From NCBI GenBank assembly GCA_014799505.1, contig JAAVHV010000002.1, positions 62,753-126,752 of the forward strand: 64,000 bases of DNA, in the 5' to 3' direction. The notes under the pieces are model-generated. The model was not told the origin of the DNA and searched no databases. It saw only the letters and a list, made by a program, of their open reading frames with translations. A program made the position numbers and the translations under genes. The stretch's first letter is position 1. Every line of letters starts with the position of its first letter. This stretch comes from Clostridiales bacterium. GTDB lineage: Bacteria > Bacillota > Clostridia > Oscillospirales > Oscillospiraceae. Positions 1-64,000 of this stretch are shown one piece after another.

Positions 1-720
1 GTGAACCGGGGGACGGCGCCCGAGCTGAAAAACAAGAGCCGCGACTTCTTTTACATGGGCCGGAGGGACGCCGCTCGCACGGTGGACACCATCGTGGAGC
101 TGTGCCAGACCCGCCTGCCAAAGAACATGGGCATCCCGCCGGAGCAGATCCAGGTGCTGACCCCCACCCGGAAGCGGGGGGCGGGCACCGCCGCGCTGAA
201 CCGGGCCTTGCAGGAGGCGCTCAATCCCGCCGCCGACGGCAAGGGGGAGCGGGCCTTCGGCCCCTTCATCTTCCGGGAGGGCGACCGGGTGATGCAGGTC
301 AAGAACAACTACGACCTGTTCTGGGAGGATCCTGACACGGGGGCCAAGGACATGGGGGTGTTCAACGGCGACATCGGCACCATTCTGGAGGTGAACGCCG
401 GGGGGATCACCGTGTCCTTCGACGGACGGCTGGTGGCCTACCCGCCGGAACTGCTGGGGGAGCTGGAGCCTGCCTACGCCGTCACCGTCCACAAGGCCCA
501 GGGCAGCGAGTACCGGGCGGTGATCCTGGCCCTCAGCGACGTCCCCCCTTCCCTGCTGGCCCGGGGGGTGCTGTACACCGCCATCACCCGCGCCCGGGAG
601 CTGTTCATCCTGGTGGGCAGCGGCGAGCTGATGGCCCAGATGGTGGCCAATGACCGGCAGACCCGGCGGTATTCCGCTTTGCGCACCCGTCTGCTGATGG
701 AAACCGGGCGGGAGGCGTAA
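1..720 (+). CDS. RecD2-like ATP-dependent DNA helicase, C-terminal part (5' end outside window)
   Basis: UvrD_C_2-type C-terminal motif 'AYAVTVHKAQGSEYRAVILAL...LLARGVLYTAITRAREL'; ORF open at window edge. Confidence 0.85.
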   Translation: MNRGTAPELKNKSRDFFYMGRRDAARTVDTIVELCQTRLPKNMGIPPEQIQVLTPTRKRGAGTAALNRALQEALNPAADGKGERAFGPFIFREGDRVMQVKNNYDLFWEDPDTGAKDMGVFNGDIGTILEVNAGGITVSFDGRLVAYPPELLGELEPAYAVTVHKAQGSEYRAVILALSDVPPSLLARGVLYTAITRARELFILVGSGELMAQMVANDRQTRRYSALRTRLLMETGREA

Positions 721-795
721 AACCCCGGATTCGCGGTCTGTGGGGAACAGTTCTCAGGGCCGGTATGGTACACTGAGCCCAAAGGAGGGATTACC

Positions 796-984
796 ATGGA
801 TCAAGCGAAGGTGGGTAAATTCATCGCGGCGGGCGTCGCCGTGTCTGTGAAGCTCTCTTTTGGCGAGCTGTGGGTGCTGATCTCGCCCTTCTGGCTGATC
901 GTGTTTTGCTGGCTGCGCAACCGCATGATGGCCTATGTGGAGGGCAGGGTGTATGGCGACCCCAAACCGCCAACGGACGGTTGA
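796..984 (+). CDS. small hydrophobic hypothetical protein
   Basis: 62-aa ORF with AAAGGAGG RBS (781-788); predicted hydrophobic segment. Confidence 0.5.
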   Translation: MDQAKVGKFIAAGVAVSVKLSFGELWVLISPFWLIVFCWLRNRMMAYVEGRVYGDPKPPTDG

Positions 985-1045
985 CAACTGGCGAAAAATC
1001 TTATATGATAGCCTCTGTGAATTTACCGCAAGGAGACACAGAGAG

Positions 1046-2302
1046 ATGAAGAAGCCCTTCCTCACCCTGGCCCAGGCCCGGGAGATCATAAAGACCTATC
1101 CCACCCCCTTCCACATCTACGACGAGCGGGGCATCCGGGAAAACGCCCGGGCGCTGAAGGCCGCTTTCGCCTGGAACCCGGGGTTCAAGGAATATTTCGC
1201 CGTCAAAGCCACCCCCACCCCCGGCATCCTCAAGCTGCTGCGGGAAGAGGGCTGCGGCGTGGACTGCTCCTCCCTCACCGAGCTGATGATGTCGGAGAAG
1301 TGCGGGTTTTCGGGCAGCGAGATCATGTTCTCCTCCAACGAGACCCCGGCGGAGGAGTTTGAGCTGGCCGCCAAGCTGGGAGCCAACATCAATTTGGACG
1401 ACCTGACCCACGTTGATTTTCTGTACAATACCCTGGGCCGTGTGCCCGAGACGGTGTGCTGCCGCTTCAATCCCGGCGGGGTATTCACCCTGGGGGAGAG
1501 CAAGGAGGGCTTCCAGGTCATGGACAACCCGGGCCAGGCCAAGTACGGCATGACCCGGCCCCAGCTGGCCCAGGCATTCAGCCGCCTGAAGGAGCTGGGG
1601 GCAAAGCGCTTCGGCATCCACGCCTTCCTGGCCTCCAACACCATCTCCAACGAGTATTATCCCGCCCTGGCTCGGCTGCTGTTCCAGACCGCCGCCGATG
1701 TGGCCCGGGAGACGGGGTGTCATGTGGCATTTATCAACCTGTCCGGCGGCGTGGGCGTCCCCTACCGCCCGGGGCAGAGCGCCAACGACATCGCGGTCAT
1801 CGGTGAGGGCGTGCGGAAGGCCTACGAGGAGATTTTGGTCCCCGCCGGGATGGGGGATGTGGCCATTTATACCGAGCTGGGCCGGTTCATGCTGGCCCCC
1901 TTCGGCCACCTGGTCACCACCGCCGTCCACGAGAAACACATTTATAAGGAGTATATCGGCGTGGACGCCTGCGCCGCCAACCTGATGCGGCCCGCCATGT
2001 ACGGGGCCTATCACCATATCACCGTGCTGGGCAAGGAGGGGGCGCCCTGCGACCACGTATACGACGTGGTGGGCTCCCTGTGCGAGAACAGCGACAAGTT
2101 CGCCATTGACCGGGATCTGCCCAGGATCGAGATTGGCGATGTACTGGTCATCCACGACACCGGGGCCCACGGCTTCTCCATGGGCTACAACTACAACGGC
2201 AAGCTGCGCTCGGCGGAGCTTCTGCTGCGCCAGGACGGCTCGGTGGAGCTGATGCGGCGGGCGGAGACGCCGGACGATTATTTTGCCACCCTGGTATGGT
2301 AA
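1046..2302 (+). CDS. lysA: PLP-dependent diaminopimelate decarboxylase-like protein
   Basis: 'FHIYDERGIRENARALKAAF...EYFAVKATPTPGIL' N-terminus and 'CENSDKFAIDRDLP..IGDVLVIHDTGAHGFSMGYNYNGKLRSAELLL' C-terminus; AGGAG RBS upstream of ATG 1046 (track ORF starts earlier). Confidence 0.85.
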   Translation: MKKPFLTLAQAREIIKTYPTPFHIYDERGIRENARALKAAFAWNPGFKEYFAVKATPTPGILKLLREEGCGVDCSSLTELMMSEKCGFSGSEIMFSSNETPAEEFELAAKLGANINLDDLTHVDFLYNTLGRVPETVCCRFNPGGVFTLGESKEGFQVMDNPGQAKYGMTRPQLAQAFSRLKELGAKRFGIHAFLASNTISNEYYPALARLLFQTAADVARETGCHVAFINLSGGVGVPYRPGQSANDIAVIGEGVRKAYEEILVPAGMGDVAIYTELGRFMLAPFGHLVTTAVHEKHIYKEYIGVDACAANLMRPAMYGAYHHITVLGKEGAPCDHVYDVVGSLCENSDKFAIDRDLPRIEIGDVLVIHDTGAHGFSMGYNYNGKLRSAELLLRQDGSVELMRRAETPDDYFATLVW

Positions 2303-2345
2303 ACAAAACAGCAAATGACGGCGGGGCTTCCCCCGCCGCCCATAC

Positions 2346-2430
2346 GCGGGTATGGCGGAATTGGCAGACGCGCAGGATTTAGGTTCCTGTGGAGCGATCC
2401 GTGTGGGTTCGACCCCCACTACCCGCACCA
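2346..2430 (+). tRNA. tRNA-Leu(UAG)
   Basis: Cloverleaf GCGGGTA...TACCCGC-A-CCA; anticodon stem/loop CAGGA-TTTAGGT-TCCTG; T-arm GTGGGTTCGACCCCCAC; encoded CCA. Confidence 0.95.
2400..2425 (+). repeat. attL core (within tRNA-Leu 3' end)
   Basis: CGTGTGGGTTCGACCCCCACTACCCG identical to 53530-53555. Confidence 0.92.
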
Positions 2431-2470
2431 AATCCCGGAACCTTTAATTGCAAGGGTTCCGGGATTTTCT
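2431..2470 (+). terminator. phage-side terminator directly after the reconstituted tRNA
   Basis: AATCCCGGAACC-N11-GGTTCCGGGATT followed by TTCTCT. Confidence 0.75.
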
Positions 2471-2621
2471 CTTACGGCCGCAACGGGTTTACGCCTTTTT
2501 CACCCGTTGTTTCACTTAATGCACTAGGTCTTAAAATGTGTCCAGTCAGCAACTTTTTGCACACGGATTACACATGACTTTTGCGCATGGGTAAAATCGA
2601 AGATGATGGAGCTGGACAAAG

Positions 2622-2657
2622 AAAAAGAGGCTGGGGAGTGATTCCCAGCCTCTTTTC
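2622..2657 (-). terminator. terminator at the end of the late (structural/lysis) operon
   Basis: AAAAAGAGGCTGGG-N8-CCCAGCCTCTTTT, perfect stem with U tracts both ways. Confidence 0.8.
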
Positions 2658-2685
2658 TCAAAATCCCATGCGCCTGGGATTTTGC

Positions 2686-4005
2686 TCACTCCTCGCTCTG
2701 CTGCCCCCGCAGCACCATGATGGCCATCTCCTGGCGGGTGCCAATAGCCTGGGGCCGCTTGCCGTCGGTGATCCCCCTGGCCACCGCTGTGGCCAGCGCC
2801 TCCTCGGCCCAGGGAGCCACAGGCAGCGCCGCCCGCTCCGCCTCGATCTTGGCGAACTCATCCCGCACAATCTTGCGAATCTGCTCTTCGGTCATATCGT
2901 TCTCCTCCTCATTGACTTCCTTCGCTGTGGTATAGTCCACCCACGGCAGTTTTCCGTGCTTTGTCCACGTCCGGCTGCCCACCGTCCCAGGGAGCTTTTG
3001 CGACCCCGCCGTGTTGGCCAGCGTGGAGCACTGCACCCCGTTTTGCCATTTTGGCGTGGACTCCACCACCACGCCACCGCCCACGTAGATGCCGATGTGG
3101 CCGTCCATCCACACGGCCTCGCCGGGGACGATCCGGGAAAAGTCGGTGGACACCTCCCGGCAGCTGTCGATCATCTTTTTGGCGTCGCAGTCGGGCACAC
3201 CGTTGCAGGCGTAACCCGCGCCGCCATAGGTGCGGGACAGGTCGCCGCTCCAGCCCCAGAGAATGCCTTTGATGAGGCCCACGCAGTCAAACAGGAAGCC
3301 CTTCCCCTTGATGGCGTTGGCGTAGGACAACCAGCTCTTGTTGGTCTGCGCGTTGGAGCCGTTGGTGGTCGCCCTGGTGATCATCTTATCGTTGGCGGGC
3401 CACCCCCAGGGCCCCAGCATATAGCTGGTTTTGTAATTCCTCGCGATGTTCAGCGCCTGGGCGCAGAACGCCGCGGCGGTCATGATGAAATTCATGCTTG
3501 CCCCTCCCGTAAATTTGTCGTAGAATTCCTGGGCAATTGCCGCCCTGTGGGCGCAGTTTTCCGCGCTCTGGTTGGCGGGCCGCTCGAACTGGAGCAGCAC
3601 ACAGTCGGACGCCTCCCGGACGTTGGCCGTAGATTTGAGCGTGGCCAGCACTGCCGGGAACAAGCTGGCCAACTCCTGAAGCAGATACCCCACCTGCATA
3701 TCCAGGTCGCCGATGGAGCGGCCCTGGCCCTTTGCGTAGGCTAGCAGAGCCGCCTTGCGGGTGCTGTATGTCCACTGGGCGATGCCGTACCCGGCGCAAT
3801 CTTTGGCGAAGTTGGTATAGGTGCCGTTGTCCACAGCCGCCGTGTAGGTGGCGTCGGTAAAGCCCAGCTTTGCCTCGTAGGTGTTCTGGAGGTTCTGGGG
3901 ATTCAGCCCGCTCTCGGCGTACAGGTTGCCCAGGAGCCCTGCCGCCCCCGCCGGGGTGAAGCCGGCGGCGATGAGCTTGTCCCAGATAATCTTACCATTG
4001 CTCAT
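2686..4005 (-). CDS. phage endolysin: tail-tip-lysozyme-like N-terminal domain plus NlpC/P60-like domain
   Basis: 'KLIAAGFTPAGAAGLLGNLYAESGLNPQNLQ...GYGIAQWT' and 'FLFDCVGLIKGILWGWSGD...VWMDGHIGIYVGGGVVVEST'. Confidence 0.85.
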   Translation of the reverse strand: MSNGKIIWDKLIAAGFTPAGAAGLLGNLYAESGLNPQNLQNTYEAKLGFTDATYTAAVDNGTYTNFAKDCAGYGIAQWTYSTRKAALLAYAKGQGRSIGDLDMQVGYLLQELASLFPAVLATLKSTANVREASDCVLLQFERPANQSAENCAHRAAIAQEFYDKFTGGASMNFIMTAAAFCAQALNIARNYKTSYMLGPWGWPANDKMITRATTNGSNAQTNKSWLSYANAIKGKGFLFDCVGLIKGILWGWSGDLSRTYGGAGYACNGVPDCDAKKMIDSCREVSTDFSRIVPGEAVWMDGHIGIYVGGGVVVESTPKWQNGVQCSTLANTAGSQKLPGTVGSRTWTKHGKLPWVDYTTAKEVNEEENDMTEEQIRKIVRDEFAKIEAERAALPVAPWAEEALATAVARGITDGKRPQAIGTRQEMAIMVLRGQQSEE

Positions 4006-4474
4006 CGCCGTCACCGCTGAGCTTGTCCCCCGCACTGTCCACGGCATTCTTGCTCATGGCCAGCAGCTTTACCAGCCACTGGGGTACCGGCGCGCCCATG
4101 GTTGCGGCGTTCTCCGCCATGCTCCCCAGCTCCGTCACAATGTACCAGACCAGCACCACCGGGCACACCAGGCCGGGGTACTGGATGGGTAGCGCCAGCA
4201 CAGGCAGGTTGGTGAGCACCAGGTAGATCAGCATATCCGCCCCAGCGGCCACCAGCACCACCACGATCATCCCGGCTTTGTGCCGGATGCCGTCCCGAGC
4301 CTTGGCGCTGGACCAGCCCCCCGCCCAGGTTCCGGCCAGCGACCCGGTGAGGTAGTCCAGCACCATGCAGGCCACCCAGCCCACCACCAGCCAGCCCAGC
4401 CAGCCCCACAGGCCGGTGAGCAGGCCGAAGAGCGCGAGTGCCGCCGCCTTGAAGTTGTCGATCGTCTTATCCAT
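3992..4474 (-). CDS. phage holin (toxin secretion/phage lysis holin family)
   Basis: 'MVLDYLTGSLAGTW...SSAKARDGIRHKAG' with several TM segments; overlaps endolysin start. Confidence 0.8.
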   Translation of the reverse strand: MDKTIDNFKAAALALFGLLTGLWGWLGWLVVGWVACMVLDYLTGSLAGTWAGGWSSAKARDGIRHKAGMIVVVLVAAGADMLIYLVLTNLPVLALPIQYPGLVCPVVLVWYIVTELGSMAENAATMGAPVPQWLVKLLAMSKNAVDSAGDKLSGDGDEQW

Positions 4475-4503
4475 TTTGTAAAACCTCCGTTTCCTGTTTT
4501 GTC

Positions 4504-4983
4504 TCACTTTCCAGTGAAAAACTCGATGTAGATCGTCCTCAGCGTGTACAGCTTGTACTCAGGCGGACGGTAAATATGCGGCGCGGCGGTGTTGGCCTGG
4601 TAGAACCAAATCAGCCAGTTGCCCGTGTCCTCCGCCCAGATGGCCAGCGGCATGAGGAAGAACCACAGCAGCCCGAATGCTGGGCACACCTGGCCCAGAA
4701 TGTTCCCGGGCTGACCCGAGTAGTCCCACACGTCCAGTCCCAGCCAGAGGTTAAGCACGCAGCCGCTGACAAACTCCACCAGCAGCACGATCAACGCCCC
4801 GATAGCAGATTGGAGCCACACCGGCGCATGGTAGAACCGGGGCCGCTGATTGATGGAGCCAACCAGTATCCCGCACAATCCGCCCACCACCAACATGGAC
4901 GGGTGGGAGTAGCTCCTGAACACGGTTTCCATGGCCACGTAGACTACGCCCAGCGCAGCCCACAGCGTCAGGACGCGTTTCAT
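4504..4983 (-). CDS. membrane protein, ABC-transporter type IV-like family
   Basis: 160-codon multi-TM ORF 'YVAMETVFRSYSHPSMLVVGGLCGILVGSINQ'; ATGA overlap with the upstream gene. Confidence 0.55.
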   Translation of the reverse strand: MKRVLTLWAALGVVYVAMETVFRSYSHPSMLVVGGLCGILVGSINQRPRFYHAPVWLQSAIGALIVLLVEFVSGCVLNLWLGLDVWDYSGQPGNILGQVCPAFGLLWFFLMPLAIWAEDTGNWLIWFYQANTAAPHIYRPPEYKLYTLRTIYIEFFTGK

Positions 4984-5489
4984 TCCGCGCCACCTCCCGC
5001 TACGGTCAAAATCTCCGCCATGTTTGCCGCCAAATCCTCGGGCAGCGGTGCGCCATATGTAACCGCCGCTACCTCCTCCACAGTCTCGCACCGCCGCACC
5101 CAGGCGGCCAGGTGGTTATAGTAGGTGGTGTGGTAGAGCTTGTGGGCTGTGGCGGCTTGGGCCATGGCCACAATATCCGCCGCCGGATACAGCGTGCACA
5201 GTTGGCCGTCCAGGTGGTAGGGGTAGCCTGCCGCCCCCTGCCCTACCGCCTGCGTGGCCGTGGAGAGGTTGATCTGATCCTCCGCCGTCAGGGAGATGTG
5301 CCCGGTGGAGCCGTCCGTCAGGGTCACGTCGCACCCAGCGGTGATGGCGGCATTGCAGGCGGCGGAGATCTCCTGAAGCTTGGCCGCCCGCACCTGCTCT
5401 ACGTCACCCCAGTCCCTGGGCGGCGTGATGCCGCTGTTTGCCAGCGCACGGTCGCGTACGCTGTCCGTCCGAATGATGTTCAAGCCCAT
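4980..5489 (-). CDS. tail-associated protein with DUF4376-like domain
   Basis: 'LQEISAACNAAITAGCDVTLTDGSTGHISLTAEDQINL' typical of tail-fibre accessory proteins. Confidence 0.6.
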   Translation of the reverse strand: MGLNIIRTDSVRDRALANSGITPPRDWGDVEQVRAAKLQEISAACNAAITAGCDVTLTDGSTGHISLTAEDQINLSTATQAVGQGAAGYPYHLDGQLCTLYPAADIVAMAQAATAHKLYHTTYYNHLAAWVRRCETVEEVAAVTYGAPLPEDLAANMAEILTVAGGGAE

Positions 5490-7366
5490 TACTGAAATCC
5501 TCCTTGAACAGATGTGATGTAGCCGCCGATCCCGCTCTCGCCGCGCTCGACGTTCAGCCGGAAGTTGAACGCGAAGCCGTTGGCGGCGGTCTGGTTCTCA
5601 AAGACGTGGTTCGCCCCTGCCCTCACGGCGGCGGTGCAGTCCTCCCACACCGGCTCCCCGTCCAGGGCGTTGTTGGTGACCTCCACCCTGTAGTCCGCAT
5701 CCGCCGGGATGAAGCCGGACACCGACAGCACGCACACGCTGATGGGGCCGTCGGCCTCCATGGGCCGCTCCAGCGTGACAGATGCGGCGGTTACCAGCTT
5801 CTCAAAGCTCAGGCTGTGGACGGCGCTGGACGCGCTGTCGGCGGCGGTGATGGACAGGGTATGCCGCCCGTTCAGCAGCTTCATGAACGCCTCGCCGTCC
5901 AGGGTGAAGCGGTTGGCCTCCCCCAGCTCCACGGCAAATGTCCGCAGGGCCGCGCCGTCCACCGCCTCGGTGACGATGACCGCGTCGCCCTCCTCATCCT
6001 CCACGGAGTAGTCCACCCCGAAGCCCTCAGATTTCACCCCCAGGGGGGTATTTGCGGGGTACTCGCAGGTGATGGCGGGGGGCGTGTTGTTGTTGACCTC
6101 CCTGGCCTCGGAGACGGCAAAGCCGCTGTAGGCGTTGGCCGTATCGTAGGCACGAATACGGTACGCAACCGTCTGCCAACCCTTGGTGATCTGGTCGGTG
6201 AAGGACAGCTCCGGCCCGGAGTAGACCGCTTCCCAGTCCCCTCCGTCCACCTGGCGCTCCAGGCAGTAGCCGGCCAGATTATTCTCCCCGTCGGAGGAAG
6301 CGCCCCAGGAGATGGCCAGCGGCTGGCCACCCTGGACCGCCTCCGGCACGGTGAGGTTCCCGGGGACAGTGGGCGCGGTGTTGTTGATTACGGTGACCTG
6401 GGCACTGGTTTTCCAGCCGGACTCCAGCCCCTCGGCGTCATAGGCTTTCACCCGGTACATGACGCTCTCGGAGCCGAAGGGCACGATGTTGGTGGTGCTG
6501 GTCAGCCCGCCCTGGTAGATCTGCGTCCAGGTTGTGCCGCCGTCCAGGCTGCGCTCCACCTTGTAGCCCTCCAGGTTGTCCTCGGCATCGGCGGCGGCGC
6601 CCCAGGAGAGGGTGATGGTGCTGCCGCCGTTGATCTGCGCGGGGATGGTGAGGCTGGAGGGCATAGTGGGGGCGGTGTTCAGGACTTCAAGGACGGGGCG
6701 AAAGCCGACGGTTGCAACCCGAGTTTCCACCAAAAAACGGTTCCAACAACGGGCTGAATCGCGCCCGCGGGCCGGCCGGTATGCCGCGTTCCCGTTGAAC
6801 GTATCCGGGCACCATGAATAGATATGGAGCCAGTTCCAAAATTGATTGTGAGCGGAGGTCGCGTCGGTCTCACCTCGGTTGGCGTCCAGGTCGGAGAAAA
6901 TAGGGACCGGAAGCCCAGGGACGGCCTCTTCGTTGGTGATGAACCTGTCCCATTCGTTATTTGTGGGGCTTCCACCCGAGTATGAGTCGTTGCCGCTGCG
7001 GTATTCACTGCCGCCTGCGAGGAGGCGGCACTTGTACTGCGTCCCATCGATGACGACGGTCTTCCCTGCGACGTAACCTTGTGCGTTGAGATCGTCCCAC
7101 GAGACATAGGCGAGGATGACCCGGTCGCAAATGAGGAGGGTCTTGTCGCCGTCCTTGATTTTGTGCCATTGAAGTTTATTCGCGGCGACGCTGGGCGTAT
7201 TTCCGATGGTATAATTCGCCATGCCGCCGGACATCTGCGGGATGTCGCCCACGCCCGAGCCATAGAAAGCCTCCTGATCATACCGCCACGGCTTTGTGGG
7301 CCGCGGGAGGATCGCCCCGTTGTTATAGAATCCGCCGAGCTGCACAGTTCCAAGAAATTCTGCCAT
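5489..7366 (-). CDS. tail/receptor-binding protein: N-terminal lectin-fold-like region followed by fibronectin type III repeats
   Basis: Two Fn3-like repeats ('NTAPTMPSSLTIPAQINGG..YKVERSLDGG', 'NTAPTVPGNLTVPEAVQGG..YCLERQVDGG') after a domain ending 'VGFRPVLEVL'. Confidence 0.7.
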   Translation of the reverse strand: MAEFLGTVQLGGFYNNGAILPRPTKPWRYDQEAFYGSGVGDIPQMSGGMANYTIGNTPSVAANKLQWHKIKDGDKTLLICDRVILAYVSWDDLNAQGYVAGKTVVIDGTQYKCRLLAGGSEYRSGNDSYSGGSPTNNEWDRFITNEEAVPGLPVPIFSDLDANRGETDATSAHNQFWNWLHIYSWCPDTFNGNAAYRPARGRDSARCWNRFLVETRVATVGFRPVLEVLNTAPTMPSSLTIPAQINGGSTITLSWGAAADAEDNLEGYKVERSLDGGTTWTQIYQGGLTSTTNIVPFGSESVMYRVKAYDAEGLESGWKTSAQVTVINNTAPTVPGNLTVPEAVQGGQPLAISWGASSDGENNLAGYCLERQVDGGDWEAVYSGPELSFTDQITKGWQTVAYRIRAYDTANAYSGFAVSEAREVNNNTPPAITCEYPANTPLGVKSEGFGVDYSVEDEEGDAVIVTEAVDGAALRTFAVELGEANRFTLDGEAFMKLLNGRHTLSITAADSASSAVHSLSFEKLVTAASVTLERPMEADGPISVCVLSVSGFIPADADYRVEVTNNALDGEPVWEDCTAAVRAGANHVFENQTAANGFAFNFRLNVERGESGIGGYITSVQGGFQ

Positions 7367-7383
7367 AATCTCTCACTCCCCTC

Positions 7384-8391
7384 TCAGAATTCCAGCCGCG
7401 CCAGCGCGGTGTTCCACACGCCGGTGCAAACCAGGCCCGTCAGGCTCTCAAACGTCACCGTGAACGGGTTGCCGGATACGTCCGTGTTGTACATCAGCTC
7501 CAGCAGGGCGATGCGAGATCCCAGAATCACGTTTTCAGCAATTACGCTGTCAACCTTCTCCTGGATTGGCCCATGCGCATCCACATTCGCGTCGTGCTCT
7601 GCCATGACTTTTTCCAGAGTTTCTCGCAGGGGTTCCGCGCCACTTTCATCCGCCGGTTCCCAGATGTATCCTTTCTCCGTCACCTCGACGCAAACGAATT
7701 CCTCCCCGGATATGGGATCAACACAGTGCTGCCCCTCTGTGCCCTCCGTTTTGTCTGTGGGCCCGCCCGCCTGGATGATGGTAACGCTGCCATTCAGCGC
7801 CATTTCCAACACCCGCAAACGAGCCGTCAGCCCTGGGTGGGCGTCCAGATCCCCGCCATGCTGCTCAAGAGCGGCATAAATGGCTCCGATGGTGGCGATC
7901 CCCGCGCTGGACACACTGACCTCCAGCCGCTCTTGATTGGTAACGGTCAGGACAGCATACAGTTTGAACGTGTACAGCTGGTCGATCTCCGCCGGGACGG
8001 TGACACCCTTGCCGCCGCGTCCGTCCTCTACATCCTCAATGACCATCATCAGCCTTTCGCGGCCCGTTGGCCCCTCCAACTCGTCTCCGCCGGCAGCAGC
8101 AAAAATGCCGATCTGCTCCAGCTTGTACGGCTCCGGGTTGCCCAGGCTCGTCACCTGTAGGCACAGCGTGATGACGTTGCCGTTCCTGACCACGCTCTCG
8201 ATGGTCAGCGGGTGCTTTCTGCCGTCGGGCAGCTCCTCCAGGCCCACCAAGTCGCCGCCTGGGCCGCTTGCCGAGCCGAACGCGCTGGTGATATGTAGGC
8301 TCCGTCCCGCCGCGAACTCGGTCAGCAGTTCTGTCCCGGCGTCTGTCACCACCGTTTTCGACCAGCGCGCGGTCTTATTCTGTCCTGCCAT
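7384..8391 (-). CDS. phage tail-collar fibre protein
   Basis: 'NKTARWSKTVVTDAGTELLTEFAAGRSLHITSAFGSASG' N-terminus. Confidence 0.75.
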   Translation of the reverse strand: MAGQNKTARWSKTVVTDAGTELLTEFAAGRSLHITSAFGSASGPGGDLVGLEELPDGRKHPLTIESVVRNGNVITLCLQVTSLGNPEPYKLEQIGIFAAAGGDELEGPTGRERLMMVIEDVEDGRGGKGVTVPAEIDQLYTFKLYAVLTVTNQERLEVSVSSAGIATIGAIYAALEQHGGDLDAHPGLTARLRVLEMALNGSVTIIQAGGPTDKTEGTEGQHCVDPISGEEFVCVEVTEKGYIWEPADESGAEPLRETLEKVMAEHDANVDAHGPIQEKVDSVIAENVILGSRIALLELMYNTDVSGNPFTVTFESLTGLVCTGVWNTALARLEF

Positions 8392-8403
8392 AGTCGAACC
8401 TCC

Positions 8404-9081
8404 TCATAGATTGATCTGTGTGCTCATGGTTTCCTGCGTTGCTACCGCCCCGCCCCCGGCGCGGACCTGGGCCGTTGGCCGGAGGATGGGAACGGGCAGT
8501 GTCACCGCCACATAGGCCGTCTCTTCCAGCCCCGGCACACCGCACATCGCCTTGGCCTCGGCAGGCGCTGCTTCCACGAAATAGGTGATGCCGTCATTGT
8601 GGGATCTCAGGCTCTTGTAGAAATTGACCCGCTCCAGAACCCGGCGCTGCTTATCGGAATCCATGCTGTCATCAGTGATGTTGATGTCCAGCCGGAAGTG
8701 GTACGGCTCCCCGCCATACTCAAACCACTCCAGCACCTTTGTGTTTGGGTAGATGGCGGAGATGGCCGTCTCCACAGCGGCCTTAGTGCCGAGCAGTTTG
8801 TGGACGCGCCAACTGTCCTTCAGCGTCCGCCGCTTTTCCTCCAGGGTGTATTCCGGGTCCCACCAGTCCACCTTGAAGTCATAGGCCAGGATGTCCAGCA
8901 GCTCTTCCGGTAACTCATCGATATTGGAAATAATGCGTACCCGGTCGATTTCCGCCAGCCGCGCCGCCAGCGCCTCGGCGTCCGCCGCCGCCCGCGCCAT
9001 CATGGCCGGGTCGTGTGTCAGCGCAGGCGGTACGATCAGCAGAAGGTTTTCACGGGTGATGCCCAGCCTGGAATCATTCAT
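8404..9081 (-). CDS. phage tail protein I family
   Basis: 'IDELPEELLDILAYDFKVDWWDPEYTLEEKRRTLKDSWRVHKLLGTKAAVETAI'. Confidence 0.88.
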   Translation of the reverse strand: MNDSRLGITRENLLLIVPPALTHDPAMMARAAADAEALAARLAEIDRVRIISNIDELPEELLDILAYDFKVDWWDPEYTLEEKRRTLKDSWRVHKLLGTKAAVETAISAIYPNTKVLEWFEYGGEPYHFRLDINITDDSMDSDKQRRVLERVNFYKSLRSHNDGITYFVEAAPAEAKAMCGVPGLEETAYVAVTLPVPILRPTAQVRAGGGAVATQETMSTQINL

Positions 9082-10210
9082 CCTCACAGCCTCCATTGGT
9101 GATTGAAACTGTTCCCAGCCGGGCCAACTGGGGAACTGTCTTATCACTTCCATCCTGCAATGAGGTAAAGGCCGGTTCTTCGATGGCCACCCGCTTAATA
9201 CCCGTCTCCATCAGCATAGCGATCATCCGCGACGGGTTGATGTCCCGCCCCAGCTTTGCGCATTGCCAGGCCGTGTATTGCTCCACCTTGTCGCGCACCG
9301 CCGCTTCCAGTTCCTTGCCGCCAATCTCCGCGCCCTCCTGCGTGTAGAAGGTGAAGCGCACGTTGTAGTCTACGATCTCCGGGTCCTCCACGGAAACAAA
9401 GTCCGTCAGCGGACGCACATCGTCGGCGCTGCACGCCGCCAAAACCCGCCCCTTCATTTCCTCTGTGGCCGGCGTGCCGTCGTCCATCAGAACATACAGC
9501 TTCACTACACCTGGCGTCGGGGACGCCGCGATCACATCCGCTATCTCGGTGCTGACCTGCTTGGCCCAGTAGATGTACCCGCCCCTCGCCCCGGCGCAGG
9601 AATAGCCATCCTGGGAGAGGCGCAGCAGCTCGTAAAATTCCTCGTCCGTCGCCGCGTCCGCACCTCCGTCCGATTCGGTCAAGTTTTCGCAGGAGAGGAA
9701 ATAGGCAAACGGGTCAATGATGGAATTGATCTGCCCTTCCACATATCCGTTTCCCTGCTTCCCCGGCTTTTGGCACTGAACCTTTGTATCTGCGTAGTCC
9801 TTCCCGATTTCCACATACACGTCCGCCAGCGTTTCCCATACCAGCGTCCTTCGGGCGTCCGTGACACGGGTCCCCTTCGGCACCAGCACGGCGAACGCCT
9901 GCGGCTCGGAAATGGCAAAGCGCATGGTGCAGGTCGCGGCCTTGGCCTGCGGGCGCTCTTTCGTGTAGAATAGCTCTGCCAGCGCGTCCAGGTTTTCCCC
10001 CACCGCCCGGCTCGGTATATTTTGATTTGCTGTGTAGTTGGTCAGCACTCGTTCCAGCACGATTGCCTCCGCCATCCACTGGATAAACTGCCGCTCCGGG
10101 CTGGCGGGCTGTACGGTGACGCCCATGATTTCCTCGTAAATGGCCGTCAGCCATATGATGATGTCCTCCGGGTCCGTGGGAATAAACTTGTATTCCGCCC
10201 CTCGGCTCAT
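9074..10210 (-). CDS. baseplate J protein
   Basis: 'FVPKGTRVT...SDGGADAATDEEFYELLRLSQDGYSCAGARGGYIYWAKQ' baseplate J signature and position. Confidence 0.9.
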   Translation of the reverse strand: MSRGAEYKFIPTDPEDIIIWLTAIYEEIMGVTVQPASPERQFIQWMAEAIVLERVLTNYTANQNIPSRAVGENLDALAELFYTKERPQAKAATCTMRFAISEPQAFAVLVPKGTRVTDARRTLVWETLADVYVEIGKDYADTKVQCQKPGKQGNGYVEGQINSIIDPFAYFLSCENLTESDGGADAATDEEFYELLRLSQDGYSCAGARGGYIYWAKQVSTEIADVIAASPTPGVVKLYVLMDDGTPATEEMKGRVLAACSADDVRPLTDFVSVEDPEIVDYNVRFTFYTQEGAEIGGKELEAAVRDKVEQYTAWQCAKLGRDINPSRMIAMLMETGIKRVAIEEPAFTSLQDGSDKTVPQLARLGTVSITNGGCEDE

Positions 10211-10536
10211 GCTGAATCACCTGCCTTGATTTCGATTTGCACAGTAAAGGCCAGCTTCCCCGGATTGGATGGGTCGAAGAACAGGGTTATATCCTTGAAT
10301 ACCGCGCGCGGCTCCCATTCCTCGATCGCCTCCCGCACTGGGATAACGGCCATATTTTTTGCGACGTTCATCGGCTTGTCCAGAAAGCTCATGTCCAGAC
10401 CAAAATTTCGGTACATGGGGACGCTGCCCTTCGGCGTCGCCAGAATGACGGCCACGTTGCGCAGGATTTCCTTCACCCGGTCCCCTTCGTTCAGTTGGAT
10501 GTTCGCAAGATCCGTGGCCGAAACGGTATACTCCAT
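10207..10536 (-). CDS. GPW/gp25-family baseplate protein
   Basis: 'EGDRVKEILRNVAVILATPKGSVPMYRNFGLDMSFLDKP'. Confidence 0.85.
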   Translation of the reverse strand: MEYTVSATDLANIQLNEGDRVKEILRNVAVILATPKGSVPMYRNFGLDMSFLDKPMNVAKNMAVIPVREAIEEWEPRAVFKDITLFFDPSNPGKLAFTVQIEIKAGDSA

Positions 10537-10549
10537 GTCGCGCCCCCTG

Positions 10550-11197
10550 TTATGGTATTGTGAAGGTCTGCCCCGGATAGATGAGATTCGGATTGCCCCC
10601 TATCACGCCATTGTTGGCCTCATAGATTTTTTTCCAGTCCGAACCACTCCCGTAAAACTTTTTGGCAATGGTCCAGAGACAGTCACCCTTCTTGACGGTG
10701 TAGGTCGTTCCGCTGGACCCACCGCTTGTTTCCGTGGCTGTCACCACCGGGGCTGGTGCCGCGCTGCTGGTGTTCTGGTCTGCCCCTTTTAGGTATTCCA
10801 GCAGATCCACCGATACTTCCACGGCGTACAGGGCTCCCACCTTGTCGGTGTATTCCATTTTTGTCTCATGCTTTTTGATGCTCCAGCGGTGTTTTCCGTA
10901 CCCATGTCCGCCTATGGACAGGCCCAGCGCTTCACCATCCCGCTCGTATGTCCATAACTTGACCAGTTCTGCCATAGGGTCTACGCCCAACTCCGCCGTC
11001 AGCAGTATATCGAACGCAAAATAATCCGGGTCCAGCCCGGCAAATTCAGTCAATGCATGAGTGGCGTGCCTCTCGTGGATGGCGTACCGCGCGCTTCCGC
11101 CCCATGTCATGTTGGCTGGCGTGCGGAACACCTCTCTTGAAACGATAAACTGAATCCCGTCGTCCGGGTCTTTTCCCAGGAATCCAATCATCGCCAC
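10550..11197 (-). CDS. GpU-like tail protein with C-terminal LysM domain
   Basis: N-terminal '[16 protein letters not shown]'; C-terminal '[33 protein letters not shown]'. Confidence 0.75.
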
Positions 11198-11538
11198 GGC
11201 TTCACACCCCCCAAAATCACCCCGTCCCCGTTAAACACGGGGAAGTACAGCACCAGCACCATGTCGTTGACCTTCGGCATATAGGGCTTGATAACCAGCT
11301 TATGCTTGTGATCCACATAGTCCGGGTCCCCGGCCCTCGCCCCCTTGTCCTCGGTTTCAAACTCTGTCCACTGTGTTTCGCTCCACTCCACTACGCCAAT
11401 CCCGATTCGATCCCGGTTGATAAGCACTGGCATCCAGTCTGATTCAAACTTGTAGGTGTCGAACCATACTTTCGCAATTCGTTTGCTCTCGTTTACTGCG
11501 GTCACTTTTCCTTCCCGCACGATGTCCTCAATGTTCAT
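11188..11538 (-). CDS. short baseplate/spike-like protein (gpV position)
   Basis: '[27 protein letters not shown]...[23 protein letters not shown]'. Confidence 0.65.
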
Positions 11539-12581
11539 CAGTAGTCCAGCACCTTCCGTATCGTGATTTGCGTGGTGTAGCCGCCGCCTCCTACCGTGTG
11601 TACAGCCCGCGTGACGATGTACTTCCCATTCCAGCCGCCCCAGCCTTTGAGCTGGACCGTGACACCGGCCACAAGCCCCACATCTCCCGGCAGGGTAAAC
11701 GTAGCTGTTTTCGCCAGTTTGTTGTGCAGGCGCAGGTGCTTCTTTGCCAGCGTTTGCGCTTCTCCCACGCTCCCGACCTTGGTCTTGATCTCCAGGCATT
11801 GGTCCCCGGAAACGCTGCTGTCCTCTGCTGTCCCTTCGATGCACTTTCCGGTTGCCGGGTCCATGTAGCGGACGCGGCACTTTGCGTACTGCGTATCCGC
11901 CGAGCCGGAGTGAAGCTTGTACTTGATGTACCCGCCCTTGGCTCCCCGCTTGATGGTGAGGACCGGCGCTTTCGCTTCGTATTCCGCTTGGTCGTACAAC
12001 ACCAGTTTCCCGTCCGTGACCTTGATGGAGATACCGGCATCCTGGCACAGCTTCCGCAAAAATTCAATGTCGCTCTGCCTGGTCTGCTCCACCCGGTCGT
12101 AGGACGGGTTTGTGCTGGCTTCATACACACAGCTCATGCCGCCGTTGCCCGCAATTTCCGACGCAATGCCGGACAGATTGTAGTTTTTCCACGCTTTGGA
12201 TTTCTTGGTCTGGCGCAGGTCAGAGGAAAACGCAAGGCTGGATGAGCTGATTGTCACCGTAGCCGGTGGGCCGGAGGCGTCCACGCTGTCCAGCTCAAAC
12301 GCCCCCGTTTTCAGCTTTTCGGTTTTCTTCCAGTTCTCCGGCTTAATAACCGCGCTGATAGATAGCTTCCCTCCGGCGGCGGCCTCCACCGCGTCCGTCA
12401 GCCATTTTTGCAGCCACACACTATCCCGGTCCTGGACTTCGATTTTCAGGTCGTCGGCCAGGTCGTCCGTGTCGTCCGTGTAAATAAGATTCAGGAAGTA
12501 GGGCTTGATGTCCTTTGTAATATCCGTCCCGCCGAACGTAATATCAACCGATGTCCGCCGGGCCAGCACCCTATCTGCCAT
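11538..12581 (-). CDS. phage late control gene D-like protein (tail hub)
   Basis: 'MADRVLARRTSVDITFGGTDITKDIKPYFLNLIYTDDTDDLADDLKIEVQDRD' N-terminus. Confidence 0.85.
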   Translation of the reverse strand: MADRVLARRTSVDITFGGTDITKDIKPYFLNLIYTDDTDDLADDLKIEVQDRDSVWLQKWLTDAVEAAAGGKLSISAVIKPENWKKTEKLKTGAFELDSVDASGPPATVTISSSSLAFSSDLRQTKKSKAWKNYNLSGIASEIAGNGGMSCVYEASTNPSYDRVEQTRQSDIEFLRKLCQDAGISIKVTDGKLVLYDQAEYEAKAPVLTIKRGAKGGYIKYKLHSGSADTQYAKCRVRYMDPATGKCIEGTAEDSSVSGDQCLEIKTKVGSVGEAQTLAKKHLRLHNKLAKTATFTLPGDVGLVAGVTVQLKGWGGWNGKYIVTRAVHTVGGGGYTTQITIRKVLDY

Positions 12582-12585
12582 GCCG

Positions 12586-12786
12586 TCACCTCTTCCACGG
12601 GGGGAGGTTCGTGTTGGGTTTCTCGGCAATTTCCGGCAGGCGCAGCGTGACCCCCGCTGGGAACAGGAGCTTCCCGACGTGTTCCAGATTCGCGCTGATA
12701 AGCTGGTCGGTATAGTCGGTGCTTCCCAGCTTTCGGTATGCGATAGCATCCCATGTGTCGCCCTGGACCGTCTTGTACTCGCTCAC
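12586..12786 (-). CDS. tail protein X
   Basis: 'YKTVQGDTWDAIAYRKLGSTDYTDQLISANLEH' LysM-like tail X. Confidence 0.85.
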   Translation of the reverse strand: MSEYKTVQGDTWDAIAYRKLGSTDYTDQLISANLEHVGKLLFPAGVTLRLPEIAEKPNTNLPPWKR

Positions 12787-15700
12787 GCCATCACCCGCCT
12801 TCTCATATCCGCATCAGCTTCCTCCATTACTTCCAGCACGACGGCTTTCAGCTCTCCCCGGTTGGCATAGTCCTGCCAAGCGTTCACCGTCTCCGGCGAG
12901 GCTCCGGCTTCGATGTGGAAGTGCATTTCCATCTTGGTTCCGTTGGATGTCTGGCCCCCTGCGATAACTTCCAGCGCCGGGCGCGCGCTGCGCTGGATTC
13001 CCTGGATGGCCCCTGCCGCCGCGTATTCCCCGCTGTATTCGCTGTAGGCCCGGTATGCCTGCGCCGCTTCCTGCGAAACATGGCTGGGCAGTATCTGCTC
13101 CCCGCCGTGCATCCGCATAAGCTCCGGCCCTTCTTCGCCTACCCAGGCCCAACCCGGCGGCGCACTGCTTGTGCCGCTTGCGTATCCGCCATACCTGTTT
13201 CGATACGTCGGATCATAGATCATTGCAATAGGATTTTTAAATCCCATCGCGGAGTATGCCGCCTGTGCTACTCTTGCATAGGCGCTTTTTACAAACGGCA
13301 GCATATCGTCCGCAGCGTCGATGTAGCGCTGGATGGTTGCCCTCCCGTTTTCTGCTGCTTCCTCCGACATATCCAGTGCGGCAATATCTTCCTCCATATC
13401 CTGGATAAGCAGGTCCATCTGCTCGTTCAGGCCCGCTGTCCACTCCGCCACGTTCCCAGCGGCTTCGTCTTCGCTCGCCTTGACTGCCCCCAGCGTATTT
13501 GCGAGGTTGGTCAGCACCTGTGTGTTCCCGCCGTTCACGGCCTTTACCATGTCGGCAGCAAGTCCCGCCGCCTCCGGCGTCCCGCTCCTGACGTATTCCA
13601 TCAGTGCGTTGTAGTTCTCCTGGGTCACGCCCAGGTCCTCGGCGGATATTTCTTTCAGGGTCACGATATTCGCGGCGTACTCCTGCCAATAGGCAAGCTG
13701 TGTGTCCAGCGCCTTTTGCGCTGCTGCAACGGTGGCCTCTGCGTCCGCCTTTGCTTCGTCGAACAACCCGAACTGGCCGGAAAAGCTCTCCTTCGCTTCC
13801 TCATAGGCTTCCGTGTATGCCTCGCCTAATCTCTTTACCCGCTCAGCGGCTTTATCTACGGCGGCAGAAAGCTCGTCTGCGTTATCACTGCTATCGCCGT
13901 CGAACAGATTTTCCATGGACTCCATGAAGGAGGTATAGCCATCCAGCTTTTTCTCTGCTTCCTCCACCGCGTCAGCGTAAGCCTTCATGGCCAGCTCATA
14001 AACGCCGGCCTTTGAGTCCGCGTTTACGACCGCCGCAGAGTATCTTTCGATTTCGCCGGTAAGGCCCTCATACTCCTCTTTCATCGCGGCGATTTCGTCT
14101 GGGTCAAAGCCCTCCCAGTTGTTGTGGGCCTGATCCATGATGTAATTTTGCCGTTCGACCGCTTTATTCAGTTTTTCTTGCGCTTCCGCCCGCTCGGCCT
14201 GCGCCATCCGAAGCTCGATTTCGTTCTCCGTGTACTTTTGGATTGCGTCGCCGTAATTGTCGTACACGGACTCCATGTACTCCTGCTTGGCCCGTTCCTC
14301 TGCGTTCCGCTTGATTTCCTCCGTGTTTTCCCGCAGGGCCTGGGTGTCCCCATCCAGCGCATAGACGGAGCGCCCGTAGGCATCTGTGGTCTCAGTAATG
14401 CGGTCAGACAGCTCCGGCATGGTGCGCAGCAGCAGCCCCAGCACGCCCTGGTATTCCTGGGTGCTCCTGGCGCTCTGGCCCTGCTCCCGCTCCATATTCT
14501 CCAGCGCGTCAATATAACCGCCCGCCGCCTCTGCTGCGGCCTGGGTTTCCATTGCGGTCTGCCTGTAGGCGTCCTCCGACTCCTCCATCGCCTCGCGCAG
14601 TTCCCGCGCTTCCTTTGTCAGCTCCCTCACGGATGGGATGCTATCATCAATGGCGGCGTTAAGCCCGACCACTCCCGCAGTCACGACGGCGATCCCGCCC
14701 GCGATACTCAGCAGCGTGCCCGCTGGTCCCGTAAACAACGACATCAGGTTGAGCGCTTTGAATGCCTTTATGGCGGCATTCACGCCCACAATGGCGGTTC
14801 CCATTGCGGCAAAAGCCGCTCCTCCGGCCATAACCCCCTTGACCAGCGCGGGGTTGTCCTGGATGAAGTCATTGGCCCAATTTAGCAGCTCCGTTTTTAA
14901 CTGCGTCAGTTCCCGCAGTTCCGGGTTGAATTGCTCTCCAATGGTGGATTGCAGCGCTTCCATGGCGGAGTTCATCAGGGTGATGTCGCCGTTCAGGTTG
15001 TCCAGTTTCACCGACGCCATCCGCTCCGCCGCGCCGGTGCAGTTATTGATGGAGCCATACAGGCTTTGGAAGTCCTCGTCCGTGGCGTTTAGGATCGCCA
15101 GCAGCCCGTTGTAGCCCCGCATACCGGCGATATTCTGCGCGTTCATTACCTTCTCCGCCTCGGTCATTTGGTCGAAATAACCGCGCAGATCCTTCACCGT
15201 CTCCATCAGGCCCTTCATGGACCCGTCGTAATTGACAGCGGAGTAGTCCAGCTCCCCAAAGGCCCGTGCGGTCAGCGTCATGCCTCCCAACAGTCCGTCG
15301 AAGATATTGCGTAGCGCGGTTCCTGCGCGGGATCCCTTGACGGCGTTGTTCGCCATCAGGCCAATCATCACAGCCACGTCCTCGACGCTGTACCCCAGTG
15401 CGCCCGCGACAGAGGAAGAGCTTTTGAACGTCTCGCCCATGATGGATATATTGGTGTTGGAGTTGGCCGCTGCCGCCGCCAGCACATCCGCAAAGTGTGC
15501 GGTATCCGACGCTTTCAGGCCAAACGCGGACAGGTTGTCCGTCACGATGTCGGACACTTGCGCCAGATCCTCCCCGGCTGCCGCCGCCAGGTTGATCACG
15601 CCGCTCATGCCGTTCAGCATTTCCTGAGCGTCCCAGCCCGCCATTGCCATATACTCCATAGCATTGGCGCTCTGCTGGGCGGTAAACTTGGTCGTCGCGC

Positions 15701-16385
15701 CCAGCTCCTTTGCCTCGGCTGTCAGCGCCGCCATTTCGGATGTGCTGGAATTTGCGATTGCCTCCACGGCGGACATAGCCTGTTCAAAGTCCGCCGCTAC
15801 TTCCACGCACTCCATATAGGCGTCCGCGATGCCCTTCATTGCCTCGGCAATCCCGGCGGCGGCAATGGCACCGCCCACGGCCTCGATTGCCGCCGCGCTC
15901 TTGTCGCCGAACCTTACCGCCCCTTCTGCGGCTTTCTTCTGCTCGACCGTCAGCTCCTGGATTTTGGCGGTCAGCTCGGCGTCCTTTGCGGCCAGGTGAT
16001 CGGTAGAAACACCCGCTTCGTCCAGCCGCGCCTTCGTGTCGTCCAGCTTGGCCCGCTGTTTTTCCAGGGCCGCTTCGGTGCTGGAAATGCGCTGCTCCAA
16101 CTTCAGCTTTTCCCGCTCAAGCGCAGTTGTGGAGCCGGTCGTCTCGCAAATTTGCTTGTTGACCAGCTCATATTGGCGGCGCAGATTTTCCAGCTTCCCG
16201 CTGGTATTCTCCACCGCCGCGGCCTGCTTCTGGTAGGCGGCAATGTCCCGCTGGATCGCCTGGAGGTTTTTGATTTCATTTCCCAGCCGTATAAACTCCT
16301 GCTGCGCCTTCGTGAACGTCCCGGAAAATCCGCCGTTCAGCACAGCGTTCAGAACAAAATCAAAGGAATACTGCTTTTGTGCCAC
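12783..16385 (-). CDS. tail tape measure protein (TP901-like)
   Basis: 1200 aa coiled-coil protein with 'AMSAVEAIANSSTSEMAALTAEAKELGATTKFTAQQSANAMEYMAMAGW' core. Confidence 0.92.
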   Translation of the reverse strand: MAQKQYSFDFVLNAVLNGGFSGTFTKAQQEFIRLGNEIKNLQAIQRDIAAYQKQAAAVENTSGKLENLRRQYELVNKQICETTGSTTALEREKLKLEQRISSTEAALEKQRAKLDDTKARLDEAGVSTDHLAAKDAELTAKIQELTVEQKKAAEGAVRFGDKSAAAIEAVGGAIAAAGIAEAMKGIADAYMECVEVAADFEQAMSAVEAIANSSTSEMAALTAEAKELGATTKFTAQQSANAMEYMAMAGWDAQEMLNGMSGVINLAAAAGEDLAQVSDIVTDNLSAFGLKASDTAHFADVLAAAAANSNTNISIMGETFKSSSSVAGALGYSVEDVAVMIGLMANNAVKGSRAGTALRNIFDGLLGGMTLTARAFGELDYSAVNYDGSMKGLMETVKDLRGYFDQMTEAEKVMNAQNIAGMRGYNGLLAILNATDEDFQSLYGSINNCTGAAERMASVKLDNLNGDITLMNSAMEALQSTIGEQFNPELRELTQLKTELLNWANDFIQDNPALVKGVMAGGAAFAAMGTAIVGVNAAIKAFKALNLMSLFTGPAGTLLSIAGGIAVVTAGVVGLNAAIDDSIPSVRELTKEARELREAMEESEDAYRQTAMETQAAAEAAGGYIDALENMEREQGQSARSTQEYQGVLGLLLRTMPELSDRITETTDAYGRSVYALDGDTQALRENTEEIKRNAEERAKQEYMESVYDNYGDAIQKYTENEIELRMAQAERAEAQEKLNKAVERQNYIMDQAHNNWEGFDPDEIAAMKEEYEGLTGEIERYSAAVVNADSKAGVYELAMKAYADAVEEAEKKLDGYTSFMESMENLFDGDSSDNADELSAAVDKAAERVKRLGEAYTEAYEEAKESFSGQFGLFDEAKADAEATVAAAQKALDTQLAYWQEYAANIVTLKEISAEDLGVTQENYNALMEYVRSGTPEAAGLAADMVKAVNGGNTQVLTNLANTLGAVKASEDEAAGNVAEWTAGLNEQMDLLIQDMEEDIAALDMSEEAAENGRATIQRYIDAADDMLPFVKSAYARVAQAAYSAMGFKNPIAMIYDPTYRNRYGGYASGTSSAPPGWAWVGEEGPELMRMHGGEQILPSHVSQEAAQAYRAYSEYSGEYAAAGAIQGIQRSARPALEVIAGGQTSNGTKMEMHFHIEAGASPETVNAWQDYANRGELKAVVLEVMEEADADMRRRVMA

Positions 16386-16400
16386 GGCGTCGTCCCTCCC

Positions 16401-16951
16401 TTACTTTTCGTTCAGCTCGTTTGTCGCCCTTATCCAGCCGCCAAGCTGCCAGAGGGGTACATTAAGCCAATCCAGCGGTGAGCCGTTGTTGTGTCTTGCC
16501 AGGAGGACACATTGCTTTTGGAGCCAAAGCCTTTCAGCTTTCACTCCACACGCAGCAAAAAACCCCGCGCTTTCCTCGTGATCGTCTGGAAATCAGCCAT
16601 TGGCATATCCGTAACCGCCTGCCCATCGATCACGCGCTTTCCTGCCTCGTCTCGCTCGGTGCAGGCCCGCGCCGCCATGCCCGCCAGGAAGTCCCCGGTA
16701 AACGCCGGGGACACCAGCGTACGGCCCTTCATAATAAGTTCCTGTTCGATCTCCAGGTGGTCCCGCCCTTTCAGCACGGTCCAGTCAAAGGTCAGGCATT
16801 CAAACGTGCGGCCCTTCCACTGGAACGGATTCTTGAACGTATGGGTGTAGCTCCCGGTTTCCTGCTCACGGCTGGCTTCCTCCGCCACCCGCTCGGCCTC
16901 CGCCGCGTCCTCTGCTACCGTTTTCAGGTCCAGGTTCTTTTCCTCTGTCAT
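16401..16951 (-). CDS. E+E'-type -1 frameshift product of the tail assembly chaperone
   Basis: T TTT TTG heptamer (plus-strand CAAAAAA 16556-16562); -1 frame reads ...VKAERLWLQKQCVLLARHNNGSPLDWLNVPLWQLGGWIRATNELNEK*. Confidence 0.75.
16541..16951 (-). CDS. tail assembly chaperone (P2 E-like)
   Basis: Position between tube and tape measure; 'MTEEKNLDLKTVAED...GFLLRVE'. Confidence 0.75.
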   Translation of the reverse strand: MTEEKNLDLKTVAEDAAEAERVAEEASREQETGSYTHTFKNPFQWKGRTFECLTFDWTVLKGRDHLEIEQELIMKGRTLVSPAFTGDFLAGMAARACTERDEAGKRVIDGQAVTDMPMADFQTITRKARGFLLRVE

Positions 16952-17037
16952 GGTAAAATCATTCCTTCCTGTTTGCGTGGAAAAGGCGGGCATACGCCCG
17001 CCTTTTCCTCAACCTTACTTGCATCATTGCAGAGCCG

Positions 17038-17126
17038 GTCATTGGGCTTCGCCCAACGACCGGCCCGTCAGCGGCTTTGCCGCTGACTACGACCGCTCGG
17101 GCAGTGTGCCTGCGGCCCGCCGCCTA
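17038..17126 (+). repeat. compound hairpin repeat, family I copy 1
   Basis: GTCATT-[GGGCTTCGCCC]-AACGACCGG...ACGACCGCTCGGGCAGT...GCCTAC; next to stop codon of tail tube gene. Confidence 0.7.
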
Positions 17127-17642
17127 CATCATGCCCATGGCCTTCCGCACCATGGCAGCGTTGTCCGCTCCGTTGATTTCGTGGATCTGGTTGAACTGGT
17201 CAATGTCAATGACCTTCTTCTCGTTCTTATACACCGTGTACTTGCACACGCTGTACGTACCGGATGCGTCGGCGGCGCTGGCCGTTTGGATAGTCCCCTG
17301 GTTGATTTCCGTTGGCCGGATGGACAGCTCAAAGCGAATCGGCTCCAGCTCTTCCTTCCGGGTCACGCCGTCAAAATACTGGTCCGCCAGGTACAGGGCC
17401 ACGTCGTGCCACTCGTTGGTGCCGAGCTGCACAATGGCGTCCGCCACGCTGGAGAACTCAATATTGATGGTCATAGCCTCGATCATGCTTGCCAGGGGGA
17501 TAGTCACGTCGCCCATGAGCGCCGCGCCCGTGGCGGTGACGGTCTTGTACTTGATGGGGGGCATTGTCACCTTGGCGACGCCGATAAGCGCCCCGCCGTT
17601 CTCGTACATGAGGTAGTCAATATGGCCGTTCGGATAAATCAT
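17124..17642 (-). CDS. phage major tail tube protein
   Basis: 'ATGAALMGDVTIPLASMIEAMTINIEFSSV' directly downstream of sheath. Confidence 0.88.
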   Translation of the reverse strand: MIYPNGHIDYLMYENGGALIGVAKVTMPPIKYKTVTATGAALMGDVTIPLASMIEAMTINIEFSSVADAIVQLGTNEWHDVALYLADQYFDGVTRKEELEPIRFELSIRPTEINQGTIQTASAADASGTYSVCKYTVYKNEKKVIDIDQFNQIHEINGADNAAMVRKAMGMM

Positions 17643-17655
17643 GTTCTGTTCCTCC

Positions 17656-19116
17656 TTACGCCGTCAGCGCCGCTTCCATGTAGGAAACGTCGTATTCCAG
17701 GATGAAGTCGATTTCCTGTGCGGGAACGGGCGGCGCGTTGTAGACGTGCAGCGTGATAATGCCGTCCAGCAGGGAGGTCAACGGGTTTTCTGCGGCCAGC
17801 ATTTCCGCCCGCGCCCCGTAGAGGTAGCCGCTGCCGCACAGCCCGCCCAGCCAGATATTGCAGGTCTGCAAGATGCTGTCCCGCAGCGCCGGGGTCATGG
17901 GCTTGTCCAGCTTGGACCAGAATGTACGGATCAAGGTGTTCCCGATGAAGTCGAACATACGGGACACGGGAATGAACTGATCCTTCACGTCCGTGTTACC
18001 GGGGTAACACGCCGTATAGTTGCCTTTCGCCACCCAGCCGGAATCCAGGAAATTGACCGCTGTGACGACGCCCCAGCTCCCTGCGATAAGATTCACCTGA
18101 TCCCACGTCAGGTTGACTTCCGTGCCGTCCGCCAGCACGCAGGCGTCCATTTTCAGGTTTTTGTTGGAGGGGGATTCGTAGGGAACGCCCCGGTTCCCAG
18201 CGTCCACCGTCGCCATCAGGCCGCAGAGCTGGGTAGACAGGTGGAAACGGTAGTTTCCGAGCTGCACCATGGGCCAGCACAAAATCTGGTCCACATCCAC
18301 AAAGCTGTTTTTGTTCTTGTAGCCGGAGAGCTGGGAGTATTCGGTCACGCCGTCCGCACTGCTGTCCGCGTCGATAACGGCCTTGCCCTTGAACAGTCCG
18401 TTGATCGCGCTGGCCTTGGTCGCCATCACGGCGGCAACCACGGTATTGTGGGACCATCCGGGGGCGCAGATCAGGTCGGGGACCACGCCAACCGCCGTCA
18501 GGCAGGCGTCCACCTGGGCCACGCCGTCCACCACGTCGGCCACTGTCGCGGTCGTGGGGTCGGCTTCGCTGTACGCCACGCTCACCGTCGCGGCGTCATA
18601 GGCGCTGCCGTCCTCCAGCAGCTCCACGATGCAAACGTATGTATCCGTGTCGTCCCGCTCGTAGAACACACTGTAGTCCTCATCCTGCACCAGTTCCACC
18701 TCTGCGGTCGCATCCGCCGCCCCGTCCGGCTTGACCTTGACCTTGATGGACCCGGCCACGGCTCCGATAGGCAGCGTGATCTTGTGATCCACCACAGCGT
18801 GGTCCGCCGCCTCTGCTTCGCGCTTCATGGCGTCCGGGTCCAGGATGTTGCAAAAAATGACCGGCTGCGCGCCGAAAAGCTGGAAGTGAGAGTACATGAA
18901 CTCGCACAGGGTATAGCGCTCCCAGTCAAAGGAAAAGCCCAGCTTCTCCACCGCCTCGTCCCAGCTCGTCGCCAGCACAGGCACATTGGATTTGGCAGGC
19001 TTCTCCGCCGACTGCACCGGCGCGGCCCCCACCACAAAGGGGATGCCCACCGATGCCACCTTCGGCGTCTGAACGGACGTGGCCTGCTCGTAGATGTGTA
19101 CGCCGAGATTTGCCAT
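17656..19116 (-). CDS. contractile tail sheath protein
   Basis: 486 aa; 'MANLGVHIYEQATSVQTPKVASVGIPFVVGAAPV...' sheath N-terminus. Confidence 0.92.
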   Translation of the reverse strand: MANLGVHIYEQATSVQTPKVASVGIPFVVGAAPVQSAEKPAKSNVPVLATSWDEAVEKLGFSFDWERYTLCEFMYSHFQLFGAQPVIFCNILDPDAMKREAEAADHAVVDHKITLPIGAVAGSIKVKVKPDGAADATAEVELVQDEDYSVFYERDDTDTYVCIVELLEDGSAYDAATVSVAYSEADPTTATVADVVDGVAQVDACLTAVGVVPDLICAPGWSHNTVVAAVMATKASAINGLFKGKAVIDADSSADGVTEYSQLSGYKNKNSFVDVDQILCWPMVQLGNYRFHLSTQLCGLMATVDAGNRGVPYESPSNKNLKMDACVLADGTEVNLTWDQVNLIAGSWGVVTAVNFLDSGWVAKGNYTACYPGNTDVKDQFIPVSRMFDFIGNTLIRTFWSKLDKPMTPALRDSILQTCNIWLGGLCGSGYLYGARAEMLAAENPLTSLLDGIITLHVYNAPPVPAQEIDFILEYDVSYMEAALTA

Positions 19117-19118
19117 CG

Positions 19119-19409
19119 TTACTTACCTTCCTTTCCCGCCAGCTTCTGGTAGTTGGCGTAGAGTACGTTGCCGGGGGTCTTGACCTTGATGCGGGCCTCC
19201 GGCAGCGCGTCGCCGGAAACGATGAGGGTCTTGACCAGCGGGTATGCCTCAATCGCCGCCGCCGCCTGTTTCAGCGCGTGCGCCCGCGTCCCCCGGTAGA
19301 CGGTCCCGGTCTGGATGTGCTTCTTGATGTTGGGGCCGATGTAAATATAAAAGCCGGACGCATTGCTGCGCTCCGGCTTTTCCCTTGATTCTGTTGTTTT
19401 CTTTGCCAT
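19119..19409 (-). CDS. hypothetical tail protein
   Basis: 'MAKKTTESREKPERSNASGFYIYIGPNIKKHIQTGTVYRG'. Confidence 0.65.
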   Translation of the reverse strand: MAKKTTESREKPERSNASGFYIYIGPNIKKHIQTGTVYRGTRAHALKQAAAAIEAYPLVKTLIVSGDALPEARIKVKTPGNVLYANYQKLAGKEGK

Positions 19410-19445
19410 ATCAAGCAATTCCTTTCTGTTGTCATTCAGGTTGTA

Positions 19446-20063
19446 TTATGGCCGCTCGATGCGACGAAGAACGGTCGCAGGGTCTGTTGGCGGTAACCCC
19501 TGCGCCACCCGCGCCCCATCCAGTCGTTTTATCGTCGGCAACTTCCACTGTGTCACCATTTCTCCCAGGTAGAACGGCGCGGTTCCCCGCTCCTCGGTCT
19601 CCGGGTAAACCATCTGGCTTATCCCTTCGTTGAGGTCCAGCTCGAACACCTTGTTCAGCATGGTTGGATACTGCAACAGGGCCATCCGCATTTCTTCCAT
19701 CAGGTTCAGCAGCAGCAATCCGCCCTCTTGCTCATCCTTGCAGTAAACGCAGAACACCGACCGTACGACGCAGGTACTCTGCATCTCCCGGCGTATCTGC
19801 ATCCCGGTTCCCTTGTTGACGTTCCCTATTCCGTCCTCTCCCGTCACCACCTGGTGGAGAATGAATGGGGCCTTTTTCTCAAACGACTGCATATCCGGCA
19901 GGCGTGCCAGAAACACGGAAGCGGCGCGCGGCGCGGGTTCTTTCTCGTCCTTGCTTTGGCGCTTCACAGGCAGCAGCATTTCTCCCGTCGCCTTCTCCGT
20001 GAACGCCTTCAGCGCGTACAGTAGCCCCACCTTTGTCTCGTTGTGTAGGTTTACCGCTTGCAT
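19446..20063 (-). CDS. tail terminator/completion-like protein
   Basis: ORF 205 aa in head-tail joining position. Confidence 0.6.
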   Translation of the reverse strand: MQAVNLHNETKVGLLYALKAFTEKATGEMLLPVKRQSKDEKEPAPRAASVFLARLPDMQSFEKKAPFILHQVVTGEDGIGNVNKGTGMQIRREMQSTCVVRSVFCVYCKDEQEGGLLLLNLMEEMRMALLQYPTMLNKVFELDLNEGISQMVYPETEERGTAPFYLGEMVTQWKLPTIKRLDGARVAQGLPPTDPATVLRRIERP

Positions 20064-20090
20064 TTCTCCTCCTTTCTCGCGTCATTGCCG

Positions 20091-20138
20091 ACGTTGGCGT
20101 CAACGACCGCTCGGGCAGTGGGCCGCAGGCCCACTGCC
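20091..20138 (+). repeat. compound hairpin repeat, family I copy 2
   Basis: GTCATT-N14-AACGACCGCTCGGGCAGT-GGGCCGCAGGCCC-ACTGCC; abuts stop codon of the 20138..20827 gene. Confidence 0.7.
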
Positions 20139-20827
20139 TACCTCCAGCCGGTCAGGATTCGGTACACCGCTTTGTCCAGTTCCGTTCCAAACGTCCGATA
20201 GGATTCCTCCGTCAGCTTTTGGGCCACTTCCTGCTTGCCCACCATCTGCGCTACGGAGTTGCCCATTACTTCTGAAATCTCATCACTTTTCTCGCTGGTC
20301 ACTCCTCCGGTGCGCATAAAGATACCGATATGTCCGGACTTCATACGCGCCACAAAGGCGTCCGCGAACGGGAATGGTCTGGTATCTTTGAACTGGTGGC
20401 CGCTGGCCGGGACGCCCTGGTATTGCATCGTCCATGCGCCCTTTACCATGACCGGCTTTTTCCCTGCCGCGATGTCCTGCGTCGGGACCTTTGGGTAGGC
20501 TCCGCCGAAACGGTACAGCGGTATCTTTCGCCCGGAGAAAGTGACTGTTGCCTGCACACCGTTCTGGAAGCTGTAGCGGACCCGCACGTTTTTCTCTGCG
20601 CGGATTCCTTCATCCGTAATGTCGTACTTCTCTCGGATTGCTTGGTTGCTGTCCCGCCGCAGCCTGTCAACTGTCCGGCTCATGGCGGCTTTCGCGGCTT
20701 TGTCCACACCGCCTGGAATACCAGCCAGCAGGGTTTTAGCCCGCTCGATAGCTGCCTGCCCCGCCGCTTCATTGACCGTTACGGTGATGGACCCGGTAAT
20801 TCCGTTGGTTCTCGCTTCTGTGTTCAT
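20138..20827 (-). CDS. minor tail protein Z-like
   Basis: 'AAMSRTVDRLRRDSNQAIREKYDITDEGIRAEKNVRV...FVARMKSGHIGIFMRTGG'. Confidence 0.7.
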   Translation of the reverse strand: MNTEARTNGITGSITVTVNEAAGQAAIERAKTLLAGIPGGVDKAAKAAMSRTVDRLRRDSNQAIREKYDITDEGIRAEKNVRVRYSFQNGVQATVTFSGRKIPLYRFGGAYPKVPTQDIAAGKKPVMVKGAWTMQYQGVPASGHQFKDTRPFPFADAFVARMKSGHIGIFMRTGGVTSEKSDEISEVMGNSVAQMVGKQEVAQKLTEESYRTFGTELDKAVYRILTGWR

Positions 20828-21300
20828 TCGTCCACTTCCTCCAGCTTCACCCGGTACATTCCCATTTCCGTTGTCGATTCCACCACGCGGAACTTGTGGA
20901 AGAACGTGCCACCCTCTTCCTCGTTCATGGAGAGCTGCGACCCTTGTTCCGGTTTGTTTCCGGCCAAGTCCTTTTCCGCGCAGTAAATCGTGATGGATCT
21001 CTTGTACAGCCCTTGTCCAAAATCGTGCTGCATCTGAACCACGGACGACCGTTTGCCCTCCTTCGGCCCGACTTCGATCACGGGGATGTCCTTGTATGTC
21101 ACACCGTCGTAAATGACCGTCCGCACTTCCGCGTGTTCGTCCGTGTTCAAAAAGGCGGCGCTGATGTCCGCCTCCGCGCAGTCCTTGAACGTGGGCCGAC
21201 AGGCCGCCGCAGGTGGCCAAAGCGCTAAACCGTCCGCAGGACGGCCCACGGGGGGCCACTCTTCGTCCCCGCCCATGCCATAGTCAAACAGGACGCTCAT
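20824..21300 (-). CDS. head-tail joining protein, carrying an in-frame small-repeat insertion
   Basis: 'AFLNTDEHAEVRTVIYDGVTYKDIPVI'; residues WPPVGRPADGLALWPPAAACRPT encoded by repeat 21201-21252 and flanks. Confidence 0.65.
   Translation of the reverse strand: MSVLFDYGMGGDEEWPPVGRPADGLALWPPAAACRPTFKDCAEADISAAFLNTDEHAEVRTVIYDGVTYKDIPVIEVGPKEGKRSSVVQMQHDFGQGLYKRSITIYCAEKDLAGNKPEQGSQLSMNEEEGGTFFHKFRVVESTTEMGMYRVKLEEVDE
21201..21252 (+). repeat. small structured repeat, family II copy 1
   Basis: 52 nt; 38/52 identical ungapped (counted by eye) to 32551-32602, with compensatory changes in the second hairpin. Confidence 0.7.
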
Positions 21301-21302
21301 TC

Positions 21303-21848
21303 CTAAAGCTCCGCCTTGACGGCCTTATACAGCTCGGCTTCCGTCGTCCCATGCTTTTCCAGGCGGCGGCGCATGGCCGGGAATCCCCCGGTAGACACAA
21401 TCAGACCCAGCGCGCCCGGATGCTCCTGTATGAACTTCCGCAAGGCGTCAGGGATTCCGCCCTGATAGGTGGTGTACTGGCGGGCAACGCCCTTGACGCT
21501 CGGCCCGCAGTACACACACGGGTTAGGGAGATTGGCGAACATATCCGGCTCCGGCTCTATCGTGATTTCGCCGCTCTCGCTCATTTCCATCTTGACGCCG
21601 GACGCCGCCGCTTCAATTGCTGCGGCGTCCTCCGCGCTGGTCTTTGCGTTGGTGTGTCCTGTCTCCTGACTGGCCTCTTGGGCCTGTCCCGCCGCCTCCG
21701 GCTCCTGGGTGACCTCCTGGGCCTCTTCCGCCGTCTCCGGCTCCTGGGTGGCCTCCTGGGTCTGCTCCACCTTCTCCGCCTCTTTGGCGGCGTCCTTGGT
21801 GTTTTCCCCGGCGTTCTTCGCCTGGTTCGCTTTCTTTGTTCTCGGCAT
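21303..21848 (-). CDS. hypothetical head-associated protein with Lys/Glu/Ala-rich N-terminus
   Basis: Low-complexity N-terminus then conserved-looking 'LPNPCVYCGPSVKGVARQYTTYQGGIPDALRKFI'. Confidence 0.7.
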   Translation of the reverse strand: MPRTKKANQAKNAGENTKDAAKEAEKVEQTQEATQEPETAEEAQEVTQEPEAAGQAQEASQETGHTNAKTSAEDAAAIEAAASGVKMEMSESGEITIEPEPDMFANLPNPCVYCGPSVKGVARQYTTYQGGIPDALRKFIQEHPGALGLIVSTGGFPAMRRRLEKHGTTEAELYKAVKAEL

Positions 21849-21862
21849 TTCCTGTCCCTCCA

Positions 21863-22915
21863 TCAGCACACGGTAGCAACCAGCCAGCTATCCACCTTGT
21901 CGGGGATAGGCAAAGGACGGGCGCACGCCTCCAGCACCTTCCGCTCCGGCTTGTGGCCGATGTAGGCATGGAGCAGCCGCGCAGTCTCGGCGGTGATAAG
22001 CTGCTTCGACGCCTCGTCATAGTAAGAGCAAAGCCCGTAGGCCCGCATGAAATCCACGTCCGGGGAAATCATCACGATCATGTTGTCGGGAATCAGCTTG
22101 CGGAGGGTCGGATGTTCCGGGTCCGTAATCCTGTCCATATAGACTTCCTTGTAGGAGTAGATTTCCAGCCCGGAATCCGTCAGATAGCCGTGGTAGCGGA
22201 CGCCGTTCGGCAGGTCCCGCGCATTGAACTCGCCCGCCTGGTAGCGCCGGTTGTCCAGCTTCTCCAGGATGCCCTTGTTGCTTTTGAGCAGTTTAAGCGC
22301 CGTCCGCCCGCAGATAATCCGGTCCACATTGGCGAATCCGTTTGTGTAGACCTTATCCACCCAATCTTCCAGGTTCCCCGATACATCCGCCCCGCTCTGG
22401 CCCCAGCGCTCATTTCCCGTCAAGACAACCTTGTTTGTAAAGCCAAAGTCGATTTCAGCATCGACGCCCTTGCCGACAACGTGGATTGCCCCGGTTGTCA
22501 ACGCCTGCGCGCACATCCATTCCTCGCGGCGGCTGATCGAATCGTCAAGCCGCTGGTACTCCCGTACAAGCTGCTCCGCTGCGCGCTGCTGCGGCGTCCG
22601 CTCGCTGTAGATGATCTCACCCGGCGCGCGGTTCATATAGCTCTCCGCCGTGGTCACGGTGTCCGGGTTGACCATGGGCGGCGTATAGCTCTTGGTTTCG
22701 TAGCCCTCTTCCCCCAGCGTCTCCGCGCCGATCTTCGGGTGCACGAAAGCCGCCATCTCGCGGTCGCCCTTCACGAGATCAATATCAACCTGCTCCGTCG
22801 GGAACGTCTTGATATTCGTGAAGAACGTGTCCCGCAGGAAGGTATGTACCGGGGGCGCAGACCGCACCACTCCGGCAAGGTATCGGGGCTGGTAAATGTC
22901 AATTTCATTCGGCAT
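21863..22915 (-). CDS. major capsid protein (lambda gpE family)
   Basis: 'FLRDTFFTNIKTFPTEQVDIDLVKGDREMAAFVHPKIGAETLGEEGYETKSYTPP'. Confidence 0.92.
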   Translation of the reverse strand: MPNEIDIYQPRYLAGVVRSAPPVHTFLRDTFFTNIKTFPTEQVDIDLVKGDREMAAFVHPKIGAETLGEEGYETKSYTPPMVNPDTVTTAESYMNRAPGEIIYSERTPQQRAAEQLVREYQRLDDSISRREEWMCAQALTTGAIHVVGKGVDAEIDFGFTNKVVLTGNERWGQSGADVSGNLEDWVDKVYTNGFANVDRIICGRTALKLLKSNKGILEKLDNRRYQAGEFNARDLPNGVRYHGYLTDSGLEIYSYKEVYMDRITDPEHPTLRKLIPDNMIVMISPDVDFMRAYGLCSYYDEASKQLITAETARLLHAYIGHKPERKVLEACARPLPIPDKVDSWLVATVC

Positions 22916-22929
22916 GATTTTTTCCTCCC

Positions 22930-23259
22930 TTATTTCAAGAAAATTCCGATGTTCCGCAGGGGGACTTCCACATCAGCGGCGGTCGCGCCCTCCGGCAGCG
23001 CCAGGCTGTCCGCGAAATATTCTCCGCTCAAGTACACCGGCCCTTCCTCGCCCGCGTTGATGCTGTCCGGCGTAACGCCATACAGGCCCGTCGCCGCAGC
23101 GGTGACAAGCTCCAGCTTGCCGTCGCTGTTCAGCACCACAGGCGCATGAGCGGGGATGTCCACCGCCGCCACCTTCACGGCCTTTGCAACATGGCCGACG
23201 CCCGCTTCAAAGTGCGTAGGGTCGTAGCGGTATGCCTTTACCGAAAGGTCCATTCCCAT
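22930..23259 (-). CDS. head decoration protein (lambda gpD family)
   Basis: Position and 'APVVLNSDGKLELV...GLYGVTPDSINAGEEGPVYLSGEYFADSLALP'. Confidence 0.82.
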   Translation of the reverse strand: MGMDLSVKAYRYDPTHFEAGVGHVAKAVKVAAVDIPAHAPVVLNSDGKLELVTAAATGLYGVTPDSINAGEEGPVYLSGEYFADSLALPEGATAADVEVPLRNIGIFLK

Positions 23260-23273
23260 TTCCTTTTCCTCCC

Positions 23274-23663
23274 TTACTGATTCTTACATACTGCCTGGAT
23301 TGCGGCCATGAACTCGTCGCCGCTGCCCTGCCCGCTGGCCGCTGCATTGCCAACCGCGTTGACGCCGCTGGCCTGCACGTCCTGCTGTACCTGCGCCAGA
23401 TAGGTTGCGCCCTGGGTCTTGGCGTTCTTCACCATATCCTTTGCGAAATCCTCCGCGCTCACGGGCTTTGTGAACTTGGCTTCCGCCGCCAGTGCCTCGC
23501 TGCCGGGCAGAGCCATTTCCTCGATATTCTGGATGCGCGCCCGCTCGGCGTTGGTCGCGGCCTCCGCCGCTGCCTTTGCCGCAGCTTGCTCGATTTGGTC
23601 AACCAATGCGGGATAGGCTTTCCGCAGGTCGTCCACGGTCTTGATGCTGTCTTTCGGGTCCAT
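23274..23663 (-). CDS. nested in-frame scaffold protein (Nu3-like)
   Basis: Internal in-frame ATG (23661-23663) preceded by AGGAGG (complement of CCTCCT 23672-23677) at 8-nt spacing; 129 aa Ala/Glu-rich. Confidence 0.7.
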   Translation of the reverse strand: MDPKDSIKTVDDLRKAYPALVDQIEQAAAKAAAEAATNAERARIQNIEEMALPGSEALAAEAKFTKPVSAEDFAKDMVKNAKTQGATYLAQVQQDVQASGVNAVGNAAASGQGSGDEFMAAIQAVCKNQ

Positions 23664-24398
23664 GTCCTGTACCTCCTGTTGTTCTCCCGGCTGTCCCGCC
23701 GGTTTTTTATTTGCAGACTGTCCGGCGGCGTTCCCCGCCAGGCTGTCTTGCACGAATTTAGGTACCTCCGCAAATGGGAGGTTCGTGTTGATGCTGTTGA
23801 CAAAGAGGATGCCGTTGCGGTTCTCCACAACTGCGTCCTCTTCGTTATTGGTCAGCTCGTCAACAAAGCCGTTTTCCAGGGCTTGCGCCCCTGTCCACCA
23901 CGACGTAGCGTCCATCCACCCGGCCACCTCGTCCTTCTTCCGGCCCGTTTTCTTTGCGTATAGGGTGACGATGTTTTCCCGGATAGTGTTAAGAGCTTCG
24001 ATATACTGTTGCAGCGTTACTGCGTCCGCATATCCAAACAGCCCCATCTTGACCGGGTGAATCATGTAGGTACTGTCGCTGGCTGCGATGACTTTGTTGC
24101 AGTGACAGGGGATGATCGTCGCCGCCGAGGCGCACACGCCGCCAATGATGGCCGTCACGTATGCCGAATGCTGTTCCAGCAGATTCCCGATTTCCACTGC
24201 CGCGAACGGGTCCCCGCCGCCGCTGTTGATACGTACAGTGATTTCGCTGACGTTCCCTAAGGCGTTCAGCTCTTCGGCAAACTCCTTTGGCGTCACTTCA
24301 TCCCCATACCAGCTTTTTTCCCCCGCAATATCACCGTACAAAAGCAGCTCCGCGCTTCCCCCGGCCATGTTGCGGAATTGCCAGAATTTCTTAGGCAT
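23274..24398 (-). CDS. head maturation protease (ClpP/S49-like, lambda C-like) with C-terminal scaffold region
   Basis: 'ITVRINSGGGDPFAAVEIGNLL...IGGVCASAATIIPCH...DSTYMIHPVKMGLFGYA'. Confidence 0.9.
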   Translation of the reverse strand: MPKKFWQFRNMAGGSAELLLYGDIAGEKSWYGDEVTPKEFAEELNALGNVSEITVRINSGGGDPFAAVEIGNLLEQHSAYVTAIIGGVCASAATIIPCHCNKVIAASDSTYMIHPVKMGLFGYADAVTLQQYIEALNTIRENIVTLYAKKTGRKKDEVAGWMDATSWWTGAQALENGFVDELTNNEEDAVVENRNGILFVNSINTNLPFAEVPKFVQDSLAGNAAGQSANKKPAGQPGEQQEVQDMDPKDSIKTVDDLRKAYPALVDQIEQAAAKAAAEAATNAERARIQNIEEMALPGSEALAAEAKFTKPVSAEDFAKDMVKNAKTQGATYLAQVQQDVQASGVNAVGNAAASGQGSGDEFMAAIQAVCKNQ

Positions 24399-25998
24399 TG
24401 TCTCCTCCTCCTTCGCCTTGTTCCGCCCCGCTTGGCGGGTTTGCAATCTTGTCCACTTCACGTTTCCGCGCGGCCTCTATGGCCCGCTTGCGAATGTTCC
24501 GGTTGTAGTCCCCGCCAGTGAGCTGGGCCGTCTCTTCCTCCGCCGTGGAGAAACCGGCGTCCACACGCTTTATAGCGGCCTCTACTTCCTGGGACGGATT
24601 CAGCGCCGTCCGGCTCGGCCCGTTCCACTTGCAATCCGTGTACGCCTTACGGATGGCCGGGTCGCTGAAAAATCCCGGTGCATGGATGCGTCCCCGTGCC
24701 ACCGCTTCGGCAAGCCACGCTTCATAGACCGGCTTGCAAAAGTCGGCGGAAAACCAATCGCGCATCATTCCGCAGGTCCGCCAAAACTCGTTGAGGGAAC
24801 CCCGCGAGCTGCTGAAATTCTGCGTAAACTGCTTTTCCACTACCTCCGGCGGGATTTCCAGCGCCGCGCTGATTTCCTTGACCATGGCGTTGAAGAAGGC
24901 GTCATAGCCGCTATTCGGGTGTTCCGGCTTCGCAAACTCTACCGTCTCACCCGGATTCAGCGCCACGATTGCGCCGTTGCCCAGCTCGATAGTTCCCTGG
25001 TCCTGTGCGTCAATGAGCTGTTCCGGCGGCAGCGCCTCGCCTATGGGTTTCCCGTTCTGCACGGTGGCAGACTGGATAAACACCGTGAACATGGCGGATA
25101 TGACCGCCGCCGTGATCTCCGCTTCGGTATACCGCCCCAACTGTTTCAGCGCCTCCAGGACCGGCGCCAGAATGGGGACGCCCCGTCTCTGGCCAGGACG
25201 CTCCCGGTTCATTACGTGGAGGACGTTCGGCCTGCCGCTGCTCCCGTAGGCTTCCACCCGCACCCAGTTCAGCGCGCCCGCCTGATTGGAGAGACTGGAC
25301 AGCGGATGCTGGTTGCATATCCAGTAGGCAATTACCACGCCGTCCGCGTCCGTCTCAACGCCCTGCACAATGCTGTGTACTTTGTAGCCCTTGACCTCGC
25401 ACGGCATCAGCCTGTCATAGCCGTCCGGGGAACACACCCGGTCCGCTTCAATGACGCGCACCCGCAGGCTGTACGGCTGTCCCGCCTGCTCCTTCATGGG
25501 TAGCAGCGCAAAGGCGTCCCCGCTCATCAGGTAGCTTAAAAAGGCGAGCTGCTGGAGACCGTAAAAATCATCACATCGATCTGCGTCACAGGTCTTTTCG
25601 TCCGCCCAAAGAGAAAATTCCCGAAGGATACCCGCTTGCAGTGCTTCCGCCTGCTCATCGGTCAGTTTCAAATACTCTGCGTCGATCTGCGGCGACGGCA
25701 TAAGTCCGCCCGCCACCACATTCGTCCGCAGCGTTTTGAGAGAAGCCGTCGCTATCGGCACTCCCATATAGGCATCGCGGGACCGTTGGCGCAGTACGTC
25801 AAGGTTGTCCTCAATGTCCTCTTTTGGGCTTCCGCCGTGGTACATCCACCCGCGCATACTCTTCTTGGTCAGGTTTGCGCCGTAGTTTCCGTAACCGCTG
25901 TTGACAAACTCCAGCGCCGTCCTTGCGGCAGCTCTCCTCACCGCCCGCTCAGGGGACACGGCCGCAATGCACCTATCCAGAAAATTTTGCTTTGCCAT
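24391..25998 (-). CDS. phage portal protein (lambda family)
   Basis: 'ARTALEFVNSGYGNYGANLTKKSMRGWMYHGGSPKEDIEDNLDVLRQRSRDAYMGVPIATASLKTLRTNVVG'-type N-terminus. Confidence 0.92.
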   Translation of the reverse strand: MAKQNFLDRCIAAVSPERAVRRAAARTALEFVNSGYGNYGANLTKKSMRGWMYHGGSPKEDIEDNLDVLRQRSRDAYMGVPIATASLKTLRTNVVAGGLMPSPQIDAEYLKLTDEQAEALQAGILREFSLWADEKTCDADRCDDFYGLQQLAFLSYLMSGDAFALLPMKEQAGQPYSLRVRVIEADRVCSPDGYDRLMPCEVKGYKVHSIVQGVETDADGVVIAYWICNQHPLSSLSNQAGALNWVRVEAYGSSGRPNVLHVMNRERPGQRRGVPILAPVLEALKQLGRYTEAEITAAVISAMFTVFIQSATVQNGKPIGEALPPEQLIDAQDQGTIELGNGAIVALNPGETVEFAKPEHPNSGYDAFFNAMVKEISAALEIPPEVVEKQFTQNFSSSRGSLNEFWRTCGMMRDWFSADFCKPVYEAWLAEAVARGRIHAPGFFSDPAIRKAYTDCKWNGPSRTALNPSQEVEAAIKRVDAGFSTAEEETAQLTGGDYNRNIRKRAIEAARKREVDKIANPPSGAEQGEGGGDNA

Positions 25999-26009
25999 GC
26001 CTGCCCTCC

Positions 26010-26246
26010 CTACACGTCACGGATAACGGCGCGGAATACCCGGTTTCTCCCGCCGTTCTGTTCCTCCGCCGCCGCTGCGGCAAGTTTCCCCTCCCAAAAC
26101 TCGATTTGCCTCCGCACGTCGTACAGGTCTGCCCGCGTCAGGCTTCGGTCGTCGATCTGGTATCTCTGCCCGGTTGTGATAGCCGCCTCTGCATCAAGCC
26201 ACATTCCGAGCCTCTTCTTGCAAAACTCTATCGAGTAGATAGCCAT
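26010..26246 (-). CDS. gpW-like head-tail joining protein
   Basis: 78 aa, 'RYQIDDRSLTRADLYDVRRQIEFWEGKLA' between TerL and portal. Confidence 0.75.
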   Translation of the reverse strand: MAIYSIEFCKKRLGMWLDAEAAITTGQRYQIDDRSLTRADLYDVRRQIEFWEGKLAAAAAEEQNGGRNRVFRAVIRDV

Positions 26247-28106
26247 TTAGATTCCTCCGTTCAGTTTCCGGCGTCCCGTCCGGCGCTGGACCACGGCCCC
26301 CGGCTCCGGCTTCTGAAGCACCGGGTTGTAGATTTCCAGCGCGGCGGTCGCATAATTGCGCAGGTCCAGCGGCTCGTTTCGCTTGTAGTTCTTGTCCCGA
26401 AGATCCCACGCAACGATCATTTTTCCCTTGCGGAACCTGGTAATTTTCATTTCCGAGGTCAGGCCCTTAAAGTACGTTTCATCGTACCCTGCTTCTGGAT
26501 TTAGCGGAAAATGGCAGTAGTTCGGCCCGCTCGTGATTGACGCGTCGCGCACCGTGTGCTGTAGCCGCTGGTACAGGATGTCCTTACCCTCGTCAACGCC
26601 GATGGTGAACAACGGCGTTTTGACACGGTTATCTGTAGTCGGGTTTTTGAAGTACGGAACTCCTTGCCCACCCTTGCCCTTGATGGCGAATATGTGCCGG
26701 TCAAACTTGTCCACCGTGAACCTATAGACCTGCACGGAGCGGTAGCCGCTGTCGATACAGCAGGCGGCAATTTGCAGGGCTGTCCCGTCCTTCTTGTGGA
26801 AGGATACTTGCAGAAAAGCGTCCAGGTCTGCCCAAACCTTTTCTTCCTTCGTGTCTCCGTATATCTTCTGATAGCGGATGCCCCAGCTCTCCTTGCCGAC
26901 GCCCCAGCCCACAACCTCCACCTCGAAACGGTCCTTCTGAACGTCCACAGCGGCGGTCAGCACCAGTACGCCGTCCGGCACTTCCGCGTCGTACAGCTCC
27001 CGGCGGTTTATCAGCTTGTTTCCGTCGATGCACTCTCCCGGCTCTTCCCACGTCTCGCCAAGTTCGGTGTTGGTCCACGTTTTCATTTCCTCGATGTTGC
27101 CAAGCGCCAACTGCTCGCTTGCGGAAATGAATTTGTCCACCACGTCTTTCCAGCCGCAGAAATTGGAGGCCAGTGTATTCAAGTGGAAGCCCCGCGTCTC
27201 TGCCGTCGGATTCTCCGCCCGGAAGCGCCCCAGCTTCCCTTGTTCCTTCCAGGCGTATTCTCCGAACCGCTCCCCGCACCGCTCGCATTTGTAGAGGATT
27301 GGCTTAGACGGGTCTGTGCGGTAGTCCTCAAAATCCAGACTGCTCCACGCCAGCGGTTGGTAATGGCCGCACCCAGGGCAGGGAACAGTCCACTCTTCCC
27401 GCGTGCTTTCCAGAAACTCCTTTTCGATCTTGCTGTGTCCCTTGATGGTCGGAGTGGAGACGATCACGGTTTTCTTATCCCAAAACACGGTCTGCCGCTT
27501 CTGCGCCAGCAGAAGGGGATCACCTTCTGTCCCGGCGCTCTCCGGGTAGCCGTCTACCTCGTCCGCCAGTAGCACCTTAATAGGCCGCATACGCAGGCCC
27601 ACGGGGCTGTTGGCACCCACGATGGTTATATGCCCGCCCGGAAAATTCTTCTTCAAGATGGTGTTGCCGCTGTACCGGCTCTTCGTATCCACCAGCCCGC
27701 GCAATACCGGCGTGTCCCGTATCATGGGCGCAAGGTTGTCTTTTGATAGGGTCTGCGCCATATCAAGCGTAGGCTCCATTGCCATGACGGGGCAGGGATA
27801 GTAGTGCATATAGTAGCCAAGTACGTTCATCAGCATAGCGGTCTTTCCGATCTGCGCGGCGCTCATAATGACCACCTTGCGGATATGCGGATTGCCGATG
27901 GCGTCCATGATTTCCCGCTGGTACGGCGCGTTGTCCGTATGCCAGCGCGCCGTGCCGTTGTTGGTTTCCGCCGACAGCACCCGGTATTTGTCCGCCCACT
28001 GGGATAACGTCAGCGCCGGAGGCGGGCGCAGGTGTGCAATACACCGGGCGAACATTTCTTCTGACTGCGGCGCAAGCTCAACGACCCATAACTTTTTCTC
28101 GTCCAT
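26247..28106 (-). CDS. terminase large subunit, lambda gpA family
   Basis: 'LSQWADKYRVLSAETNNGTARWHTDNAPYQREIMDAIGNPHIRKVVIMSAAQIGKTAML'. Confidence 0.93.
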   Translation of the reverse strand: MDEKKLWVVELAPQSEEMFARCIAHLRPPPALTLSQWADKYRVLSAETNNGTARWHTDNAPYQREIMDAIGNPHIRKVVIMSAAQIGKTAMLMNVLGYYMHYYPCPVMAMEPTLDMAQTLSKDNLAPMIRDTPVLRGLVDTKSRYSGNTILKKNFPGGHITIVGANSPVGLRMRPIKVLLADEVDGYPESAGTEGDPLLLAQKRQTVFWDKKTVIVSTPTIKGHSKIEKEFLESTREEWTVPCPGCGHYQPLAWSSLDFEDYRTDPSKPILYKCERCGERFGEYAWKEQGKLGRFRAENPTAETRGFHLNTLASNFCGWKDVVDKFISASEQLALGNIEEMKTWTNTELGETWEEPGECIDGNKLINRRELYDAEVPDGVLVLTAAVDVQKDRFEVEVVGWGVGKESWGIRYQKIYGDTKEEKVWADLDAFLQVSFHKKDGTALQIAACCIDSGYRSVQVYRFTVDKFDRHIFAIKGKGGQGVPYFKNPTTDNRVKTPLFTIGVDEGKDILYQRLQHTVRDASITSGPNYCHFPLNPEAGYDETYFKGLTSEMKITRFRKGKMIVAWDLRDKNYKRNEPLDLRNYATAALEIYNPVLQKPEPGAVVQRRTGRRKLNGGI

Positions 28107-28219
28107 CCGGTTTTCCCTGCTCCGTCCTCTTCTGCCCGGTTGGCAGTTTCCCCTTTACACACGCCGGGAGCGGGCAGTAGATCAGCTCCTCGCTGATTCT
28201 CTCCGCCCATATACACCCC

Positions 28220-28714
28220 TTACACGGGTTCGTTGTCCTCTTCTTCATCCTCGCCGCTCCTTATCGCAAATGCCACATTGAAGTGAGATAGTTCCTCCAG
28301 CGCTTCGTCTATAGCCGCTTTGAGCTTGTCGTGTATGCCCGCCTGGTTGCCGCCCATCTGTGCCAGCTCCCCGGACAACTTCGCGGGCAGGCCGGAGAAG
28401 CGCCCGCGCATATTCAGGCATAATGCGGCCAGTCCCTTTTCGATGTCCTCCGTTCTGTGGAGGTTTCCCCGGCGCTCTTCATTTTCCATGTCCGCCGCTT
28501 CGCGCTTTGCCCTCGTGAGCATGGCCCGCTCGTCGTTCAGATTGGTGTTCCCGTTTCCCTTGCGCAGATAGGAGATATACCGCACCACGCACGATTGCAG
28601 ATCGTAAAGCCCCGGCGCTTTCTCGACAAGCACGCCCTCGTCCCGCAACTGCCGGACCCGGCGCGGAGTAACGGCCAGCCAATCGGCCACTACGTTACTT
28701 GCATACAGCTTCAC
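28220..28714 (-). CDS. terminase small subunit, Nu1-like
   Basis: N-terminal wHTH 'ASNVVADWLAVTPRRVRQLRDEGVLVEKAPGLYDL'; GTGA coupling to the upstream gene. Confidence 0.75.
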   Translation of the reverse strand: MKLYASNVVADWLAVTPRRVRQLRDEGVLVEKAPGLYDLQSCVVRYISYLRKGNGNTNLNDERAMLTRAKREAADMENEERRGNLHRTEDIEKGLAALCLNMRGRFSGLPAKLSGELAQMGGNQAGIHDKLKAAIDEALEELSHFNVAFAIRSGEDEEEDNEPV

Positions 28715-29454
28715 TTTTCGTCCTCCAGTTCCACGCCGGTCAGATCATCCGGTTCCGCATCAGGCACTTCCACTCCGCCGGACGCCCGAATACGCAGAAT
28801 GTCAAGCCGCTGCTGCTCCAGCTCAAAGCGCGCTGCGCTTTCATCCAGCGCCCGCAGGCTGTCCGTGATCTTTCCGATACGACCCTGTACTTTATAAAGC
28901 GCCTCCTGCAAACTCTGTATCCGCTTAAAGGCGCTGTCACTGAAACGCATGGTTGTGTTGTTCTTCCCGCGTATCTCTGTCGTGGCACTTAGATACACGG
29001 CCTCTTCGTCCGCCTGCTCATAGTCCGCGATCTTGGAAAGGATTTTGTTCTCGCGGAATTTCAGGATTTTCATTTCATCTTCCAGTGCTGTCCGAACCTC
29101 CAGCGGCGTTTTCTTCACAAGCTCCTTTTCCTCGTCGGACAACCTATCAAAAAAGACGGCGCTGTAAGCTCCGTCTTTTTCCGCGTTCGTATTTCCCGGC
29201 GGCGCGCCCTTGTGGCTCCCGGCGGCATTCCGCTTTCCCTTGCTGTTCTGATTGCCTTTCTGCCCGCCCCGCTTTCTCTTCGGCGGAGGCGGCACAGCTT
29301 CGTCCCATTTTTCCTCGCGCTTTCTGTTGCGCACATATGAATAGGACAGGCCCTCCCGCTCGGCCAGCTCCCGGAGGTTTACCTTTTCACCTTTGGCCCG
29401 GCGTTCGATGTAATCTGCCCTTGCGGCGTCTATCTTCCCGCCCCCCTTCGGCAT
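28711..29454 (-). CDS. second terminase-small-subunit-like protein (HTH, PBSX-type N-terminus)
   Basis: 'RADYIERRAKGEKVNLRELAEREGLSYSYVRNRKREEKW...KRGGQKGNQNSKGKRNAAGSHKGAPPGNTNAEKDGAYS'. Confidence 0.7.
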   Translation of the reverse strand: MPKGGGKIDAARADYIERRAKGEKVNLRELAEREGLSYSYVRNRKREEKWDEAVPPPPKRKRGGQKGNQNSKGKRNAAGSHKGAPPGNTNAEKDGAYSAVFFDRLSDEEKELVKKTPLEVRTALEDEMKILKFRENKILSKIADYEQADEEAVYLSATTEIRGKNNTTMRFSDSAFKRIQSLQEALYKVQGRIGKITDSLRALDESAARFELEQQRLDILRIRASGGVEVPDAEPDDLTGVELEDEK

Positions 29455-30174
29455 GGCCTCCACCTCCAGACAAAACAAAAGCCCGCGACGTTTCCGCCGC
29501 AGGCTGATTATTCACGCTACCATTATATCTTAAAAAACTGACAGAAGGTGGCAACGCGAAAAATTTTTTTGTATCTGCCTCCGGACCCCTCCCCGGTTTT
29601 TTACGCCCCGGCTTTTGGGGACCCCCCAACTTTTCCCGGCCAACCGGGGGAAGCCGAAAAAAATCCCTCACACCTAAAAAAATCCTGCGCTCACGGACCC
29701 GCAGGCAAGAACAAACCCCTAGGGAGTACCTACGCGCGCCCGCGCGTTTTGGTTCGCACCCGTGCACGCATATGTGGAATTTCAGGCTGGCACGCTTTTG
29801 TGGTCAACGCTGTCGGCTGGCGCCGCGCCTGTCCCCTTGTGCTGGCCTGGTGCCGCCCCGGCTCTTGGAGGATGTCCACCCCACCGCAAAATCCCCGTTT
29901 TCGCCATTTTCGCCAAAAATAGGCCGGAAATTTTGGGCAAAAATAATTCCCCAGTCCCCCTAAAGGGGGGACGTGGGGAACGGTTTTTGGGGGATTGACG
30001 GCGGCAAAATCCGCCGCTATGATGCGAGGCAAGCCCAGGCCAAACGGCCCCGGCCCAGCGAACCGCCGCAAGGCGTCCAGAAGGGGGAGGTGAACGTGAA
30101 CACGCCCAGCACCGCCGAGCGGCTTGTTGAACATACCAACAAGGTCAAGCAGCTCCGGCTCAAGCTCCTGGAGG

Positions 30175-30363
30175 TTAACCGCGCTTGTCTCGCTCCATCC
30201 GCTCGCGGACGGCCTGCAAGATATAGCCCTGTAGGCTCTGGCCTGCGGCTTCTGCGGCTTCCCGGATTTCCTGCCCCCGCTCTTTTCGTGGTTGAATTAC
30301 GATTCTATCACATTTCGCGTTGTATGCGTCGTTGTTTTTCCGTTTGTTTTCCGATACCGGCAT
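30175..30363 (-). CDS. ribbon-helix-helix (Arc/CopG-like) repressor
   Basis: 62 aa 'KCDRIVIQPRKERGQEIREAAEAAGQSLQGYILQAVRERMERD'; RBS GGAGGGG. Confidence 0.78.
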   Translation of the reverse strand: MPVSENKRKNNDAYNAKCDRIVIQPRKERGQEIREAAEAAGQSLQGYILQAVRERMERDKRG

Positions 30364-30411
30364 AATATCCCCCCCTCCATAGGTGGTTATATCTTACCAC
30401 ATCGGCAAAAA

Positions 30412-30552
30412 CACGGCAACGTGCAAAATACACAAATGCACGGCAACGTGTTTGTGCAAAACGCAGAAAGCACGGCAACGTGTTAAAAATCGCTTGACAA
30501 CCGGCACGTTGCCGTGCTAGTATTCAGGCACAGCAAGCGACACGGCAACGTG
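30412..30552. repeat. array of five 12-bp operator-like repeats CACGGCAACGTG
   Basis: 30412-30423(+), 30439-30450(+), 30471-30482(+), 30505-30516(-), 30541-30552(+); each CACG-N4-CGTG. Confidence 0.9.
30494..30523 (+). promoter_or_regulatory. sigma70-type promoter with operator in its spacer
   Basis: TTGACA-N18-TAGTAT; operator copy 30505-30516 lies wholly inside the spacer. Confidence 0.75.
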
Positions 30553-30593
30553 CCGCAACACACCGAAAGTTGAACCTTGAAAACTGGATAGGG

Positions 30594-30622
30594 TTTACAC
30601 TCACCGGAAAATCCGCTATAAT
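30594..30622 (+). promoter_or_regulatory. second promoter upstream of the plus-strand accessory operon
   Basis: TTTACA-N17-TATAAT. Confidence 0.7.
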
Positions 30623-30652
30623 GGTTCAAAACCATGAAAGGCGGTGGAAAGT

Positions 30653-30802
30653 GTGACTGACATGGGCATGACAAATAAGCAATTCCAAGGCTTTGTGCGG
30701 CTAACCCTTTCGTCTCTGCTCAAAGCGCAGGAAGAATCCCCCGATAATCAGCAACTGCAAGAACTCATAGCCACATATCAAGCAATGCTTGAAGATGCAT
30801 AA
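30653..30802 (+). CDS. small hypothetical phage protein (49 aa)
   Basis: GTG start; VTDMGMTNKQFQGFVRLTLSSLLKAQEESPDNQQLQELIATYQAMLEDA; below the ORF-track size cutoff. Confidence 0.65.
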   Translation: MTDMGMTNKQFQGFVRLTLSSLLKAQEESPDNQQLQELIATYQAMLEDA

Positions 30803-30817
30803 TCCCGTAACTTAACC

Positions 30818-30866
30818 AAAAAGAGTGTAAACCCTGTTCAGTTTTCAGGGTTTACACTCTTTTTTA
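30818..30866 (+). terminator. strong hairpin terminator
   Basis: AAAAAGAGTGTAAACCCTG-N9-CAGGGTTTACACTCTTTTTT, ~19-bp stem. Confidence 0.8.
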
Positions 30867-30912
30867 CTATCAACACATCACGACAGGCCAGCAGGCCGGA
30901 AAGGAAAACACT

Positions 30913-31290
30913 ATGGCAAATGAGATATTCAAAACTAACCGCTTCGCAATCGAGATTGTTTCCTCTGGCGAATTTCTGGACGATGACCCCGGATTTTTGG
31001 GAAAGACCTACACGGTCCAGACCTACACCATCCGTCTGAACCATGTAGCCCTTGATGCATGGCGGGCCGCTACCGCCACGGACGACCACGAGGACGACGA
31101 AACCTGGGCGGCATGGCACCCCGGCGAGGACCGCCAGACCTACCGGGCCGCCGTAGAAAAGCGCAAGGCGGAATTTGACGCGCAGATTGCCGCCGCGCTG
31201 CAAATCACAGGAGCGGCTACCGGCAGTTTCTCCGTTGTCCGTGTACTCTCTGAAATTTTCGCGGTTGCTTACATCCCCACCTCCCGCTAA
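30913..31290 (+). CDS. hypothetical protein
   Basis: 125 aa ORF with AAAGGA RBS. Confidence 0.6.
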   Translation: MANEIFKTNRFAIEIVSSGEFLDDDPGFLGKTYTVQTYTIRLNHVALDAWRAATATDDHEDDETWAAWHPGEDRQTYRAAVEKRKAEFDAQIAAALQITGAATGSFSVVRVLSEIFAVAYIPTSR

Positions 31291-31296
31291 TAGCCC

Positions 31297-31369
31297 GCAA
31301 GGCCGACGGTATCCGCCGCCGCTGGTGCAAGTCCAGCTACCGGACAAATCCGGCGGGCGCTCATGGGCC
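31297..31369 (+). ncRNA. structured leader element, copy A
   Basis: GCAAGGCCGACGG...GCTGGTGCAAGTCCAGC...CCGGACAAATCCGG...GGGCGCTCATGGGCC. Confidence 0.6.
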
Positions 31370-31421
31370 ATAGCCCGCACAACACAACCACAAACCCAAA
31401 ATTTACAGGAGGTTTTTCACC

Positions 31422-32501
31422 ATGACAAACACTGAAATCATCACCAACAGCCTGAAAGCGCGAGGCATGACCGACGACCAGCTCCAGCAGCTTTTGAGCG
31501 CCTACCACGGGGATCTCCCGTTCCACACCATCCCAGAGTGGTCCCGCCGTGGCTACCACGTCAAGGCCGATGAAAGCCCGCTTTTCTCTTGCGACCTGTG
31601 GAAGCACACCAACAAGCCCAGCCGCACCACCATCAAGGCGGCGGCGGAGGCGGGCGAGGATGTCCCGGAGCAGTCCCCGCACTTCTACAAAAAGCTGTCG
31701 TATATCTACAGCTTCGCCCAGGTGGAAAAGAACGCCCCCGCGCCGGATCTGGAAACGATCAAGGCCCGCTTTGGCAACCTGCCCGGCCTGGTGCTGAAAG
31801 TCAAGGGTGAAAAGACCGGCGCGCCCAACGTCTGGTTTTCCGGCGACGTGGAGAAGTACGCCGACGAAATCAAGGCGGTGGGCGGTATCTGGTCCAAGAA
31901 AAAAGCGGCCTACTGGGTGAAGCCCAGCACGACCACGGCGGAGATCACCTCCGTGCCGGCCCCCTCCATGATGGAGGACGCGCCCTCCGCCCCGGCTCCG
32001 ATTCAGGCCGGGCCCGCTGCTATCCTCCCCCGGGTTCGGCTGGCGCTGCCCGCCCCGGCGCGTCTCCTGGCGCTTCCCGCTCCCAAGGCTGACCCGGAAC
32101 CGGCCCCCGCGCCGATCCGGGAGACGGCCCCCAAAATGGTAACTTTGACCATTCACCCCGGCAAGCTGACCCCGCAGCCCTGGAAAAAATGCAGCTTCTA
32201 CACCATCCGCCGCGACGAGGAAACCAAGCGCCCCACGGCCCAGCAGGTAGACGGCTACACCGACGGCATATATAACTACTATTCCAGCGGCGACAAGTCC
32301 AAACAGTGGCACGCCATCCACCCGGTTTACGGTCTGTCCGTCGCTTATGCCAACAGCCGCAAAGCCGCCCAAACGGAAGCGCAGAAGCACGCCGAGCAGA
32401 TCCAGCGCATCGAGGCCAACCCCGACGCCAAATTGCAGCAGTACGCCGCCATGATTAAAGCGGCCCAGGACGGCGGCAATGTGACCCTCGCCGGATTCTA
32501 A
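31422..32501 (+). CDS. mobile-element accessory protein, ArdC-N/polyvalent-protein-like N-terminus
   Basis: 'LPFHTIPEWSRRGYHVKADESPLFSCDLWKHT...HFYKKLSYIYSFAQVEK'; Ala/Pro-rich linker; RBS AGGAGG. Confidence 0.6.
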   Translation: MTNTEIITNSLKARGMTDDQLQQLLSAYHGDLPFHTIPEWSRRGYHVKADESPLFSCDLWKHTNKPSRTTIKAAAEAGEDVPEQSPHFYKKLSYIYSFAQVEKNAPAPDLETIKARFGNLPGLVLKVKGEKTGAPNVWFSGDVEKYADEIKAVGGIWSKKKAAYWVKPSTTTAEITSVPAPSMMEDAPSAPAPIQAGPAAILPRVRLALPAPARLLALPAPKADPEPAPAPIRETAPKMVTLTIHPGKLTPQPWKKCSFYTIRRDEETKRPTAQQVDGYTDGIYNYYSSGDKSKQWHAIHPVYGLSVAYANSRKAAQTEAQKHAEQIQRIEANPDAKLQQYAAMIKAAQDGGNVTLAGF

Positions 32502-32517
32502 ACCCCCAGCATGACCT

Positions 32518-32645
32518 GCAAGGCCGACGGCATCCGCCGCCGCTGGCGTTAGGCCGCCAACGGTGGCCCCAGCCCTAAGCCGCGCAAGGCGCGGCCCACG
32601 GGTGCAAGCCCAGCCGCCCGGCATCCGGACGGGCGTTCATGGGCC
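32518..32645 (+). ncRNA. structured leader element, copy B (with insertion of family II repeat)
   Basis: Same 5' and 3' blocks as copies A and C; 52-nt repeat 32551-32602 inside the apical region. Confidence 0.6.
32551..32602 (+). repeat. small structured repeat, family II copy 2
   Basis: AGGCCGCC-AAC-GGTGGCC...CTAAG-CCGCGC-AAG-GCGCGG-CCCACGGG. Confidence 0.7.
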
Positions 32646-32695
32646 ACAAAACCCAAAAGCACAAACCCAAAACCACAAAACGGAGGTTTCACATT

Positions 32696-33139
32696 ATGGC
32701 AGCAGTTGAACGGAAGATCACCGGCACTTTCTCCAAGGTGCCCGGCGGGTATGCCCAGGAAATCGACGAGCGCACAACGCTTTTTGTCCCGGATATGTGC
32801 GCCGCCAGCTTCATTCCCGAAACCGGCGAGCTTCACGGCTATGCCCCCGACTATGACGCACTGGAAGCGGCCAAGCCCCTCGCCGTTGAGGCAGACAAGC
32901 CCGGAGAGTATTTCTATTACTACGAAATGAATCACGCGCCGACTGGCTGCGACTTCTCCGCCGAACTTGCCTATTACGGCAAGCACTACATCCTCCGCCC
33001 TCTGCACAATGGTCTCCCCAGGCTCCACGGACGCGGCATCACCTACAACGAGCAGTACAATACCTACATAGTCACACTCCGCGCCTATGAGAAAATCAAA
33101 GAGCAGTACAAAATCAAGCGCGAAATGTGCCTTGACTAA
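32696..33139 (+). CDS. hypothetical accessory protein
   Basis: 147 aa, RBS GGAGG; 'MAAVERKITGTFSKVPGGYAQEIDERTTLFVPDMCAASF'. Confidence 0.65.
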   Translation: MAAVERKITGTFSKVPGGYAQEIDERTTLFVPDMCAASFIPETGELHGYAPDYDALEAAKPLAVEADKPGEYFYYYEMNHAPTGCDFSAELAYYGKHYILRPLHNGLPRLHGRGITYNEQYNTYIVTLRAYEKIKEQYKIKREMCLD

Positions 33140-33142
33140 CCC

Positions 33143-33212
33143 GCAAGGCCGACGGCATCCCGCCGCCGCTGGTGCAAGTCCAGCCGCCCACCAGGGCGGG
33201 CGCTCATGGGCC
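33143..33212 (+). ncRNA. structured leader element, copy C
   Basis: GCAAGGCCGACGG...GCTGGTGCAAGTCCAGC-CGCCC-ACCA-GGGCGG-GCGCTCATGGGCC. Confidence 0.6.
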
Positions 33213-33253
33213 GCAAAACCCAAAAACAAAAAACCAAAACAGGAGGAAATGCC

Positions 33254-34285
33254 ATGAAATACTACGAAATCAGCGAGGAAACCGCCCGCCGCGCAAATAT
33301 GATGAACTCCATGCGCGACTACAAACCCGGCAGCGCAACCGCCGAATATCGCACTGCTGTGGACCAAGCCGCCGCCCTGGTCGAGCAGCAGAAGCAAAAA
33401 GTCAGCCCGTTCTATCACGACAAGCTGGACGGCCTTCTGGACCGCTATGCCCGCCGCCTTGCCGCTTACTACAACGACTACTACCGCAACGAGGCTGCGT
33501 GTCCGTCCATCCTAATTTCCGGAGGCAGTAACTTCCCCGTCCGCAAGAAAGAAAAGCAAAACTCCCGGCGCGAAACGCTCATGCACGAGTATAACGAAAT
33601 CCAATCCATTTTGGACAAGATCAAAAGCGTCGGCACCGGCCCCATTGACCCAGCGGACCCCCACGCCCGCGAACTGCTGGAGGATCGGCTGCAATCCCTA
33701 CAAAGCACGCTGGACAAGGGCAAGGCCATGAACGCCCACTATCGCAAACACAAAACCATGAAGGGCTTCCAGGACTTCACCGACGAAAAAGCCGCCAAGA
33801 TGGACGCGGCCATATCCAGCGCCCCGCCCTTTGCGCAAACCCCCTTCCCTGACTTCGAGCTTGCCAGTCTCCGGGGGAAGATCAAACGTACCCAGGAAAA
33901 CCTCGCCAAATTGGCATCCATGGAGGAGCACAAGGACGACGCCGCAAATACCCTGAACTTCGACGGCGGCAGGATTTTCCTGAACATGGAACAAAACCGC
34001 CTGCAAATCTTCTTCGACGAAATCCCCAGCGAGGACATCCGCGCCGCTCTAAAATCCCATAGTTTCCGCTGGTCCCGCCGAAATGAAGCGTGGCAGCGCC
34101 AGCTAACCCATAACGCAATCTATGACGCCAAGAAAGTCCTCGGCATCACCGACACAAAATCGGCCACCGCCGCCAATCAGGGCGACGCCGCCCAGCAGGC
34201 CGCGCCCCTGGCAACTCCCGACGAGGATCCGCCGCTTGATGTCCCCACCGCCCCCGATGGTCAAGCCCTCATGCCCCTGGCATAA
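33254..34285 (+). CDS. hypothetical polyvalent/LPD-like accessory protein
   Basis: 343 aa; 'SHSFRWSRRNEAWQRQLTHNAIYDAKKVLG' typical of mobile-element polyvalent proteins; RBS AGGAGG. Confidence 0.6.
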   Translation: MKYYEISEETARRANMMNSMRDYKPGSATAEYRTAVDQAAALVEQQKQKVSPFYHDKLDGLLDRYARRLAAYYNDYYRNEAACPSILISGGSNFPVRKKEKQNSRRETLMHEYNEIQSILDKIKSVGTGPIDPADPHARELLEDRLQSLQSTLDKGKAMNAHYRKHKTMKGFQDFTDEKAAKMDAAISSAPPFAQTPFPDFELASLRGKIKRTQENLAKLASMEEHKDDAANTLNFDGGRIFLNMEQNRLQIFFDEIPSEDIRAALKSHSFRWSRRNEAWQRQLTHNAIYDAKKVLGITDTKSATAANQGDAAQQAAPLATPDEDPPLDVPTAPDGQALMPLA

Positions 34286-34291
34286 CACAAA

Positions 34292-34330
34292 AGCACAACG
34301 CCCCGGTTGACCGCCGGGGCCGTTTGTGCT
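34292..34330 (+). terminator. strong intergenic hairpin
   Basis: AGCACAA-CG-CCCCGG-N7-CCGGGG-CCG-TTTGTGCT. Confidence 0.55.
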
Positions 34331-34360
34331 ATGATCGAGCCACAAAATGGAGGTGCCTCA

Positions 34361-34672
34361 ATGGACAACAAAACAGAAGTGTTTGCCCCGTACCGCTGTG
34401 CTGCCGTCTTTGCCGACGGTTCCCGGCTTACCTTCGACGGTCTCACCCGCGATCAGGCGCGGGCCACCATGGAGGCCGCTATGGAGCAACATGGGGACCT
34501 CGGCTGGTGGGACTGGGTGACAGACGAAAACTACCGGCACGGGGAGTATTACAAGCTGATACCCCCTCCGCCGCACCTTCCGTTCCCCATCATTGATCTG
34601 CCTGACTGCCAGACCGATGAAGAGCGCCTAAAAGCCCTACAGGACCCCTTTGAAGAGGACGGCGAGCCGTGA
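34361..34672 (+). CDS. hypothetical protein
   Basis: 103 aa ORF, RBS GGAGG. Confidence 0.65.
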   Translation: MDNKTEVFAPYRCAAVFADGSRLTFDGLTRDQARATMEAAMEQHGDLGWWDWVTDENYRHGEYYKLIPPPPHLPFPIIDLPDCQTDEERLKALQDPFEEDGEP

Positions 34673-34686
34673 CCCGCCGAGAACAA

Positions 34687-34732
34687 GAAAAGCCCTCCAG
34701 AAACCGTGTAAACGGCTTCCGGAGGGCTTCTC
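34687..34732. terminator. bidirectional terminator between convergent operons
   Basis: AAAAGCCCTCC...GGAGGGCTTCT. Confidence 0.65.
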
Positions 34733-34926
34733 TTCTGCCTATTCGCAAATTGTTTTTCCAGCGCCGATTTTTGGCGCGGGGAAGTCGTCGCAGTACGCGC
34801 ATATTGCCCCCGCACCAAAATCCATAATCAACGTCTCTTTCCGGCGTCCGCCGAACGCCTGGCCGGTCCCCGCTGGAGGCACTGAAAGGACCCGCCGCCG
34901 GACCGCAAAACCGGCCCTTGCTACCT

Positions 34927-35424
34927 CTAATCGCGCGCGCGCGAGGCGCGGCCCAAAAGCTCGTCCGCCATCGGCACTTCTTCCAGGGCTTCCCCCAGCC
35001 GGTCCAGCGCCTTGTCGTGCTGCCAGCGGGCGGTCCTGTCCGGCACGCCGTTTGAGACTGCAATCCGCACCCAACTGTACCTATCCCGGTACTTGGCGAC
35101 AATCAGCTTTTTGTACTCACCTTTCAGCACGTCCAAACAGCCCTGAATGTTCTCCCGATCCACGACCAACACATGGTCCCGGACGGCGATTTCCTCCAGC
35201 CTGTTCCGCACGTTCCGCGCATCCACCCGCACGGCCAGCGTTTCGGTTGGTTTCCCCGGCATGGAGCCATGCGGCGTGCCGTCATACGACGTGCCGCGCA
35301 GGCCGTTGTACTCGGCCTCTAGCTCCGCCCGCTCGTCAGCCAGCAGCGCCCGCATTTCCGGAATCCCGAAATAGTACGCTATTACCCTTTTCACGTCCTT
35401 ACGCCGCATAGCTCCTGCCTCCAT
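34927..35424 (-). CDS. RinA/ArpU-like phage late transcriptional regulator
   Basis: 'VKRVIAYYFGIPEMRALLADERAELEAEYNGLRGTSYDGTPHGSMPGKPTETLAVR' and sigma-like C-terminus. Confidence 0.75.
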   Translation of the reverse strand: MEAGAMRRKDVKRVIAYYFGIPEMRALLADERAELEAEYNGLRGTSYDGTPHGSMPGKPTETLAVRVDARNVRNRLEEIAVRDHVLVVDRENIQGCLDVLKGEYKKLIVAKYRDRYSWVRIAVSNGVPDRTARWQHDKALDRLGEALEEVPMADELLGRASRARD

Positions 35425-35429
35425 GTCAG

Positions 35430-35864
35430 TTAGTTCTTTTCCGATCTCCACGGACCGCGCCATTCCCGCTGACGCGGCCTGGTTCTTTTCTGCGCAACCC
35501 ACGCACTTTCTCTGGCCTTGTATTGGCGGAATCTGGAGGTTGTTTCCCGCTCCACGGCCCGCCGTTTCTCCCGCGCCTCTTTCCGGGCCCACGCCGTCAT
35601 GAAGTTCAGAGGCGCGCCCTGTTCAGGTCGTTCGTCGATAGCATACATAGCCAGCAGCTCCTTACAGACCATCAATCCATTACCCATTGCCAGTATTATG
35701 TTTATAAGCGCCTGTGTAGTTTCTTCCGCCGAATAGACAGTCCTTTCCGCAAGTATGCGCGCTGCCTTTTCAATCTCCCCCACCTCTTCTTCCGCCAACG
35801 CCATCACATTCGCTATCGCCCTAACTCCGTTGCACCCGATCACGCGGGCTTCTGCGTTCTCCAT
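35430..35864 (-). CDS. hypothetical protein
   Basis: 144 aa ORF starting MENAEARVIGCNG. Confidence 0.6.
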   Translation of the reverse strand: MENAEARVIGCNGVRAIANVMALAEEEVGEIEKAARILAERTVYSAEETTQALINIILAMGNGLMVCKELLAMYAIDERPEQGAPLNFMTAWARKEAREKRRAVERETTSRFRQYKARESAWVAQKRTRPRQREWRGPWRSEKN

Positions 35865-35874
35865 CCGCCCGCCC

Positions 35875-36990
35875 TCACTTCCGCAGGGCCGCGATTGCCA
35901 CGGCCAGCGCGTCGGCCCGTTCCGCCCATGTGTCCGCCAGATTAGCTTCAATAGCAAGCATTTCCTCGCAGTACATTTGCAGGTCCTCCAGGATGTACGC
36001 GGCCCGTCGCTGGTGCATCGGCTCTTTCTCCGGCTCCGCCGAATCAGACGCAGGAGCGGGAGCGGGCGGCGCGGGGAAATCCACAACTTTCCCAGCGTTT
36101 TCCACGGCGGGCGGGTCCGTTATCAGCTCCGGCGGCTCAACTTGCATTTTCGTCTCCACTTCCCGCACAGATACGCCCGGCCCATACTTCGGACCTTCCG
36201 CCGCCGGTTCCGGCTCTTCCTGTTCCGCTTTTGGCTTCTCCGGCGTCCGCAGTTCTTCCCGCAGGCGCTTCACTTCGTCGATGGACGGACCGCGCTTCAT
36301 GGCTCTTGCCCGGTCCAGCGCCGTCAACTGCTCCCGCTCGTTCATGGTGGACAGCTCATAGGCCACGGAGATATTGATTTTCCCCTCTTCCAGCCACGTC
36401 TTGAACGCGGGAATCAGGTGCTTTGCGATACTGTCATACCGGCCCACCTGTGCGGGTGTAGTCCCCAACTGCTCGGCAATGAGCTTGCGCGTCTCGCCGG
36501 GGATTTTCTCAAACCGGCGTTTCTGCTCCAGGAGCGCCCGCAGGCGCGTTGCCTCCTGTACCTTGTCCCAGTCCGTTTTCTCCCGTTGTCCGTTGGTGGT
36601 GATAAGCAAAATTGCCTCGTCAATGGCCCGCAGCTCGTCGGCGTCCGCGCCCGGCTCCCGCTCGTCGGCGTCCACCATGCAGGGCATTTTCCGGTAGGCT
36701 TCCTTGCCCTGCTTCACAAGCTGGAGAGACGCCAGCCGCCGCCGGTGTCCGGCAATGACCTTGTACTTCCCGCCGCCCAGCGGCACCACAAGGGCGGGCT
36801 GCTTCACTCCGCCGGACAGCTCAATGAGCGTTGCCAGCTCGTCGATTGCCGACATGGAGTAGAAATTATCTTCGGACGGCACCAGGTCGTCCACGTCTAT
36901 GTATTTCAGCACGGCGCGGTCCTCGTCGGCCTTGCTTCGCGCCTGGACCGTCCCCCGGCCCTTCTGCAAGTTCATAATGTCGAATCCCAC
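35875..36990 (-). CDS. ParB/Spo0J-like partition protein
   Basis: 'VDDLVPSEDNFYSMSAIDELATLIELSGGVKQPALVVPLGGGKYKVIAGHRRRLAS'. Confidence 0.9.
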   Translation of the reverse strand: MGFDIMNLQKGRGTVQARSKADEDRAVLKYIDVDDLVPSEDNFYSMSAIDELATLIELSGGVKQPALVVPLGGGKYKVIAGHRRRLASLQLVKQGKEAYRKMPCMVDADEREPGADADELRAIDEAILLITTNGQREKTDWDKVQEATRLRALLEQKRRFEKIPGETRKLIAEQLGTTPAQVGRYDSIAKHLIPAFKTWLEEGKINISVAYELSTMNEREQLTALDRARAMKRGPSIDEVKRLREELRTPEKPKAEQEEPEPAAEGPKYGPGVSVREVETKMQVEPPELITDPPAVENAGKVVDFPAPPAPAPASDSAEPEKEPMHQRRAAYILEDLQMYCEEMLAIEANLADTWAERADALAVAIAALRK

Positions 36991-36993
36991 AGA

Positions 36994-37281
36994 TTATCCC
37001 TCCTTGTTCGCTTCCGTCTCGGGAAACCAGTGCAACCGCAGCGGGCACCAGCGCGGGGATGTCTTGATTTTCGGCTTATCGCCGCCCATCGGCGTGAATC
37101 CGATAAACCCCGGCGCTCGTGTGCTTTTTGGGCATACCCGGCGAAACATTTCCAGCGCGTCCGGGTGTTCGCACCAGCAATTCCCGCGCGGATTCCCGTT
37201 ATTGTTCCCGTTGCAGATCGCCCGCCCCGTCATGCGCATATATGGGCACATCCCGCAGTTCGGCGTTTTTCTTTTCTCCAC
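36994..37281 (-). CDS. Cys-rich hypothetical protein
   Basis: 'CGMCPYMRMTGRAICNGNNNGNPRGNCWCEHPD'. Confidence 0.6.
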   Translation of the reverse strand: MEKRKTPNCGMCPYMRMTGRAICNGNNNGNPRGNCWCEHPDALEMFRRVCPKSTRAPGFIGFTPMGGDKPKIKTSPRWCPLRLHWFPETEANKEG

Positions 37282-37284
37282 GGT

Positions 37285-37797
37285 TTACGCCCCTCTCGCA
37301 ATTTTCAGGCAGGCTTCGTAATTCTGATTCAGGGTCCGAAACGCATTTTCGTCCCCTCCGGCGTCAGGGTGCAGGACCTTTGCCATCCGTTTATACTGTG
37401 CCTTGATCTCCGCCTCGTCGGATGGCATGGATGAAAAGCCCATTGCCGTAAAGCACGGCTCCAACGGCGGCGCAGCGGGCAGGGCAGGCACCCCGGCCAG
37501 CAGCATATCCAACGTGAAAATGCCCTTCTCCACGGCGCGGGCCAGCCCTTCCAGTGAGTAGACCACCTCGGCAAACAGGTCCGCCACGTAGTACAGGTTG
37601 CGCTTGCAAGCGGCGGACTTCTGGCTGTCGTTCTCGAAACGGTAGACCTTCCCGCCGTACACCATTTCGACAAAGCAGCTCGCACCGTCCTTCCCCTGGC
37701 TCCAGTTGCTTTGATACTTCTTCACGCCCAGGCGCTCCATGACCCGGGCCAGTTTCTTTTCAAAATCCTCCATGGACCCGCTATACTGTCTTTTCAC
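37285..37797 (-). CDS. protein with C-terminal J-domain-like region
   Basis: 'DEAEIKAQYKRMAKVLHPDAGGDENAFRTLNQNYEAC' with HPD motif. Confidence 0.75.
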   Translation of the reverse strand: MKRQYSGSMEDFEKKLARVMERLGVKKYQSNWSQGKDGASCFVEMVYGGKVYRFENDSQKSAACKRNLYYVADLFAEVVYSLEGLARAVEKGIFTLDMLLAGVPALPAAPPLEPCFTAMGFSSMPSDEAEIKAQYKRMAKVLHPDAGGDENAFRTLNQNYEACLKIARGA

Positions 37798-37800
37798 GGT

Positions 37801-38586
37801 TTACCCCTCCTTCCGCTTGTCCGAATCGGTCAAGTCCAAATACTCCGCTGTCAGCTTCTTGTACTGGATAGCGGCCCAGGAGCGCGGGGCGAACACGCAC
37901 AGCGGCGTTTCCTCCAGCGTGCTTTCCGACACTTTTGGATTGTAGTTGATCGCCGTCTGGAATACAGGGCAGATACCGCTATCCTCCAGCGACCGGCGCG
38001 CCGCCTCGAACGGCTCCCGGCGCTGCCAGTGGGTGAAGAACGCGCCCCGTATCGTCAGCCCCGGATTGGCGCCCTCCCGGACAGCCTGCACCTGTTCCAC
38101 AAGGTCCAGCAGGCCGGAAAAAGAAAACTCGTCCGGTCGAATGGGGATAAGTACGTCGTCCGCCGCCGTCAGCACGTTCAGCGTCACCATGTCCACCGCC
38201 GGGCCGTTGTCGATGATGCAGAAATCGTAATCGTTCCGCACCCGCGCCAACGCCGCCGCCAGCGTCCCGGACGTGTCTGCCGAATCCTCGTACAGCTCCC
38301 GATCCGTGGAATACAGGTCCATGTTGGACGTGATGATGTCCAGCCCCTTATACTCCGTCGGATAGGTAGCCGCCGCAATGTCCACCAGCTCCGGCCCCAG
38401 CAGCAGCGCCGCCGTGCCGTTCTGCTCTCCGTACCGGCGGAAATACCGGGAGGCGTTGCCCTGCTTGTCCGCGTCCACCAACAGCACCTTCTTGTGATGG
38501 ACCGCCGCCAGGATGTGGGCCACGTTCGCCGCCGAAACGGTTTTCCCGGTTCCGCCCTTCAGGTTGATAAAGGCAAGCGTTTTCAC
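37801..38586 (-). CDS. ParA-family ATPase
   Basis: Deviant Walker A 'INLKGGTGKTVSAANVAHIL', 'VLLVDADKQGNAS', 'DFCIIDNGPAVDMVTLNVLTAADDVLIPIRPDEFSF'. Confidence 0.93.
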   Translation of the reverse strand: MKTLAFINLKGGTGKTVSAANVAHILAAVHHKKVLLVDADKQGNASRYFRRYGEQNGTAALLLGPELVDIAAATYPTEYKGLDIITSNMDLYSTDRELYEDSADTSGTLAAALARVRNDYDFCIIDNGPAVDMVTLNVLTAADDVLIPIRPDEFSFSGLLDLVEQVQAVREGANPGLTIRGAFFTHWQRREPFEAARRSLEDSGICPVFQTAINYNPKVSESTLEETPLCVFAPRSWAAIQYKKLTAEYLDLTDSDKRKEG

Positions 38587-38589
38587 TGT

Positions 38590-38826
38590 TTATCCCTCTC
38601 CTCCCTCGGCGGCAGGCTTAAAAAGACTGCACTCCCGCATTGGTCCATAATCTTCTCCGTCGTCCGGCTCCGTCCTGTCCGGCCAGCAGTCATAGCAAGC
38701 ATGAGGGCTGCATCCGCTTGGTACGTCTTTGTATCCTTTCCTGAAATTTTGACACGCGGGGCAGAGACACCCGTTTTCTCCCGGCCCAGGCCCGCACAGT
38801 TTTTCACCAAAATTAAACGCGCTCAT
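38590..38826 (-). CDS. Cys-rich hypothetical protein
   Basis: 78 aa 'CPACQNFRKGYKDVPSGCSPHACYDCWPD'. Confidence 0.55.
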   Translation of the reverse strand: MSAFNFGEKLCGPGPGENGCLCPACQNFRKGYKDVPSGCSPHACYDCWPDRTEPDDGEDYGPMRECSLFKPAAEGGEG

Positions 38827-39455
38827 TCTCCCGCCCCTTTCTGGAACAGCGTTCCTTGATTTTCCTCCAGCTCCGCCCGCTCTTTTGGGGTGTACATCTG
38901 CTCTTTTTTTATCAGGGCGGTGCGGCACAAATCCGTCAGCTTTTCCATGTGGTCGATAAGATCCGCACTCACAACGTCTATTGGCATAATAACTGCTTGA
39001 ACCACCATACCGATTTTTGCTATGATGTACATTCCGCTATCGCCGCTCCGTCGCTCGTACAGGTGCATATAGTCCAAACTATCCAGCGGCGCAAGATATT
39101 TGTCCTGGATAAACACAATGCCCGCAGAGGTTTGCAGGGGAAGCAGCGTCTGTCCCTCGTAGCGTAAGCACAGCTTCGGGTCGTCAACCTGACGCTCCAC
39201 CGGGTCTGCGTCATCCCAATTGATGCTGGCCGGCGCATCTTTGTGGCGGAAAATTAACTTCTCCTTCCTCTTTTCCGAGATGTCGAACATTGCGCAAAGG
39301 TTTTCCGGATCCAAGTACGGCAATCCGTCAATGGGGTAGGCCGCACATCCATCTCCCAGCCATTGACGTATAAATGTCCCCGCTCCATTTACCTGGTCAC
39401 ACAGATAGAACATTCCCATTCTGTCGCACAGCGCTGCGACTTTCTTTAACTTCAC
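38823..39455 (-). CDS. hypothetical phage protein
   Basis: 210 aa ORF with operon overlaps. Confidence 0.6.
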   Translation of the reverse strand: MKLKKVAALCDRMGMFYLCDQVNGAGTFIRQWLGDGCAAYPIDGLPYLDPENLCAMFDISEKRKEKLIFRHKDAPASINWDDADPVERQVDDPKLCLRYEGQTLLPLQTSAGIVFIQDKYLAPLDSLDYMHLYERRSGDSGMYIIAKIGMVVQAVIMPIDVVSADLIDHMEKLTDLCRTALIKKEQMYTPKERAELEENQGTLFQKGAGE

Positions 39456-39458
39456 GCC

Positions 39459-39968
39459 TTATACCTCCTGAATGTCGATATTGAAGCGCTCCTTCATCAG
39501 CTTGCGCTTCATAATGTATTCTTTTGTCCTGGTGGCGCGGCTCTTTACATCCTCCACCACCATCACCCAAAAGCTCCCATCGTATTCTCCCCACGGGTCG
39601 TCTCTTGGCTTCATGTAAGTAAAATCCGCCTTGTACCTGATAGCTCGCACCCGTCGGCCCGCACCGTCTGTATAGGCTTCCTGCAATGTGAAGTCTACCT
39701 GCATCCGCAGGTTCCGGATTTGCCCAGTCTGCTCCAGCGCTTTCAAGTGGTCGTACCGGCGCGCTTCCTTCTGACTGTCAAACCGCAGGACGTTCCCAGC
39801 GGCTGTCACCCGCTCGGTGGGCTTATTGTGATACTTCCGCCCGCCGACCGGCGCACCCTCGGCGGTAGAAGGAAGAGACACACGTTGATTCTGCTGCGCT
39901 CTCTTCATGAGCTTCCGCAAAGCCTGTTCCTGATAGGCGGGCGGCAGGTCTTTCACATCAATAGCCAT
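39459..39968 (-). CDS. DUF1064-like putative endonuclease
   Basis: 'KYHNKPTERVTAAGNVLRFDSQKEARRYDHLKALEQTGQIRNLRMQVDFTL...YKADFTYM...VVEDVKSRATRTKEYIMKRKLM'. Confidence 0.8.
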   Translation of the reverse strand: MAIDVKDLPPAYQEQALRKLMKRAQQNQRVSLPSTAEGAPVGGRKYHNKPTERVTAAGNVLRFDSQKEARRYDHLKALEQTGQIRNLRMQVDFTLQEAYTDGAGRRVRAIRYKADFTYMKPRDDPWGEYDGSFWVMVVEDVKSRATRTKEYIMKRKLMKERFNIDIQEV

Positions 39969-39971
39969 AGC

Positions 39972-40319
39972 TCACTCCCCCCAGCTGGAAGTGCGGGGCA
40001 TATCATTTGCGTTCACCACGCGCAGCGTCGCCCGCACATTCACCTTCTGCTCGTAAATGTCATTCTGACTTTCCCACAGGATAAAGCCGGATTGATAAAG
40101 CTCCTGCAAAAGCAATTCCAGCAAACGGCTTTTGCAATATCTCTCGAACCCAAACGGACTTCCTGCATCCGGCGGCTGGACGCTGATTTGCGCCTGCACT
40201 TTCTGCAACGGCACATCCGCCGTCCTCGTGATTTCCCTCCGAATCGGTGTAAATTGCTCGGTATATCCGCCCTGCTTTTTAATCAGCCAGCGGCGCAGGC
40301 GGTCAAAAAACTTCTTCAT
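39972..40319 (-). CDS. hypothetical phage protein
   Basis: 115 aa ORF MKKFFDRLRRWLIKKQGG... Confidence 0.55.
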   Translation of the reverse strand: MKKFFDRLRRWLIKKQGGYTEQFTPIRREITRTADVPLQKVQAQISVQPPDAGSPFGFERYCKSRLLELLLQELYQSGFILWESQNDIYEQKVNVRATLRVVNANDMPRTSSWGE

Positions 40320-40354
40320 TTCCCGCTCCGCCGCCCTTTCCGTCGCTTCTCCAT

Positions 40355-40516
40355 TCAGTAGTCCCGGACGATCTCTTTCCGCTCCCACTCGGTGGTGTTG
40401 GCGACCAAAAGGCCATAGCTGGTCTTACGCCGTTTGGCCTCCAGCACCAGGGCGGACAGGGCTTCCGATTCCGTGGCACAGCCGCCGCCTGGTAGCTCGA
40501 CCACACTTCTGCTCAT
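40355..40516 (-). CDS. small hypothetical protein (53 aa)
   Basis: MSRSVVELPGGGCATESEALSALVLEAKRRKTSYGLLVANTTEWERKEIVRDY; below the ORF-track size cutoff. Confidence 0.55.
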   Translation of the reverse strand: MSRSVVELPGGGCATESEALSALVLEAKRRKTSYGLLVANTTEWERKEIVRDY

Positions 40517-40622
40517 GTGTACGATCTCCCTTCGTTTGTTCTATTTTCCGCCTGCAATCGCAGACCTCCCCGGCGTCCAGATGGTCGCCGCAGAATGGGC
40601 ACACTCTGTACTGTCTGCCCAC
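40425..40622 (-). CDS. small zinc-ribbon-like protein
   Basis: 'YRVCPFCGDHLDAGEVCDCRRK'. Confidence 0.5.
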   Translation of the reverse strand: MGRQYRVCPFCGDHLDAGEVCDCRRKIEQTKGDRTHEQKCGRATRRRLCHGIGSPVRPGAGGQTA

Positions 40623-40626
40623 GCGC

Positions 40627-41436
40627 TCACTCTTTCCGTTTCTGCTTTCGCTTCTGTTTCTGCTTCGGCTTGATAAACTTCCCGTCCGCCCGGTAGAGGC
40701 GAACGAACAGGTAGCACCCGCCGTTCACATCGTTGTGCCACGCCTCCGCCTTGGCGCACAGATAGCCAGGGTAGAGCTTTTCAAACTGCGTGCTGTCCTG
40801 GATGTTCTCGGCCATTTCCCGCACCTTTTTCCCGGAAACACGCCCGTCCCTTTCCCTTGGCTCCGGGTCAATAAGATTGCGTGAAGCAAACCACGATTTT
40901 TTCCCAGCGGGAGACTTCACGACATACCGGGCCAGCCCCTCCAGCCCTTCTTCGTTGAATTGCAGGCGGCGGGAATTGGCGTACCCGTGGCCCTCCGTGT
41001 CTGTCCAGAGCTGTTCCAGCACGTCCCGGTCAATCCCCTTTTCGATCTCGATTGTGACATGGTGGTGGTATCGGCCTCCGCGCTTCCCCCGCTCGGTGAT
41101 AGCAATATATTTCAGCACTCCCAGTCTGTGCTTTGCTATGTACCGCTTCAACCGGCGGATGAAGTTCTGCAAGTGCCGCTTTGCTTCCTCGTCGCTCTCC
41201 GGCTGCACCCGATAAGTCAGGTGGATTTCCAGTCCCTCCGGCGTAAAGTTCGCATGGAGCAAGCGGGCCAGTTTTTCTTCTCGGTGCCGCTGGTTGAGCT
41301 TCTTTTGGGCGTCGGTGGACGGCTTTCTTTTCTTCCGCTTCCCTCCGCTGTGCTTCCCCGTCTCAAAGACAGGGTAGAAAAACACGTCCAGGTATTCCCC
41401 ACAGGTGTACTTCTTTTCCCGGTACACTGTATGCAT
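40627..41436 (-). CDS. HUH-type rolling-circle replication initiator (Rep)
   Basis: 'LEIHLTYR' (motif I), 'GGRYHHHVTIEI' (HUH motif), 'GLARYVVKSPAGKKSW' (Tyr motif). Confidence 0.78.
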   Translation of the reverse strand: MHTVYREKKYTCGEYLDVFFYPVFETGKHSGGKRKKRKPSTDAQKKLNQRHREEKLARLLHANFTPEGLEIHLTYRVQPESDEEAKRHLQNFIRRLKRYIAKHRLGVLKYIAITERGKRGGRYHHHVTIEIEKGIDRDVLEQLWTDTEGHGYANSRRLQFNEEGLEGLARYVVKSPAGKKSWFASRNLIDPEPRERDGRVSGKKVREMAENIQDSTQFEKLYPGYLCAKAEAWHNDVNGGCYLFVRLYRADGKFIKPKQKQKRKQKRKE

Positions 41437-41478
41437 ACCGATAGCGCCCCCCTCCGTGGTCGTTAAGTTACTATTCCA

Positions 41479-41521
41479 TACAAGCCCGAAACGCGCTGCC
41501 GCGCGTGGTTTCCCTCTTGTA
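41479..41521. promoter_or_regulatory. long imperfect dyad upstream of rep
   Basis: TACAAG-CCC-GAAAC-GCGC-TGCC-GCGC-GTGGTTTC-CCT-CTTGTA. Confidence 0.55.
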
Positions 41522-41551
41522 TACGACCCCGGATTGTGGTACAATATGTAG

Positions 41552-41625
41552 TGTCCAAACTACGCGCCCTCCGGGGCATCCCCCTGCGCAAGCCGTCGGA
41601 AGCTCGCGCAGGGGCGTTCTTTTAC
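41552..41625 (+). ncRNA. candidate antisense/countertranscribed RNA facing rep
   Basis: Promoter TTGTAT(41517)-N17-TACAAT(41540-41545) on the opposite strand to rep; hairpin CCCCTGCG...CGCAGGGG then TTCTTTTA. Confidence 0.45.
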
Positions 41626-41706
41626 TTCCCGAACCATCCCAGGCTGGGTCAGGCCCCGTCTTGGGGCTGACCCAGCTTTTGCGACCCATCGCGCCCCACA
41701 CTCCTT

Positions 41707-42105
41707 TCATCCGCCGAGCCGCGCCCAGGTGCCGCATCGGTCTTTCAGGTCGTACACCGGCTTCCCGGTTCGCCCGCATACGCCCCAGTACCAATTGCCG
41801 CCGGCGTCCTGGTTCCGATCCGAGCGGTAGCAGGCGCAGGAAAAGCAGCACTCCATAGCTGTCTGCGGACGGCGAGATCCGCGGGCGGGGGCTTGTCCGC
41901 CCGGTGTGGGCGGGGAGGGCTTCGGCCTTGGTTTCGGCTGTGCAAAAGCACCGTCCGCCATCCTCGTCTGCTCCGGCTCCTGGAGCTGCACCTCCAGCAC
42001 CCGGACACCGCCCAGATGCTCCAGCGCCATGGCAATGGTCTCTTTTACCCCCAGAGGATCCACCCTCGCGTCCTCAATGGCGATGCGCGCAAACAGGTCG
42101 CTCAT
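41707..42105 (-). CDS. hypothetical protein with Cys-rich C-terminus
   Basis: 'CCFSCACYRSDRNQDAGGNWYWGVCGRTGKPVYDLKDRCGTW'. Confidence 0.6.
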   Translation of the reverse strand: MSDLFARIAIEDARVDPLGVKETIAMALEHLGGVRVLEVQLQEPEQTRMADGAFAQPKPRPKPSPPTPGGQAPARGSRRPQTAMECCFSCACYRSDRNQDAGGNWYWGVCGRTGKPVYDLKDRCGTWARLGG

Positions 42106-42239
42106 GGGGTGGCCTCCTCCCAACACCGGCGGCACAGCCAAATCCCGCTCCGATAATATGTGTTGACATCTTCTCTCCCGCAGTCGGAAGGCAAAATCAC
42201 GATCTCGCCCTCCACCTTGTTGATTGAGTGAAATATCAT
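42102..42239 (-). CDS. small hypothetical protein (45 aa)
   Basis: MIFHSINKVEGEIVILPSDCGREDVNTYYRSGIWLCRRCWEEATP. Confidence 0.5.
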   Translation of the reverse strand: MIFHSINKVEGEIVILPSDCGREDVNTYYRSGIWLCRRCWEEATP

Positions 42240-42378
42240 CTTATACCCCTCCCACCGCCGGGTGCGGATAAGGCGTGTAAAGTGATCGGCCACCAAAAAC
42301 AAGGACTGTAACCATATCCCGAAGTGACCCGTAGTTCTCGACCATTCAGGTATATGGGGAATTCCCGCCTGCCGACGC

Positions 42379-43278
42379 TCACGTCGTCCCCTCCCGCAAA
42401 ATGTGATTGACGACAACATCCGTGCATTCCCTCACTACGGTTGCCGCAGGGGCGCTTCCCTCGAAGGTTTTTTCGCACCAGCCGTCTACCCACTGGTCGG
42501 CAGGGGCCAGCCCCGCATATTGGAAGAATTTACGCGCAAACGCTTTTGTCTCGTCGGCAGACAGCGGAAGCAGTTCATACCGCAAGGGGAACCTACGCAC
42601 AAGGGCTGGATCGAGCTGGTCAAAACGATTGGTAGTACCGATAATGATTGCATTGTTGGGAGCTTGGTCAAGTTCCTGCATCACAGCTATCACAACACGG
42701 TTCATTTCGCCAAGTTCATGAGCCTGCCCCCGCGTCATCCCAATGGCATCAATTTCGTCGAAGCATAAGACACACGGGTTGGAGCGGACATATTCAAAAA
42801 TCCTTGCTATGTTTGACTGGGTCCCGCCAAGGTGAGCATCTACAAGACTCGAAAAACGGACATAGGCAAACGGCAGCTCAGCCCTGTGAGCTATGTACCG
42901 GGCCAGTTCTGTTTTCCCGCATCCGCTCTCTCCATACAGCATGAGGGCAGGCAGATAGGGAATGCCTATATCCGCAAGGCGTTCAGCCGCACGATAGAGG
43001 GATATGGTTCTCTCCGCCGCCTCCGCTTCAGTTTTACGGATCAAGAACTTTTCCTCTGGAAAAGCAGCGGAATCCTCAATCGCCAAAAGACCTTTGATGC
43101 CCTGAGGCAGCTCCATGAAGCCTTTCGGCACCCTCGTCATCCGACGGAGCATATCATCCCGGAAAGCGGCATCCTTTGGGGACGAAATTGTGTTCAAGAT
43201 ACTCCGGGCCTGCATCTGCGCCCGCCGCATATCTCCGTCGCACACATATCGGATAAGGACGCGCTCATCATTGTTCAT
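42379..43278 (-). CDS. AAA+ ATPase
   Basis: Walker A 'LYGESGCGKTELARYIA', Walker B 'VLCFDEIDAIG', sensor 'IIIGTTNRFDQLDPALVRRFPLRYEL'. Confidence 0.88.
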   Translation of the reverse strand: MNNDERVLIRYVCDGDMRRAQMQARSILNTISSPKDAAFRDDMLRRMTRVPKGFMELPQGIKGLLAIEDSAAFPEEKFLIRKTEAEAAERTISLYRAAERLADIGIPYLPALMLYGESGCGKTELARYIAHRAELPFAYVRFSSLVDAHLGGTQSNIARIFEYVRSNPCVLCFDEIDAIGMTRGQAHELGEMNRVVIAVMQELDQAPNNAIIIGTTNRFDQLDPALVRRFPLRYELLPLSADETKAFARKFFQYAGLAPADQWVDGWCEKTFEGSAPAATVVRECTDVVVNHILREGTT

Positions 43279-43895
43279 TCGATTTCCTCCTCCTTTCTGA
43301 TCCGCTCGAACTCGATGACCCAGACCCACGGATTGGCGGCCCAGCCATAGAGGGCGCGGTCTGCGGGCTTGATGGTCATATCCCACACCCACATAAACGC
43401 TTGCCTTGCTGTACACGCTGGTGTAGACCTCTCTGTCAACGTCCATCCTTTGTAAAGCCCCTCTGCCTGCGCCTGTTCCTCGGTGATGTCCTGCAACCTC
43501 TCCACCCGCACAGCCGTCACCCGCAGGAAAATCCGCGCGGCCTCGCGGGGCATATGGATGGAGGGGCGCCAGCGAGGCACAATCCAGACATCATCTGCTT
43601 TGTACCCGTATGCGTTATCCCCAACTTTTGCCCACGTCTCCCGCACATACAGGATGTCGCCGGGGCGGTAGGGCGCGACCACAGGCTTTTCACCAATCAA
43701 AAGCTGTCTATCCGCGCCATCGTAATAAACCATTCCACTATGCGGCGACACAAAGAGCTGTAAGCTCAACGGGATTTTAACTCCGCAAAGCTGCTTGACC
43801 ACCCGCCGCGTCGCCGTCTTGCGGTTGTCCAGGATGGCGCGGATCTCCTCATCAGCGGTGGACTTCGGGAAATAGATGTACTTCATGTCACTCAT
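43275..43895 (-). CDS. ASCH-like phage protein
   Basis: 'MSDMKYIYFPKSTADEEIRAILDNRKTATRRVV..YRPGDILYVRETWAKV...LRVTAVRVERLQDITEEQAQAEG'. Confidence 0.75.
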   Translation of the reverse strand: MSDMKYIYFPKSTADEEIRAILDNRKTATRRVVKQLCGVKIPLSLQLFVSPHSGMVYYDGADRQLLIGEKPVVAPYRPGDILYVRETWAKVGDNAYGYKADDVWIVPRWRPSIHMPREAARIFLRVTAVRVERLQDITEEQAQAEGLYKGWTLTERSTPACTARQAFMWVWDMTIKPADRALYGWAANPWVWVIEFERIRKEEEIE

Positions 43896-44167
43896 GACGC
43901 GCCACCTCCTTCCATCTTCGCCACATACTGCCCATAGCTCATACCTGCCGACCGGGCCTCCTCGGCGATTTGCGCAACGGATTTTTGCGGCTTCCTTTGC
44001 TTGGTGGCTTCGAGCCGCTTCCGTTCCAAATATTTCTGGCGGGCAATCCTGCACCGCTCCCTCGTTATGGCTTTAGCGCATTTCGGGCAGTATTTTGTCA
44101 TGCCCGCACGGGCGCTGACCTCTACTGTCCGTCCGCAGTTGACGCAGACAATGGATTTGGTGGTCAT
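43892..44167 (-). CDS. small zinc-ribbon hypothetical protein
   Basis: 'CVNCGRTVEVSARAGMTKYCPKCAKAITRERCR'. Confidence 0.65.
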   Translation of the reverse strand: MTTKSIVCVNCGRTVEVSARAGMTKYCPKCAKAITRERCRIARQKYLERKRLEATKQRKPQKSVAQIAEEARSAGMSYGQYVAKMEGGGAS

Positions 44168-44568
44168 AGGCCGCTCACCTCCCCCGGCTTGTGGCAGTAG
44201 GCGAGCCAGGTCTTGCCGTAGTCCTCATACTCAAATTCATGTATCACACCAGGCCAACCGCAACAAAGCGCTTCCCCGTCCGTGTAATCCTCGAAAATCT
44301 GATAATACGCAGACTTTATATTGCGAAACTGCTGCCTTTTGGTCGGGCGGATCACCTCAACCCACAGCCATTCCAACAGGGCCATCTCCCGCAGCTCCTC
44401 CAGGGTAAGCGGGGTATTAGCCAGCAATCCATTCCGTTCAGCCCGCATTCTGCAAATTTGGTCAGCAGTCATTTTTAGCCGAAGCTGCCTCATGGCCCTC
44501 TCGCACGTTGGGCACGCTTTATCCCCGGTGCCACTTGAAAACCATGACCCACATAAAATACAGTCCAT
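44164..44568 (-). CDS. hypothetical protein with N-terminal Cys pairs
   Basis: 'MDCILCGSWFSSGTGDKACPTCERAMRQL'. Confidence 0.6.
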   Translation of the reverse strand: MDCILCGSWFSSGTGDKACPTCERAMRQLRLKMTADQICRMRAERNGLLANTPLTLEELREMALLEWLWVEVIRPTKRQQFRNIKSAYYQIFEDYTDGEALCCGWPGVIHEFEYEDYGKTWLAYCHKPGEVSGL

Positions 44569-44570
44569 AC

Positions 44571-45552
44571 TTACAGCAATCGTCTCCCTTCAATCTCCGC
44601 AATCGCCCGGAACACCGGGTAAAACTGCTGCGGCACTACGGCGTTTCCGAGGCATTTAAGTCTGTCCACCCGAGAGGGAACCCCATGAGCCACTCGACCC
44701 ACGTCGGGTTCAGCTGGCCACCATTCCCGGCCGCCATGCTCCGGCGTTCCTCCTCCGTAATCTGCCCGAATTCCTCCAGGGCCTTGAGCTGCTGATAATT
44801 CCCTGTGCCTCCGCACATCCCCGCTCCCGTCGTAGGTGTCGGGTACAGCTTCGCCGCCTGGATCAGCTTCATGGCATGGCGGGACTGACCGTTGTACTCC
44901 TTCCCCTTCAGATCCCCGCACTCCGCATCGAAACGGGTGGGTGTCGGGAACATCGCAACCGCATCGGAAAGATTCACGCTGTGCATACTTCCGGGTTTCT
45001 GCTGTGTCGATTTTAGCCTCCCTGTGTAGCTGTCTGCTGCTGTTGGAGTGGGCCACGATTGCACATCGGTCCCGCCGGTGCGGGGCGTCGACGGCACAAG
45101 CCGGAATAATAAACGCTTGGCAGGCGTAGCCGATACCTTCCAGGTCAGATAGCACCTGGTCGAGCGCCATGCTGACGATTCCAGCAACATTCTCTCCAAC
45201 GACCCAAGCGGGCCGCAACTCCTGGATAACTCTAAGCATTTCCGGCCAGAGGTAACGGTCATCCTCCTTGCCTCGCCGCTTCCCGGCCACACTGAACGGC
45301 TGGCAGGGGAATCCGCCGGAAATAACGTCAACTGTTCGCAGTCCTGTCCGCTCATAAAAGCTCTCCTTTGTCAGCGTGCGGATGTCCCTCCAGCGCGGCA
45401 CATCCGGCCAGTGCTTCTCCAGCACCTTCGTCGGGTAGTCCGCCCACTCACACTGACCGACCGTGTGAAACCCCGCCCACCCCGCCGCAAGGTCGAGACC
45501 GCCGCTAAATGCCGGAGAATAAGCTCAAATGTGTAAGCTTTCTCGCGGACAT
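44571..45552 (-). pseudogene. DNA (cytosine-5) methyltransferase, frameshifted in motif I
   Basis: MSARKLTHLSLFSGI*; shifted frame continues GGLDLAAGWAGFHTVGQCEWADYPTKVLEKHW...GGFPCQPFS...GENV...LKCLGNAVVPQQ. Confidence 0.85.
44636..45355 (-). CDS. overlapping same-strand ORF within the m5C methyltransferase gene
   Basis: 239 aa in another frame, ending 'GGQLNPTWVEWLMGFPLGWTDLNASETP', resembling phage DNA-methylase-linked proteins. Confidence 0.55.
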   Translation of the reverse strand: MSGQDCEQLTLFPADSPASRSVWPGSGEARRMTVTSGRKCLELSRSCGPLGSLERMLLESSAWRSTRCYLTWKVSATPAKRLLFRLVPSTPRTGGTDVQSWPTPTAADSYTGRLKSTQQKPGSMHSVNLSDAVAMFPTPTRFDAECGDLKGKEYNGQSRHAMKLIQAAKLYPTPTTGAGMCGGTGNYQQLKALEEFGQITEEERRSMAAGNGGQLNPTWVEWLMGFPLGWTDLNASETP

Positions 45553-45577
45553 CAAATCACCGCCCCTTCATCGGTTT

Positions 45578-45772
45578 TTATCCTACCAGCACCTTGTGAT
45601 ACCGACTCCTTGGTTTCTTTCCAGCCAAATAATTACTCCAAGTGCTGTATACCACGCCCGTCGTTGTCCCCATCATCCTTGCAAGCTGGGCTGCCGTATC
45701 AGCCGCAGCGACAGGCAGGTATGGTGGTTTAGGTGAATAGCCGACCCAAATAAATTGTGGTGTATCACTCAT
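45578..45772 (-). CDS. small hypothetical protein
   Basis: 64 aa MSDTPQFIWVGYSPKPPYLPVAAADTAAQLARMMGTTTGVVYS, HTH-like. Confidence 0.5.
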   Translation of the reverse strand: MSDTPQFIWVGYSPKPPYLPVAAADTAAQLARMMGTTTGVVYSTWSNYLAGKKPRSRYHKVLVG

Positions 45773-45789
45773 TCGTACCCCCCCAATTC

Positions 45790-46162
45790 TTACCCGATCA
45801 TGTCAAACAGCGAAATCGTTTCCTCTTTCGCCTCGAGCTCCTTCAGGTACCCAACAGCATCCCGGAAATAGTCGTTGTTCAGCTCGATGGTGTACCCCCG
45901 CCGTCCGGCCTTCGTGGCCTCCAGCGCCACCGTGCCCAGCCCGCCGAAAGGATCCAGCACCAGATCCCCCGGATTACTGTAGCGGTTGATGAGCCGATCC
46001 ACGATGTCCAGCTGGAGCGGGCAAACATGGAGCGCCTGCCGTCGCTGACTCTGGGTGGTGCTCAGCGTCCTCATGCGGTTGATGTCGTCCCATACCTGAT
46101 CCGTCCAGCTCCCCCGGCGCTACCTGGATCTTGCCACGCAGAAATTCAAGGTATTGGTTCAT
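45790..46162 (-). pseudogene. remnant of SNF2-helicase/DNA methylase: N-terminal 17 codons joined out of frame to the C-terminal methylase segment
   Basis: MNQYLEFLRGKIQVAPG then, in another frame, SWTDQVWDDINRMRTLSTTQSQRRQALHVCPLQLDIVDRLINRYSNPGDLVLDPFGGLGTVALEA. Confidence 0.75.
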
Positions 46163-46419
46163 TGTCCCGCCTCCCGAAACGCCTCCTCGAAGGTCATGCC
46201 GGTAACGGTCAAGACGCCCCTCACAATGCGTAAGCTGGGCTCATTGGTCCCGCTGAGCATATAGTAGATTGCGGCACTGGATACACCGACTGCGGAGGCA
46301 AATTGAGTCACCGTCATCCCGTGAGATCTTATCCACCGCCTGATGGCCGGGAATCTGGTCTCTTTGGTCTCGTACTTTCCGATAGCCTGGAATTGGCTTT
46401 TGGGGTTCTCTCGCTTCAT
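46159..46419 (-). CDS. HTH transcriptional regulator-like protein
   Basis: 'RFPAIRRWIRSHGMTVTQFASAVGVSSAAIYYMLSGTNEPSL'. Confidence 0.7.
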   Translation of the reverse strand: MKRENPKSQFQAIGKYETKETRFPAIRRWIRSHGMTVTQFASAVGVSSAAIYYMLSGTNEPSLRIVRGVLTVTGMTFEEAFREAGQ

Positions 46420-46970
46420 TACGTCGACTCCTCCCACCATTCCGCCGCAGACAGGACGGCGTTTGCATACGCCCGCCTGCCGGTGTCATACCCGGCGTTG
46501 TATGCCGTGAGGGCCGCTGCGGGGTCGCCGTACTGCCCCAGCAAACGGCCCAGGTATTCGATCCCGGCCCGCAGGTTGTCCGCCGGGAACAGCTTGTCCG
46601 GGAAATAATCGCGGTTGAGCTGCATCAGGCCATAGCACTGACCGTTGTCCGCGTCCGCCAGGAAGCAGCTCTCCACCTCGATCACGCCCAGGGCCAGGGC
46701 CACCGGGACGTCGCTTTCCGCGCAGGCTTCATAAAGCACCGCCTGGAGTTCCGCGCTCAGCGGCATGGCGGGGTCGTATGTAGGCGTGGGCTCCGGCGTA
46801 GGATCCGGCGCGGGCAGCTCGATACAGACCGGGGCCACAGGGATAGGGGCAGGCATGGCCTCGCCCGCCCGGGCAATGGAGTGCGAAAGGCAGTAATAGC
46901 CCGCCAGCAGTACCGCGATTGCCGCCAATAGCATCAGGGCGGAGAATAGGTCGTCAAGGCGCTTGCGCAT
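46419..46970 (-). CDS. membrane-anchored lytic transglycosylase (SLT-like)
   Basis: N-terminal TM; 'ALALGVIEVESCFLADADNGQCYGLMQLNRDYFPDKLFPADNLRAGIEYLGRLLGQYGDPAAALTAYNAG'. Confidence 0.82.
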   Translation of the reverse strand: MRKRLDDLFSALMLLAAIAVLLAGYYCLSHSIARAGEAMPAPIPVAPVCIELPAPDPTPEPTPTYDPAMPLSAELQAVLYEACAESDVPVALALGVIEVESCFLADADNGQCYGLMQLNRDYFPDKLFPADNLRAGIEYLGRLLGQYGDPAAALTAYNAGYDTGRRAYANAVLSAAEWWEEST

Positions 46971-47232
46971 CTCCGCACCCATCCTCCCTGGCAAAAGCCT
47001 GATACACCAGAATCCCCTCCACTTGAAATCCAAACCAGTTGTACGACTCTGAGCTGTACAGAAATCCCACCGGCTCTCTAAACGTCTCAATGCCGCTCTT
47101 GAGCATGATAGCGGGCAGCTTCCTGAGGTGTTTGTCCGCGATTTCCGCAGACGAGAACGCCACTCCCGCCGGCGCATTCGCCACGATCCTGCGCACAGCG
47201 TCCAGCTTGTCCAGCATCTCTTGTTTTGTCAT
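46954..47232 (-). CDS. hypothetical protein
   Basis: 92 aa ORF MTKQEMLDKLDAVRRIVANAPAG... Confidence 0.55.
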   Translation of the reverse strand: MTKQEMLDKLDAVRRIVANAPAGVAFSSAEIADKHLRKLPAIMLKSGIETFREPVGFLYSSESYNWFGFQVEGILVYQAFAREDGCGDAQAP

Positions 47233-47249
47233 GACTGCCGTCCTCCTTT

Positions 47250-47480
47250 CTAGCGCCGCCCGGTGCAGTATCTTCGATGGGGCACAAAGACTACCAGGTT
47301 TCCGCCCACCGGGCCGGCCAGCGTCCGCTTGCCCCTGATCCACTCGCCCTCGTCGGTGATGAATTCCTCTGCTCCGCGATCCGGCATGACCACCACCGGC
47401 TGGTACTCCACCGGCACAGGACGTCCCTTCGGCGGCTGGATCCAGTCGATCCATGCCCCGCAGCGTCTGCACCAGCTCAT
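47250..47480 (-). CDS. small Cys-containing hypothetical protein
   Basis: 'MSWCRRCGAWIDWIQPPKGRPVPVEYQPV'. Confidence 0.6.
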   Translation of the reverse strand: MSWCRRCGAWIDWIQPPKGRPVPVEYQPVVVMPDRGAEEFITDEGEWIRGKRTLAGPVGGNLVVFVPHRRYCTGRR

Positions 47481-47689
47481 GCGCCGGCCTCCTCGTTGAG
47501 ATTACGGGTGAGCTCCAAGGGCACGCCCGCAAAAACTTCATTCGCTAATTGCTCGTACCGGAGATATGTACCGATCTGGGCGCTCCCCGGCAGGATCAAC
47601 TTCACCGGCGCCGCCGGGAGGCAATCACAGCGCTCCCCGGGATCCAGCGCCGCGCCGCACTCTTCGCAAATTCGATATGCTCCTCTCAT
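47477..47689 (-). CDS. small zinc-ribbon-like protein
   Basis: 'YRICEECGAALDPGERCDC'. Confidence 0.6.
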   Translation of the reverse strand: MRGAYRICEECGAALDPGERCDCLPAAPVKLILPGSAQIGTYLRYEQLANEVFAGVPLELTRNLNEEAGA

Positions 47690-47982
47690 CCGGGCGCTCC
47701 CTTTCGTGAACCCGCAATAGGCTCCGGGACAAGCCGGTATCCCATCCGAGCATAGGAGGCGATAACCCGCCCAAATCCGGCACTTGGCAGCTTTCCGGCC
47801 CTCCACTGCCAAAAGGTATCCTTGCTGACACCGATGTCCTCTGCTACCTGGGCATATGTCTTATCTTCCCGCCCGCGCTTTTCTCGGGCGACATTCAAAA
47901 AATCTTGGGAGGCCCGCTGGATTTCCCTCTCAATGGCCTGTGCATCGCGTTCTTTCTGCGTTAAGCCTTTGACTTTCGGCAT
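47686..47982 (-). CDS. HTH-domain regulator
   Basis: 'DKTYAQVAEDIGVSKDTFWQWRAGKLPSAGFGRVIASYARMGYRL'. Confidence 0.75.
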   Translation of the reverse strand: MPKVKGLTQKERDAQAIEREIQRASQDFLNVAREKRGREDKTYAQVAEDIGVSKDTFWQWRAGKLPSAGFGRVIASYARMGYRLVPEPIAGSRKGAPG

Positions 47983-47995
47983 TAATTTTTCCTCC

Positions 47996-48037
47996 TTGAA
48001 TTCCGGCTAATCCTGTGCTATAATCTGAGGCACAGGA
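47996..48037 (+). promoter_or_regulatory. promoter with perfect 8-bp palindromic operator over the -10
   Basis: TTGAAT-N17-TATAAT; TCCTGTGC-TATAATCTGAG-GCACAGGA (48011-48037). Confidence 0.7.
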
Positions 48038-48100
48038 TCATTGTGAGTGTTCTTGTCATTGCCCCGTCAGGTGTTCGCAGCACCCGGCGGGGCGCTTTTC
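48031..48100 (+). ncRNA. candidate short terminated transcript
   Basis: Begins after the above promoter; ends at GCCCCG..CAGGTGTTCGCAGCACCCG..CGGGGC followed by GCTTTTC. Confidence 0.45.
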
Positions 48101-48220
48101 ATTCCATCCCCACCGCATGGCGGGGTTTCATGCGCTGTCCTTGCCCTTCCTTCATTGGTGTGCTAAAATTCAAGTACAGGCCCCCTCCAGAGCCGAGTAC
48201 ATAAGAAAGGAGAAATTGCT

Positions 48221-48397
48221 ATGCCATGTATGGGCATTCCTACAGCCGCTGAAAGAGCCTCATTGTCGGCGCAACTTGCATTTCTTTACCTCGAAAAAAA
48301 CGACATCTCTGGACTGTCTCCTACAGAGTTGGCCAAGGTGTATTTCGATGTGAAGGACGCGATTTACAAAGTTGTATCAGAGCGAGATGCGTTATAA
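48221..48397 (+). CDS. small hypothetical protein (58 aa)
   Basis: MPCMGIPTAAERASLSAQLAFLYLEKNDISGLSPTELAKVYFDVKDAIYKVVSERDAL; RBS AAAGGAG. Confidence 0.65.
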   Translation: MPCMGIPTAAERASLSAQLAFLYLEKNDISGLSPTELAKVYFDVKDAIYKVVSERDAL

Positions 48398-48570
48398 CTA
48401 ATTTCCGTTTGCTCCAACACTGAGCTGCACGCTTTCAGCAACTCTCTGGCCGTCCAAATACTCATGCCTTCCACCGCTCTGAGTATTTGGGCGGCTCTTT
48501 CTTTGTGTGTAGAAAGGCAGGCCAGTGGCCCAATTCCCGCCTTGTCAAGTAAGCTCTCCAAATCCATCAC
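48364..48570 (-). CDS. small hypothetical protein
   Basis: 68 aa ORF, overlaps the plus-strand gene 3' end. Confidence 0.4.
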   Translation of the reverse strand: MMDLESLLDKAGIGPLACLSTHKERAAQILRAVEGMSIWTARELLKACSSVLEQTEISYNASRSDTTL

Positions 48571-48822
48571 GTCTTTCCCCCCTTTCCGTTGTCATGCGCT
48601 GCCCTTGGCCTTGCCCCTCATCCAACGGAAAAGCTATCGCGCATTGAGGATAAGTAATACCCCCGGCTCCAGCTTGACAGGCTCCTGCTCTTCTACGGCG
48701 GGAGCCGTCTTTTTATCATCACACATAGCTATCACCCCCTCCCGCTCGCCGTTCCGTGGCCACGCGTTATCCTGGGCCACCGTTTCGGCGTTGTAATAGC
48801 AATCATAGGAAAATCTGATTGC

Positions 48823-48990
48823 TCAAATCTTACGTTTGATTTCATTCCCCGCCTCCAGGTAAAACCGACGTGAACTCTTTGCGAAAAAGCTGAGTGCCTC
48901 CTCCAGTTCTTCCTGGGTGATGCACTCAGCTTTTATTCTGAATGCCACCTCGGTCCCCCTGTCGCTACGGTAGACGCTCTCGCACTCCAT
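48823..48990 (-). CDS. small hypothetical protein (55 aa)
   Basis: MECESVYRSDRGTEVAFRIKAECITQEELEEALSFFAKSSRRFYLEAGNEIKRKI. Confidence 0.5.
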   Translation of the reverse strand: MECESVYRSDRGTEVAFRIKAECITQEELEEALSFFAKSSRRFYLEAGNEIKRKI

Positions 48991-49101
48991 GTTCCATCCC
49001 TCCTCACGCGCTGCCCTTGGCCTTGCCCCTTATCCATCGGTGTGATAAAATCCAAATACAGGCCCCTGCCATGGCCGAATAAACAGAAAGGAGCAAATCA
49101 C

Positions 49102-49320
49102 ATGGCATATTTTCGCTACCTTATTGACGCAAGTGCGCTTGACACAGAAACTTGCAGACAAATTTGTGATCTCATCGCAACTCACACAGCGATATTTAGC
49201 ACCGACCAGTCCCATCCTGGCGTTTACGCTGCCTGTTTTGATGAAGCCGATTTGTCCATTTTAGAAAATCCCATCTTCCGCGACTGTAAGATAACCAATA
49301 TTACTCAAAGCGGTATTTAG
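49102..49320 (+). CDS. small hypothetical protein (72 aa)
   Basis: RBS AAAGGAG; promoter TTGCCC-N17-TAAAAT. Confidence 0.65.
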   Translation: MAYFRYLIDASALDTETCRQICDLIATHTAIFSTDQSHPGVYAACFDEADLSILENPIFRDCKITNITQSGI

Positions 49321-49471
49321 CTACGACCTTCTTCGATTCCGGGTCACTTTCTATGGTGATCCGGAATTTGTCTTGCCCGACCAACGGTTCTGTCAATTCC
49401 CGAAGTGCACACAGCATGAATCCAAATAGTTTTGCGTCCAAAAAAACATCAGTTGGCTTTCCCGGTTCCAT
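49301..49471 (-). CDS. small hypothetical protein (56 aa)
   Basis: MEPGKPTDVFLDAKLFGFMLCALRELTEPLVGQDKFRITIESDPESKKVVAKYRFE; convergent 20-nt overlap with the plus-strand gene. Confidence 0.5.
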   Translation of the reverse strand: MEPGKPTDVFLDAKLFGFMLCALRELTEPLVGQDKFRITIESDPESKKVVAKYRFE

Positions 49472-49524
49472 CGTCCTTCACCTCCTCACGCGCTGCCCTG
49501 TGTCGCCCGCTCGCCGCTCCGTGG

Positions 49525-49689
49525 TCACGCGCTATCCTGGCCGGTGCCCATCCCCGCCGCCTGCTGTGCCCCGCAGACTGCGAATGCGGCACCCTCAGCC
49601 CACCCCAGCAAATAGTCCTTGCTCCGCTCGGACGCACCGCTCACGACCCGTGCCAGCGTTTTCATGATTTTCTTCTCTTTTTCGGACAT
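49525..49689 (-). CDS. small hypothetical protein (54 aa)
   Basis: MSEKEKKIMKTLARVVSGASERSKDYLLGWAEGAAFAVCGAQQAAG. Confidence 0.55.
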   Translation of the reverse strand: MSEKEKKIMKTLARVVSGASERSKDYLLGWAEGAAFAVCGAQQAAGMGTGQDSA

Positions 49690-49785
49690 GATTTTGCCTC
49701 CCTTCCTTTTTTCGCCCTCCTCTGCTATACTGGTTCCGGCGGCGTTGCCGCGCCGCCGGAACCTAATAGAAAGGAGAAAATCGTT

Positions 49786-50010
49786 ATGTGGTATTACCGT
49801 TCTTCTGCTGGTCTGTTGCGGATAGTCAGGGATCCAGAGGGAATTTACCAATTCCGATTTGGTGATGATGACACCGAATGGACCGGTCATGCAGACCCCC
49901 GTGCGCTGGCTGATGACGTGTATAACCATGCTACCGGCTACCTTGAGTGGGACAGTTCCGGGGCTGACGCCCCACAGGATCTGTCAGAGTGGATCTATGT
50001 GCGTGACTAA
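49786..50010 (+). CDS. small hypothetical protein (74 aa)
   Basis: RBS AAAGGAG; MWYYRSSAGLLRIVRDPEGIYQFRFGDDDTEW. Confidence 0.6.
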   Translation: MWYYRSSAGLLRIVRDPEGIYQFRFGDDDTEWTGHADPRALADDVYNHATGYLEWDSSGADAPQDLSEWIYVRD

Positions 50011-50201
50011 AGCACATAACCGGCAGTCCTGTTTTCCCTGATTGCCTGAATTTTTGCCACAGTTATGACCAACATTTGAAGCGCATAGACATCCTTGTCG
50101 GTCATTTCCCTTGTCATTTCCTGGTAATGCTCCAGCGTCTTTTGAATGACATCCTCGGCTTTGTCGAGGATGTCATTCTGCCTTTTTGACAGTTTCACCA
50201 C
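50007..50201 (-). CDS. small hypothetical early protein
   Basis: 64 aa; first gene after the early leftward promoter. Confidence 0.6.
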   Translation of the reverse strand: MVKLSKRQNDILDKAEDVIQKTLEHYQEMTREMTDKDVYALQMLVITVAKIQAIRENRTAGYVL

Positions 50202-50233
50202 CTCTCACCCCCTCTCGCATTGTTTTCGAGATT

Positions 50234-50262
50234 ACTATACATCTCTAAGCGCTATTTGTCAA
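50234..50262 (-). promoter_or_regulatory. early leftward promoter (immunity region)
   Basis: TTGACA-N17-TATAGT on minus strand, flanked by GAGATT/AATCTC motifs. Confidence 0.8.
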
Positions 50263-50292
50263 GCACCAATTTGTTGTTTTTGAGATTTTTTG

Positions 50293-50321
50293 TTGACAAG
50301 GAGATTTTTTAGTGCTATCAT
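50293..50321 (+). promoter_or_regulatory. repressor promoter
   Basis: TTGACA-N17-TATCAT with GAGATTTTTT direct repeats. Confidence 0.8.
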
Positions 50322-50332
50322 CAACGACAGAA

Positions 50333-50857
50333 ATGGAGGTGAACGCTTTGACTTTGGGTGAGCGCATAAAAAAAGTGCGTAAGGCATTAGACCTTACGCA
50401 ACGTGAATTTGGTGAGCGTATTGCAATGCGGCAAAATAGTGTTGCACAAGTAGAAATGGGGCGCGGCACATCCGACCAAACCATATTTGCTATCTGCCGG
50501 GAATTCAATGTAAATGAAAACTGGCTCCGCACCGGCGAGGGTGGCGAGGCCGCAATGTTCGTCCAACGCTCCAGGGATGACGAGCTTTCCGCGTTTGTAG
50601 ATGAACTGATGCACGAACAGCCCCAGGACTTCCGGCGGCGGCTGGTAACCGCGCTGTCCCGCTTAAAGCCGGAGCAATGGGACGCCCTGGAGGCAGTGGC
50701 GCTTTCGCTTATGGATGATCCCGGCCCCTCCGGCGGCGATTCTGAGCCCTCCCAGAAAACCAAACTGTACATCGCCGCCCGAGACGGCTCCCGGATCGAA
50801 ACTGAGGTGGATGGCGATCTCACCCTCCCGGAGGAGGATACACCGTTCCCTCGATAA
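50333..50857 (+). CDS. XRE/CI-like phage repressor
   Basis: 'LGERIKKVRKALDLTQREFGERIAMRQNSVAQVEMGRGTSDQTIFAICREFNVNENWLRTG'. Confidence 0.9.
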   Translation: MEVNALTLGERIKKVRKALDLTQREFGERIAMRQNSVAQVEMGRGTSDQTIFAICREFNVNENWLRTGEGGEAAMFVQRSRDDELSAFVDELMHEQPQDFRRRLVTALSRLKPEQWDALEAVALSLMDDPGPSGGDSEPSQKTKLYIAARDGSRIETEVDGDLTLPEEDTPFPR

Positions 50858-51443
50858 AGGGCCGAAACTGCCGGTAAACCGCTTGCTCCAGCGGGGAGGT
50901 CAAAAACCGGCCTCTCCGATACAGGTCGGCCATGCGCTGGGCGCGGAACTCCGCCGCCGCCCTGCTGATCTGGCACAGATCCATGATCTCTTCCGGGGTA
51001 TGTACATTAAGCCCCCACAGGACACAGGCCGGGGCCAGCAGGCGGGCCGCAAACTGGTTTGCCGCCGTCTCTTCTGGAGAATCCCCAGGGTGCGGCTCCC
51101 GGTTGATAACCGTGACGGTTCCCGGCTCCACGTGATTCAAAACAATGTGCCCCAGCTCATGGGCAATGGTGAAAGCTGCCCGCTGGGGCAGCACGGCGTC
51201 ACTACACAGAATTACCGGCGTTCCGCGCCAGTAGAAGGTTAGCCCATCCGTGCGGCGCACCGCTTCCCGCAAATTAGCCCGCTCGATCAACTTCGTTGCC
51301 GCGCCGTATGAGAAAAGCCGGATTTTGAGCTTTCTGCATATAGCATTCAAATCAACAGGCAGGCGGTCAACTTTGCAGTCCAGCAGGATTCTCCAGGCTG
51401 CGTCTCTGGCATTTTGATAATTTCTATAGTTCAATCGAAGCAC
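50820..51443 (-). CDS. ImmA/IrrE-family metallopeptidase
   Basis: HExxH 'AFTIAHELGHIVLNH', 'EETAANQFAARLLAP'. Confidence 0.9.
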   Translation of the reverse strand: MLRLNYRNYQNARDAAWRILLDCKVDRLPVDLNAICRKLKIRLFSYGAATKLIERANLREAVRRTDGLTFYWRGTPVILCSDAVLPQRAAFTIAHELGHIVLNHVEPGTVTVINREPHPGDSPEETAANQFAARLLAPACVLWGLNVHTPEEIMDLCQISRAAAEFRAQRMADLYRRGRFLTSPLEQAVYRQFRPFIEGTVYPPPGG

Positions 51444-51536
51444 CCCCCATAAAATTGTAGGTGCTTATACAGTTCCTGTCAGCAAGTAAATGTTGGTAAT
51501 TTTTTGGGCGATTATCTTCTTTTGGAGGTGTAATGT

Positions 51537-52310
51537 ATGCCTTACGAAATCCCGCACTGGGTTGAATCCATTCCACCCAGTGACAAGCCAAAATTGGACA
51601 AAGCCACCAAACCAGACCTTACCCCGCTCGAATTTGACGCTGAAGCCGGTTATGCGGAGTTCAGCGGCAGACATGGCTACTATCGAACAACCCTAAATTC
51701 CTGTTATAGTGGCGACAAACCCTGCGGCGGCGGATATCCATGCAAGCATATGTATCGGCTTGCTATGATGCTTAACCTGATACCCGGTGAGTGTAAAAAC
51801 GATTTGACAAAAATCAAATATCAGCGATTTGGCATTTCGCTTGATGAAGCCGTTGCTCGTGTGGAATCTGTTAGCCTTGATTCTCAAGAATTTCTTCTTA
51901 AAAATCTTGCCTACCTTCGTAATAATCCAATTGAACCTAAACGTGTTCCTTCCGCTGTTTTATCCGATTTGGAAGGCGCACGGCTACTTGTGCGGATTGA
52001 TGAGCCGGTAGAAATCCGTATGCACCCAGATATTGATAAAAGCAGCTATTCTTTGCTGGTTTATCTCCGCCGAAAATTAGGGTGGGATTGCTACTACAGC
52101 GTGGATATGGAGCAGCTTTACTATCCGACTGGCGCACAATTTGAAGATGTCTCCTTTTCAATTTCTGTCGAAGATGATGGGCAGGTATCCGTGAAGTGTT
52201 CTGGAAACCCGGATGTTTGCCATTTTCCGACTGATAAGATTACACAGCTCCTCACCGCTTATGGCCACAATCGCTGTCTGAACGGCTTTGTACCACAACC
52301 AGATAAATAA
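51537..52310 (+). CDS. lysogeny-region cargo protein with degenerate SWIM-like zinc finger
   Basis: 'SGRHGYYRTTLNSCYSGDKPCGGGYPCKHMYRLAMML' near N-terminus; lower GC than neighbours. Confidence 0.55.
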   Translation: MPYEIPHWVESIPPSDKPKLDKATKPDLTPLEFDAEAGYAEFSGRHGYYRTTLNSCYSGDKPCGGGYPCKHMYRLAMMLNLIPGECKNDLTKIKYQRFGISLDEAVARVESVSLDSQEFLLKNLAYLRNNPIEPKRVPSAVLSDLEGARLLVRIDEPVEIRMHPDIDKSSYSLLVYLRRKLGWDCYYSVDMEQLYYPTGAQFEDVSFSISVEDDGQVSVKCSGNPDVCHFPTDKITQLLTAYGHNRCLNGFVPQPDK

Positions 52311-52316
52311 AAAAAT

Positions 52317-52348
52317 CCCCGCCCCGGTGCTGGAACACCGAAGCGGGG
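52317..52348 (+). terminator. hairpin terminator before integrase
   Basis: CCCCGC-CC-CGGTG-CTGGAA-CACCG-AA-GCGGGG. Confidence 0.55.
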
Positions 52349-52415
52349 AGAAAAGGGCAGAAGGTTTGCGGCCACTCTGCCCTCTCATTTTACATCACAA
52401 TGGGAGTGAAATCAA

Positions 52416-53489
52416 GTGGATAACAAAAAAATGAAAAAACAGCGGGAAGTTGCCGCCAAGCTCTCCCGCCCTCGGCCTGTTGAGCTGCCCAGTGGTAAAT
52501 GGCGTTGTCAGGTCATGGTCGCCGGGAAACGCATTGACGTGATCGAGGACGATCCGGCAGTGGCCCACGCAAAAGCGCTGGCGGTCAAGGCAGGGCTGTT
52601 GGAAGAAACGAAGCCCGTAAAGGAGCTGACGGTGGGCGAGGCTATAGACCGTTATATCGAAAGTAAAGATGCTGTGCTGTCTCCGTCCACCGTGCTGGGA
52701 TACAAACGCATCAGGGATAACGCACTCCAAGAAATCATGAGCGTTCGGCTATCAGATTTATCCCAGGAGCGTGTTCAGAAAGCTGTAAATGCAATGGCAA
52801 AGAACAGGTCGCCCAAATACATACGCAATGCACACTGCCTTCTTAGCGCAACTTTGGCAGCTTACAAGCCGGATATGGTGCTACGCACAACTCTTCCCCA
52901 GAAAGAAAAAAAGGAGATTCAAATCCCGACGATAGAAGAAATCAGGGTTTTGGCGGAACAATCCGTAGGGACACGGTTTGAGTTGCCGTTTCTCCTGGCC
53001 GTCTGGATGGGTCTGCGCACTTCGGAAATCCGGGGGCTTACATGGGACTGTATTGAGGGCGATGTGTTGCATATCAAGCAGGCGCTGGTGTATGGGCCAA
53101 ACGGAGAGGAAATGAAAGGCACAAAAACATATAGTGGAAACAGAAAAATCAGAATACCGCCATACATTTCGGAGCTGCTGAACGCATATCCGCATAACGG
53201 GGATCGTGTTGTAAGTTATGGGCGCGGGACACTATACGATCATTTTGCCCGTATGTGCGAGCACAATGGCTTTCCCCGCTACCGCTTCCATGATCTGCGT
53301 CATGTCCAAGCATCCGTTATGCTAGCACTGGGAGTGCCTGACAAGTATGCAATGGAGCGCATGGGGCATGCCTCAACGAATATGCTGAAAAACGTCTACC
53401 AACATACGATGAGGTCCAAATCGGAGGAAGTCGCAGATATGGTGGATGATTTCTTTAGTCAAAATTTACACATGAATTTACACACATAA
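52416..53489 (+). CDS. int: tyrosine site-specific integrase
   Basis: 'LRTSEIRGLTWDCI...FHDLRHVQASVMLALGVPDKYAMERMGHASTNMLKNVYQHT'; next to attR. Confidence 0.94.
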   Translation: MDNKKMKKQREVAAKLSRPRPVELPSGKWRCQVMVAGKRIDVIEDDPAVAHAKALAVKAGLLEETKPVKELTVGEAIDRYIESKDAVLSPSTVLGYKRIRDNALQEIMSVRLSDLSQERVQKAVNAMAKNRSPKYIRNAHCLLSATLAAYKPDMVLRTTLPQKEKKEIQIPTIEEIRVLAEQSVGTRFELPFLLAVWMGLRTSEIRGLTWDCIEGDVLHIKQALVYGPNGEEMKGTKTYSGNRKIRIPPYISELLNAYPHNGDRVVSYGRGTLYDHFARMCEHNGFPRYRFHDLRHVQASVMLALGVPDKYAMERMGHASTNMLKNVYQHTMRSKSEEVADMVDDFFSQNLHMNLHT

Positions 53490-53529
53490 AATAAATAGTT
53501 CTTTATTTTGGCCTGTTTATATCAGTTTA

Positions 53530-53555
53530 CGTGTGGGTTCGACCCCCACTACCCG
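53530..53555 (+). repeat. attR core (orphan tRNA-Leu 3' fragment)
   Basis: Same 26-mer followed by TACCA; no tRNA 5' half upstream. Confidence 0.92.
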
Positions 53556-53559
53556 TACC

Positions 53560-53602
53560 AAAATCAAAAGGACTGCCTTCAGCAGTCCTTTTGATTTTGG
53601 GT
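53560..53602 (+). terminator. original chromosomal tRNA-Leu terminator
   Basis: AAATCAAAAGGACTGC-CTTCA-GCAGTCCTTTTGATTTTGG directly after attR. Confidence 0.75.
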
Positions 53603-53603
53603 A

Positions 53604-53659
53604 CCGGGCAGTCCATAGGACTGCCTGACCGGTCGTTCGCCCGTAGGGCGAATGACGGT
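53604..53659 (-). repeat. compound hairpin repeat, family I copy 3 (chromosomal)
   Basis: minus strand: GTCATT-CGCCCTACGGGCG-AACGACCGGTCAGGCAGT-CCTATGG-ACTGCC. Confidence 0.7.
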
Positions 53660-53914
53660 CCCTTTATTTTCCCGTTTTTTCAAAAGTCAGGGCTCGCTCA
53701 TTCTGCTGCGGCTCCTTTCCTTACGCGACCCGCTTCGCCGGGCTCACGCGGGGGCCCCATTTTATCGGGTCTGAGAAAAGTATTTTTGCCGGTCTTGTAA
53801 TACCCTTGCGAAAAACAAATAAAGCCAATATGTAAGCCTTGCTTTGGTTGGATTTCACAAATCCTATATAGGTGATATTGGTAAAGAAATCTAGAGAGGA
53901 AAATTGGTGAGTTG

Positions 53915-54574
53915 ATGGAACGCTATGAGCAAATCCGCGAAGAAATCTGCCAGGTCTGCCGTCTGCTCTACGACCGAGGCTATGTAGTGAGCAACGACGG
54001 GAACGTGTCTGTCCGGGCAGCCCCGGACAGGATCCTCATTACCCCCTCCGGGGTGGGCAAGGGCCGGATGACCCCGGAAATGCTGGTTTTGTGTGATCTT
54101 CAAGGCAATATCCTGGACGGGGAACGCTACCCCTCCTCTGAAAATAAGATGCACCTGATGGTCTACCGGGAGCGGGATGATGTTATGAGTGTGGTTCACG
54201 CGCATCCGCCCATCTCCACAGCTTTTGCCATCTGCCGCCGCCCCCTGAACGAGCGATATTTGTCCGAGATGGTGACGGGGTTAGGGGAGATCCCCGTCAC
54301 CGAGTTCGCCATGCTCTCCACCAACGAGGTGCCGGAAAGCGTGCGGCCCTTTGTCCACAGCCATAACGCTGTGCTGTTGGCCAATCATGGCGCACTCACC
54401 TGGGGGCCCACCCTCCTGGCCGCCTTTGACCGACTGGAGACGGTGGAGCAAACCGCCAAAGTATACTACTACGTCTCCCAGCTGGGAGGCGGTGTGGAGA
54501 TCACCCGGGAGCAGGCGGACACTCTGCGTTCCATGACCGGCTTTTACCAGAAGCTGGCCGACAAGCGAAGTTGA
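53915..54574 (+). CDS. class II aldolase/adducin family (fuculose-phosphate aldolase-like)
   Basis: 'GNVSVRAAPDRILITPSGVGKG...VVHAHPPISTAFA...ANHGALTWGPTLLAAFDRLETVEQTAKVYY'. Confidence 0.88.
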   Translation: MERYEQIREEICQVCRLLYDRGYVVSNDGNVSVRAAPDRILITPSGVGKGRMTPEMLVLCDLQGNILDGERYPSSENKMHLMVYRERDDVMSVVHAHPPISTAFAICRRPLNERYLSEMVTGLGEIPVTEFAMLSTNEVPESVRPFVHSHNAVLLANHGALTWGPTLLAAFDRLETVEQTAKVYYYVSQLGGGVEITREQADTLRSMTGFYQKLADKRS

Positions 54575-54651
54575 CCGTGGCCGCCATATCTCAGAGATTG
54601 ATTCCCCGTATGCGCGGCATCCGCCAAATCTTATAGTCAGGAGTGGTTTTT

Positions 54652-55722
54652 ATGCCCGACCAGCTTCAGCAAGTGACCCATATTGACAACGTACGCCTGG
54701 GAGACGACGGGAAAAGCGTGGTCATTATTGACCAGACCCAGCTGCCCAATCGGACGGTATACCTGACCCTGCGCACGCCGGAGGAGATGTACGACGCCAT
54801 CAAGCTCCTCCAGGTCCGCGGCGCGCCGGCCATCGGTATCTGCGCTGCCTACAGCATCTACGCCCTGGCCTGCCAGTGGGATCTCACCGACACCGCCGCC
54901 TTTGCCGCCAGGTTCCATGAACAAAAAGAATATCTCAACTCCTCCCGCCCCACCGCGGTGAACCTAAGCTGGGCGTTGGAGCGGATGGAGGGCGTGGTGA
55001 AGGCCAACGCTAATCGAACCGTGCCCGAACTGCTGGAGCTGCTGGACAAGGAGTGCCGGGCCATCCATGAAGAGGACATTGCCATGTGCCGGGCCATCTC
55101 GGAGTACGGCCTGACCCTCATCAAGGACGGCGACGGGGTGCTCACCCACTGCAATGCCGGCCCCCTGGCCACCTCCCGGTACGGCACCGCCTTGGGGCCT
55201 CTGTTTCTGGGCAGGGAGCGGGGCATGGCGTTCAAGGTGTTCTCCGACGAGACCCGCCCCTTGCTCCAGGGCGCACGGCTGACCTCCTATGAGCTGCAAA
55301 AGGCGGGCATCGACGTGACGCTGATTTGCGACAATATGGCGTCCATCGTCATGAAGAACGGCTGGGTGCAGGCCTGCTTTGTGGGTTGCGATCGTGTGGC
55401 CGCCAACGGCGACGCCGCCAACAAGATCGGCACCAGCGGCTTGGCCATCTTGGCCAAGCACTACGGCATCCCCTTTTATGTGCTGGGCCCCACCTCCACC
55501 ATTGACCGAAACTGCCCCGACGGGGATCATATCCCCATTGAGCTGCGGGATCCGGACGAGATCCGGGAGAAATGGTATGCCGAGCCCATGGCTCTGCCTG
55601 AGGTGAAGTGCTATAACCCCGCCTTCGATGTCACCGACCACAGTCTGATTACCGGCATTGTCACTGAGAAGGGCATTTGCCGCGCCCCCTATACCGAGAG
55701 CCTGGCCGCCCTTTTCAAATAG
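54652..55722 (+). CDS. mtnA: S-methyl-5-thioribose-1-phosphate isomerase family
   Basis: '[16 protein letters not shown]...[14 protein letters not shown]...[21 protein letters not shown]...[17 protein letters not shown]...[42 protein letters not shown]'. Confidence 0.93.
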
Positions 55723-55801
55723 CCCAAAGCGAACTTTCTACTCAGGCACGCTCCTGGTTTGAATGTACGCGGAGCTGGTGTAGTCATTTCTGCTCCTGGC
55801 A

Positions 55802-57103
55802 TTAACTGTCATTCCTAAAAAACTGGCTTTCAGTGCCTGACTCCCTGGCCGCGGCGATCCGATATTCGTCCATCAGGGCCACACAGCCGGCCGCATCCAC
55901 TTCACCCTGGAACAGCTTCTCCACCGCCGCTCCCATCTCCTGCTGGGTATAGCCGATGATTTTCGGATTTGCCGTACTGGCCCGCCCGTGGAGGGCGATG
56001 GAGCCCTGCGCCTCCGTGACCATGTCCGACTGTATGTTGGTGGTCTGGCCTTTGAAGCAGCTCACCGTGGAAATGCCGTCAAACGCCTTGTTATAGTTTT
56101 CGCTCTGGGCGCAGAAAGACAAAAACTCCAGCGCCTCCTCCACGTGATCGCCTTGTTTGTTCACCATCATCATATTCAGGTTCCCGCCTTCATAAGTACC
56201 GGAGGGCTCCGTGTTCATGAACACGGGCATCAGGGCAAAATCCTCTTTGGAGTAAGTTCCGCCTTCCTCCAGGTCGGTGTCGAACCAAGTGTCCCAAATA
56301 TTGATCATCACACACTCGCCAGAGGCCATGGCATGGCTCAGATCATCCCAGTCACGCTCGACATAGCCCTCCCCGAACCAGCCCTTCTCCTCTGCGCCGG
56401 CGAGCCAATCCACCATATCCCGTACCGCCGGGATATCGGCATAGGTAATCTCGTTTCTGTTCAGGCGGTCCAAAAGCTCCGGGTCGTCGGCAAAGATGGG
56501 ATCCAGGGCGAACTGATAGTTCCAGTGGCAGCTGCGGAAAGACCAGCACAGAGGGGTGTACCCAATGGACTTCAGGGCCTGGCACAGGGCGTCAAACTCC
56601 GCCTGTGTGGCGGCGGGGCGCAGGCCTAGAAAGTCGAGGATGGTCTTATTGTAGTAGCAGCCAGAGACAGAGTTTTCCCAAAAGGGCAGACCCAGAAGAT
56701 GCCCCTCCCCGTCCTGGCAGTATGCCTTAGCGCCGTTGGTCAGGTCCGACACCCACGCTTCGCCCTCCAGGCAGACAAACTGATCCTTCCCATTCAGCGT
56801 GTTCAACCCGGAATCATTGAAGTGGAACAGAATATCCGGGGCTTCTCCGGAGGAAAAAGCTTCCCGCACAGCGGCATCATAGCTTGCGTCCGCGTCGTCC
56901 AGGCCAATGACGCGGAGGTGGCATCCGCCGCTCTGCTCGTAGAGCTGGAATATCCGCTGGATATAGGCTTTTTCCATGTCCTCTTTTTTGCCCATGATCG
57001 TGAGCGTGACCTTCCCGTCATCCTGTCTGCCTCCGGAGGCCGGACTGCACGCCGTGAGCAGAAGCAATATCGCGAAAAACAGGGCTGTCAATCTTATTCT
57101 CAT
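55802..57103 (-). CDS. extracellular solute-binding lipoprotein (family 1)
   Basis: Lipobox 'LLLLTACSPASGG'; SBP fold composition; ATGA overlap with kinase gene. Confidence 0.85.
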   Translation of the reverse strand: MRIRLTALFFAILLLLTACSPASGGRQDDGKVTLTIMGKKEDMEKAYIQRIFQLYEQSGGCHLRVIGLDDADASYDAAVREAFSSGEAPDILFHFNDSGLNTLNGKDQFVCLEGEAWVSDLTNGAKAYCQDGEGHLLGLPFWENSVSGCYYNKTILDFLGLRPAATQAEFDALCQALKSIGYTPLCWSFRSCHWNYQFALDPIFADDPELLDRLNRNEITYADIPAVRDMVDWLAGAEEKGWFGEGYVERDWDDLSHAMASGECVMINIWDTWFDTDLEEGGTYSKEDFALMPVFMNTEPSGTYEGGNLNMMMVNKQGDHVEEALEFLSFCAQSENYNKAFDGISTVSCFKGQTTNIQSDMVTEAQGSIALHGRASTANPKIIGYTQQEMGAAVEKLFQGEVDAAGCVALMDEYRIAAARESGTESQFFRNDS

Positions 57104-60075
57104 AGTCCAGTACTTCCTTCGTTTCCGTTCTGGGCCGGGGTGTCCGTAACCTGCGAACCTTGTTCGCCGCGCAGGCGCCCCAGCAGGGCCTTCACCGCGT
57201 CCATATCAATGGGCTTGGCCAGATGTCCGTTCATCCCGGCGTCCAGGGCATTTCGCACGTCCTCGGCAAAGGCGTTGGCGGTCATGGCCACAATGGGGAT
57301 GCTCCCCGCCCTGGGGTGAGCGCAGGAGCGGATCGCCCGTGTGGCCTCATACCCGTTCATCACCGGCATCTGCACATCCATCAGGATCATGTCGTAATGC
57401 CCCGGCTCAGAACCCAGGAACATCTCCACCGCCTCCTGCCCGTTGACCGCCAGCTCACACTGGGCGCCTTCCATGTCCATCATCTCGAACAGGATCTCGG
57501 CGTTCAGCTCGTTGTCCTCCGCCACCAGGAACCGCAGCCCCTTCAAAACGTCCTCCATGTCCGGGAACGCTTCCTCTGTTTCACGAGTTGCGTACAGGCT
57601 TTTCAGCGTCTGCTGGAATGTGGAGACAAAGAAGGGCTTGGGCATAAAGGCGTCAACGCCCGCCGAGCGCGCCTCGTCCTCGATCTCGCTCCAGTCGTAG
57701 GAGGTCATCACGATAACTGGGACATCCTCCCCTACCCTGCTCCGGATCTGCCGGACAGTCTCCACTCCGCTCTGACCCGGCATGATCCAGTCCATCAGGA
57801 TCACATGGAAGCCCTCATTCTTCTCCAGGGCCCGGATCACGGCTTCCACTCCCGCCTTCCGTTCGGTCTCATAGGACACATCCACTCCGGTCCCCTGCAT
57901 CATCGCCTGGACGTCCAGACAGATCTCTTCCTCATCGTCCACGGTCAACAGCCGGGAGACCCCATGGCTTTCCCAGAAGTCCTCTTCGTCAGCTTGGCCC
58001 TGCTCCGGCCGGGCAAAAGACAGGTCCACCGTAAATACGCTTCCCTCACCCTGCCGGCTGGTCACGGCAATGACCCCGCCCATCAGTTCGACCAGATTTT
58101 TGGTAATGGCCATGCCCAGGCCGGTCCCTTGTATGCCGCTGGTGGTGGAGTTGACCTCCCGGGCGAAGGGATCGAATACGATTTTTACAAATTCCTCGCT
58201 CATCCCCATCCCATTATCCGCCACCACAAACCGCAGCTTGGAAAACTGGGGCGATGTCCGGGGCAGCTCCTCCACCGTGCATATGATCTCCCCGCCCGCC
58301 TGGGTATACTTGATGGCATTGGACAGCAGATTGATCAGGATCTGGTTGAGCCGCAGCTTGTCACCCAATAACCGCTCCGCGGGGCGGCCCTTGGTGCGGA
58401 ACTCAAAGAACTGGCCCTTGGCCTTGGCCTGGGGAAGGAGGATGGTATACAGCTCCTCCATCAGCTCGGGAAGATGGAACACGGCGACATTCAAGGTTGT
58501 TTTCCCGCTTTCGATCTTGCTCATATCCAGCACATCGTTGATCAGGCTGAGCAGATGCTGACTGGAGGCGGAGATCTTTCGGGTATACTCCCGCACCTTT
58601 TCCGCGCTGTCCGCGTCCTTGGCGAGCAGAGCCGCAAAGCCCACAATGGCGTTCATGGGGGTACGGATGTCGTGGGACATATTGGAGAGGAAGTGGCTCT
58701 TGGCTTTGTTGGCGCTTTCCGCGGCGGCCAGGGCCTCCTCCAGGCTCCGGCTCATGTTCCGCTCCCTGGTGCGGTCGGACATGACCACCACGAATTTCTC
58801 CACACCCTGAATGTCTTCCCGATAGATCGTCTCATAAAACCAGCGCCGTTCGCCGGTGACCTGATGGATGTGCTCCCGTTCCCAATACTGGCTGCCATGG
58901 ATGGGGATAGCCGTCAGATCCCCGATTGTGAAGCTGTAGCTTTCGCTGGATGAACTGTCTTCCAGCAGATGGATATTTTCCAATATCCTGACCTGGGGAA
59001 TGCCCAGCAGACGCTCCACATTTGGGCTGAGGTAGTCCACCTTCAGCGTCCCACCGTCCAGCATGAGGAAAATGTCATCCACATTGTTGGACAGCATATC
59101 GAACATCCGCTCCCGGTAACGCAGCTCCAGGGCGCTTTTTTTCGTTTTCTGCCGGTAGCTGAGTACGATCCATACAACGATCAGGGCCCCCAGCAGCACA
59201 GACACCTTGGTCAGAACATCCACGGTCGCTTTCTGGATTTCCAGCATACTGGCGGAGGCCGCCGATTCCGGCACAATACCCAGCAGGATACACTCCTCAT
59301 AGCCCACAGGCTGGTAGGAGATAAAGTGGCTGACGCCGCCGATCTCGCAGCGGACCACGCCGGGAACGCCGTTTTCCCAGTCCTGGCGGATCTCAGCCAG
59401 CCGTTGGTCACCCAGGTCGGAGCCGGCATTCAGATAGGAGAGATAGTTCCCGAACGCGCTGCCGCTCTCCTGTGTGGACAGCAGCACGCTTCCGTCGATA
59501 TGGACGACAAGGCACATGGACTGGTCGGAAAACGCGGTGACGGCCAGGGACGCGACAATATCAGCGTTTGAGTAGCTGACCGCGATGGCGTCGTAGTCAA
59601 ACCCGCGGTAGGTCCCCCGTTCAACGGGGATGGCGAACAGAGTGACCGCCTGCCGGTCGGACAGGGTTTCCATGAACATGGCGCGTTCCTGTCTCTGGAA
59701 GAGGGCGTCACCGGCCCGTTCCAGCTCGAACTGCTCCACCGTACCCTCCGGCGTGAGGCCCCGTCCATCAGAGGAGAGAAAGTAAAACTGTGAAAACTTC
59801 CAGTTTTGCTGCCTGCCCTGAAGAAACGTTGAAACTCCTTCTTCGTCCTCGATCTGAATATGATGCACCCAGTCGTCAAGGCTTCCCCAATTTTTCTCCA
59901 AAAAGGAGACAAAGTTATGATTGACCTGACTGTAAACCTCCACGAGATGGTCGGCGCATTCCTCATAAATCTGCTGGGCCACGTATCGAAAATACAGCCG
60001 GGCCATCAGCGCAACGGAAAGTCCAACCGCACATAGCGCAGCCACAGCCATTACCCGTCGATACCGTAATTTCAC
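57100..60075 (-). CDS. hybrid sensor histidine kinase with two C-terminal receiver domains
   Basis: H-box 'KAKSHFLSNMSHDIRTPMNAIVGFAALL', N/G boxes, two REC domains ('ILMDWIMPGQSG', 'ILMDVQMPVMNGYEATRAIR'); GTG start with GGAGAGGAG RBS. Confidence 0.93.
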   Translation of the reverse strand: MKLRYRRVMAVAALCAVGLSVALMARLYFRYVAQQIYEECADHLVEVYSQVNHNFVSFLEKNWGSLDDWVHHIQIEDEEGVSTFLQGRQQNWKFSQFYFLSSDGRGLTPEGTVEQFELERAGDALFQRQERAMFMETLSDRQAVTLFAIPVERGTYRGFDYDAIAVSYSNADIVASLAVTAFSDQSMCLVVHIDGSVLLSTQESGSAFGNYLSYLNAGSDLGDQRLAEIRQDWENGVPGVVRCEIGGVSHFISYQPVGYEECILLGIVPESAASASMLEIQKATVDVLTKVSVLLGALIVVWIVLSYRQKTKKSALELRYRERMFDMLSNNVDDIFLMLDGGTLKVDYLSPNVERLLGIPQVRILENIHLLEDSSSSESYSFTIGDLTAIPIHGSQYWEREHIHQVTGERRWFYETIYREDIQGVEKFVVVMSDRTRERNMSRSLEEALAAAESANKAKSHFLSNMSHDIRTPMNAIVGFAALLAKDADSAEKVREYTRKISASSQHLLSLINDVLDMSKIESGKTTLNVAVFHLPELMEELYTILLPQAKAKGQFFEFRTKGRPAERLLGDKLRLNQILINLLSNAIKYTQAGGEIICTVEELPRTSPQFSKLRFVVADNGMGMSEEFVKIVFDPFAREVNSTTSGIQGTGLGMAITKNLVELMGGVIAVTSRQGEGSVFTVDLSFARPEQGQADEEDFWESHGVSRLLTVDDEEEICLDVQAMMQGTGVDVSYETERKAGVEAVIRALEKNEGFHVILMDWIMPGQSGVETVRQIRSRVGEDVPVIVMTSYDWSEIEDEARSAGVDAFMPKPFFVSTFQQTLKSLYATRETEEAFPDMEDVLKGLRFLVAEDNELNAEILFEMMDMEGAQCELAVNGQEAVEMFLGSEPGHYDMILMDVQMPVMNGYEATRAIRSCAHPRAGSIPIVAMTANAFAEDVRNALDAGMNGHLAKPIDMDAVKALLGRLRGEQGSQVTDTPAQNGNEGSTGL

Positions 60076-60451
60076 GGAAGCCACTCCTCTCCACAGGCCA
60101 TACTTACTTTTTTCAAGGATACCACGAATCCCCTCAAGATTCAACCGCAAACGCCCGTCATTCCATAAAGTATCCGGGAATGGCCCATTTACGGCCATTT
60201 CCGGGTTGATCCATTGCTGCCCCTCTTCAATTACGACACGGAATACTTTCGGAGCGGGTTTTCACAAGCAAGGCCGGACTTGCCCCAAAAACTCTTGTGC
60301 CGCAGCGCTTTCCGAAAAAACAATTTTGTCACATCGAGCCAATGAAGTCGGCAGATTTCGACAAGAAATTTGCCGACTTTTCCTTTTGTATTTTTCGTTT
60401 GGGCATCTTTTTCATCAGTACAAGCCAAACTGCTGATTAGAAAGCGCAGGC

Positions 60452-60483
60452 AAAAAATCCGCACCAAGGTGCGGATTTTTTGC
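60452..60483 (-). terminator. terminator downstream of STAND ORF
   Basis: CAAAAAATCCGCACC-AAG-GTGCGGATTTTTTG. Confidence 0.8.
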
Positions 60484-60552
60484 GCATAATTTGCGGATCC
60501 TGACTCAAAAGAAGATTTCATAATCCTCGAGACTGTACAAATGACGGTGTTT

Positions 60553-62748
60553 TTAGGTTCTAAGCGGCGCATAGCGCTCCGTGTGCGTCGGGTGTTCATC
60601 GAGGTATGTGTCCAGCGCGGTCTGAAATTCCGGATTCGCGTCGGGATGAGCCAGAAGAAATTCACGCAGCTGCGCCACGGTCCGGCACAAAGCCTCCCCT
60701 TCCTGCTTCAGCGTCAAATTAAACTGTGTTTGGGCATATGACAATTGTACGTCCGCATTCTGAGGGTACTGCGTGAGCAGTTTTTGGGATTGATTTAAAC
60801 TCTCCAAGATATCCGCTTCCTCAGTTTGGGCCAAGGACAGGTTGACCAGGCTCCGACCATATACGACGGCCAGTTCTTCGCTTTCCGAGAACTGCTCCCG
60901 CAGCGGCCTCAGCTTGTCCATGCTGCGCCTCTGGTCTTCCAAAGCCTGATCGGCGGACAGATTGAACAAGCCCTTGCTATACCTGACCGCAAGGCTCTCA
61001 CTTTCCGGGAACCGTTCATGCAGGAGCCTCAGCTTGTCAACGGTGTGTGCGCAGTCCTCCAGTGCCTGTTCCGCGGCCAGATTAAACAACCCCTGCGCAT
61101 ATAGAACCATAAGCGCTTCGCTTGCCGGAAACGCCTCATATAGACGCTTCAGTTTGTCCACACTGCGTACACATTTCTCCAATGCCTGCTCTGTAGATTG
61201 ATTGACCAAGCCCTGCGCATATTCAACCGCGATTTCCTCATCCGCATGGAACCGGTCACAGAGCTTTTCCAGCCGGTCCAGCGCCTGCATGCTCTTTTCC
61301 GGAAGCTGCGCCGTGACGCCAAACAGCAAATGGCTGTATATCCGCGCCGGGAATTCAGACGCCGGATCACCCGCAAAGAACTTTGTCAAGAATGGATCGC
61401 TTTCCCCTAACCTTTCCGGATAGTCCAGAAGAAGCCGGCCGAGGAAAAGCAATGCCAAGGGATCGTTGTCCCAATCCTCCGGAAGCAGGAGGTTTAAGTG
61501 CCCTTTGACAAAAGCCTGCCGCAAAACAAGGTATTCCTTCACCAGATCCGGACAGTCCAAAAAGATTGCCTCGACAGTCTCTTTCCGCTCCGCCCGATTT
61601 TCGGGCGTACCTATTTCAATATGAACCACTACTTTTCGAACGGCGCCTGTCTGCCGAAGCAGTTCCGGGAGGTCCATATCCAGTTTAACGGCTTTTTGGC
61701 TCAGTTTTGGGTACTCGGCATCGGTTATTTGATCCAGCGGCAAAACGGGAACCATGCACGACCGGGCCAAGAGATTTTCCCGTTCCGCCTGCATCAGCTT
61801 GGAAACCGAGGATAAGCTGCGCAGCCGGTCATAATAGAATTTCAGCTCACGGTTGATCAGCGTGTCCAAAATTCGCTCCTTGCTCCAGTGCGTGGGATCT
61901 TCGTCGTTGCACCACGCGTCCGTGATCGCCAGGGCGTACATGGGACGCTGCAAACCACCGTCGATATTTTTCAGCGCCTGCAGCAGGCGATCCGCGTGGT
62001 CTGGGCCTGCCAGCGGCTTGCCCGACGCCTCGGCAAAGTCCATCATAATAGCCTTCAGGTCGTCGTCGGATAGGGGACCCAGGCTCAAAAAATCCGGACA
62101 GTAGCACTTGGAGGAAATGGTATCGTCATAAGGGGAATCCGACTGCAGCAGCTCAGCCCATTTGGCGGAGACCAGATCCTTTCCACTGCGTTCCAGCAAA
62201 AGGATCCGCAGCTTTTCGCTGCGCAGACGGGCCGAGACGGAGGTGATCCAGCTGCCGACCGCCTGGATATGGGCCTGAACGTCATCCGCCACCACGATGC
62301 AGCGGTCGGTGGGCGGAATCCAATGGGCCAGACCGTCATACTCATTGTGCTTCAGCCAGCGAACGTCCCAGCCGGCAGCCTCCTGCTCGTTGGTGAACTG
62401 GTAGACCAGCCGGCTCTTGCCCATGCCGCCGGGCCCTGTGACGGCCCACCAGGAGATCTGCTCGGAGTGCTGGCAGAATTCCCACAGCCGCATAAGCTCG
62501 TCCTTCCGCCCAACAAACGAGATATAATCAGCGTCATACATAAAGCGCCGCGACGCGCTGGATGTGGGAGCGGTTTTCCGGGCATGGCGGTTCAGCTCTT
62601 CGTACGCGGCATGGTCGGTATCCTCCAGCAGCCGCTCCAATATGACGCGAACCGCCTCGTGCTCTCCGTCCGGATAGTAGATGGCGGATATCCCCAACTC
62701 TCCCAGTTCACGGTGCCGCCGCGGTATGTCCTCGGGCGGGCACGCAAG
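60553..62748 (-). pseudogene. 5'-truncated STAND-type NTPase with C-terminal TPR-like repeats (track ORF runs to 63042 through antisense LysR sequence)
   Basis: 'VGRKDELMRLWEF...WWAVTGPGGMGKSRLVYQF'; ~40-aa repeats 'DKLxxLxExFPxSExLxVxYxxGLFNLxxxQALED'; homologous-looking sequence starts near 'CPPEDIPRRHRELGELGISAIYYP'. Confidence 0.7.
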
Positions 62749-62751
62749 GAT

Positions 62752-63543
62752 CGCATCAACGCGCTGGAAAAGCACTTGGATCTGAAGCTGTTTGACCGCA
62801 CCAATCAGGGGATCAGCCTGACGGAAGCGGGACAGGTGATCTACCGGCACGCCCAGTTCCTCTTTGACTATTCGGCCAAGGCCATCGAGGAGGCCCGGCG
62901 TCAGGCAGCAACTGTGCAGATGACCTTCCGAATCGGAAGCTCCCTGCTCAATCCATGCAAGCTCTTTATGGACCTTTGGTATCAGGTCAATCAGGCGTTT
63001 CCGAACCATAAACTGCATATTGTCCCATTTGAGGACAACCACAGGGGGATCCTATCCGAAATCGCGGCGCTGGGTGAGAAGTATGATTTCCTGGTGGCGG
63101 CCTGCGACTCGGAGAAATGGCTCGACCTGTGCGGCTTTCAACAGCTGGGAACATATCGGATGTGCTGCGCTGTGTCACGGGAGCATCCGTTGGCGCAAAA
63201 AGAACGTCTCACCATAAATGACCTTTATGGCGAGACGCTGCTGATAGGCAAACGTGGGGATTCTGTTTGTGTGGATCGTATCAGGAATATGGTCGAACAG
63301 TATCCCGCAATCAAAATCGAGGATACACAGCAATTCTATGATATAGAAGTGTTCAACCGATGTGCCCAGACCCGGAACGTCATGCTGACGCTGGAGTGCT
63401 GGCGGGATGTCCATCCCGGGCTTGTCACGCTTCCTTGCACATCTGTCTCGGATCATGCCGTCCCGTATGGGCTGCTGTACGCAAAGGCGGCGGCAGATGA
63501 TGTTTTAAGATTTCTATCTGTCATTCGGTCAATGCAGGCATAA
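62752..63543 (+). pseudogene. 5'-truncated LysR-family regulator
   Basis: Begins mid-HTH at 'RINALEKHLDLKLFDRTNQGISLTEAGQVIYRHAQ'; start codon and first helices absent. Confidence 0.75.
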
Positions 63544-63722
63544 GGAGAACCATCTAAAAGCAAATATTTGCTGCCGTAAAGTACCGGAAGTACGCCAAGA
63601 TTGACGCCGATGATCGGGGCGGAGAAATCCTCCGCAAATCCAGACAGCAGGAGCGCCGCCGGAACGGCGGCAGGAGCAAACGCCGCGCACAGCACCGTTT
63701 CCTGCTTGAAAAAGCGGATCAT
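63453..63722 (-). other. possible transporter N-terminal fragment
   Basis: 'MIRFFKQETVLCAAFAPAAVPAALLLSGFAEDFSAPIIGVNLGVL' hydrophobic start, then runs antisense into LysR. Confidence 0.3.
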
Positions 63723-63730
63723 TTTCTCTT

Positions 63731-64000
63731 TTATTTTTGGAACAGCTGCGCCGTTTTGACCATCCGCTCCGCAATCTTTACCCCAAAGGGACAGCGGCTC
63801 TCGCAGCCCTTGCAGCCCACGCACTCGTCAGCATGGCGCTCCAGCGCCTCATAGTGGGCGCGGACCGTGGCGGGCACATCGGGCTGCATGGAGGCCAGGT
63901 CGTAATACTTGTTCACCATGGCGATGTCGATGTTCACCGGGCAGGGCCGGCAGTGGCCGCAATAGGTGCACTCCCCCTGCCCAAAGGTGTGCTTGGGGGC
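63731..64000 (-). CDS. aldo/keto reductase family, C-terminal 4Fe-4S part (gene continues beyond window)
   Basis: Reading from the window edge: CTYCGHCRPCPVNIDIAMVNKYYDL...CVGCKGCESRCPFGVKIAERM. Confidence 0.8.
   Translation of the reverse strand, partial: APKHTFGQGECTYCGHCRPCPVNIDIAMVNKYYDLASMQPDVPATVRAHYEALERHADECVGCKGCESRCPFGVKIAERMVKTAQLFQK

Follow-up and report, generated by a model that had tools for sequence, protein, structure and literature searches.

Twister-sister self-cleaving ribozymes were reportedly first described by Weinberg and colleagues in 2015. The four-way form of the class, RF02681 in Rfam, has five stems (P1-P5), an L1 loop with the strands GCAAGG and GCGCUCAUG, an SL4 loop UGCAAG, a C^A cleavage step, and the residues G5 and A63 (PMC5660989). 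In the crystal structure the UGCAAG loop docks onto the catalytic loop L1, and changing either G5 or A63 abolishes or nearly abolishes cleavage (PMC5660989).

Tandem ribozymes in prophages are already published in the form of hammerheads, which lie around single genes or short gene blocks and cleave a polycistronic RNA of 2 kb in vitro; one array also cut in E. coli (PMC3088659). Enrichment of ribozymes in each other's vicinity and around genes of Mu-like phages has been reported as well (PMC10085705). What small self-cleaving ribozymes do for bacteria and phages has been called unclear or unknown (PMC3088659, PMC10085705). Another natural self-cleaving RNA located upstream of a bacterial gene is glmS, which also leaves a 5'-OH product. 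However, glmS depends on a metabolite cofactor and reduces expression, whereas twister-sister needs only a divalent metal and, in the case described here, is intergenic.

The window analysed here is a stretch of 64,000 nucleotides from an Oscillospiraceae genome. It is a prophage or phage-plasmid, in which minus-strand genes for a portal protein, both terminase subunits and ParA/ParB-like proteins surround a plus-strand operon. A preliminary description of this DNA had placed three copies of a structured RNA between the operon genes, and the copies, their common blocks and hairpins, the A/C-rich stretch that follows them and the strong RBS are all present in the sequence, the copies at the coordinates given there. 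The operon and its elements are as follows.

30494-30523, plus strand: second promoter-like site upstream of the operon (consensus scan)
30594-30622, plus strand: promoter-like TTTACA-17-TATAAT upstream of the operon (11 of 12 matches in a consensus scan, which is not functional evidence)
30913-31290, plus strand: gene 1, 125 aa (from the ORF list), with 2 nt between the end of its stop codon and copy A
31293-31369, plus strand: copy A, twister-sister of the four-way form (RF02681); predicted cleavage C31362^A31363
31363-31421, plus strand: predicted leader left on the gene 2 mRNA, 59 nt, A/C-rich, with AGGAGG at 31407-31412
31422-32501, plus strand: gene 2, 359 aa, family F3; IMG/VR homologs with 56-76% identity; PHROG 34979/25027, unknown function
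32514-32645, plus strand: copy B, interrupted twister-sister (29.9 bits); would-be cleavage C32638^A32639
32547-32600, plus strand: 54-nt two-hairpin dispersed element within P4 of copy B, with GG on each side (32545-32546 and 32601-32602)
32696-33139, plus strand: gene 3, 147 aa, family F1; 14 viral loci with 73-81% identity
33139-33212, plus strand: copy C, twister-sister (RF02681); predicted cleavage C33205^A33206
33206-33253, plus strand: predicted leader left on the gene 4 mRNA, 48 nt, with AGGAGG at 33241-33246
33254-34285, plus strand: gene 4, 343 aa, family F2; PHROG 19458, annotated 'primase' (E 9.7e-114); homolog in Faecalibacterium phage FP_Toutatis
34307-34335, plus strand: promoter-like TTGACC-17-TATGAT before gene 5 (consensus scan)
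34361-34672, plus strand: gene 5, about 103 aa; its homolog ends the operon in FP_Toutatis

The 'primase' label of gene 4 is the only functional hint among the operon proteins. Gene 4 has no relative in PDB, gene 1 has no match over cut-off in Pfam, NCBIfam or PHROG, and PADLOC gave no match for the operon.

The preliminary description could not assign the repeated RNA to a known family, and here an Rfam search supplies the answer. Copies A (31290-31373) and C (33136-33216) match RF02681 with 75.9 and 71.5 bits, against a gathering score of 34 bits; the E-values from cmscan over the whole window, 1.2e-15 and 2.3e-14, are far beyond chance. The Rfam content of the window is these two matches and one tRNA, and in the whole assembly copies A, B and C are the sole credible twister-sister matches. 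Judged by sequence and predicted anatomy, copies A and C are twister-sister self-cleaving ribozymes of the four-way form (RF02681), from which they differ in nothing essential. Both carry the L1 strands GCAAGG and GCGCTCATG (in RNA, GCGCUCAUG), the SL4 loop TGCAAG and stems P1 to P5 that the family calls for, the one blemish being an A.C pair in P5 of copy A. All three copies have G5, A63 and the C62-A63 step, and the cleavage steps are predicted via alignment to the solved ribozyme (PMC5660989). The hairpin formerly called T-arm-like corresponds to P4-SL4, the variable one to P5. A T-arm-like leader bound by a protein is thus unneeded, since TGCAAG forms SL4, which docks on L1 (PMC5660989).

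Copies in relatives make the compensatory changes that had been noticed among the three repeats clearer. Across 60 distinct copies, 98.5% of the stem cells are paired and 11 of 25 pairs have changed on both sides, although the patterns used to find copies fix much of the core, so that invariance at those positions is partly built in. The covariation score is 0.181 as compared with 0.054 in shuffled alignments, none of 500 shuffles reaches it, and a shift of the register by a single base leaves less than 47% paired, with no slid register coming near the true one. A search of phage and plasmid collections at blastn sensitivity returned no close copy of ribozyme A, and scans of viral contigs and species genomes with CGCTGGCGTTAGGC gave almost entirely chance matches, the pattern being too short.

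Placement is as regular as the fold. In viral contigs with homologs of genes 2, 3 and 4, there are often four to seven copies per locus at nearly every gene junction, and the largest arrays pack seven copies, one at each junction, into 4.7 kb. Within the same bacterial family, nine of 301 genomes have a match over the cut-off, several of them with arrays. Among 88 distinct copies, the median distance from the upstream stop codon to the start of P1 is 6 nt, and P1 often begins on the final base of that codon; the last base of the gene 3 TAA, for instance, is base 1 of P1 in copy C. A total of 74 copies begin -14 to +1 nt from the stop codon, and in 72 an RBS-supported start lies 27-70 nt past the cleavage site. 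Both placement rules hold for 63 of the 88 copies as against 1.0% of random same-strand positions, where the relatives are mostly metagenomic viral contigs rather than independent samples and their genes are simple RBS-based ORFs. The start codon is a median of 44 nt past the cleavage site, behind a leader that is typically A/C-rich with a strong RBS (leader statistics from 81 copies). The proposal that the element is a selected RNA, possibly an intercistronic processing site, is therefore backed by the Rfam match, by covariation and by this strict position between stop and start.

The genes of these operons come and go around a backbone with the order F3-F1-F2-F4, and each added small gene brings its own ribozyme. 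The 60-aa F5 occupies the F3-F1 interval in some loci and the F1-F2 interval in others, with its own ribozyme each time.

The same slot is also filled by other classes of RNA. RAGATH-5 (RF02685), which differs from twister-sister in sequence and fold, occurs within arrays mostly 6-10 nt after stop codons. Rfam types it as a ribozyme, and its catalytic status is that typing, as a literature search found no published cleavage test. In the homologous operon of FP_Toutatis (L419, 5576-9971), which also sits between the terminase and a late regulator, there are seven RAGATH-5 RNAs and no twister-sister. Six of the seven are over the cut-off and one scores 48.6 of the 50 bits needed; most are 4-7 nt behind stops. 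In addition, a hammerhead pattern scan of 6.4 Mb gave three matches.

L028, minus strand, 1976 from the reversed start: hammerhead-like ribozyme, CTGACGA / GAAA / TC^, three stems
L044:4077: hammerhead-like ribozyme, same pattern
L367:6173: hammerhead-like ribozyme, same pattern

All three are at array junctions, -1, -2 and -13 nt from the stop; the scan had no other match in the 6.4 Mb and none in the shuffled control. Two of these sequences fold as a hammerhead, and Rfam scans of the three loci reported no hammerhead.

Strict placement at the stop codon, one copy per gene and replacement of one class by another in homologous operons point to a single function, the cutting of junctions. In contrast to the tandem hammerheads (PMC3088659), the class here is different, the arrays are denser, the position relative to the stop codon is fixed, and the slots are interchangeable with RAGATH-5 and hammerhead-like RNAs. 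A fixed slot next to the stop codon, with one copy per gene and filled by different classes, was not found described in a literature search. We lean slightly towards a family of phage operons of these gut bacteria in which nearly every stop codon has a fixed slot for a ribozyme, fillable by unrelated self-cleaving classes (twister-sister, RAGATH-5, hammerhead); each gene would then be a cassette equipped with RNA scissors of its own and would become a separate mRNA whatever its neighbours. The function is testable in Faecalibacterium phages, given the seven RAGATH-5 RNAs of FP_Toutatis in the homologous operon; the prophage Lelie, related to FP_Toutatis, has been reported active (PMC11792537).

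In the window, the ribozymes lie in sense orientation at successive junctions of what we infer to be one transcription unit. It is very likely that copies A, B and C represent twister-sister at successive junctions of a prophage accessory operon, whose single RNA would cut itself into mRNAs of one or two genes. A transcript would start upstream of gene 1, at the promoter-like sites at 30494 or 30594. In each intact copy the RNA would fold into P1-P5, SL4 would dock on L1, and the RNA would cut itself at the C^A step; copies A and C should do so. The upstream mRNA would keep the folded ribozyme as its 3' end, right behind the stop codon, with a 2',3'-cyclic phosphate. The downstream mRNA would begin with 5'-OH-AUGGG, followed by an unstructured A/C-rich leader of 48-59 nt and a strong RBS. 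As each gene would carry its cutter along, the operon could gain or lose genes with no effect on those next to them. Copy B would probably cut slowly or not at all, and genes 2 and 3 would therefore remain together. Counting against this model are the gene 4-gene 5 junction, which has a promoter-like site and no ribozyme, and a terminator-like hairpin at 30818-30864, between the upstream promoter and gene 1. Leaderless translation from the AUG of 5'-OH-AUGGG was considered and rejected: this AUG is in frame with the downstream gene in copies B and C, but over 81 copies the leader lengths divide 31/21/29 between remainders 0, 1 and 2 modulo 3, and the frame is thus not conserved.

Cleavage could also lower expression instead of separating it, because RNase J1 degrades the 5'-OH product of glmS in B. 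subtilis (PMC11780869). The array would then be a constitutive damper, with RNase J destroying the 5'-OH pieces. This is unlikely, as the downstream genes typically retain a strong RBS and have their start codon some 44 nt inside the new 5' end, and as gain or loss of a cassette includes its ribozyme, both of which would be odd for a damper; nor is a ligand-binding domain seen. The mobility of cassettes itself raises another explanation, namely that the copies serve mainly as homology blocks for cassette shuffling and that cleavage is secondary. The two positions of F5, each with its own ribozyme, agree with this, as does the slightly greater likeness of copies within a locus (5.2 edits) than of same-junction copies across loci (6.2 edits). 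Yet homology alone requires neither the retention of catalytic residues and of stems, the latter through compensatory change, nor the occupation of one slot by unrelated ribozyme classes, and we regard shuffling as the main role as quite improbable.

The main alternative in the preliminary description, a protein-binding or translational leader element that does not cleave, drew on the position before RBS sites and on the T-arm-like TGCAAG. It is hardly credible for an RNA that matches in full, active-site residues included, a ribozyme class of established cleavage. Moreover, the element sits on the stop codon, and almost none of it would stay with the downstream gene after cleavage. Self-cutting at the junctions is the reading that we retain.

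The middle repeat is a different matter. At a permissive threshold copy B scores 29.9 bits, under the 34-bit cut-off, because a 56-nt insertion parts GCTGG from TGCAAG, and the model draws the 5' half of B from the insert. By score it falls outside RF02681, and it is filed here as an interrupted derivative that differs from the family by a 54-nt insertion in P4 and by C60U. The hairpin GCTGG-TGCAAG-CCAGC that had been attributed to all three repeats is not contiguous in B, and B is no equivalent third copy, being interrupted by a dispersed repeat. The layout between GCTGG and TGCAAG is CGTTAGG-hairpin-CCCCAGCCCTAAGCC-hairpin-GGCCCACG, 54 nt with GG on either side; the 56-nt insertion is CGTTAGG...CCCACG with the second GG. 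With the insert omitted, B differs from an intact copy in L035 by three core substitutions: C to T in P1, G to A in P5 and, within L1, C60 to T. The 88 other copies all have C at position 60, where the search pattern also permitted T.

As an interrupted twister-sister, copy B is probably decaying and slow or dead, with residual activity conceivable. Alternatively, it may still be functional, with a longer P4 and perhaps under regulation by the insert. The insert closes on itself (CGT...ACG) and has GG on both sides, so that P4 pairing and the TGCAAG loop are still possible, and L031, from another genome, has a like insertion at this very position, within a core that is intact in other respects and scores 41.2 bits. 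L031 belongs to another genus, where the ribozyme precedes a different gene. Nevertheless, a working variant is doubtful: B carries a U.G pair in P1, a broken C.A pair in P5 and a G9.U60 wobble that is absent from the 88 other copies, its minimum-energy structure is predicted to differ from the ribozyme fold, and its insert is a dispersed repeat that also occurs outside ribozymes. A reading of the insert as a riboswitch aptamer was dropped as first choice on account of that dispersal and of the 2-nt duplication. No description of a ribozyme split by a dispersed element was found in a literature search; in viral contigs, a gapped scan for twister-sister with a long insert gave no ribozyme and an exact-match scan for the insert gave nothing.

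The dispersed element has two copies in this genome, the further one away from ribozymes at C1:12448-12498 (L397), nine and eleven in two relatives, and single copies in others. A 2-nt flanking duplication, GG or in two cases GC, is found in 19 of 21 distinct copies, as would be expected of a target-site duplication. The two hairpin stems vary between copies yet mostly still pair. With dispersed copies and such a duplication, the insert of B appears to be a tiny mobile-looking palindromic element of MITE or REP type. Its general form, 47-55 nt long, is CGTTAGGC-hairpin-CCCAGSCCTAAGCC-hairpin-GGCCCACG, with carriers G000, G029, G309, G395 and G369; no name of an established family was found for it. 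Several copies seem to be located in the 5' arm of another hairpin. At L015:1440-1584 there is a chimera of the 3' half of the element with the 3' half of a twister-sister, the 5' half of which is missing.

Other sequences were seen near these operons. In L324, L325, L326, L327, L336 and L360, a conserved hairpin-like GGGGGAGTCAACCGCCGCCCC lies within about 30 nt after the twister-sister and is followed by CACCTTGAAAAC, which we take to resemble a boxA-type antitermination site. Matches to the DUF3800-VIII RNA lie on the opposite strand near the same operons in L033, L036 and L044. In the window, a repeated palindrome, CACGGCAACGTG, with the look of an operator array occupies 30408-30555, beside a small minus-strand gene (30175-30363) whose product has a weak likeness to TacA/NikA DNA-binding proteins. 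The terminator-like sequence before gene 1 is an inverted repeat of 19 bp, perfect in its pairing and accompanied by A and T tracts, and has a 30-nt partner 220 nt upstream at 30573-30602. The pair flanks a 52-aa ORF, and a similar arrangement precedes the remnant in L015.
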